Shown one piece after another: positions 1 through 33,048 of a stretch of 33,048 bases of DNA. A program made the translations under genes and the position numbers. The DNA is from an uncultured Acidobacteriota bacterium (GTDB taxonomy: Bacteria; Acidobacteriota; Vicinamibacteria; Vicinamibacterales; UBA2999). Every line of letters starts with the position of its first letter. Positions within the stretch are counted from its first letter, which is position 1. The DNA is taken from assembly GCA_902826065.1 (NCBI GenBank), contig CADEDM010000033.1, positions 1 through 33,048 of the forward strand. The letters are read 5' to 3'. The notes under the pieces are model-generated. The model did not search any database. It was not told the origin of the DNA and saw only the letters and a program-made list of their open reading frames with translations.

Positions 1-2024
1 ATCTGAAGCCGTCGAACGTGCTGGTCGACACAGAGGGCCGGGTGAAGCTGCTCGATTTCGGGGTCGGGTCGTGGCTCGATCACGAGTCCCCGGACGGGGC
101 GCGGGCCGGCCCACGCCGGTTCACGCCCGAGTTCGCCGCGCCGGAGCAGGTGCAGGGCGGCGCGATCACGACCGCCACCGATGTGTACGCGCTGGGCGCG
201 CTGTTGTACGTGCTCCTGACTGGCCAGCATCCGGCCGGCGATTCAGCGCCGCGACGGCCATCGGACGTCATCGCCGACCGCGGCACGCGCCGCCGCCTGC
301 GCGGAGATCTCGATGCGATCATCGCCAAGGCCCTGAGGGTCGATCCCGCCGCGCGGTATGAGGGCGTGGCTGCGCTCGCTGACGACCTGCGCCGGCATCT
401 GCGCCACGAGCCGGTTGGCGCCCGACCCGCGACCGTGGCCTACCGTGCCGCCACCTTCATCCGGCGCCACCCCTGGTCGGTGGCAGCGTCGGTCGTGACC
501 GTGGCCGTGCTGAGTGCCGGCCTCATCCTGACCGACCGACAGCGACGCATCGCGGACAGCCGGTTTCAGCAGCTGCGACAGTTGTCAGGTCAGGTCTTCT
601 CGCTCGACGCTCGCCTCAACTACGTGCCGGGCACGACGCAAGCGAGGGAAGAGCTGGTGACGGCCTCGCTGCAGTACCTCGAAGGACTGTCGGCCGCCGC
701 GCAGTCCGACCTCGACCTGGCCTATGAAGTCGCCGACGGCTATCTCAGCATGGCCAGGATTCAGGGCGTGCCCACCGGGCCGACCCTCGGACGTTTCGAC
801 CAGGCCGAAGCCAGTCTCGTCAAGGCCGACGCCCTGGCCGAGACGCTGCTCGCCGCCCGGCCCACCGACCTGCGTGCCCGCATCCTGTCGGTCGATATTG
901 GTCACGATCGCATGATCGTCGCCGATTCCGTGCGCCGCCACGGAGACGCGATGGCCTTTGCGACGGACACTGCGGCCCTCATCGAGGACGTGCTGAACGA
1001 CAGCCGCGCCACGCCCGAGCAGCGGCGATCGGTGATCGCCAAGTACGCCAACGTCGCGCTCGCCAACGTCAACCTGCGTCGCTACGACGAAGGCGTCCGC
1101 CTCGCCCGCCGACACGTCGAGCTGATGCGGTCGATGGTCGCGGACCCCGGCCCGCTCAGCGGCTCGTTGAGCGTGCTGGCCAACGCCCTCCGCCTCCAGG
1201 GCGATCTCGACGGCGCGCTCGCAGCGATTCGCGAGGCGCGCGCCACCGCGGCGACGGCTACGGGTCAGCGCCTGACGCAGGACCGGTATGGGCCCCTGCT
1301 GCGCGAGGGATTCATCCTCGGCGAAGATCGCAGTGTCAGCCTGGAGCGTCCGACCGAGGCGCTGGTGCCGCTGCGCGAGGCCTTCGCGATGGTGGAGGCC
1401 GGCGCGCGGGACGATCCGGGCGACTACACCAACCGCAGCCGCGTCGGCACCGTGGGTCGCGAGCTGGGCGACATCTTGCGGTGGCGTGACCCGCGGGAAG
1501 CGCTCGCGATCTACGACGTCGCTCTCGGCCGTCTCGGAGAGATCGAGAACAACGTCCGGGCGCGCCGTGACAGTGCGCTCGTCCTGGCCAGCTCGGCGTA
1601 CGCCTTGCGCCGTCTCGACCGCGTCGCCGAGGCGAATGGACGAATCGAGAAGGCGCTCGCCATCCTCACTGAGACCAAGGACTATCCCGCCCGGACGATG
1701 GCGTTCGACGACGCGTTGTTCACGGTGCTGCTGTCGCGCGCCGATCAGCGCGCCGACGAGAAGCAGCTGGCGCCGGCGATCGCCGACTATCGCGCGATCA
1801 TCGCACTCGTCACGCAGGCGAAATCAGACGTCGACCATGACCTGCGAGACGCCAACAGCCTGTCGCTGCTGTACGAGGAGCTGGCCCGGTTGTATCGATC
1901 GACGGGCGACGCGGCTGAGGCCGGGGCCCTCGACGCGAGGCGTCGAGGGCTGTGGCAGCATTGGGATCGCATGCTGCCGAACAACCGCTTCGTTCGGCGC
2001 CGACTGGCGTCGCTGCAGCCGTAG
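1..2024 (+). CDS. Transmembrane Ser/Thr protein kinase with TPR-like C-terminus (5' partial)
   Basis: The gene enters from the left edge. The first complete codon (nt 3) reads LKPSNVLVD, the end of the Hanks-kinase catalytic loop (HRDLKPSN). It is followed by the Mg-binding DFG at about nt 54-62, an APEQ motif and the TDVYALG helix F region. A hydrophobic segment at nt 474-533 is a single membrane anchor. The remaining ~490 residues are alanine-rich helical repeats of TPR type, probably outside the cytoplasm. The layout and sequence match the second kinase at 6398-9151 (shared RGDLDA..AKAL and ADDLRRHL motifs), so the two are paralogs. The P-loop and the catalytic Asp lie outside the window. 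The gene converges on the DUF4412-like gene with an 18-base gap. Kinase class is certain; substrate and ligand are unknown. Confidence 0.93.
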   Translation, partial: LKPSNVLVDTEGRVKLLDFGVGSWLDHESPDGARAGPRRFTPEFAAPEQVQGGAITTATDVYALGALLYVLLTGQHPAGDSAPRRPSDVIADRGTRRRLRGDLDAIIAKALRVDPAARYEGVAALADDLRRHLRHEPVGARPATVAYRAATFIRRHPWSVAASVVTVAVLSAGLILTDRQRRIADSRFQQLRQLSGQVFSLDARLNYVPGTTQAREELVTASLQYLEGLSAAAQSDLDLAYEVADGYLSMARIQGVPTGPTLGRFDQAEASLVKADALAETLLAARPTDLRARILSVDIGHDRMIVADSVRRHGDAMAFATDTAALIEDVLNDSRATPEQRRSVIAKYANVALANVNLRRYDEGVRLARRHVELMRSMVADPGPLSGSLSVLANALRLQGDLDGALAAIREARATAATATGQRLTQDRYGPLLREGFILGEDRSVSLERPTEALVPLREAFAMVEAGARDDPGDYTNRSRVGTVGRELGDILRWRDPREALAIYDVALGRLGEIENNVRARRDSALVLASSAYALRRLDRVAEANGRIEKALAILTETKDYPARTMAFDDALFTVLLSRADQRADEKQLAPAIADYRAIIALVTQAKSDVDHDLRDANSLSLLYEELARLYRSTGDAAEAGALDARRRGLWQHWDRMLPNNRFVRRRLASLQP

Positions 2025-2042
2025 GCGCTGCGCGACGCGGAC

Positions 2043-2828
2043 CTACTTGCGTTCCTTGAGCGAGTAGCCGGCCGGCACGGCGAACATCGTGTCGTCGAGG
2101 GCGCCGGCCGACACCTCGGTCACGGTCGTGGTCGCGGTCATGCCGCCCATCTTCGCCAGCAGCCCGGCCATCGGGCCGCTGCCTTCCATCTTGATGCTGG
2201 TCTCGGTCTCGTACGCGATGCCGCCGATGTCGGCCATCTTGCGGTACATCTCCACCATCGCCTTCGACTGGCCGGGGCTGGCCTTCGCGGCGCGCGGGTC
2301 GCCGAAGATGAAGCCCTTCTCGGCGGCCTGCTTGTAGAAGGTGGCCCAGTCGGCCGTGCCCGGCGCGCCCTTCACGATCCACACCGGACCGGTGAGGTTG
2401 ACCATCATCTTCATCTCGCCGCCGCCCATCGTCGCGGGCACGCTCACGGCCATGTCGTAGCCGGCGGCGCTCTTCCCGCCGATCTCCTTGGTCTTGCCGT
2501 TGGACGTGATCTCGGCCTTCATCGCCGAGACGTCCACGTTCTTCGACATCTCGGCCTGGAACGCGCTCAGCGCGTAGACTTCGGCCTCTTTCTTCTTGAG
2601 GTCGAACGAGTACATCTTCTGGGCGTCGAGATCGATGATCGACACGAGCGTCTTGTCGCCCATCACCGTCTCGGTGCGCATCTTCGCGCCCTTGATGTAG
2701 GTGGTGCCCGTGGTCGTGCCGGACATCCCCATGCCCTTGCCGGTGGTGGTCTGCTTGATGGTGACGTCCGCCACGGCGGGAGCGGCGAGGGCGAGCGACA
2801 GGAACGAGACGAGAGCGGCGCGGCGCAT
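2043..2828 (-). CDS. Exported DUF4412-like protein
   Basis: 261 residues beginning MRRAALVSFLSLALAAPAVA, a clear Sec signal peptide, so the mature protein is periplasmic or secreted. The start at 2828 is fixed by AGGAGG nine bases upstream. The frame is open further upstream, but that part has no ribosome site. The mature part is Met- and Lys-rich (GKGMGMSGTTTGTTYIKGAKMRTE) and continues as beta-strand-like segments ending VPAGYSLKERK. This pattern (strand ladder, threonine-rich N-terminus, 'VPAGY' near the end) resembles the DUF4412 family of acidobacterial and bacteroidete exported proteins, which have no known function. It is transcribed in the same direction as the glycine-rich protein gene upstream, but a strong hairpin separates them, so it probably has its own promoter. 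The family assignment is by resemblance only. Confidence 0.75.
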   Translation of the reverse strand: MRRAALVSFLSLALAAPAVADVTIKQTTTGKGMGMSGTTTGTTYIKGAKMRTETVMGDKTLVSIIDLDAQKMYSFDLKKKEAEVYALSAFQAEMSKNVDVSAMKAEITSNGKTKEIGGKSAAGYDMAVSVPATMGGGEMKMMVNLTGPVWIVKGAPGTADWATFYKQAAEKGFIFGDPRAAKASPGQSKAMVEMYRKMADIGGIAYETETSIKMEGSGPMAGLLAKMGGMTATTTVTEVSAGALDDTMFAVPAGYSLKERK

Positions 2829-2863
2829 GTAGCAGATCCTCCTGGGGGAGGGCACGATTGCCC

Positions 2864-2869
2864 AGTATA
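2864..2869 (-). promoter_or_regulatory. Possible -10 box (TATACT) for the DUF4412-like gene
   Basis: TATACT on the minus strand ends 35 bases before the ATG at 2828, and AGGAGG lies between them. No good -35 hexamer is seen 17 bases upstream, so this is tentative. Confidence 0.35.
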
Positions 2870-2955
2870 GCCCTGACGATCGGGCCGGGCTCGTGCACCT
2901 CTCCCCGGGAATATCGCACCGGCGCGCCCGCGACTGCAGGGGCAGAGGCAATCGT

Positions 2956-3001
2956 CTGGCGGCCGGCGCCGCCGCGTGCGCGGCGCCGCCCGGACCGCCA
3001 G
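2956..3001 (-). terminator. Large GC-rich hairpin after the glycine-rich protein gene
   Basis: Nested perfect arms: outer CTGGCGG (2956-2962) with CCGCCAG (2995-3001), inner CGGCGCCGC (2964-2972) with GCGGCGCCG (2980-2988), and a 7-base loop. It begins 13 bases past the stop codon of the gene ending at 3015. There is no T-tract, so it may be a non-canonical terminator or an mRNA 3'-stabilising structure. Confidence 0.5.
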
Positions 3002-3014
3002 GCCAGCCGTGGGC

Positions 3015-5660
3015 TTACTTTCGAATCGGGATGCCCATGGTGTCGTTCAGGAACGTCACGTTGGCATACAGGGTCTTCGCCGCGTTGAACGTGCCGCCGA
3101 GGCCGTTCGAGCACGACGTCCTCAACTGCCGGCCGGAGTGCGCCTCGATCTGCTTCAGCAGCGCCGCCAGGATGGCGGCGGCCCGCTTGTAGTCCCTGCG
3201 GTCGATGGCCACCTGCGCCTGCGACAGCGCCAGCTGATAGGACACCGTGATGGTGTGGTCGGCGATGCAGCCGAACTTCTCGTAGAAGTCGAGGGCCTTG
3301 CCGAGCGCGGCCGCCGTCATCGCGATGTTGAGCGTGAAGGGCGCCGTGCGCACGAGCGCGCCCGACGTGCCGCGGATCGTCATCGTGTAGCTGCCGGCGA
3401 GCACGGTCGGACCCGTGGTGATGTCGACCTGGCCGTTGACCGTGCCGCCGAACGGCGGCGTCACGCTCGGCGTGAGGTAGTTCATCGTCACGCCTGCCGG
3501 CACGTTCAGCGTGCTGAAGGTCACCGGCGCCGAGAACGACACGTTGGCCGTCACGGGAATCGTGCGCGGCTCCGTTTCGTTGGGCACCATCGTCGCCGTG
3601 TTCACGGGACCGACGGTGAAGTTGGGCGGCGGCGTGAAGTTGGCCGTCACCGCCTTCGTCATGTCCATCACCACAGTCGTCGTCAGCGCCATCGGGTCGG
3701 TGACGCCGCCTGACCAGCCCGTGAACGTGTAGCCCGGCGCCGCCGCGGCCGAGATGATGACGACGGTGTGCCGGTTCACGCCCGTGGCGCCCACTGGCGG
3801 CGTCGTCGAGCCTCCGGCCGCCGGATTGGCGACCATCGTCAGCGTGACCGGGTCGTCGTTCGAGACCCCGCCGACGATCGGGCATTCCATCTGCATCACC
3901 GGCGGGCCGAACACGCACAGCTCGAAGGCGCCGATGTCGTAGCCGCCTTCGGCGGGCCGATCCTGGCCGCGCTGGTCGCGGCCCAGGGCCACGTTCGGAT
4001 CGGCGGTGTTGATCGCCGGACTCGACAGCGGGATGCGCATCGTCGCCGTGCGGCCCTGGTTCATCTGCAGCGGCCCGAGCAGCGGATCCGCCGCGACGGC
4101 GATGCCGAGGCAGTTGTCGTTCTGCTCGATCAGGTTGCCGCGCATGTCGACGGCGATCGATCCGCCCAGCGAGCACTCCGCGGTGCCGTTGTCGGCGATG
4201 ATCGAGTTGTAGAGGCGCAGCACGGCGCGGCCGCGCCACTGCACGGCAACGAGCCCGGCGCCGAAGCCGGTGCCGTTGTTGCTCGCGATCGTCGAATGCG
4301 TGACGTTGAGCTCGCCGTCGACCGAGAAGAGCCCGGCGCCGCGATCGTTACCGTTGGGCGCCGCGCCGGACGCGCCGTTGCCTCCGCCGACGCCGCGCAC
4401 CGCGACGTTGCCGGTGAAGGTGCTGTTGCGCACCGTGACGACCCCGGCGTGATTGAAGATCGCGCCCCCCAGTCCGGCACCGCCGCCGCCGGTACCGCGC
4501 CGCCCGCCGCCACCGAACATGCCGGCCGATCCGCTGCCGCCGTCGTTCAGCGTTCCGTAGCCGGACGAGCCGCCGCCGGCACCGAAGCCGCCATCGCCGC
4601 CGTCGGCGCCGAAGACGTTGTCGCCCCAGCCGGCGCCGCCGCCGCCGCCGAAGCCGCCATTGCCGCCGTGACCGCCGTGCCGGCCGCCCGCGCCGCCGCC
4701 ACCGCCGTAGTCGCCGTGGCCACCGTCGCTGCTCGTCAGGATCGTCGTGCCGCCGCCGCCCCCGCCGCCGCCGGCGCAGGCGGCGGTGCCGCCGGTGCTG
4801 CCCACTCCGCCATTGCCGCCGCACGCGATGCCGCCGATGCGACTGCGCGCCTGGCGCAGCGTGCCGCCGCCGCCGCCGCCGTGCGCGTCGTTCCCCGAGC
4901 CCACGCACGCACCGAAGCCGTTGCCGCGCGACCCGCCGCCGCCCACGCCGCCCTCGCAGATCGTGAAGTCGCCGTCGGGGCGGCCGTGGCCGCCCATGCC
5001 GCCGCCGCCGCCGAAGGTGTTCTCGGCGCCCGACGATCCGGCGCCGTTGCCGCCCATCGCGATGTTGCCGACGAACGTGCTGTTCTCGACGAGGAGTTGC
5101 CCGCCGCCGACGTAGACGGCCCCGCCGGCGCCCAGTCCGCCGCCACCCCCGAAGCCGCCGTCGCCGCCGCGGGCCAGGAAGCCGCGGATGGTCATCTGGC
5201 GCAGGGTCAGACGGCCGCCGGTCCCCACCGCGAAGGCGCGCACCGCTGCCGGGCCGCCGTGCATCAGGATGGCGCCGTAGCCCTCGATGACGATGCCGCT
5301 CGTCACGAGCGGCGTCGCCGTGGGCCCGAACGGGTTCGTGGCGTCGTCGAGGACGGCATCGAGCTGCAGGGTCCCGCCCTGCGGCAGGATGATGATGTCG
5401 TCGCCCTTGCCGGGCAGGCACGACGTCGTCACCGTGCCGGTCTGTCCGCCCGCCGAGTAGACGGTGGCGATCGACGCGTCGAAGTTGGCGGCGAAGATCG
5501 CCTCCTGCAGCGAGCAGCCGGGTACTTTCGTCCCGATCTTCTGTTGCAGGGTCGTGACGTAGATGATGTTGGCCGCTGCCGGGGCGGCGCCGCCGAGCAA
5601 CAGAGTCAGCAAGGCGAGCCCACTCGCCATCCACGTCCGCATTCGGGTCCAGCAGGTCAT
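3015..5660 (-). CDS. Secreted glycine-rich beta-helix protein (CSLREA type) with InlB-like repeat and helical C-terminus
   Basis: 881 residues. The start at 5660 is set by GGAGG six bases upstream and a signal peptide (residues 1-30, cut near APAAA/N). Domains in order: a CSLQEAI motif at 49-55, the hallmark of CSLREA/parallel beta-helix surface proteins; a glycine-rich segment from about 160 to 400 with runs such as GGGGGG, interrupted by beta-helix rungs (NSTFVGN, NSTFTGN); a closing DQRGQDRP..DIGAFE motif (562-580) typical of choice-of-anchor-Q proteins; an InlB-type B-repeat (about 608-676, GYTFTGWSGG..TANF); an Ig-like strand region; and a helical C-terminal domain (about 783-845) resembling the FIMAH domain. 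It is probably a secreted or surface adhesin-like protein. It lies divergently upstream of the ECF sigma gene, which suggests but does not show regulation by it. Confidence 0.88.
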   Translation of the reverse strand: MTCWTRMRTWMASGLALLTLLLGGAAPAAANIIYVTTLQQKIGTKVPGCSLQEAIFAANFDASIATVYSAGGQTGTVTTSCLPGKGDDIIILPQGGTLQLDAVLDDATNPFGPTATPLVTSGIVIEGYGAILMHGGPAAVRAFAVGTGGRLTLRQMTIRGFLARGGDGGFGGGGGLGAGGAVYVGGGQLLVENSTFVGNIAMGGNGAGSSGAENTFGGGGGMGGHGRPDGDFTICEGGVGGGGSRGNGFGACVGSGNDAHGGGGGGTLRQARSRIGGIACGGNGGVGSTGGTAACAGGGGGGGGTTILTSSDGGHGDYGGGGGAGGRHGGHGGNGGFGGGGGAGWGDNVFGADGGDGGFGAGGGSSGYGTLNDGGSGSAGMFGGGGRRGTGGGGAGLGGAIFNHAGVVTVRNSTFTGNVAVRGVGGGNGASGAAPNGNDRGAGLFSVDGELNVTHSTIASNNGTGFGAGLVAVQWRGRAVLRLYNSIIADNGTAECSLGGSIAVDMRGNLIEQNDNCLGIAVAADPLLGPLQMNQGRTATMRIPLSSPAINTADPNVALGRDQRGQDRPAEGGYDIGAFELCVFGPPVMQMECPIVGGVSNDDPVTLTMVANPAAGGSTTPPVGATGVNRHTVVIISAAAAPGYTFTGWSGGVTDPMALTTTVVMDMTKAVTANFTPPPNFTVGPVNTATMVPNETEPRTIPVTANVSFSAPVTFSTLNVPAGVTMNYLTPSVTPPFGGTVNGQVDITTGPTVLAGSYTMTIRGTSGALVRTAPFTLNIAMTAAALGKALDFYEKFGCIADHTITVSYQLALSQAQVAIDRRDYKRAAAILAALLKQIEAHSGRQLRTSCSNGLGGTFNAAKTLYANVTFLNDTMGIPIRK

Positions 5661-5798
5661 GACGGTCCTCCGTGAAGTTTCCGGACGCCGCGCCGGCGAC
5701 CCGGGGGCACGGGTTCGGGCGTACTTCCGGAATCGCAAGGTCGCGATCGAATCCGGACACCGGGCTGCGATAGGCTGGGCCCCACGTCGGGCGTCGCC

Positions 5799-6386
5799 AT
5801 GACCGGACCCTCGCATTCCTCGCTCGGAACCCTGTTGGCGACGGCCGAGGGGCAGCCGGCGCCCGGCTCGGCGCTGTTCGCCGCGTTGTACGGCGAGTTG
5901 CACCGCATCGCCTCCCGCGAGCTACAGCGCCAGGGGTGGGGCGTTTCCCTCGGCGCGACGAGCCTGTTGCACGAGGCCTACCTCGACTTGTCGAAACGCG
6001 ACCCGGCCGCGTTTCCCGACAAGCCGCGATTCCTCGGCTACGCGTCGCGCGTCATGCGCGGCCTGATCGTCGACTACGCCCGGCACCGCCAGGCGGTGAA
6101 GCGGGGCGGGCGGTTCGAGCTCACCGGCCTGGCCGACAACGCCCAGGCGCTGCCGGCCGCGGCGGCGTCGGCCGACCTTGTCCGGATCAGCGACGCACTC
6201 GACGATCTCTCCAGCGTGGAACCCGTGCTCGCCGAGGTCGTCGACCTCAAGTACTTCTGTGGCTTCTCGTTCGAGGAGATCGCCGCCATGAAGGGCCTGT
6301 CGGAACGCACCGTGCGCCGGCACTGGACCAAGGCGCGCGCCTACCTGCACGACGCCCTGCGCGACGACGCGTCGCCCGGCGCCTGA
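5799..6386 (+). CDS. ECF sigma factor (TIGR02999/Sigma70_ECF family)
   Basis: 195 residues. Region 2 includes SLLHEAYLDLSK and RFLGYASRVMRGLIVDYARHR, the characteristic signature of the TIGR02999 (PF07638) ECF-like sigma factors common in Acidobacteria and Planctomycetes. Region 4 is VDLKYFCGFSFEEIAAMKGLSERTVRRHWTKARAYL, a helix-turn-helix that reads -35 elements. The stop is 11 bases before the ATG of a Ser/Thr kinase gene, so the two are almost certainly one operon. No anti-sigma factor gene is adjacent. In this family a co-encoded kinase often takes that control role; that is an inference here. The ATG at 5799 has no strong ribosome site. Confidence 0.93.
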   Translation: MTGPSHSSLGTLLATAEGQPAPGSALFAALYGELHRIASRELQRQGWGVSLGATSLLHEAYLDLSKRDPAAFPDKPRFLGYASRVMRGLIVDYARHRQAVKRGGRFELTGLADNAQALPAAAASADLVRISDALDDLSSVEPVLAEVVDLKYFCGFSFEEIAAMKGLSERTVRRHWTKARAYLHDALRDDASPGA

Positions 6387-6397
6387 GCCGCCACGAC

Positions 6398-9151
6398 ATG
6401 TCCGGGGATCGTCTGTCGCAGTGGCAGTCGGCGAGTCCGTACCTGGACACGGCGCTCGACCTGCCACCCGACGAGCGTGCCGCCTGGCTGGCGGAGCTGC
6501 GCCAGACCTCGCCCGCGATCGCCGCGGAGATCGAGCGCTGGCTGAACGAGTGCGCGCTGGTCGAGGCCACCGAGTTCCTCGAGCGCGACGCCACGCCCGA
6601 CCCGTCGCGCGCGGCTCTCGCCGGGGTCGACGTCGGTGCCTACCGGCTGACCTCGCTCGTTGGACACGGCGGCATGGGCACGGTGTGGCTGGCCGAGCGG
6701 ACCGACGGGCGCTTCACCGGCCGGGTCGCCGTGAAGCTGCTCAACCCGGCGCTGGTCGGACGTCGCGGCGAGGAGCGATTCGCGCAGGAGGGGCGCATCC
6801 TCGCCCGTCTCACCCATCCCGGCATCGCCCGCCTGGTCGACGCCGGCGTCACGGGCATCGGCCAGCCGTACCTCGCCCTCGAGTTCGTCGACGGCGTCCC
6901 GATCGACCGCCACTGCGATGCCCGCCGCCTCGACGTCGAGGCACGCCTGCGTCTCGTGCTCGACGTGCTCGACGCCGTGCAGGTGGCGCACAACCAGCTC
7001 GTCGTGCACCGCGACATCAAGCCGTCGAACGTGATGGTCACGACCGACGGCATCGTGAAGCTGCTCGACTTCGGCATCGCCCGGCTGCTCCAGCCCGATG
7101 CGCTCGACACGGCCGGTCTGACGCGCGACAGCCAGGCGATGCTGACACCCGCCTACGCCGCGCCCGAGCAGGTGAACAACGGCGACATCACGGTCGCGAC
7201 CGACGTCTATGCGCTGGGCGTGCTGGTCTACCTGCTGTTGACGGGGCGGCATCCCGCGGAGCCCGAGCTGAGCCGGCCCGCCAGCCTCATCCGCGCCATC
7301 ACCGACGTCGACCCGCCGCTGATGTCGACGCGCGTCGTCGACGCCGATCCGCGACTCACCGGCACGCCGGCCGCGAATGCCGAGGCCCGCGCCGCAACGC
7401 CCGCGCGCCTGCGCGAGACGCTGCGCGGCGACCTCGACGCCGTCGTCGCCAAGGCGCTGGCCAAGGCACCGGCGGCCCGCTACGCCAGCGCCGCCGTGAT
7501 GGCCGACGACCTGCGCCGGCACCTCGAGCGCCGGCCGGTGCTGGCGCGTCGCATCACCGCCGGGTATCGCCTGCGCCGCTTCGTGGCGCGCAATCGTGTC
7601 GCCGTGGGACTGAGCGCCGTGGCGGCGACGGCGCTGGTTGCTGGCACGGCCGCCACCGTCATCCAGGCGCGCCGGGTGGCCGTGGAGCGCGACTTCGCGC
7701 TGCGTCAGCTGTCACGGGCCGAGTCGATCGTGGAGATGAACCGCTTCCTGCTCACGGACGCGGCGCCGATGGGCCAGCCGTTCACGGCCGGCACGCTGCT
7801 GCGCCGTGCCGAGGAGCTGCTGACGCGTCGCGCGGCCGTCGCGGTCGATCAGAACGTCGTCGAGTCGCTGGCCGAAGTCGGTTTCCAGTACTGGTCGCAG
7901 GACGAAGACGACAACGCGCGCCGGGTGTTGACGCAGGCCTACGAGCTGTCGCGCCGGCTGCCGGCCAGCGCGGCGTCGACGCGCGCCAAGGCCGGATGCA
8001 GCCTGGCCTCGGCGCTCGCTCGCGGCGTGGACATCCCGCGCGCGCGGCAGCTCATCACCGAGGCGCTGGCCGAGATGCCGGCGGGCGAGTCGTTCACGCT
8101 CGACCACGTGGCGTGCCTCAAGGACGCCGCACGTGTCGCACGCGAAGCCGGCGACTCGGCCGCCGATCTCCGCTATCTCGAGGAAGCGCGGGTGCGCCTC
8201 GAGGCCTCGGGCCTTGGCTCCGACAACTCGAAGCTGAGCCTGGTGCTGGAGCTCGCGGACGCGTCACGGACGGCCGGGCGCAGCACCGAGGCCAGCCGGC
8301 TGTTCGAGGACGCCTTCGCGCAGTTGACGTCACTCGGGCGCGATCGCACCGAGGAAGCCGGCACGCTGCTGAACAACTGGGGCCTGGCGCTGTCGTTCCT
8401 GGGCCGGCCGCGCGATGCCGAGAAGGCCTACCGGCAGGCGGTCGAGATCTCGCAGGCCACCGCCGACGGCGAGAGCGTGTCGCCGATGCTGCTGTTGAAC
8501 CTGGCGCGCCCGGTGCTCGAACTCGATCACGCCGACGAGGCGATCGCGCTGGTCGAACGCGCGCTTGCAGAGGCCCGCCGGCTCAAGGACGAAGTGGTGA
8601 AGAACCAGGCGCTGTTGTTCGGCGCGGTCGCCTATCGTGCGAAACGCGACGCGACGCGCGCCACGGCGTTGCTCGACGAGGCCGACACCGCCTTGCGACA
8701 GGTGCTGCCGCCCGACCACCCGGCCTTCGGCGCGATTGCCGAACAGCGAGCCGAGGATCTGGAACGCGCCGGCCGGCTGGCCGAAGCGCGGGTCGAGACC
8801 GATCGTGCGATGGCGTACGCGACCGGCAGCTCGCAGGGCGCGGGACTGGTGCGAACCGTGCTCTACCGTCGCGCCTCGATCGCGCTCGCGTCCGGCAACG
8901 CCGCGGCCGCCGTGGAGGATGCCCAGGCGGTCGTGCAGCAGATGACGGCGCGGCTGGGTACGGGCATCCGCGCGTCCAACCTCGGCCGCGTGCACCTGTT
9001 CCTGGGCCGGGCGCAGCTCGCCGCCGGTCGCCGCGCCGACGCGCGGACGTCGTTCGAGGAGGCGGCGGCGCATTTCGACGCGACTCTGACGCCCGACCAC
9101 CGCGAGTCACGCGAGGCGCGGGACTGGCTGGCACGCGCGTCTCAGCCGTGA
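6398..9151 (+). CDS. Transmembrane Ser/Thr protein kinase with TPR-like C-terminus
   Basis: 917 residues from the ATG at 6398. The reading frame is open upstream but overlaps the sigma gene, and the family-typical N-terminus begins here. Kinase domain about 82-380: glycine loop GHGGMGTVW (89-97), ATP-binding K113, catalytic HRDIKPSN (204-211, D206), DFG (224-226), APEQ (255-258). All key residues are present, so it should be active. One transmembrane helix spans about 401-423. The C-terminal ~490 residues are TPR-like helical repeats, predicted to lie outside the cytoplasm, perhaps for protein or ligand sensing. It is encoded directly after the ECF sigma factor, with which it probably forms one signalling unit, and is paralogous to the kinase at the window start. 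Confidence 0.94.
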   Translation: MSGDRLSQWQSASPYLDTALDLPPDERAAWLAELRQTSPAIAAEIERWLNECALVEATEFLERDATPDPSRAALAGVDVGAYRLTSLVGHGGMGTVWLAERTDGRFTGRVAVKLLNPALVGRRGEERFAQEGRILARLTHPGIARLVDAGVTGIGQPYLALEFVDGVPIDRHCDARRLDVEARLRLVLDVLDAVQVAHNQLVVHRDIKPSNVMVTTDGIVKLLDFGIARLLQPDALDTAGLTRDSQAMLTPAYAAPEQVNNGDITVATDVYALGVLVYLLLTGRHPAEPELSRPASLIRAITDVDPPLMSTRVVDADPRLTGTPAANAEARAATPARLRETLRGDLDAVVAKALAKAPAARYASAAVMADDLRRHLERRPVLARRITAGYRLRRFVARNRVAVGLSAVAATALVAGTAATVIQARRVAVERDFALRQLSRAESIVEMNRFLLTDAAPMGQPFTAGTLLRRAEELLTRRAAVAVDQNVVESLAEVGFQYWSQDEDDNARRVLTQAYELSRRLPASAASTRAKAGCSLASALARGVDIPRARQLITEALAEMPAGESFTLDHVACLKDAARVAREAGDSAADLRYLEEARVRLEASGLGSDNSKLSLVLELADASRTAGRSTEASRLFEDAFAQLTSLGRDRTEEAGTLLNNWGLALSFLGRPRDAEKAYRQAVEISQATADGESVSPMLLLNLARPVLELDHADEAIALVERALAEARRLKDEVVKNQALLFGAVAYRAKRDATRATALLDEADTALRQVLPPDHPAFGAIAEQRAEDLERAGRLAEARVETDRAMAYATGSSQGAGLVRTVLYRRASIALASGNAAAAVEDAQAVVQQMTARLGTGIRASNLGRVHLFLGRAQLAAGRRADARTSFEEAAAHFDATLTPDHRESREARDWLARASQP

Positions 9152-9349
9152 GCCCGACGAGCGTCTCGCCCGGCCTTACTCGTCCCGACGCGTCGGCGGC
9201 GGCCGACGGCTGATCGCGTTACATGGCGGTGAACCCGTGCAGCGCAGGGGCCACGGGCGCACATTCCCGGCCCGCGGCCGCACGGTCCGGCCTTATGCTT
9301 GAGGCTCGCGTCGGCCTTCCCCTGCCGCTCTGCGATCCGGCTCAACTGC

Positions 9350-10558
9350 ATGGACCCGTCCGTCGACACCTCCGGCCATCGTCTGCTCATCATCGACGAC
9401 GACCCCTCGATTGGCGCGATGATCGCGCGCGTGGCGGCTCGCGCCGGCTATCAGACGCTGGTCGTGTCGACGCCCGACGACTTCCTGCAGCGCGTGCGGA
9501 TCTGGGCGCCGACGCACATCGTGATGGACCTGCAGATGCCGGTGGTCGACGGCCTGGAGCTCCTGTCGCAGCTGGCGTCGGATCACAGCACCGCGCGCAT
9601 CATCCTGATCAGCGGCGCCGGTGATCGCGTGGTCGATGCCGCCCGCCGGGTCGGCACCGCGCGGGGCTTGTCGGTCACGGCGGCGCTCAACAAGCCGTTC
9701 AGCATCGCCGAGCTCGAGTCGGTGCTGCAGGCCAACCGGCTCGAGGATCCGTGGCTCACCGTGGCCAATCTCTCGGCCGCCATCGAGCGCGACGAGTTCT
9801 TCCTCCTCTATCAGCCGCAGGTCGATCTGCGCTCCGGCGCGGTGCCCGCAGCCGAGGCGCTGGTGCGCTGGCGGCACCCGGTGCGCGGCGTCGTCTCGCC
9901 GCTCGAGTTCATTCCGTTCGCGGAGTCGTCGGCCTGCATCGACCGCATGACGCAGTGGATCGTGGGCGCCGGGTGCGCGCAGCTGCGGCGGTGGGATGGC
10001 ATGGGCATGGCGATGCGTCTCGCCATCAACCTCTCGGCCCGGAACCTGCACGAGGCGCGGCTCGGCGATCAGCTCGAGGCGCAGTGCCGCGGTGCCGGCG
10101 TCGATCCGTCGCGGCTCACCTTCGAGCTGACCGAGACCGCGGCGATGCGCGACGCCACGCTCATGACCGACGTGCTGACGCGTCTGCGCGTCAAGGGCTT
10201 CGGCCTGTCGATCGACGACTTCGGCACCGGCTACTCCTCGCTCGTCCTGCTGCACCGCCTGCCGTTCACCGAGCTGAAGGTCGACCGCTCGTTCGTCTCG
10301 ACCTGCCTCACCTCGAAGGAGAGCCGGGCGATCGTCCGGCACGTCGTGGATCTGGCCCACGCCCTGCACCTGCACGCCGTCGCCGAGGGCGTCGAGTCGG
10401 CCGAGGTGATGCGTCTGCTGCGCGAGCTGGACTGCGACGCGGCCCAGGGCACCTTCGTCGCGCTGCCCCTCGAAGCCGACCAGGTGCCGGACATGGTGCG
10501 CGGCCATGCTGACGCGCCGTGGTATCGCGCCGGCGCGCCCTGGGCCGTGGCTGGCTGA
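9350..10558 (+). CDS. Response regulator with EAL c-di-GMP phosphodiesterase domain
   Basis: 402 residues in the RocR-like order REC-EAL. The receiver domain (about 11-125) has the acidic pair IIDDD, phospho-acceptor D60 (HIVMDLQMP) and a conserved Lys (LNKPF, K115). The EAL domain (about 135-390) has every catalytic residue one looks for: E169 of EAL, N228 (INLS), ELTE (E259 and E262), DD at 289-290 (IDDFGTGYSS), K310 (ELKVD), E347 (AEGVE) and Q366. It should therefore hydrolyse c-di-GMP to pGpG, with phosphorylation tuning activity. No histidine kinase is adjacent, so the partner is elsewhere. A TTG 51 bases upstream is a possible alternative start, but the receiver domain aligns well from the ATG at 9350. 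Confidence 0.93.
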   Translation: MDPSVDTSGHRLLIIDDDPSIGAMIARVAARAGYQTLVVSTPDDFLQRVRIWAPTHIVMDLQMPVVDGLELLSQLASDHSTARIILISGAGDRVVDAARRVGTARGLSVTAALNKPFSIAELESVLQANRLEDPWLTVANLSAAIERDEFFLLYQPQVDLRSGAVPAAEALVRWRHPVRGVVSPLEFIPFAESSACIDRMTQWIVGAGCAQLRRWDGMGMAMRLAINLSARNLHEARLGDQLEAQCRGAGVDPSRLTFELTETAAMRDATLMTDVLTRLRVKGFGLSIDDFGTGYSSLVLLHRLPFTELKVDRSFVSTCLTSKESRAIVRHVVDLAHALHLHAVAEGVESAEVMRLLRELDCDAAQGTFVALPLEADQVPDMVRGHADAPWYRAGAPWAVAG

Positions 10559-10564
10559 CGCCCG

Positions 10565-11440
10565 CTACTGCGCCGCCAACCGCGACGTCGGCGTCCACGT
10601 GGCGAGCGCCACACCCGCGAGCACCAGCACGCCGCCGCCGAACGCGCTCGACGGCAGCCGCTCGCCGAGGAACAGCGCCCCCCACGCCACCCCGAACACC
10701 GGGATCAGGTAGGTGACGGCCATCGCCGTCATCGGCCCCGAGCGCGCCAGCAGCCGGAAGTAGAGGCCGTAGGCGAACGCCGTGCACAGCACGCCGAGGC
10801 TGGCGGCCGCCAGCCAGGCGGTACGAGTGGGCGACACGACCGGCCAGCGGGCGACCGCCAGCGGGGCCAGCAGCAGCGCGGCGGCGATCTGGCTGCCGCC
10901 GGCGACCGCGAGGGCCGGCAGGTGCCCGAGGTGCTGGCGGGTGTAGTGCGCCGACACCGCGTAGAGCACCGTGGCCACCAGGGCCGCGGCGATGGCCGGG
11001 ACGTTGTCGCCCGACGCCAGGGTCGGCCACGCCAGGGCCAGCACGCCGGTGAAACCCACGGCCAGGCCCGCCAGGCGGCGTGCCGGGAGCCGCTGCCCTA
11101 ACCACACGAGCGCCACGAGCGCGCCGAACAACGGCACCGTGGCGTTGAGCACCGCGTTGAGACCGGCTGGCAGCGACAGCGACGCGTAGGCGAAGAGCGT
11201 GAACGGCACGGCCGTGTTGATCGCGCCGACGACAGTGAGCGGCAGCGCGGCCTGACGCAGCGTGAGCAGGCCGCCGCGGCGCACCAGCACGGCGCCGAGC
11301 AACACGGCAGCGATGATGACGCGCAGGAAGATCAGCGCCACCGGGCCGAACTCGGGCGCGGCGACGCGCATGAACAGGTACGACGCGCCCCACACGGCGC
11401 CCAGCACCACCAGGTCGATCGCGTCGGGGGCCGGGACCAT
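10565..11440 (-). CDS. EamA/DMT-family transporter
   Basis: 291 residues with about ten hydrophobic helices in two homologous halves (first half beginning LVVLGAVWGASYLFMRVA, second half about residue 145 on), the layout of EamA/RhaT drug/metabolite exporters of the inner membrane. Substrate cannot be told from sequence; relatives export amino acids or other metabolites. The start at 11440 is supported by an ACACT box six bases upstream and by a 41-bp upstream element (11471-11511) that is duplicated, at the same distance, in front of the DinB gene. It ends seven bases from the convergent EAL gene. Co-regulation with the GlxA-like regulator at 21180 is therefore likely. Confidence 0.9.
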   Translation of the reverse strand: MVPAPDAIDLVVLGAVWGASYLFMRVAAPEFGPVALIFLRVIIAAVLLGAVLVRRGGLLTLRQAALPLTVVGAINTAVPFTLFAYASLSLPAGLNAVLNATVPLFGALVALVWLGQRLPARRLAGLAVGFTGVLALAWPTLASGDNVPAIAAALVATVLYAVSAHYTRQHLGHLPALAVAGGSQIAAALLLAPLAVARWPVVSPTRTAWLAAASLGVLCTAFAYGLYFRLLARSGPMTAMAVTYLIPVFGVAWGALFLGERLPSSAFGGGVLVLAGVALATWTPTSRLAAQ

Positions 11441-11446
11441 CCGCTC

Positions 11447-11452
11447 AGTGTG
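11447..11452 (-). promoter_or_regulatory. Possible -10 box of the EamA gene
   Basis: CACACT on the minus strand, six bases before the ATG at 11440. The DinB gene has GACACT at the identical distance. The conserved position suggests a -10 element giving a leaderless or nearly leaderless mRNA. Confidence 0.4.
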
Positions 11453-11470
11453 CCGCGGCGGCGTCTGCCG

Positions 11471-11511
11471 ATCGAGTGGCAGACATGACAGTTCGCGTCA
11501 AGATCCTGCCA
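11471..11511 (-). promoter_or_regulatory. Predicted GlxA/AraC-type operator upstream of the EamA gene
   Basis: TGGCAG (11477-11482) and ATCCTGCCA (11503-11511) form inverted arms, preceded by ATCGAG (11471-11476). The element at 21140-21180 has the same flanking bases, arm positions, total length (41 bp) and scattered inner matches (GCGT, TG.CA). In both cases it ends 30 bases before the start codon of the minus-strand gene. Confidence 0.7.
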
Positions 11512-11561
11512 CCGTCTCCGGCGCCGCTCACTCCAGCGTCGCGTGCCGTCGCAACCGACCG

Positions 11562-12752
11562 CTACAGCTGTCGCAATGCCGTCGGAATCGGCAGCCGCGC
11601 GGCCCGGATCGCCGGGAACACGCCGCCGATGAAGCCCATGATCAGCGCGTAGACGAGGCCCAGCACCAGCAGTTGGGGCGTGACGCGGAACGCGAACGCC
11701 ACCTGGCTGAACGTCTGGAAGTTCATGGTCGACGTCTGGTAGCCGTTGAAGGCCCCATAGGCGATGAGGCCGCCGGCCAGCCCGCCCAACGCCGCCAGCG
11801 CCAGCGATTCCACCAGCACCGACACCACCACGGAGCTGGCGTCGAAGCCCAGCGCCCGCAACGTCGCGATCTCGCGCGAGCGCGTCGAGACCGCGGTGTA
11901 CATGGTGAGGATGGCGCCGAACACCGCGCCGATGCCCATCAGCGCCGCGATGCCGAAGCCCACGGTGCGGATCAGGCTGCTGAGAGCCCGCGACTGCTGC
12001 GCGTAGTACTCGGTCTCGCGCCGCACCTGCACGTTGAGCTGTGGGTTGGCGGTGAGCCAGTCGCGGAAAGCGTCGAAGCTGTCGGAGGCGTCGAGCCGCG
12101 CCATCACCAGCTGGTAGGTGTTGCCGCGGCGGTAGGCGCCCTGCAGCACGCGGGCGTCGCACCAGATCTCGGTTTCGTTGGCGCCACCGTCGGCTTCGAA
12201 GAGACCGACGACCTCCCAGGCGTTCTGGCCCGACATGATCCGGCTGCCCACGGTGAGATTGGCGAACTGGCCGCTGGCCGCGCGGCCCACCACCACCTCG
12301 TTCGTCCCGAAGGTGAGCATGCGGCCCTCGACGATCGAGGCGTTGTCGCGCGTGATCATCGTCGTCGGCTCGATGCCGCGCATCGGCACGTTGGCGGCCG
12401 TGCCGGTGCTGATCTTCGGCAGGTCGATGATCACGTAGAGCTCGGCCGACGTCGCCGCGGTCTGCCCGTCGCGGCGGATGCCCGGCGCCTGGCGGATGAG
12501 GTCGGCCTCGGCGCCCGAGACGCCGCTGGTCATCTCGCTGTCGGCGCCGCTGCGCATCACCAGCGCCCGCGCCGGCGAGCCGGCTTCGCCCATCGCGGCC
12601 GTGAAGCCCGTCGCGATCGACAGCACCGACACCAGCACCACCACCACGCCGGCGATGCCCACGATGGCGACGCCCGACGAGCCGACGCGCTGCGGGATGG
12701 TGCGGAGGTTGAGGGCCGTGACGGCCAGCGTTTGCCCGATCCAGTGCAGCAT
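11562..12752 (-). CDS. ABC transporter permease (MacB/FtsX-like)
   Basis: 396 residues. There is one N-terminal transmembrane helix (about 27-50), a large periplasmic MacB_PCD-type domain, then three C-terminal helices (about 265-290, 310-340, 360-385) of the FtsX type, in the Mac-B order. The sequence TRSREIATLRALGF before the second helix is the typical coupling segment of these permeases. The ATG at 12752 is two bases after the stop of the preceding permease gene, so they are translationally coupled. With the second permease, ATPase and adaptor it should form an inner-membrane complex that moves a substrate (lipoprotein, peptide or drug) from the periplasmic side. The substrate is unknown. 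Confidence 0.9.
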   Translation of the reverse strand: MLHWIGQTLAVTALNLRTIPQRVGSSGVAIVGIAGVVVVLVSVLSIATGFTAAMGEAGSPARALVMRSGADSEMTSGVSGAEADLIRQAPGIRRDGQTAATSAELYVIIDLPKISTGTAANVPMRGIEPTTMITRDNASIVEGRMLTFGTNEVVVGRAASGQFANLTVGSRIMSGQNAWEVVGLFEADGGANETEIWCDARVLQGAYRRGNTYQLVMARLDASDSFDAFRDWLTANPQLNVQVRRETEYYAQQSRALSSLIRTVGFGIAALMGIGAVFGAILTMYTAVSTRSREIATLRALGFDASSVVVSVLVESLALAALGGLAGGLIAYGAFNGYQTSTMNFQTFSQVAFAFRVTPQLLVLGLVYALIMGFIGGVFPAIRAARLPIPTALRQL

Positions 12753-12754
12753 CG

Positions 12755-13906
12755 TCAGCTCCGTCGCAGGGCGTCCGTGATCTTGAGGTTCATCGCCGAC
12801 ACCGCCGGCCACGCCCCGGCCACGAGACCGAGGCCGAGAATGAGCGCCGCCCCGAACGCGACATCGCGCCCGGGCAGCATGAAGATCGGCAGCATGCCGT
12901 TGGTGGGATCGCCCTGTTGCACGATCAGCCACGCCAGGCCGAGCCCGGCGGCACCGCCGAGCAGGGCGATGACCAGCGACTCGCCGAGGACGAGCGACAG
13001 GATGAGCGCGTTCGAGAAGCCCAGCGTCTTGAGCACGCCGACCTCATTCGTGCGCTCGCGCACCGACTGCGCCATCGTGTTGGCGGCGACGAGCAGCATC
13101 GTGAACAGCACCGCCACGAGGATGGCGACCATGATCGCGCCGATGTCGCCGACCTGCTTGGCGAAGCCTTCCACGAAGCCCTTTTCAGTGGTGGTCTTGG
13201 TCTCGGCCGACGAGTTGGCGAACATCCCGTCGAACTTCGCGCCCATCGCCTGGGCCTGCGACGCGTCGGCGATCTTCACGACGTACCACCCGACCAGCCC
13301 GTCGCCCTGGCGGCGGTTCTCGTCGAGGTAGTCGTAGCGGAAGAAGAACTGGGTCTTGTCGATGCCTTGATCGCCGTCGTACATGCCGACGATGTTGAAT
13401 TCCCACGTCTGGCCGTCGCCTTTCGGCTGCCAGATGGTGCCCTGGATGGGAATGCGGTCGCCGATCTTCCAGTTGAAGCGCTTCGCCAGGTCGACGCCGA
13501 CGATCGCGCCCTGCCGATCCCCCGCCCACGCCGCCAACTGATCCGGCGGCACGCGGAACTCGGGATAGATCTGCAGGAACGACTCGCGCTCCACCGCCAT
13601 CTGGGCGAAGAAGTTTGCCGGGTCCTGGTAGACGCCGCCGAACCACGACTGGTGCGTCGCCAGCGCGACGCCTTCGGTGGCCCGCAGCCGCTCGAGGTAG
13701 CTCACCGGCAGCGGCATGATCAGGCTGACCTTGTGGATCAGCACCAGCCGATCCAGGCCGGCGATGTCGACGCCGAAGCTGAAGGCCGTGCGGATCGTCA
13801 TCAGCAGGCCGAACAGCAGGAAGGCCACGAACACCGACAGCAGCGTGAAGATGGTGCGGACCTTCTTCCGCCACAGGCTTTTCCACAGCAAGGGCAGGTA
13901 CTTCAT
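12755..13906 (-). CDS. ABC transporter permease (MacB/FtsX-like)
   Basis: 383 residues with the same fold order as its downstream neighbour: N-terminal helix (about 15-40, VRTIFTLLSVFVAFLLFGLL), periplasmic domain, then three helices. The coupling segment VRERTNEVGVLKTLGFSNALIL precedes the second C-terminal helix. Its start overlaps the stop of the ATPase gene by four bases (ATGA at 13903-13906). The two permeases are distinct in sequence, so the exporter is probably a heterodimer like LolCE rather than a MacB homodimer. Confidence 0.9.
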   Translation of the reverse strand: MKYLPLLWKSLWRKKVRTIFTLLSVFVAFLLFGLLMTIRTAFSFGVDIAGLDRLVLIHKVSLIMPLPVSYLERLRATEGVALATHQSWFGGVYQDPANFFAQMAVERESFLQIYPEFRVPPDQLAAWAGDRQGAIVGVDLAKRFNWKIGDRIPIQGTIWQPKGDGQTWEFNIVGMYDGDQGIDKTQFFFRYDYLDENRRQGDGLVGWYVVKIADASQAQAMGAKFDGMFANSSAETKTTTEKGFVEGFAKQVGDIGAIMVAILVAVLFTMLLVAANTMAQSVRERTNEVGVLKTLGFSNALILSLVLGESLVIALLGGAAGLGLAWLIVQQGDPTNGMLPIFMLPGRDVAFGAALILGLGLVAGAWPAVSAMNLKITDALRRS

Positions 13907-14589
13907 GCCACCGCCTCCTCCAGCAACACGCCCTTCTCGAGGTGCAGCGTGCGGCGGGCGCGTTCGGCCGCGCGCGGGTCGTGCGTGACCATCACGATGG
14001 TCTTGCCGTGCTTCTGGTTCAGCGCCACGAGCAGATCGAGGATCTCGTCGCCCGACTTGCGATCGAGATCGCCGGTCGGTTCGTCGGCGAGCAGCAGTGT
14101 CGGATCGGTGACGATGGCGCGGGCGATGCCGACGCGCTGTTCCTGGCCGCCCGAGAGCTGCCGCGGGTAGTGCTTGGCGCGCTCAGCGAGCCCGACCACG
14201 TTCAGCGCGATGGCCACGCGCTTCTTGCGCTCGGCCTTCGACAGGCTGGTGAGCAGCAGCGGAAGATCGACGTTGCGCTCGGCCGTGAGCACCGGCAGCA
14301 GGTTGTAGAGCTGAAAGACGAAGCCGATGTGGTGTGCACGCCAGCGCGAGAGCTGGCTGCCGCCCAGCGCCGCGATGTTCGTGCCGCCCACTTCGACCGA
14401 CCCGGCCGACGGCGCGTCGAGTCCGCCCATCAGGTTCAGCAGCGTGGTCTTGCCCGAGCCCGACGGGCCCATGAGCGCCACGAAGTCGCCCTGCGGAATC
14501 TCCATGTTGACGCCCTTCAGGACGTCGATGCGCTCGCTGCCGCGCGTGAAGTACTTGTGGACGCCGTTGACCCGCACCAGTGCGCTCAT
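13903..14589 (-). CDS. ABC transporter ATP-binding protein (MacB/LolD-like)
   Basis: 228 residues, normal length for LolD/MacB-type ATPases. Walker A GPSGSGKTT (41-49), Q-loop Q93, signature LSGGQ (145-149) followed by EQRVGIARA, Walker B LLLADE with catalytic E170, D-loop TGDLD and switch H203. All functional residues are present. It powers the two permeases downstream and overlaps the first of them by four bases; it follows the adaptor gene by 20 bases. The order adaptor-ATPase-permease-permease marks a tripartite-style export operon, but no outer-membrane channel gene is in the window. Confidence 0.95.
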   Translation of the reverse strand: MSALVRVNGVHKYFTRGSERIDVLKGVNMEIPQGDFVALMGPSGSGKTTLLNLMGGLDAPSAGSVEVGGTNIAALGGSQLSRWRAHHIGFVFQLYNLLPVLTAERNVDLPLLLTSLSKAERKKRVAIALNVVGLAERAKHYPRQLSGGQEQRVGIARAIVTDPTLLLADEPTGDLDRKSGDEILDLLVALNQKHGKTIVMVTHDPRAAERARRTLHLEKGVLLEEAVA

Positions 14590-14609
14590 GACCCCGGTTC
14601 CTCCTGTGC

Positions 14610-15836
14610 TTACTTGACGATGATGACGGCGCCTTCGGCCAGGGCCGGCGGCGGCGAGACGACCACGCGATCGCCGGACGCCAGGCCGGCGGTGACTTCG
14701 AGGCGGTCGCCGTCGGTGCCACCCGTCTGGATGGCGCGACGCTGGACGGTGGTGCCCGTGATGACGAACACGACGTTGCGGCCGTTGTCGGAGACGACCG
14801 CGCTCTTCGGCACGAGCGCCATGGGCCTCGCGGCGGCCGGTGTCGCCTCGGCGGATTCCTCGCGCAGGAACGTGACCTTCACGCCCATGTCGGGCAGGAT
14901 GCGCGGATCGAGCTCGTTGAAGCCGATGCGTACGAGCACCGTGGCCTTCTGGCGGTCGGCCGTGGGCACGGCGGTGATGACCTTGGCCGGGATCTGCCAG
15001 TCGGGATAGGCGTCGAGCACCGCGCTCACCGGCTGCTTGTCGGAGACGCGGTTGATGTAGCTCTCGTTGACGTCGACCTCGATCTCGAGCGAGCGCATGT
15101 CGACGATGGTGCAGATGCCGGTGCGCGTGAAGCCGCCGCCGGCCGATACCGGCGACACCATCTCGCCCGGCTGCGCGTCCTTCGAGATCGCCACGCCCGA
15201 GAACGGCGCGCGGATGATCATGTCGTCCATCGCGGTCTGCTGCAGGGCCACCTGCTGCTCCGCGACCGAGATCTGCTCGCGCATCGACGCCACGCGGGCG
15301 ACCAGCGAATTGACTTCGGCGTTGGCCGTGTCGATCTCTGCGGCGGTGACCAGTCCGTCCTTCGACAGCCGCTCACGCCGGGCCTGCACGAGCCGCGCCT
15401 CGTCGAGCCGGACTTCCACCTCGGGCACGGCCCGTCTGGCCGCTTCGAGCTGTGCCCGCGACAGCGCCAGCGCGGCGCGCATGGTCGAGTCGTCGAGCCG
15501 GGCCAGCACCTGGCCCTCGCGCACCGCCATGCCTTCCTCGACGTTGACCTCGATGACCTTGCCGGTGACCTTCGACGAGACCGTGGCGCGACGCCGCGCC
15601 GTCACGTACCCGGACGCGTTCAGCACCGACGCCTGCGCGCCTGCCGCGCGCTGCGTGACCGACGCTGCTTCGACCTCGATCGGCACGACACGGTGGGTCC
15701 ACCACCAGGCACCGCCGCCAACCGCCGCCAGCAGCAGGGCCAGGAACACCCAGCGTCCCCAACTCCGCCCGGTCGGCAGGGGGGCGCGTTCGATGCGCAG
15801 GGCGGACAGGTCGTCGATCGGATCGCTTGAACCCAT
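14610..15836 (-). CDS. Periplasmic adaptor (membrane fusion) protein, HlyD/MacA-like
   Basis: 408 residues. A short cytoplasmic N-terminus is followed by one membrane helix (about 29-46), then a biotinyl-lipoyl half (GKVIEVNVEEGMAVREGQVLARLDD), a predicted coiled-coil hairpin (about 110-195, rich in Ala, Glu, Arg and Gln), the second lipoyl half (IIRAPFSGVAISKDAQPGEMVSP), beta-barrel and membrane-proximal domains. This is the order of MacA/HlyD family proteins, which link an inner-membrane exporter to an outer-membrane channel. It is the first gene of the four-gene operon running to 11562. No ribosome site is seen close before the ATG at 15836. The leader carries the structured element at 15838-15980. 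Confidence 0.92.
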   Translation of the reverse strand: MGSSDPIDDLSALRIERAPLPTGRSWGRWVFLALLLAAVGGGAWWWTHRVVPIEVEAASVTQRAAGAQASVLNASGYVTARRRATVSSKVTGKVIEVNVEEGMAVREGQVLARLDDSTMRAALALSRAQLEAARRAVPEVEVRLDEARLVQARRERLSKDGLVTAAEIDTANAEVNSLVARVASMREQISVAEQQVALQQTAMDDMIIRAPFSGVAISKDAQPGEMVSPVSAGGGFTRTGICTIVDMRSLEIEVDVNESYINRVSDKQPVSAVLDAYPDWQIPAKVITAVPTADRQKATVLVRIGFNELDPRILPDMGVKVTFLREESAEATPAAARPMALVPKSAVVSDNGRNVVFVITGTTVQRRAIQTGGTDGDRLEVTAGLASGDRVVVSPPPALAEGAVIIVK

Positions 15837-15837
15837 C

Positions 15838-15980
15838 TCAGAACCCCTGGCGAAGCACCGAGGGCCGCGCGGCGCCCGGATCGCAAGGCGCGAGGAGGGA
15901 GGGATATCGGGAATATCCGAGTGACGAGCAACGCCGCGAGGCGGGATGCCGCGTCGCCCGAATGCCGCCGAGGGTTCTGA
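15838..15980. repeat. Structured intergenic element with terminal inverted arms
   Basis: Bounded by perfect inverted TCAGAACCC (15838-15846) and GGGTTCTGA (15972-15980). Inside are a GGATAT/ATATCC hairpin (15902-15918) and two near-identical direct copies beginning GCAAGGCGCGAGG (15883) and GCAACGCCGCGAGG (15928). It directly abuts the adaptor start codon. The look is that of a small non-coding interspersed repeat (MITE- or REP-like); only one copy is in the window, so this is an inference. Confidence 0.45.
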
Positions 15981-16008
15981 GGTGGGTTCTCAACACGGTC
16001 TCCGGAAG

Positions 16009-16044
16009 CGCGCTACGGTAGCGCGAACAAATAGCGAAAGTCAA
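16009..16044 (-). promoter_or_regulatory. Promoter-like sequence with palindromic operator for the efflux operon
   Basis: On the minus strand TTGACT (16044-16039) and TACCGT (16020-16015) are 18 bases apart. The -10-like hexamer lies inside the perfect palindrome CGCGCTA-cgg-TAGCGCG (16009-16025). A palindrome over the -10 is the usual layout for a TetR- or GntR-type repressor site. The nearest regulator gene is not in this operon. Confidence 0.45.
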
Positions 16045-16236
16045 CGAGCCCGCCGCACGCGTCATGGTTCGCAACCACGCAGACGGAATCACGGGGCCGG
16101 CCGGTTCGTGCCGCGGGATCCAGCGGCCGAAGGAGCGGAACCGGCGGCAGGAATGCCTGCCGCACCGGCCTCGCGGTCTCTGACTATACGACGGGCGATT
16201 CCGACGACGCTTCTCCGAAACTGCCACATCGGGAAA
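16045..16236. other. Non-coding stretch with one strong hairpin
   Basis: The middle part of the 429-base gap 15837-16265 holds no supportable gene. GCGGCAGG (16144-16151) and CCTGCCGC (16156-16163) form a perfect 8-bp stem with an AATG loop, downstream of the flavoprotein gene that ends at 16266. It could help terminate that transcript, although no T-tract follows on the minus strand. Confidence 0.4.
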
Positions 16237-16284
16237 GGGGCAGGCACCTTGCGAGGGGGACAGGCTTATGAGGTGCCTGTCCCC
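16237..16284. repeat. REP-like GGGGACAGGCACC palindrome
   Basis: GGGGCAGGCACCT (16237-16249) and AGGTGCCTGTCCCC (16271-16284) are inverted arms, with a third partial copy GGGGGACAGGC at 16255-16265. This motif is widely seen as an interspersed repeat in many bacterial genomes. The right arm overlaps the last codons and the stop of the flavoprotein gene. Confidence 0.65.
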
Positions 16285-17495
16285 AAGGCGGCGGCGCGGC
16301 CAGCCGTGCGGCCCGTAGACCACGCCCACTGGAAGTTGTGGCCGCCGATCGGGCCGAAGGCGTCGAGGACCTCGCCGCAGAAGTGCAGGCCGGGGGCCCG
16401 GCGGCTCTCGAGCGTGGCGCGGCGCACCTCGTCGAGGGCCACGCCGCCACCGGTGACCTCAGCCGGCCGATAGCCCTCGTGTCCGGTCCACGGCAGCGGA
16501 CACGACGTGAGCGCCTCGACGAGGGCAGTGCGCTCCTCGCGTCTGAGCTGCACGCACAGCCGGTCCAGCGGCACGCCGGCGACCTCGACCAGGCGCGCCG
16601 CCAGGCGCTCTGGGATCTCGCCGGCCACGGCACTGAGCACCTGGCCGCGCGCGGACTGCAGACGCGCCGTCCACGCCGCGGCATCGAGCGACGTCCATTG
16701 CACGCGCACCTCGGCCGGCGGGCCGCCCGCCTGGAGACTGCGCACGGCTACGTGCGAGACATCGAGCACGGCCGGCCCGCTGTAGCCGCGATGCGTGAAC
16801 AGGAAGCCGCCCTGCGACGACGCCCGCTCGCGGCCAGACCGGGCCTCGATGCCGACATCGAGCGAGATGCCGGCGAGGTCGGCGTGCGGATGGGGCGAGG
16901 CGGTGAGCGGCGTCAACGCGGCATAGCGCGAATGCACGGTGTGGCCCGCGGTCGTGGCGACGTCGAAGCCGAACCCGGTGCTGCCAGTCGACGCCACCGA
17001 CAGCCCACCGGTGGCGACGACGACGCGATCGACGTCGAGATGCCGGCTGCCCATGGCCACCCGCCACCCGCCGTCGATGGGCGTCACGGCGTCGACCGCG
17101 GTGCCGAACCACCGCGCCACGTCGAGATCGCGGGCCCGCTGCACGAGGGCATCGCGCACGTCGCGGGCGCGATTCGACGCCGGGAACAGCTTGCCGCTCT
17201 CTGCTTCGAGCGCCAGCGGCACCCCGAGCTCGTCCTCGAAGTACCGGCGCTGTTCGTGGAGCGGCCAGGCGTGCAGCATCGCGCGCACGAGCGTGGCCGA
17301 GGCCTCGCTGACGAACCGAGCCGGCGCCGACACCGACGGCAGCACGTTGCAGCGGCCGCCGCCGCTGATCAGGATCTTGCGGCCGCCGTCCGAGGTGCGC
17401 TCGACCAGCGTCACCTCGGCGCCCGCTTCCCGCGCCGTGATGGCGGCGATGAGGCCGGCGGCGCCGGCGCCAATCACGGCGACGCGCGTCGTCAC
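16266..17495 (-). CDS. NAD(P)/FAD-dependent flavoprotein, BaiN/HI0933 family
   Basis: 409 residues, usual length for the HI0933 (YhiN/BaiN/RdsA) family of FAD oxidoreductases. Dinucleotide-binding GAGAAG (10-15) follows VAVI, and the family-specific GGRKILISGGGRCN at 37-50 is the best identifier. A C-terminal GGHNFQWAWSTGRTAGR segment is the FAD-binding close of the fold. The reaction is uncertain; relatives are annotated as aminoacetone oxidases or act in bile-acid dehydroxylation, often on weak evidence. The start is GTG at 17495. The last residues, LGTGTS and the TAA stop, are encoded by the REP-like repeat, so the native C-terminus may have been replaced. Confidence 0.92.
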   Translation of the reverse strand: MTTRVAVIGAGAAGLIAAITAREAGAEVTLVERTSDGGRKILISGGGRCNVLPSVSAPARFVSEASATLVRAMLHAWPLHEQRRYFEDELGVPLALEAESGKLFPASNRARDVRDALVQRARDLDVARWFGTAVDAVTPIDGGWRVAMGSRHLDVDRVVVATGGLSVASTGSTGFGFDVATTAGHTVHSRYAALTPLTASPHPHADLAGISLDVGIEARSGRERASSQGGFLFTHRGYSGPAVLDVSHVAVRSLQAGGPPAEVRVQWTSLDAAAWTARLQSARGQVLSAVAGEIPERLAARLVEVAGVPLDRLCVQLRREERTALVEALTSCPLPWTGHEGYRPAEVTGGGVALDEVRRATLESRRAPGLHFCGEVLDAFGPIGGHNFQWAWSTGRTAGRAAALGTGTS

Positions 17496-17525
17496 CGGGG
17501 TCGCCCTTCGTTACGCGCGCTTTCG

Positions 17526-17556
17526 TTGACGCCGCTCACGGCGCTCATCGTATCGT
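17526..17556 (+). promoter_or_regulatory. Promoter-like sequence for the proline dehydrogenase gene
   Basis: TTGACG (17526-17531) and TATCGT (17551-17556) are 19 bases apart. The -10-like box ends six bases before the ATG at 17563 and there is no ribosome site, consistent with a leaderless mRNA. Confidence 0.45.
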
Positions 17557-17562
17557 GGTGGG

Positions 17563-18492
17563 ATGGGTCTGGCCCGATCCCTCATCCTGACCGCGTCCGA
17601 CAACCGCTGGCTGCGCGAGAACGGCACGAAGCTGCCGTTCGTGCGCCGCGCCGTCTCCACCTTCATGCCCGGGGAGACCGCCGCCGACATGCTGACCGCC
17701 GCCCAGCAGCAGGCGCAGCTGGGCGTGGGCGCACTGTTCACACGGCTGGGCGAGAACGTCGCCGATATGCGCGAGGCCGACGGCGTCCGCGATCACTACC
17801 TGGAGGTGATCGGACAGGTCGAGCGTCGCGGCATCGCCTGCGAGCCGTCGATCAAGCTCACCCAACTCGGCTACGACGTCGACCGCGAGGCCGCCTACCG
17901 CAGCGCCCTCGCCATCGGCCGGCGCGCGATGGACGCCGGCAGCTACTTCTGGGTCGACATGGAGCAGTCGTCGTACGTCGACGGCACCCTCGACATGGTC
18001 AGCCGCCTGCGCCAGGAGGTGCCGCGCATCGGCATCGCGCTGCAGGCGTACCTGCGCCGCACGGGCGACGACGCCGCGCGCATGATCCGCGAAGGCATCG
18101 GCATCCGGCTGGTGAAGGGCGCCTACCGCGAGCCCGAGGCGGTGGCGTTCCCGCAGAAGTCGGACGTCGACGCGAACTACGTGCGCATCGCGAAGGTGAT
18201 GATGGCGCCCGAGTCACGCGCCAGCGGCTCCCGCGCCGTCTATGGCACGCACGACACGGCGATCATCAGGGCGCTCGAGGCGCACGGCGACGGGCTGGGC
18301 ATCGCACCGACGGACTACGAAGTGCACATGCTCTATGGCATCCAGCGCGGCGAGCAGCGCCGGCTGGCGTCGTCGCGGAAGAACCTGCGCGTGCTGATCG
18401 CCTACGGCACCTACTGGTTCCCGTGGTACATGCGGCGCCTGGCCGAGCGGCCGGCGAACGTGTGGTTCGTCGCCAAGAGCCTTTTCAAGTAA
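17563..18492 (+). CDS. Proline dehydrogenase (monofunctional PRODH)
   Basis: 309 residues, the length of monofunctional proline dehydrogenases such as those of Thermus and Deinococcus. The barrel carries the family motifs QAYLR (161-165), RLVKGAY (182-188), YGTHD (227-231), YEVHMLYGI (252-260) and the substrate-binding RRLAERPANV (291-300). It oxidises L-proline to 1-pyrroline-5-carboxylate with FAD, passing electrons to quinone at the inner membrane. The partner pyrroline-5-carboxylate dehydrogenase is not in the window. The gene stands alone, divergent from the flavoprotein and convergent with cutC. Putative symbol putA/prodh is left blank because naming differs between species. Confidence 0.94.
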   Translation: MGLARSLILTASDNRWLRENGTKLPFVRRAVSTFMPGETAADMLTAAQQQAQLGVGALFTRLGENVADMREADGVRDHYLEVIGQVERRGIACEPSIKLTQLGYDVDREAAYRSALAIGRRAMDAGSYFWVDMEQSSYVDGTLDMVSRLRQEVPRIGIALQAYLRRTGDDAARMIREGIGIRLVKGAYREPEAVAFPQKSDVDANYVRIAKVMMAPESRASGSRAVYGTHDTAIIRALEAHGDGLGIAPTDYEVHMLYGIQRGEQRRLASSRKNLRVLIAYGTYWFPWYMRRLAERPANVWFVAKSLFK

Positions 18493-18533
18493 CGGATCAG
18501 CGGCCAGAGGCTAGCGGCTGGCCGCTGGATCCG
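18493..18533. terminator. Bidirectional hairpin between proline dehydrogenase and cutC
   Basis: CGGATCAGCGGCCAG (18493-18507) pairs with CTGGCCGCTGGATCCG (18518-18533) with a single-base bulge and a 10-base loop. It begins right after the TAA of the proline dehydrogenase gene, between two convergent genes, so it probably ends both transcripts. There is no T-tract. Confidence 0.55.
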
Positions 18534-18554
18534 ACGGTGACGCAGGCGGTCGCG

Positions 18555-19256
18555 TCACGCCGTCGTCGCCGCGGCCACGAACGTCGCGATGTCCCGTCGC
18601 CAGCGCTCACGCGTCGACGCGTCCACCGGGCCAGGCTCGCGGATGATCCGCGCGTGGACTTCGCGCACGCCGGTGTCCGCGATGAGGTCGCGGACGTTGT
18701 GAGCGCGGACCTGGCCGCCGGCGATGATGGCGATGCGCCCGGCAGCGCGCGCAACGAGGCGCCCGAGCGTCGCGCTGCCCTCGACGGCCGTCGCGGCGCC
18801 GCCGGACGTCAGCACCCGTGCGACACCGATGGCGACGAGCGCGTCGAGCGCGGCCGCGGGGCCCGCGGACTCGTCGAACGCGCGATGGCATGTCACCGGC
18901 AGCGGCTTGGCGAGCGCGACGAGTGGCCGCATCATCGCCCCGTAGATGGCGCCCGCAGGCGTGAGCGCGCCGGTGACGATGCCTGCGGCGCCGGTCCGCT
19001 TCACCGCCTCGATGACGCCGACCATCGACGCCATCTCCTCCGGCGTGTAGACGAACGACCCGCCGCGCGGGCGCACCATGACGCACACGGGGATGGACAC
19101 CGCCGCGACCACGGACCGCACCAGGGCGAGGGCCGGCGTGGTCCCGCCGACGTCGAGATTCGCGCACAGCTCGAGGCGGTGCGCACCTCCTTCCGCCGAT
19201 GCGATCGCGGCCTCGAGCGAGTCCACGCACGACTCGATGACGACCGGGCGGTTCAT
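18555..19256 (-). CDS. cutC: CutC family protein
   Basis: 233 residues forming one TIM-barrel of the CutC family. Signature stretches are ESCVDSLEAAIASAEGGAHRLELC (positions 8-31), the MVRPRGGSFVYTPEEM segment and VTCHRAFDE. CutC was named for copper homeostasis in E. coli, but its biochemical role there is disputed; it is cytoplasmic. Its ATG overlaps the stop of the glycosyltransferase gene by four bases (19253-19256), so the two are translated together. This pairing does not point to copper and may hint at a different job. Family identification is firm. Confidence 0.93.
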   Translation of the reverse strand: MNRPVVIESCVDSLEAAIASAEGGAHRLELCANLDVGGTTPALALVRSVVAAVSIPVCVMVRPRGGSFVYTPEEMASMVGVIEAVKRTGAAGIVTGALTPAGAIYGAMMRPLVALAKPLPVTCHRAFDESAGPAAALDALVAIGVARVLTSGGAATAVEGSATLGRLVARAAGRIAIIAGGQVRAHNVRDLIADTGVREVHARIIREPGPVDASTRERWRRDIATFVAAATTA

Positions 19257-20515
19257 CGGCGTGCCGATCCGAGCGTGGCGAGGATGACGTCGACGGCCGC
19301 CTCGGCGCCGCGTTCGGCCGCCACCGTTCGAGCGACGTCGCCGGCGCGCGCCGCCGCTCCGCCATCCTGCAGCAGTCCACGCAGCGCCGCCGTCGCGCTC
19401 GGCGTGTCATAGCGCGAGGCGTAGATCACGCGGCCGACGCCGAGGCGCTGCATGCGTCCGGCGTTGTCGAACTGATCGTGCGCGTGCGGCACCACCAGCT
19501 GTGGACATCCGCTCCGCATCGCCTGACCTGTCGTGCCCACGCCGCCTTGATGCACGACGGCCGCCGCGCGCGGAAACACCTGGTCGTGGGGCGCGCCTTC
19601 GGCCACGAGGACACCTGCCGGCAGCCCGGTCGGCACGCCGGACGGCTTCGGGCCCACGAGCAGCAAGGCGCGCTTGTCCACGGCCTGCGCCGCCGCGGCG
19701 CTGGTCTCGTAGAACCGGCCCGGTGAGAACACCGCCGACGACCCGAGCGTGAAGACGATCGGCGCCGGTCCGGCGTCGAGGAACGCCGTCACCGGCCCGG
19801 GCATCGGGATGGCGCGATTGAAGAACGGAAAGCCGGTGAGCGTCGTGCGCACCGGCCAGTCGCGCTGCGGCGCGCCGAGCGCCGACGAGAAGAGCGCCAG
19901 CGTGCCACGCGGAGAGAACTGGCCGTCATAGAGCGGGTCGCCGGCCGGCGGCAGGTCCCACCGCGCGCGCAGTTCGCGCACCGGCGCCGTCCACGGCGCG
20001 GTGAGGCGTCGTGCCAGCGCCATCAGCGCCCGCCCGGTCCACGGTCCGAGCCGGCGCAGGCTCGCGGCCCACGGCGCGTTCGGCAGGACCGGGAAGTCGT
20101 AGGCAGAGAAGAAGGACATCGGCGCCAGCACGCTCGACAGCCACGGCAGACCGCGACGCTCGGCGACGAGCGGCGCCGCGAAGGTCACCGGATGCGAGAC
20201 GATCAGGTCGACGCCGTCGGCCGCGGCCTCGAGGTCGGCGGCGCTGTCGGCCAGGGCCGGCACGATCATCTCGCGCAAGATCACCTCGGTGCCGCGCGAG
20301 GCGTCCATCAGCCGCGCGATCAGCGCCGTGTCGTCGGGCCGGACGTCGGGGCGCATCGGCCGGAAGGCGATCCCTTCCGCCTGCACCAGCGCCGCGTAGT
20401 ACGGGCACGACGCGACGATCGGCTCATGGCCGCGGGCGCGCAGGGCGTGGGCGATCGCGAGAGATGGAAACAGATCGCCGTACGACCCCCAGCATGCCAG
20501 CAGCACCCGCCCCAT
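19253..20515 (-). CDS. GT1-type glycosyltransferase (UGT/GtfB-like)
   Basis: 420 residues from the ATG at 20515. The frame stays open 51 bases upstream, but a TACAAT box sits eight bases before this ATG. The N-terminal half begins GRVLLACWGSYGDLFPSLAIAHALRARGHE, the acceptor-binding fold. The C-terminal half has VFTLGSSAVF and the donor-binding motif VVHQGGVGTTGQAMRSGCP..DQFDNA of family GT1. Such enzymes transfer sugar from a nucleotide-sugar to sterols, flavonoids, antibiotics or lipids. Here neither donor nor acceptor is known. It forms an operon with cutC. Confidence 0.9.
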   Translation of the reverse strand: MGRVLLACWGSYGDLFPSLAIAHALRARGHEPIVASCPYYAALVQAEGIAFRPMRPDVRPDDTALIARLMDASRGTEVILREMIVPALADSAADLEAAADGVDLIVSHPVTFAAPLVAERRGLPWLSSVLAPMSFFSAYDFPVLPNAPWAASLRRLGPWTGRALMALARRLTAPWTAPVRELRARWDLPPAGDPLYDGQFSPRGTLALFSSALGAPQRDWPVRTTLTGFPFFNRAIPMPGPVTAFLDAGPAPIVFTLGSSAVFSPGRFYETSAAAAQAVDKRALLLVGPKPSGVPTGLPAGVLVAEGAPHDQVFPRAAAVVHQGGVGTTGQAMRSGCPQLVVPHAHDQFDNAGRMQRLGVGRVIYASRYDTPSATAALRGLLQDGGAAARAGDVARTVAAERGAEAAVDVILATLGSARR

Positions 20516-20523
20516 CCTCGCCG

Positions 20524-20529
20524 ATTGTA
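20524..20529 (-). promoter_or_regulatory. -10 box (TACAAT) for the glycosyltransferase-cutC operon
   Basis: TACAAT on the minus strand, a near-consensus -10, ends eight bases before the ATG at 20515, with no room for a normal leader. The -35 position shows only a weak match. Confidence 0.5.
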
Positions 20530-20584
20530 CCGGCGAGCGCGGCGGCCTCAGACCTCGCCGCGGCAACGGCCGCCGGACCCGGCG

Positions 20585-21109
20585 CTACCAGCCTTCGCGT
20601 TCGCGCAGCGAGATGACGTGGGCGGTGTGATGCTTGCTGTGCCAGTCGTACAGCGCCAGGTAGTGGTCCACCGTCATCGCGCCGCGCTCGGGGTGGAACA
20701 GCGTGCGCGCGAACGCGTCGGCCGGCAGCGAAGACAGCAGCGTGACCATGCGCGTGTGCAGGGCCTCGAGCAGGTCGAGCGAGACGCTCACGGGCAGCGA
20801 CGTCGCGTCCGTCAACTCGGCCCACACCGCTTCGGCGTAGGGCTTGATGGTCGGGTTGTCTTCGGTGATCGCGAACTTGAGGCGGATGTAGGCGTTGATG
20901 TGGCTGTCGGCGGTGTGATGCACCACCTGGCGCACGGTCCAGCCGTCGGGCCGATACGGCGTGTCGATCTGGCGCTCCGACAGCCCGCTGACGGCGAGGC
21001 GCAGGCGCGCCGGCAGTTCCGCCAGCGTCCGGATGGCGGCGGTGCGGTCGTCGGCGCTGTAGCTCGTGGGCGGTTCGAAGGGTCCGATGGGGTAGCGGAG
21101 GTCGGCCAT
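20585..21109 (-). CDS. DinB/YfiT-like metal-dependent protein
   Basis: 174 residues beginning MADLRYPIGPF, the N-terminus typical of the YfiT branch of the DinB four-helix-bundle superfamily. Metal-binding histidines are seen as HHTADSH (64-70) and the DWHSKHHTAH segment (156-165), the expected three-His pattern. B. subtilis YfiT/BstA relatives transfer bacillithiol or are annotated as metal-dependent hydrolases; the thiol used here is unknown. A start 51 bases upstream is possible. The ATG at 21109 is preferred because the ACACT box and operator upstream sit at exactly the distance found before the EamA gene. It is divergent from the GlxA-like regulator. Confidence 0.88.
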   Translation of the reverse strand: MADLRYPIGPFEPPTSYSADDRTAAIRTLAELPARLRLAVSGLSERQIDTPYRPDGWTVRQVVHHTADSHINAYIRLKFAITEDNPTIKPYAEAVWAELTDATSLPVSVSLDLLEALHTRMVTLLSSLPADAFARTLFHPERGAMTVDHYLALYDWHSKHHTAHVISLREREGW

Positions 21110-21115
21110 GTGCGC

Positions 21116-21121
21116 AGTGTC
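21116..21121 (-). promoter_or_regulatory. Possible -10 box of the DinB gene
   Basis: GACACT on the minus strand, six bases before the ATG at 21109, matching CACACT at the same distance before the EamA gene. Confidence 0.4.
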
Positions 21122-21139
21122 GCGCGGCGCCCGACGGGA

Positions 21140-21180
21140 ATCGAGTGGCAGGATTGCCATAGTGCGTTAACATCCTGCCA
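21140..21180 (-). promoter_or_regulatory. Predicted GlxA-type operator shared by dinB and the regulator gene
   Basis: Perfect 9-bp inverted repeat TGGCAGGAT (21146-21154) and ATCCTGCCA (21172-21180) with a 17-base spacer, flanked by ATCGAG (21140-21145). The last base of the right arm is the A of the regulator's ATG, and a TAACAT box (21168-21173) lies in the site. Bound protein would be expected to repress its own gene and to act upstream of the -35 region of dinB. The element recurs at 11471-11511. Confidence 0.75.
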
Positions 21181-22157
21181 TGACGCCCCGACGCGCTCCC
21201 GGTCCCGCCAACCGCCTCGTCGCCGTGCTGGTGAGCGACGGCGTGGCGCTGTTCGAGTTCGGCATCGTGATGGAGGTCTTTGCCCTGCGGCGGCCCGAAC
21301 TGGGCGTGCCCTGGTACGACGTCGCCGTCACGAGCTTCGACGCGGCGCCGCTGCGCGGCACCGGCGGTGTCGGCCTCATCCCCACGCACGACACCCGCGT
21401 GCTCGCGAAGGCCGGCACCATCGTGATCCCCAACTGGCCGAAGCTCGAAGCGCCGCCGCCGCAAGAGATGATCGACGCGGTGCGCGCGGCCTACAAGCGC
21501 GGCGCTCGTCTGCTCTCGGTCTGCTCGGGTGCGTTCGTGCTCGCCGCCGCCGGCCTGCTCGATGGCCGCCGGGTCACGACGCACTGGCTGCACGCCGACA
21601 AGCTGGCGCGCCGCTATCCGAACGTGCAGGTCGAGCCGTCGGTGCTCTATGTGGAGTCGGGCCGGGTCTACACCGCGGCGGGCAGTGCCGCCGGCATCGA
21701 CCTCGGGCTGCACATCGTGCGGCAGGACTACGGCGCCGACATCGCCAACAAGGTCGCCCGCCGCATGGTGGTGCCGCCGCATCGCGAAGGCGGCCAGGCG
21801 CAGTTCGTGGCGACGGCGGTGCCTCCGGTGGAGGGCTCGCTGGCGCCGCTCATGGAGTGGGCCAGCGCCCGGCTCGAGCAACCGCTCACCGCGGAGACGC
21901 TGGCGAAAAAGGGCCGCATGTCGATGCGCACGCTCGCGCGCCGGTTCGAAGCGCAGGCCGGCACCACGCCGCACCAGTGGCTCACGCATCAGCGCGTGCT
22001 CGCGGCACAGCGCCTGCTCGAGACGTCAGACCTGTCGATCGATCGCGTCGCCGAGCACTCCGGATTCGTCACCGCAGAGACGCTGCGCCACCACTTCCGG
22101 CAGCGCGTCGGCACGTCGCCGGCGGCCTATCGGCGCCGCTTCACCCAGGCCGCCTGA
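21180..22157 (+). CDS. GlxA-family AraC-type transcriptional regulator
   Basis: 325 residues. The N-terminal DJ-1/PfpI-like domain (about 12-190) has the nucleophile-elbow sequence LLSVCSGAFVLAAAGLLDGRRVTTHW with C115. The C-terminal AraC domain (about 225-322) has two helix-turn-helices, ending SIDRVAEHSGFVTAETLRHHFRQRVGTSPAAYRRRF. This is the GlxA family, activators or repressors that sense small metabolites. It is divergent from the DinB gene. The start codon overlaps a perfect inverted repeat, and TAACAT is six bases before the ATG. Its likely targets are itself, dinB and the EamA gene at 10565. Confidence 0.94.
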   Translation: MTPRRAPGPANRLVAVLVSDGVALFEFGIVMEVFALRRPELGVPWYDVAVTSFDAAPLRGTGGVGLIPTHDTRVLAKAGTIVIPNWPKLEAPPPQEMIDAVRAAYKRGARLLSVCSGAFVLAAAGLLDGRRVTTHWLHADKLARRYPNVQVEPSVLYVESGRVYTAAGSAAGIDLGLHIVRQDYGADIANKVARRMVVPPHREGGQAQFVATAVPPVEGSLAPLMEWASARLEQPLTAETLAKKGRMSMRTLARRFEAQAGTTPHQWLTHQRVLAAQRLLETSDLSIDRVAEHSGFVTAETLRHHFRQRVGTSPAAYRRRFTQAA

Positions 22158-22197
22158 CGACGACCGGCGGCGGCGCCGCCAGGCCAGCGCCCACGTC

Positions 22198-23427
22198 TCA
22201 CCGCCGCGGCCGTGATTTCGAGTCGACGCCGTAGTTGAACAATGTGCGCGCCTGCACGCCGGCGAGCTCGGCGTGACGTCGGGCGCTGCGTCCCTGCCAG
22301 TCGACGGCGGTGGAGTCGAGCAGCGTGAACGAGCGGTCACGCCCGAACACGCCGATCGGCGTTCGTGTGGCCGCCGCGACCATGAGCGGCGTGAGCCCGC
22401 GGGCCGGGGTGCAGCCGGTCATGTCCACGGTCGCGTCCCAGGCGCGAAACCACAGCGACGACGGACACGAGCGGCCTTCCAGTGCGGCGCCGGCGTCGAG
22501 CAGCAGCTCCACGCCTCCTTCCCAGTGCATCGCCACGGCGAGCTGCAGCGGCGTCATGCCGCCGCCGGTGTCGGTCGCGGCTTCGTCGGGATTCGCGCCG
22601 GCGGCCAGCATGAGGCGCGCCAGTCCGTAGTAGCGGTTGCTGATCGCCTCCAGCAGTCGCGGCTGCCCGGGCACGGCGCGCGCCGCGACCCGTGGATCGC
22701 GGCGCCTGTAGTCGGCCACTGCCGCGGGCTCACTGCCGAACTGGCGGACCATGAGCATCCCGAAGATATCCTCGGTCGGCGCCACGTCCAGCGCGATAAG
22801 CGGCGCGGCGGACTGCCCGTCCAGCCAGCCCGGCTCGGCACCAGCCGTGAGCAGCTGCGCGACGGCGTCGCCCTGACCGAGCCGCGCGGCCATCCACAAG
22901 GCCGTCACGCCGCCCACGGCGGTGCAGCCCGGCATCACCAGCGTCCGCGCGCCACCGTCCTCGCGATAGAGCGGCAGCCGGCTCTCGAACGGACACCAGC
23001 GCGCGTTCACATCGACGCCACGCCGGATGAGCAGCCCGAGCATCTCGGCGCGATGCCTGTTGCGCATGCCGAAGAGCGCGCCACCTTCGATGACATCCTG
23101 CAGTGGCAGACGATCGCCACGCTGCCAGCGCAGGTCGGGGTCGGCGCCGCTCTCGAGCAGCGCCCGCACCACGGCGACGCGATCTGCGAGGATAGCCAGG
23201 CTCAGCGCCGTGGGTCCGCCCTCGTCGCTGCAGTTCGGTGTGACCGTGGCGTCGACCAGCTGACGAATCGCCGCCGTGTCGTCGCCCTGGATGGCCGCGA
23301 GGAGCCGCGCGTCGCAGGGCGGCCGCGGCGCCATCGGGAAATACGCGGACGCAACCTCCGGCATTGGCGCCGGTGCTGCGCACGCGGCCATCAATGCGGC
23401 AGCCATCGAACCAGCGAGCAGCCTCAT
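22198..23427 (-). CDS. Ankyrin-repeat lipoprotein
   Basis: 409 residues starting MRLLAGSMAAALMAAC; Cys16 after a short hydrophobic stretch fits a lipoprotein signal, although the -3 residue (Met) is not ideal. Several ankyrin repeats follow: GPTALSLAILADRVAVVRALLESGADPD, GVTALWMAARLGQGDAVAQLL, MTPLQLAVAMHWEGGVELLLDAGA and LTPLMVAAATR. These repeats bind proteins; the partner is unknown. Cys-rich insertions (for example MPGCTA and MTGCTPA) between repeats suggest disulfides in the periplasm. It stands alone between the GlxA regulator (convergent) and the M16 pair (same strand, 95-base gap). Frame upstream of 23427 overlaps the next gene and is not used. Confidence 0.85.
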   Translation of the reverse strand: MRLLAGSMAAALMAACAAPAPMPEVASAYFPMAPRPPCDARLLAAIQGDDTAAIRQLVDATVTPNCSDEGGPTALSLAILADRVAVVRALLESGADPDLRWQRGDRLPLQDVIEGGALFGMRNRHRAEMLGLLIRRGVDVNARWCPFESRLPLYREDGGARTLVMPGCTAVGGVTALWMAARLGQGDAVAQLLTAGAEPGWLDGQSAAPLIALDVAPTEDIFGMLMVRQFGSEPAAVADYRRRDPRVAARAVPGQPRLLEAISNRYYGLARLMLAAGANPDEAATDTGGGMTPLQLAVAMHWEGGVELLLDAGAALEGRSCPSSLWFRAWDATVDMTGCTPARGLTPLMVAAATRTPIGVFGRDRSFTLLDSTAVDWQGRSARRHAELAGVQARTLFNYGVDSKSRPRR

Positions 23428-23522
23428 GGCGGATTGGACACCGCGCCGGCGCGTGCGGGCCCGCATGCCCCGTGACCCTGGCGCCGCGGCTGCGCGGCCG
23501 CGCCTGCCCGGCCGATCGCGCG

Positions 23523-24980
23523 CTACTTCATGACGTCGGCGACCGGTACCACGGTGACGGGGCCGAGATTGGTGGCCCGCACCGGCGCCTCGATCGACGC
23601 CCGATCGCCGACGATCGTCACGACCAGGCGATCGAGCAGGAGGTACTGCTTCGCCACGCGCAGCACGTCGCCCGGCGCGATCTTCTGCACCGCGCCGACG
23701 TAGCCCGAGAAGACGTCGTCGGGCAGCGCGTAGACGGCCATCTCCTCGAGCTTGCCGGCGAGCTGTCCGGTCGTCTCGAACTCGCCCGCGAAGCTGAGCG
23801 CCGTGTAGTTCTTGAAACGTTCGAGCTCGTCCACCGGCACCGGCTTCACCACCGCGGTCAGCTCGTTGAAGAACTCCTTCAGCGCGTCGGCGGTCTTGTC
23901 GGTCTGGACGCCGGCGTAGGCCGAGAACGGCCCGGCGGCGCGGCGCATGTCGAAGCGCGAGAACGCGCCATAGGCGTAACCGTGCTGCTCGCGCAGGTTG
24001 GTGTTGAGCCGCGACGTGAACGAGCCGCCGAGCAGCGTGTTCATGACGTCGAGCGCGATGTAGTCCGAGGTGGAGCGGGGCACGCCGACCAGGCCGACGC
24101 GGATCTGCGACTGCGCGGCGCCCGGCTTGTCGACGATGTAGATCTGTCGCTTGCCCGGCTGCGGCGACTGGCGGATGGGCAGCGCCGCGGGCATCGGGCC
24201 TTCGGCCTTCCACGATCCGAAGCGCGCCTCGGCCAGCGGCCGCAGTGTGCCCGGCGTCACGTCGCCGACGACGATCAACACCGCGTTGTCTGGCCGGTAG
24301 TGCGCGCGGTGGAAGCCGCGCAGCTCGCCGACGCCGAGCGTCTTCAGCGACGACTCGGTGCCGCCCGCGCTCGTGCCGTAGCGATGTTCCGGACCGTAGA
24401 GCAGCCGCGGAAACGCGATGCTCGAGAGCGTCGCGGCGTCGTCGCGCGCCTGCAGCAACGCGGTGAGGCGTTCGGTGCGCAACCGCTCGAGCTCCTGGGT
24501 GGGGAAGTCGGGGGTCAGCGCCACTTGGGCCATCAGCCCGAGCGCTTCGTTCAGCTTCGCCGCCGGCGTCGACAGCCGCACGGCCGAGGCATCGAACGAC
24601 GCCGAGGTCGAGAGCTGCGCGCCGAGGAACTCGACTTCATCGGCGAGGGCCAGGGCCGCCTTGCCGGCGGCGCCCTCGTCGAGCATTGCCGCGGTGAGGC
24701 TGGCGGCGCCGAACTGGCCAGGGACATCCGCGCTGGCGCCCGAGAGCACGACGAGGTTGGCCTGCACGATCGGCACCTCGTGCTGCTCGAGCACCCACAC
24801 GCGCAAGCCGTTGCCGAGCGCGAACTTCTGGATCGCCGGCAGCGTCAGCATCGGCGCCGGGCCGGGTGCCGGTGGCTTCGAGCGATCGGGTGCCTGTTGC
24901 GCGCCGAGCGGCGTCGAGGCGAGCAACGCCAGTGCGGCGAACGTTCGGCCCCACCTTGAACGCGATCTGACCCCGGTCAT
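23523..24980 (-). CDS. M16-family peptidase-like protein lacking the zinc motif
   Basis: 485 residues with a signal peptide (GRTFAALALLASTPLGAQ). It has the two-domain M16 fold: FALGNGLRVWVLEQHEVPIVQANLVV at the start and a C-terminal half with GSFTSRLNTNLREQHGYAYG, which keeps the Arg/Tyr substrate-contact motif. Where active members have HxxEH this protein reads SLTAA (94-98), so it cannot bind the catalytic zinc. This matches the non-catalytic partner of heterodimeric M16B peptidases. It is coupled to the active subunit gene by a one-base overlap (TGATG at position 24980). It probably acts in the periplasm as the substrate-holding subunit. Confidence 0.92.
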   Translation of the reverse strand: MTGVRSRSRWGRTFAALALLASTPLGAQQAPDRSKPPAPGPAPMLTLPAIQKFALGNGLRVWVLEQHEVPIVQANLVVLSGASADVPGQFGAASLTAAMLDEGAAGKAALALADEVEFLGAQLSTSASFDASAVRLSTPAAKLNEALGLMAQVALTPDFPTQELERLRTERLTALLQARDDAATLSSIAFPRLLYGPEHRYGTSAGGTESSLKTLGVGELRGFHRAHYRPDNAVLIVVGDVTPGTLRPLAEARFGSWKAEGPMPAALPIRQSPQPGKRQIYIVDKPGAAQSQIRVGLVGVPRSTSDYIALDVMNTLLGGSFTSRLNTNLREQHGYAYGAFSRFDMRRAAGPFSAYAGVQTDKTADALKEFFNELTAVVKPVPVDELERFKNYTALSFAGEFETTGQLAGKLEEMAVYALPDDVFSGYVGAVQKIAPGDVLRVAKQYLLLDRLVVTIVGDRASIEAPVRATNLGPVTVVPVADVMK

Positions 24981-26335
24981 CACTTCTTCGCCTCCGGCAT
25001 CACCGTCAGCTCCACGCGGCGGTCGCGCGGCAGGAACGTGCCCACGGCCGACGAGATGTCGGCCGGATCGAGCGCGCGGTAGCGGGCCATGTCTTCCTCG
25101 AAGTAGTCGGGCGTGCCGGTGGCCGTGTAGTAGGCGTTCATCAGGTCGGCCTTGCCGTACATCCCGCCCACGCGCTCGGCCCGGCGCAGGAACGACGCCT
25201 CGATCTGGTTGCGCACGCGCTCCATCTCGCGCGCCTCGGGTGGCGCGCCGGCGAGCCGATCGATCTCCTCGTCGACGATCGTCCGAATCTCGCCCAGGTC
25301 CTTGCCGGGCCGCGCCGTCACCACGACCATGAAGACGCTGCCCAGCGCCTGTGACTGCTGGTAGGCGCTGACGTCCTGCGCGATCTGCAGGTCGTAGACC
25401 AGGCGCTTGTAGAGGCGCGAGTTCTTGCCGCCGGCGAGCAGCGACGAGACGACGTCGAGGGCGGCGTCGCCGGGGCGATACGTCCCCGGCGTGAGCCAGC
25501 CCAGATAGAGCCGCGGCAACTGCACGCGGTCGGTCATCGACTTCTTCGTCACGCCGGTGAGCATCGCCGCCGGTGGCGCCACCGGCATCACCGGCTTGCC
25601 GCGCGGGATCTCGTTGAACCACTTCTCGACCATCGCCCTGGTCTTCACCGGGTCGATGTCGCCGCCGATGACGAGGCTGGCGTTGTTGGGCGCGTAGTAG
25701 GTGCGGAAGAACTCCTGCACGTCCTCGTGGCTGGCGGCCGTCAGGTCTTCCATCGAGCCGATCGTCGACCAGCTGTAGGGGTGGCCGGGCGGGAACAGCA
25801 TCGCGTCGAGTTCGAGCTCCGCCATGCCGTAGGGCCGGTTCTCGTAGCTCTGACGACGCTCGTTCTTCACGACGTCGCGCTGGCCGTCGACGCGGGCCGG
25901 CGTCATCGTGTCGAGCAGATAGCCCATGCGGTCCGACTCGAGGAACAGCATGAGGTCCAGCGCGCTCGACGGGCCGTCGATGTAGTAGTTGGTGCGGTCC
26001 ACGGTGGTGGAGCCGTTGTTGTTGGCGCCGGCGCCCTCGAGCCACGTGTCGAACGACCCCTCCGGGACGTTCTTCGATCCCTCGAACATCAGGTGCTCGA
26101 AGAGGTGCGCGAAGCCGGTGCGGCCGGGCTTCTCGCTGCCCGAGCCCACGTGGTACCAGACGTTCACCGTGACGATGGGCACACTGGCGTCGCGGTGCAG
26201 GATCACGTGCAGGCCGTTGGCGAGGGTGAACTCCGTGTACGGGACGGCCAGCCGCGCCGGGCCCTGCGCGCCGGCCGGGGCCGCCGCCACCGCCACGATC
26301 GCCGCAGCCACGAGCGCGCGAATCGTCGATCTCAT
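24980..26335 (-). CDS. M16-family zinc peptidase (active subunit)
   Basis: 451 residues with a signal peptide (MRSTIRALVAAAIVAVAAAPAGA). The inverted zinc motif HLFEH is at 77-81 with catalytic E80, and the third ligand is E159 in VVKNERRQSYENRPYG; all are present. The C-terminal half has GGKNSRLYKRLVYD, the usual substrate-contact area. It is a periplasmic or secreted M16B metallopeptidase that likely degrades peptides together with the inactive partner encoded next. The start at 26335 is chosen for the signal peptide and the TACACT box seven bases upstream. Confidence 0.94.
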   Translation of the reverse strand: MRSTIRALVAAAIVAVAAAPAGAQGPARLAVPYTEFTLANGLHVILHRDASVPIVTVNVWYHVGSGSEKPGRTGFAHLFEHLMFEGSKNVPEGSFDTWLEGAGANNNGSTTVDRTNYYIDGPSSALDLMLFLESDRMGYLLDTMTPARVDGQRDVVKNERRQSYENRPYGMAELELDAMLFPPGHPYSWSTIGSMEDLTAASHEDVQEFFRTYYAPNNASLVIGGDIDPVKTRAMVEKWFNEIPRGKPVMPVAPPAAMLTGVTKKSMTDRVQLPRLYLGWLTPGTYRPGDAALDVVSSLLAGGKNSRLYKRLVYDLQIAQDVSAYQQSQALGSVFMVVVTARPGKDLGEIRTIVDEEIDRLAGAPPEAREMERVRNQIEASFLRRAERVGGMYGKADLMNAYYTATGTPDYFEEDMARYRALDPADISSAVGTFLPRDRRVELTVMPEAKK

Positions 26336-26342
26336 AGCGGCC

Positions 26343-26348
26343 AGTGTA
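26343..26348 (-). promoter_or_regulatory. -10 box (TACACT) for the M16 peptidase operon
   Basis: TACACT on the minus strand ends seven bases before the ATG at 26335, leaving no space for a ribosome site. The -35 region is weak. Confidence 0.45.
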
Positions 26349-26370
26349 GCGCCTGACCGTGCGACCCGGT

Positions 26371-26394
26371 CCCTGGTCCCCGGCCCCTGGTCCC
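26371..26394. repeat. Short direct repeat CCCTGGTCCC
   Basis: Two copies, 26371-26380 and 26385-26394, in the 87-base gap between the divergent M16 and purE genes. Possibly a simple duplication; no function is evident. Confidence 0.4.
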
Positions 26395-26422
26395 TGCGTT
26401 TTGGTAAGCTCTTCCCTCCGCC

Positions 26423-26908
26423 ATGCCCGCGCCACTCGTCGCCGTCATCATGGGCTCGAAATCCGACTGGGACACGATGTCGCACGCGGCCGCGGCGCTC
26501 GATGAGCTGGGCGTGCCGTACGAGACGCACGTCGTGTCGGCGCACCGCACGCCGGTGTGGATGGCCGAGTTCGCGCAGGGCGCGGAAGCACGCGGCCTCG
26601 AGGTGATCGTGGCCGGCGCCGGCGGCGCGGCTCACCTGCCCGGGATGGTCGCGGCGCACACCGTGCTGCCGGTGCTGGGCGTGCCGGTGCAGAGCGCGGC
26701 GCTGCAGGGCCTCGACTCCCTGCTCTCGATCGTGCAGATGCCCGGCGGCGTGCCGGTGGGCACGCTGGCCATCGGCAAGGCCGGCGCGCGCAACGCCGGG
26801 TTGCTCGCCGCCGCGATCCTCGCCACGTCGCGTCCCGACCTCCGGCAGCGTCTGCACGCGTTCCGCGAGGCGCAGACGGCCGCCGTGCGCGGCGACGCGT
26901 TGCCGTGA
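26423..26908 (+). CDS. purE: N5-carboxyaminoimidazole ribonucleotide mutase
   Basis: 161 residues, normal for class I PurE. Motifs: GSKSDWDT (11-18), VVSAHRTP (38-44 region) and [12 protein letters not shown] (64-75), which build the nucleotide and CO2-transfer site. It converts N5-CAIR to CAIR in purine synthesis, using the product of PurK. The stop overlaps the GTG start of purK by four bases, so both are made together. Confidence 0.97.
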
Positions 26909-28038
26909 ACAAGATCGTCCTGCCCGGCGCCACGCTGGGCGTCCTGGGCAGCGGGCAGCTCGGGCGCATGTTCGCGATCGCGGCCCGGCGCATGGGCTAT
27001 CGGGTCCACACGTTCTCACCCGGCATCGACACGCCCACCGGCCAGGTCGCCGACGTCGAGATCGACGCCGACTACGACGACCTCGACGCGATCCGCACCT
27101 TCGCCCGCGGCGTCGACGTGATCACGTTCGAGTTCGAGAACGTCTCGACCGCCGCCGCCGATGCCGCGGCCGAGATCGTGCCGGTGCGGCCGAGCGGACA
27201 CGCGCTGCACATCACGCAGCAGCGCGCCCGCGAGAAGGCGTTCCTGGCGTTGAAGGGCTTCCCGGTCACGCCGTTCGAGTCGGTGGCGTCGTTCGAAGAG
27301 CTCACGGCCGCGGTCGGCCGCGTCGGGCTGCCGGCGATCCTCAAGACCGCCAGCTTCGGCTACGACGGCAAAGGGCAGCACCGGCTGACCGCGCCGGAAG
27401 ACGGCGAGGCCGTGTGGGCGCTGGTGGGGCATCAGCCGGCGATCCTCGAGCGCGTGGTCGAGTTCACGATGGAGTTCTCCGTCGTCGCGGTGCGCGGTCT
27501 CGACGGCGCGTTCGCGCACTACGGCGCCATCGAGAACCGGCACCGCCATCACATCCTCGATCTCTCGATTGCGCCCGCGCGCATGCCGGAGGCGTCCGCG
27601 GCCGACGCCATCGCCGTGACGCGCGCGATCATGGAGGAACTCGAGTACGTGGGCGTGCTGTGCGTCGAGTTCTTCCTCACCGGCGACGGCCGCATCCTCG
27701 TCAACGAGATCGCGCCGCGGCCGCACAACTCGGGCCATCTCACGTTCGACGCCTGCGTCACCAGTCAATTCGAGCAGCAGGTCCGCGCGATCTGCGGCCT
27801 GCCGCTGGGCGCCACCACGCAGCTGCGGCCAGCGGCCATGGCCAACCTGCTCGGCGACGTGTGGCGGCAGGGCGAGCCGAGGTGGGCGGCGGCCCTCGAA
27901 GTGCCGGATGTGAAGCTGCATCTCTACGGCAAGGGTCGAGCGCTGCCAGGCAGGAAGATGGGCCACCTGACGGCACTGGCCGACACGACCGACCTGGCCG
28001 TGCAGCACGTGCTCGCCGCGCGCGACGTGCTCAGTTGA
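26905..28038 (+). CDS. purK: N5-carboxyaminoimidazole ribonucleotide synthase
   Basis: 377 residues, an ATP-grasp enzyme. The N-terminus has [11 protein letters not shown] (12-22), then TFEFENV, the ATP-grasp core [14 protein letters not shown], and the metal-binding C-terminal [25 protein letters not shown]. It makes N5-CAIR from AIR, bicarbonate and ATP, feeding PurE. The start is GTG at 26905 inside the purE stop region (GTGA overlap). Confidence 0.97.
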
Positions 28039-28060
28039 TCATTCCCGCCAGGACGCATTC

Positions 28061-28810
28061 GTGAACCCATCGTCGATCGTCGTCTTCACCGACGGCGCTG
28101 CCAAGCGCAATCCCGGCCCGGGTGGCTGGGGCGTCGTCATCGTCACGCCCGACGGGCACGTCACCGAGCTCGGCGGCGGCGCGGCGCACACCACCAACAA
28201 CAAGATGGAGCTCACGGGCGCGATCGAGGCGCTGGCCGAGCTCGAGCACGTCGACGGCCGGCTCGCCATCTACACCGATTCCACCTATGTCATCCAGGGC
28301 ATCGAGTCGTGGGTGCACAACTGGAAGCGCCGCGGCTGGAAGACGGCGACCGGCGGCGACGTGCTGAATCGCGACCTGTGGGAGGCGCTGTCGGGTCTGG
28401 TGAGCGCGCGCCCGCCACGCTCGATCTCGTGGCACTACGTCCGCGGTCACGTCGGCATTCCCGGCAACGAGCGCGTCGACGCGATTGCCGATGCCTTCGC
28501 CGTGAAGGGGCGCGCGGAGCTCTACGTCGGCCCGCTGCTCGGCTATCCGATCGCCATTCTCGATCTGCCCGACGACACGTCGGTACCGGCGCGCACCAAG
28601 TCCGCCGCGCCGGGGTCCAGCTCGAAGTCGAAGGGCCCGGCCTACTCGTACCTGAGCGTCGTCGACGGCCGGCCGATGCGGCACAGCACGTGGGCCGACT
28701 GCGAGCAGCGGGTGAAAGGACGATCCGGCGCGCGCTTCAAGAAAGCCGTCAGCAGCGACGACCAGGCGGCGATTCTCAGGGCCTGGGGCTTCGACCCCGG
28801 CGCCGTCTAG
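28061..28810 (+). CDS. rnhA: Ribonuclease HI with C-terminal viroplasmin-like domain
   Basis: 249 residues, about 95 longer than E. coli RNase HI. The catalytic domain (about 5-150) has D11 (FTDGAAKRNPG), E50 (NNKMELTG), D73 (YTDSTYV), H130 (RGHVGIPGN) and D140 (ERVDAIAD), so it should cut RNA in RNA-DNA hybrids. After a Ser/Lys/Pro linker (about 172-194), the C-terminal segment YSYLSVVDGRPMRHSTWADC and then QRVKGRSGARFKK resembles the Cauli_VI/viroplasmin domain, which binds hybrids and is usually N-terminal in eukaryotic and bacterial RNase H1. The start is GTG, 22 bases after purK. The 3' end overlaps the convergent MarR gene by 35 bases. Confidence 0.94.
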   Translation: MNPSSIVVFTDGAAKRNPGPGGWGVVIVTPDGHVTELGGGAAHTTNNKMELTGAIEALAELEHVDGRLAIYTDSTYVIQGIESWVHNWKRRGWKTATGGDVLNRDLWEALSGLVSARPPRSISWHYVRGHVGIPGNERVDAIADAFAVKGRAELYVGPLLGYPIAILDLPDDTSVPARTKSAAPGSSSKSKGPAYSYLSVVDGRPMRHSTWADCEQRVKGRSGARFKKAVSSDDQAAILRAWGFDPGAV

Positions 28811-29324
28811 CCTCGGCGCGGCCCGCGCCGGCGCCGCGCTGCGGGGCGCCGGACGCCGTCCACCCGACGAGCACCGGCAGCAAGTCCGAGAGCGTGTCGC
28901 GCAGATGCTTCACGCGCGCGCGCCCCAGCCGCTCGCCCAGCGCCGCCTCGTAGAACGCCAGCACGCCCCGCCCGTGGTCGTAGGCCGATGCGCCTGACGG
29001 CGTGAGGCGCACGAGACGGCCCCGCCCATCCGCGGGATCCGGGACGAGCTCGACGAACCCGCGTCCCGCCAGGTCCGCCAGGGACTGGCCGACGGCCTGC
29101 TTGCTGACGTCGATGCGGCGCGCCAGCTCCGTGGGCCGGATGCCGTCGCGGCTCAGGTGCGGCAGCAAGCGGACCAGCGCCGGCGTGAGCACGCGGGCGC
29201 CCGCCTCGCGGTTCACCTCGGCCTGGGCGATCTCGTCGAGCAGCCGGGCGCATTCGAACAGCAGGGGGCCGAGGCCGGGAGCGGATGACGGCACGGGTGC
29301 ACGGCGGGACACGGCCGACAGCAT
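28776..29324 (-). CDS. MarR-family transcriptional regulator
   Basis: 182 residues. The winged helix-turn-helix spans about 61-108 (IRPTELARRIDVSKQAVGQSL, then a wing LVPDPADGRGRLVRLT). The C-terminus is Arg-rich. It is divergent from the alpha/beta hydrolase gene, and the 68-base gap holds two copies of GTCAA-N6-TTGAC. It probably represses itself and the hydrolase until an aromatic or halogenated ligand binds; that ligand is inferred only from the MarR family and neighbour. Confidence 0.92.
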   Translation of the reverse strand: MLSAVSRRAPVPSSAPGLGPLLFECARLLDEIAQAEVNREAGARVLTPALVRLLPHLSRDGIRPTELARRIDVSKQAVGQSLADLAGRGFVELVPDPADGRGRLVRLTPSGASAYDHGRGVLAFYEAALGERLGRARVKHLRDTLSDLLPVLVGWTASGAPQRGAGAGRAEARRRRGRSPRP

Positions 29325-29344
29325 GCGGCGGGCCCGGCCATGTC

Positions 29345-29384
29345 GTCAAGCGATATTGACGACATATCGTCAATCGTGATTGAC
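29345..29384. promoter_or_regulatory. Doubled MarR-type operator
   Basis: Two copies of the palindromic pattern GTCAA-N6-TTGAC at 29345-29360 and 29369-29384, starting 24 bp apart. Between them the inner half-sites also form a perfect ATTGACGA/TCGTCAAT repeat (29355-29374). The cluster ends eight bases before the hydrolase ATG and sits 20 bases from the MarR start. Confidence 0.7.
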
Positions 29385-29392
29385 TACCACTC

Positions 29393-30274
29393 ATGCCGCC
29401 CGCCGTGCCCGACTGGCTCGACCGCGCCGCCTGGCCCTTCGTCGCGCGCGGAGTCGAGACCGGCGACGGCGTCCAGCACTACGTCGATGAAGGGCAGGGG
29501 CCTGCGGTGATGCTCGTGCACGGCACGCCCACGTGGGCCTTCGAGTGGCGCCACGTGATCGCGGGCCTGCGTGGTGGCCATCGCGTCGTCGCGCCCGACC
29601 ACCTCGGCTTCGGGCTGTCCGATCGCCCGGCCGCGGCGCGGTACCGGCCCGAAGACCACGCGCGCCGGTTCCGGCGCTTCATGGACCTCGTCTGCCCCGA
29701 CGGTCCCGTCACGCTGGTGGTCCACGACTTCGGCGGTCCGATCGCGCTCGACTGGGCGCTCGACCACCCCCACCGGCTCGCCCACCTCGTGATCACGAAC
29801 TCCTGGATGTGGCCGTTCGACGACGACCCGTCGATGCGGCGCAAGGCGGCGATGGCGGGCGGTGCGCTGGGACGCTGGCTCTATCGCCGCTTGAACGCGT
29901 CACTGCGGCTCATCATGCCGTCGGCCTACGGCGACCGCCGCAAGCTGACCCCGGCCATCCACGCGCAGTACCTCGCCGTGTTCCCCGACGCTGACGCCCG
30001 CGAGCGCGTGCTGTTCTCACTGGCGCAGGCGCTGCTGGGCTCGAGCGCGTTCTACGCGGACCTGTGGCGGCGTCGGGACCGCCTGGCCGGCGTGGACGTG
30101 CAGCTGCTGTGGGGCACCCGCGACTCCGCGTTCCCGCGGGCGATGCTTGAGCGCTGGATCGACGCCGTCCCGCACGCCGTCGTGACACGGTTCGACGACG
30201 CCGGCCACTGGCCGCACGAGGAGTCGCCCGCGGAATACGTGGAGGCGGTGCGGCGGCTCAGCGCCGCGGACTGA
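29393..30274 (+). CDS. Alpha/beta hydrolase, haloalkane-dehalogenase-like
   Basis: 293 residues. Oxyanion-hole motif HGTPTWAFEWR (43-53), nucleophile elbow VVHDFGGP with D112 as nucleophile, likely acid D244 (LLWGTRDSAFP) and base H272 (AGHWPHEE). An Asp nucleophile marks the haloalkane dehalogenase/epoxide hydrolase branch. The position that holds the halide-binding Asn or Glu in dehalogenases (HGN/EPT) is Thr here, and the Trp after the nucleophile is Phe, so dehalogenase activity is doubtful. Under likely control of the divergent MarR protein. It overlaps the convergent reductase gene by 17 bases. Confidence 0.88.
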   Translation: MPPAVPDWLDRAAWPFVARGVETGDGVQHYVDEGQGPAVMLVHGTPTWAFEWRHVIAGLRGGHRVVAPDHLGFGLSDRPAAARYRPEDHARRFRRFMDLVCPDGPVTLVVHDFGGPIALDWALDHPHRLAHLVITNSWMWPFDDDPSMRRKAAMAGGALGRWLYRRLNASLRLIMPSAYGDRRKLTPAIHAQYLAVFPDADARERVLFSLAQALLGSSAFYADLWRRRDRLAGVDVQLLWGTRDSAFPRAMLERWIDAVPHAVVTRFDDAGHWPHEESPAEYVEAVRRLSAAD

Positions 30275-30803
30275 CCACCGCGTAGTGGAGCTGCACGACG
30301 CCGTCCGGGAACGGCTGCGCCCTGACCAGGCGAAGCGTCACGTCGCGGTGACGCGCCGACAACAGCGGGATGCCGGTGCCGATGAACGTCGGCACGACCG
30401 TGAGGATGCACTCGTCGATCTCCCCCTCGTCGAGAAACGCCGCGATGATGTCGCCGCCGCCCATCATCCAGATGTCCTTGCCCGGTCGCGCGCGCATCCC
30501 CTCCGCGAAGGCCGTGATGCTTTCGGTCACGAACCGCACACCGGCCGGCACCCGCGCCGGCGCCGGATGCCGCGAGAACACATAGTGCTCGGTCGCGCCG
30601 CCGAACCGCGCGCCCAGCTCCAGGCTGCGATCGAACGTCTTGCGCCCGAGAATCTTGGCGTCGATGGATCGCTCGAACTCCGGCAGGCCGTAGAACCCGG
30701 GCGGTGCCGGCCGCCCGATCAGCCAGTCGAGATCGCCGTCGGGGCGCGCGACGAAGCCATCGGCGCTGGTCGCGAGATTGACGATGATTTTTCGCCCGGG
30801 CAC
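30258..30803 (-). CDS. RibD C-terminal/dihydrofolate reductase-like protein
   Basis: 181 residues from a GTG start at 30803. The N-terminus IIVNLATSADGFVARPDGDLDWL and the glycine-rich IWMMGGGDI (111-119) are the family's nicotinamide-nucleotide-binding hallmarks. These are cytoplasmic, NADPH-dependent reductases of unassigned substrate related to RibD and DHFR. It stands alone, with its end overlapping the hydrolase gene by 17 bases. A TATAGT box (30812-30817, minus strand) eight bases upstream is a possible -10. Confidence 0.9.
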   Translation of the reverse strand: MPGRKIIVNLATSADGFVARPDGDLDWLIGRPAPPGFYGLPEFERSIDAKILGRKTFDRSLELGARFGGATEHYVFSRHPAPARVPAGVRFVTESITAFAEGMRARPGKDIWMMGGGDIIAAFLDEGEIDECILTVVPTFIGTGIPLLSARHRDVTLRLVRAQPFPDGVVQLHYAVVSPRR

Positions 30804-30858
30804 GGGCCGGAACTATATCGAAACTGGCTGGCGCCGATCGGAGCGGAACCCGTAGCGG

Positions 30859-31602
30859 CTATTCCCAGCGAAACACGCGCGACGCCAGCGCGCTGCAGAC
30901 GACCGCGGTGGCGAAGAGCGCCGCCACGTCGCCCAGGTGCGTCGTCCACGGCTGGCCGAGCCAGATGCCCTGCATCAGCGACACGGCGTGCGTGAATGGC
31001 AAGACCTGCGCGATCCGCTGCAGCATCGGTGGAAAGGCCTCTACCGGCACGAACAGCCCCGACACCCCGACCATCGGATACAGCACGAGCGCGCCCAGGG
31101 GTTGTGCGAAGCGAGCGGTCGGGACGAAGCTCGCCAGCAGGAAGCCGAGCGACAGGAGGCACGCGGTGGCGTAGAGCAGGGCCGCCCCGAAGCTCACCAT
31201 CGACACGCCCTCCGGCAGCGCGACGAACCGGCGGCCGGCCAGCGCGAGCACCACCAGCGTGACGGCGGTGAGCGCCAGCTTCACCAGCACGTGCGCCATC
31301 AGGATCGTCAGCGGCCTGAGCGGCGTGGCGCGCAGCCGCTTCAGGATGCCGCCCTCGCGGTAGATGGCGATGATCGTCATCAGCGACAGCACCGCCGTGA
31401 TGGTCATGAACGTCGCGGCCAGCACCGGCAGGCCGGTGCGTGCGAACTCGCTGCCGGCGAAGCGCTGCGGCGCGATGCTCGTTCCCGCCAGGTTGGCGCC
31501 GAAGAACACCAGCGCCGGCACCGCCAGCGTGCCGAAGGCGCCCATCGGCTCGCGCAGGAAGACTTTCAGTTCCAGCCAGGCGAGGTGCCAGAGTCCGCGC
31601 AT
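30859..31602 (-). CDS. ABC-2 type transporter permease
   Basis: 247 residues with six predicted membrane helices, the ABC-2 (DrrB/YadH) arrangement. The first cytoplasmic segment is LAWLELKVFLREPMGAF and the family motif REGGILKRLRATPL sits after the second helix. It pairs with the ATPase encoded nine bases upstream to form an inner-membrane exporter of unknown substrate; relatives export drugs, lipids or polysaccharide. Confidence 0.92.
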   Translation of the reverse strand: MRGLWHLAWLELKVFLREPMGAFGTLAVPALVFFGANLAGTSIAPQRFAGSEFARTGLPVLAATFMTITAVLSLMTIIAIYREGGILKRLRATPLRPLTILMAHVLVKLALTAVTLVVLALAGRRFVALPEGVSMVSFGAALLYATACLLSLGFLLASFVPTARFAQPLGALVLYPMVGVSGLFVPVEAFPPMLQRIAQVLPFTHAVSLMQGIWLGQPWTTHLGDVAALFATAVVCSALASRVFRWE

Positions 31603-31611
31603 CGGGTCGCC

Positions 31612-32547
31612 TCAGTCGCGAATCGAGTGGCCGGTGAGCGCGAGGAACACATCCTCGAGCGTGGGCGTGACGGCGCGGAAGTCACTGACGCGCATCCCGT
31701 GGGCCGAGACACATTGGATCACGGCCGTGGTGAGGTCGTCGTTCTGGCCTTCGATCTCGTAGCGCCCGTCGACCAGGTTCACCCGCGAGACGCCCGGGAT
31801 CGACCCGAAGCGGATGGCCGCGTCGGCGGCGTCGGTGGCGACCACGACGAGACGATCGGGGCAGTGCCGCGACACCAGTCGGGCCGGCGTGTCGACGTCG
31901 ATCACCCGGCCGCTGTCCATGATCGCCACGCGATCGCAGAGCCGTTCGGCCTCCTCCATCAGGTGCGTGGTGAGGAACACGGTCTTGCCCCGCTCACGGA
32001 TGCCGCGCACCAGATCCCAGATGGCCCGTCGCGCCTGCGGATCGAGGCCGGTGGTGAGTTCGTCGAGGAAGACCACATCGGGCTCGTTCACGAGCGCCAG
32101 CGCGATGAAGAGCCGCTGCTGCTGGCCGCCCGACAACGTCATGAACCAGGCGTCTCGCTTCTCGGCCAGGCCGAGCTGCGCCAGCAGGCGATCGCCGTCG
32201 GCGGCGGGCCGGTCGTACAACGCCGCCCACAGGTGCATCGCCTCCCGCACCGTGATGCGCTTCTGCAGGTGCGACTGCTGCAGCTGCACGCCGATCCGCG
32301 GCTGCAATTGCGCCGCGTCGCGCAGCGGGTCGAGGTCCAGCACGGCGATCGTGCCGCCGTCGGCGCGGCGCACGCCCTCCACGCATTCCATCGTGGTGGT
32401 CTTGCCGGCGCCGTTGGGCCCGACCAGCCCGAAGATCTCGCCCTTCAGCACCTCGAACGACGCGTTCGCGACGGCGACGAGCGAGCCGTAGGTCTTGCGC
32501 AGCCCGTCGACCTTGATGACGGCGCGGCGGGACGTCGGCTCGGACAC
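31612..32547 (-). CDS. ABC transporter ATP-binding protein (DrrA-like)
   Basis: 311 residues from a GTG at 32547. Walker A GPNGAGKTT (43-51), signature LSGGQQQR (138-145), Walker B VVFLDE with E163, and switch H195. In the D-loop the usual EPT is ELT (163-165), a known minor variant. A C-terminal regulatory part of about 90 residues follows, as in DrrA-type ATPases. It drives the permease gene that follows. Confidence 0.94.
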   Translation of the reverse strand: MSEPTSRRAVIKVDGLRKTYGSLVAVANASFEVLKGEIFGLVGPNGAGKTTTMECVEGVRRADGGTIAVLDLDPLRDAAQLQPRIGVQLQQSHLQKRITVREAMHLWAALYDRPAADGDRLLAQLGLAEKRDAWFMTLSGGQQQRLFIALALVNEPDVVFLDELTTGLDPQARRAIWDLVRGIRERGKTVFLTTHLMEEAERLCDRVAIMDSGRVIDVDTPARLVSRHCPDRLVVVATDAADAAIRFGSIPGVSRVNLVDGRYEIEGQNDDLTTAVIQCVSAHGMRVSDFRAVTPTLEDVFLALTGHSIRD

Positions 32548-32553
32548 GTTCCC

Positions 32554-32559
32554 AGTCTA
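32554..32559 (-). promoter_or_regulatory. Possible -10 box (TAGACT) for the ABC-2 operon
   Basis: TAGACT on the minus strand ends six bases before the GTG at 32547, fitting a leaderless mRNA. Confidence 0.4.
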
Positions 32560-32593
32560 CTCACGTCACCCGTGTCCGCACTGGGTGGGAAAA

Positions 32594-32614
32594 CCCGCGT
32601 GCTATAAACGCGGG
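32594..32614. promoter_or_regulatory. Palindrome enclosing a TATAAA box before the M14 peptidase gene
   Basis: CCCGCGT (32594-32600) and ACGCGGG (32608-32614) are perfect 7-bp inverted arms around a 7-base spacer. TATAAA (32603-32608) runs through the spacer into the right arm, and the ATG follows at 32616. It could be an operator over the -10, or an mRNA hairpin if transcription begins further upstream. Confidence 0.4.
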
Positions 32615-32615
32615 C

Positions 32616-33048
32616 ATGCTTCGACGACGTGCGCGCGGTGTAGCGGGGTGGGCCATCGTGACCGGCGTGCTGGCGGGCGCACCGGTCGTGCAGTCGCAGG
32701 CGCCGTTGCCCGCACCCGACTCGGTGCTCGGGTTCCGCCCCGGGGCCGACTACAAGCTCGCCACCTACGAGGACGTGGTCGGCTACTTCCAGAAGCTCGA
32801 CGCCGCCAGCGACCGCATGATGATGGTCGAGGCCGGCACCTCCACGCAGGGCCGCACGTTCCAGTTCGCGCTGATCTCGTCGCCGGCGAACCTGAAGAAC
32901 CTGGGCCGGCTGCGCGAGATCTCGCGGCGGTTGGCGCATCCCGACGGCCTGTCGGAGACCGAGGCGAGGACGCTGGCGCGCGAGGGCAAGGCGTTCGTGC
33001 ACATCGACGGCGGGCTCCACGCCACCGAGGTCGCCGGCCCGCAGCACA
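32616..33048 (+). CDS. M14-family zinc carboxypeptidase (3' partial)
   Basis: The first 144 residues are present; the gene runs off the right end. A signal peptide is likely (WAIVTGVLAGAPVVQSQA). The sequence reads YKLATYEDVVGYFQKLDAASDRM, then GTSTQGRTFQ and the first zinc ligands HATE (H135, E138) in DGGLHATEVAGP, the HxxE motif of M14 peptidases. The second His, Arg and catalytic Glu lie outside the window. Secreted or periplasmic. It is divergent from the ABC-2 operon with a 68-base gap. Confidence 0.88.
   Translation, partial: MLRRRARGVAGWAIVTGVLAGAPVVQSQAPLPAPDSVLGFRPGADYKLATYEDVVGYFQKLDAASDRMMMVEAGTSTQGRTFQFALISSPANLKNLGRLREISRRLAHPDGLSETEARTLAREGKAFVHIDGGLHATEVAGPQH

Follow-up and report, generated by a model that had tools for sequence, protein, structure and literature searches.

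An exported protein of a known family, probably under a phospho-gated ECF sigma switch: congeneric acidobacterial species have different cargo in the same slot

The window, which is the whole stretch of DNA analysed here (33,048 nucleotides, the entire contig C33 of a 5.65 Mb genome in 416 contigs), encodes an exported protein of a known family, and its gene is divergent from an ECF sigma factor gene that is followed by a Ser/Thr kinase gene. We consider it rather likely that the sigma-kinase pair is a local, ECF43-like phospho-gated switch for the exported protein, with the cargo being exchanged between loci. A preliminary description of this DNA had named an exported protein of 881 residues, a glycine-rich block of about 240 residues within it, an InlB-like repeat, an intergenic region of 138 bases shared with the sigma gene, and an ECF sigma-kinase pair. 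All five were recovered, and the features of the locus are as follows:

2043–2828, minus strand: DUF4412 protein, the left border of the slot (72% identity to its counterpart in the congeneric genome G001)
3015–5660, minus strand: exported 881-residue choice-of-anchor-Q protein with a glycine-rich block, the cargo (translation, NF041518, PF18998)
3018–3293, minus strand: C-terminal tail of the same protein, residues 790–881 (no family above cut-off)
3630–3836, minus strand: its InlB-like repeat, PF18998 (profile match)
3918–4088, minus strand: its choice-of-anchor Q domain (NF041518)
4446–5168, minus strand: its glycine-rich block, residues 165–405 (composition, 47% Gly)
5571–5660, minus strand: its signal peptide region, residues 1–30 (by eye)
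5661–5798, no strand: divergent intergenic region of 138 bases between the cargo and sigma genes
5667–5671, minus strand: GGAGG, resembling a ribosome-binding site, 6 nt 5′ of the cargo ATG
5731–5759, minus strand: promoter-like element TGTCCGG-N17-CGATT, directed toward the cargo gene, 70 nt 5′ of its ATG
5799–6386, plus strand: ECF sigma factor (P0002), 195 aa, with region 2.2 motif GATS-LLHE and Thr54 (TIGR02999, PF07638)
6398–9151, plus strand: Ser/Thr kinase, 917 aa, with C-terminal TPRs and, as seen by eye, a membrane segment (PF00069, TPR models)
9350–10558, plus strand: response regulator with an EAL domain, the right neighbour (syntenic, 68% identity in G001)

At 3–2024 on the plus strand, the window also encodes a second Ser/Thr kinase (PF00069, 57 bits), of which the C-terminal part is present; the gene is cut by the contig start, and its upstream region lies off the contig.

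The sigma factor scores 153 bits against TIGR02999 (cut-off 126.15), and hence belongs to that family, and 114 bits against PF07638; it was classed by these two models only, its likeness to ECF43 being judged without an ECF43 group model. Two features of the ECF43 type are present. First, a Hanks-type kinase gene adjoins the sigma gene: it starts 11 nt 3′ of it, its product gives 121.5 bits against PF00069 together with TPR matches above cut-off, and the best solved match is 9EED, the kinase domain of PknS (E 9.8e-50). Second, the acidic residues of the DxxD motif in region 2.2 are replaced, and a threonine occupies the phosphosite (GATS-LLHE). The sigma clade has 26 members including the window's own, in 15 of the 162 genomes of the order (E up to 1e-45, at least 51% identity). 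Among 25 members inspected, three of them truncated or unread, all 22 readable sequences have Thr at the phospho position and have lost the first acidic position; two of the 22 carry an acidic fourth position (GATE), comparable to QATE in EcfK. Thr54 is kept in 8 of 8 aligned sigmas. At one locus (L049), the sigma copy (G033:C139) is broken by a stop codon; the kinase and the YadA-head-family gene there look open.

The covered passages of PMC8999054 and PMC13147305 describe how, in the EcfP/PknT and EcfK/PknS pairs, region 2.2 of the sigma has other residues in place of all or some of the acidic ones and contains a Thr that is phosphorylated by the kinase of the adjacent gene; EcfK has additional phosphorylation sites in its linker, and the targets reported for the two pairs are polymyxin resistance and a T6SS. 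The covered passages of the Solibacter paralogue paper (PMC3174227) contain nothing on sigma-kinase targets. For the window, we propose that the membrane kinase would sense something outside the cell via its TPR part and would phosphorylate the ECF sigma at Thr54 of region 2.2, with phospho-Thr54 supplying the negative charge that the sigma lacks for binding RNA polymerase. The active sigma, presumably the adjacent one among its relatives, would then transcribe the divergent gene from the TGTCCGG-N17-CGATT element, and the product would probably reside at the cell surface. The regulators and the promoter would remain fixed and the cargo would be exchanged, being of a YadA-head/S74 type in G001 and of the glycine-rich choice-of-anchor-Q type in the window.

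Synteny with G001 supports the notion of a slot. In addition to the DUF4412 and response regulator-EAL genes listed above, the sigma (82% identity), the kinase (56%) and the next gene, which is transporter-like (65%), are found in the same order in this congeneric genome. In G001, the space between DUF4412 and the sigma is taken up by three paralogues in tandem together with a 207-aa gene, and there is a further insertion, of a 991-aa gene, 3′ of the kinase; the one paralogue scanned of the three combines YadA_head with Peptidase_S74. In the corresponding position, a paralogous locus of the window's genome (G000:C81) encodes three proteins in tandem, of which the one scanned has CarboxypepD_reg and fn3 domains. 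When the 26 clade loci of the order were inspected by eye, a YadA-head-family gene was found near the sigma-kinase pair at seven, a methyltransferase-like gene instead at six, and unrelated genes at the others. Thus, an exported cargo at clade loci is common, not universal. The methyltransferase-like gene, whose product starts with VWSxGGxxYDxIS, occurs at L038, L039, L040, L042, L051 and L080 in varying orientation, and represents another class of partner.

With its N-terminal part as query, the YadA-head family yields 77 matches in five genomes of the genus, with up to 24 copies per genome. At L035 (4587–9074, reverse complement), the member begins with an N-terminal part bearing SLGTFxWQLxPxCN, which is followed by YadA_head repeats and a Peptidase_S74 chaperone; this N-terminal part had no Pfam match in the one member scanned. 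The same five genomes contain 84 TIGR02999 sigmas above cut-off, so that such sigmas are numerous in the genus. Within 6 kb of one of them lie 37 of the 77 YadA-head-family genes (19 of 52 clusters, at 19 of the 84 sigmas), against a chance expectation of 3.4–5.5% per gene, which is an upper bound; contig ends can only hide sigma-family pairs in this count.

The promoter-like element was spotted by eye in 33 regions upstream of YadA-head-family genes, as TGTC[CG]GG and CG[ACT][AT] separated by 16 or 17 bases. A spacing of 16–17 bases is that of ECF promoters. The stricter form, which was searched for in the window and across the genus, is TGTCSGGNTY-N13/14-CGMTY. A slightly wider pattern matches 11 of the 33 regions (mean 0.04 and maximum 1 in 200 dinucleotide shuffles; none on the opposite strand), a figure that describes more than it tests because those regions, together with the site in the window, supplied the pattern. 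Among 171 genes of the window and 20 sigma loci, it stands before two, namely the gene of the 881-residue protein and one YadA-head-family gene. The stricter pattern has 0.01 occurrences expected in the window by shuffles and two found: the site at 5731–5759, and a copy inside the sigma gene, which we take as chance. Upstream of the sigma gene, there is no copy on that gene's own strand. An unsupervised EM motif search missed the element and settled on coding sequence 5′ of co-directional genes.

The five genomes of the genus contain 22 element sites (seven for the reversed pattern), with 12 within genes and 10 intergenic. Every one of the 10 intergenic sites is followed by a gene start 22–136 nt on, the gene being of an exported type in nine cases and a sigma-linked kinase in one; six of the 10, including the window's and that of its syntenic partner, shaped the pattern, and four are independent, two of these in loci already used. 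Sites before a gene start thus make up 10 of 22 in the genus versus 1 of 30 sampled in non-carriers, that is, genomes without the sigma clade (Fisher p 0.0003); with independent genus sites only, the comparison is 4 of 16 versus 1 of 30 (Fisher p 0.043). A control with the wrong spacing (N18,19) gave eight sites, two of which are one sequence on two contigs; seven lie in genes, one at a contig edge and none before a gene start. The CGTA variant gave 17 sites versus two for its reversed pattern. Fifteen of these lie between genes and ahead of a gene start, four of them being known beforehand, and 12 of the 15 precede exported-looking genes, judged by eye or by family, with seven belonging to the YadA-head family. 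The earlier suggestion that the sigma-kinase pair may control the surface protein is hence strengthened by a candidate promoter in the gap, counterparts of which precede exported-type genes at further sigma-kinase loci of the genus. The element is also found 5′ of kinase genes at two sigma-kinase loci, G004:C59:16846 (L190) and L308, which hints at autoregulation.

These same data bear on which sigma is at work. The window's own genome (G000) encodes 24 TIGR02999 sigmas above cut-off, several of which could share a common regulon, such that a distant paralogue drives the exported gene and the adjacency is historical. This would accommodate the 40 of 77 YadA-head-family genes that have no sigma within 6 kb, one of whose contigs (G000:C231) has the element. 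However, sigma-kinase loci are where the sites cluster, and their −10 part varies with the sigma clade of the locus (CGMT versus CGTA); we therefore regard a shared regulon as unlikely, albeit the most serious of the alternatives.

The conservation of the slot does not extend to the protein within it. None of 98 relatives has a full-length homologue of the 881-residue protein, with weak partial matches in three, and a search of a genome-contig collection gave no full-length homologue either, the 21 stretches that fit a pattern there including no relative. Counting that of the window, 34 of the order's 162 genomes encode NF041518 proteins. Their neighbourhoods were examined at 40 loci, 39 of them holding 43 of the 46 other NF041518 matches and one holding a glycine-rich protein (G051:C133); by profiles built in this analysis, and with 37 of the 40 evaluable, a sigma was seen at none and a kinase at one, four genes off. 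The protein at the additional locus (L151, G051:C133 1–10042) is 1449 aa long with 21% glycine, matches residues 116–510 of the window protein, and constitutes another glycine-rich block in the order. Furthermore, at 25 TIGR02999 loci exported proteins are not in excess among the neighbours (12 of 45 versus 30 of 133, p 0.68), by a crude signal-peptide heuristic that overlooks evident signal peptides such as those at L035 and L036. All of this would fit an unremarkable exported protein of the choice-of-anchor-Q kind, placed next to a sigma-kinase pair by coincidence. Against such chance neighbourhood stand the promoter-like element in the gap, for which shuffles predict only 0.01 occurrences per window, and the G001 slot, which also holds exported proteins; we judge it improbable. 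With regard to the preliminary description, the gene order that it proposed to check in other Vicinamibacteria is not conserved for this protein but is conserved for the slot, in the congeneric G001. It had named an unconserved order together with a gap devoid of a sigma-dependent promoter as the outcome that would speak against it: the former was observed, and the gap contains a promoter-like element.

As for the protein itself, its export was judged from a signal peptide seen by eye, without a predictor. Glycine makes up 47% of residues 165–405, a block of 241 residues, versus 22% of the whole protein. Residues 525–581 match NF041518 (64.9 bits, cut-off 25), which places it among the choice-of-anchor Q proteins, and residues 609–677 match the InlB-like repeat PF18998 (34.5 bits, cut-off 23.6). 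For the beta-helix rungs named in the preliminary description, model PF13229 gives a weak match under its cut-off (12.8 bits versus 25.9, E 0.091). AlphaFold2 without homologues returned mean pLDDT values of 36.1 for residues 31–601 and 35.5 for residues 601–881, which are too low to inform, and a search for relatives of solved structure found none at E up to 0.1. No known sorting signal was recognised.

The family labels initially attached to this protein fared unevenly, and those of PE_PGRS, CSLREA and FIMAH were rejected or found no backing in profile searches. The DIGAFE end corresponds to the choice-of-anchor Q domain; the CSLREA start was not confirmed, as TIGR04214 scores 10.8 bits against a cut-off of 25 (E 0.34) and aligns over positions 14–27 of 27 only. 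For the supposed FIMAH-like tail, there was no FIMAH match in Pfam at E up to 1 with the whole protein or up to 10 with the tail alone, and no family was above its cut-off in residues 790–881. The likeness to mycobacterial PE_PGRS proteins holds for glycine composition only. That the protein is PE_PGRS-like and works as in mycobacteria, as its 47% Gly block with GG-rich runs might suggest, is highly implausible, given that no PE domain is matched in Pfam at E up to 1, that a signal peptide, a choice-of-anchor Q domain and an InlB-like repeat are found instead, and that there is no solved relative at the threshold given above.

Beyond the genus, we considered the best 80 of 135 sigma-clade relatives found in the genome-contig collection. 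Among these best 80 of 135 loci, the wider pattern has 14 sites versus 0–3 for four control patterns, and 12 of the 14 lie between 0.4 kb before and 6 kb after the sigma start; one is inside a sigma gene and two have no long ORF following. A Burkholderiales MAG (L289) has a 52% identical sigma, the element, and a divergent RCC1-repeat protein of 863 aa, encoded on the minus strand from about 9792 downwards, with a similar ORF behind it. In an uncultured acidobacterium, the element and a divergent protein that looks PEP-CTERM-like by eye lie beside a sigma-clade member, and the element is also present at a betaproteobacterial sigma-clade locus.

Site counts across the order are less discriminating. 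Eleven carrier genomes have 63 sites versus 74 in 11 non-carriers, which does not separate the carriers, and the motif count was rejected as a marker of sigma-clade genomes. The reversed pattern is a weak control here, since non-carriers also exceed it (74 versus 30). The one difference is in position: among 30 sampled sites from each group, eight are intergenic in carriers and two in non-carriers, and exported-looking genes follow four of the eight and neither of the two. Sigma-clade loci that include 2 kb of upstream sequence number 65; at 28 of these the longest ORF is divergent, and seven of the 28 look exported. The 65 loci were drawn from the best 80 of 135, and the count uses raw ORFs, which misjudge high-GC loci including that of G001. 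Thus, within the genus the arrangement is strong for a single cargo family, and in other places it is sporadic.

Taken together, these observations also allow a broader reading, which we put forward tentatively. The phospho-gated ECF sigma, the sensor kinase and a TGTCSGG-N16/17-CGNT promoter may form a fixed socket, and the locus would then be one of several related plug-in cassettes in which exported repeat proteins unrelated to one another (YadA-head, CarboxypepD/fn3, RCC1, glycine-rich choice-of-anchor-Q) replace each other; an acidobacterial genome could in this way run several separately sensed surface programmes, with the same socket in Betaproteobacteria. To our knowledge, there are no reported targets for TIGR02999 sigmas in Acidobacteriota, and the literature searched, which mostly excludes subscription papers, contains no report of this combination of sigma-kinase pair, element and exported protein. 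With a candidate promoter, a predicted phosphosite and exported proteins of a linked class, such pairs become a regulon open to testing. In addition, the exchange of cargo suggests a way of replacing surface proteins that leaves the wiring of the switch as it is.

Among known proteins, the product of the window gene resembles other choice-of-anchor Q proteins in having the NF041518 domain above cut-off in a secreted protein; unlike them, it has a glycine block before the domain, and the InlB-like repeat and tail after it. With the PE_PGRS proteins of mycobacteria it shares a glycine-rich low-complexity block, whereas PE is absent, a signal peptide is present and the flanking domains are others. 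The YadA-head/Peptidase_S74 cargo of G001 occupies the same slot behind the same promoter-like element, but its domains are different and no shared family was found. The closest known regulators are EcfP/PknT of Vibrio parahaemolyticus and EcfK/PknS of Xanthomonas citri, in which an ECF43 sigma is paired with a Hanks-type kinase, much as the window pairs its sigma with a Ser/Thr kinase gene. As in EcfP and EcfK, region 2.2 of the window sigma has other residues in place of the acidic ones and a Thr at the site that is phosphorylated in those two; the window kinase resembles PknS in its N-terminal extension, membrane segment and C-terminal TPRs, and its kinase domain is closest to that of 9EED. 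Phosphorylation is here a prediction, and unlike the targets described for EcfP and EcfK in the passages covered, loci of the window type are linked to exported repeat proteins and to a TGTCSGG/CGNT element.
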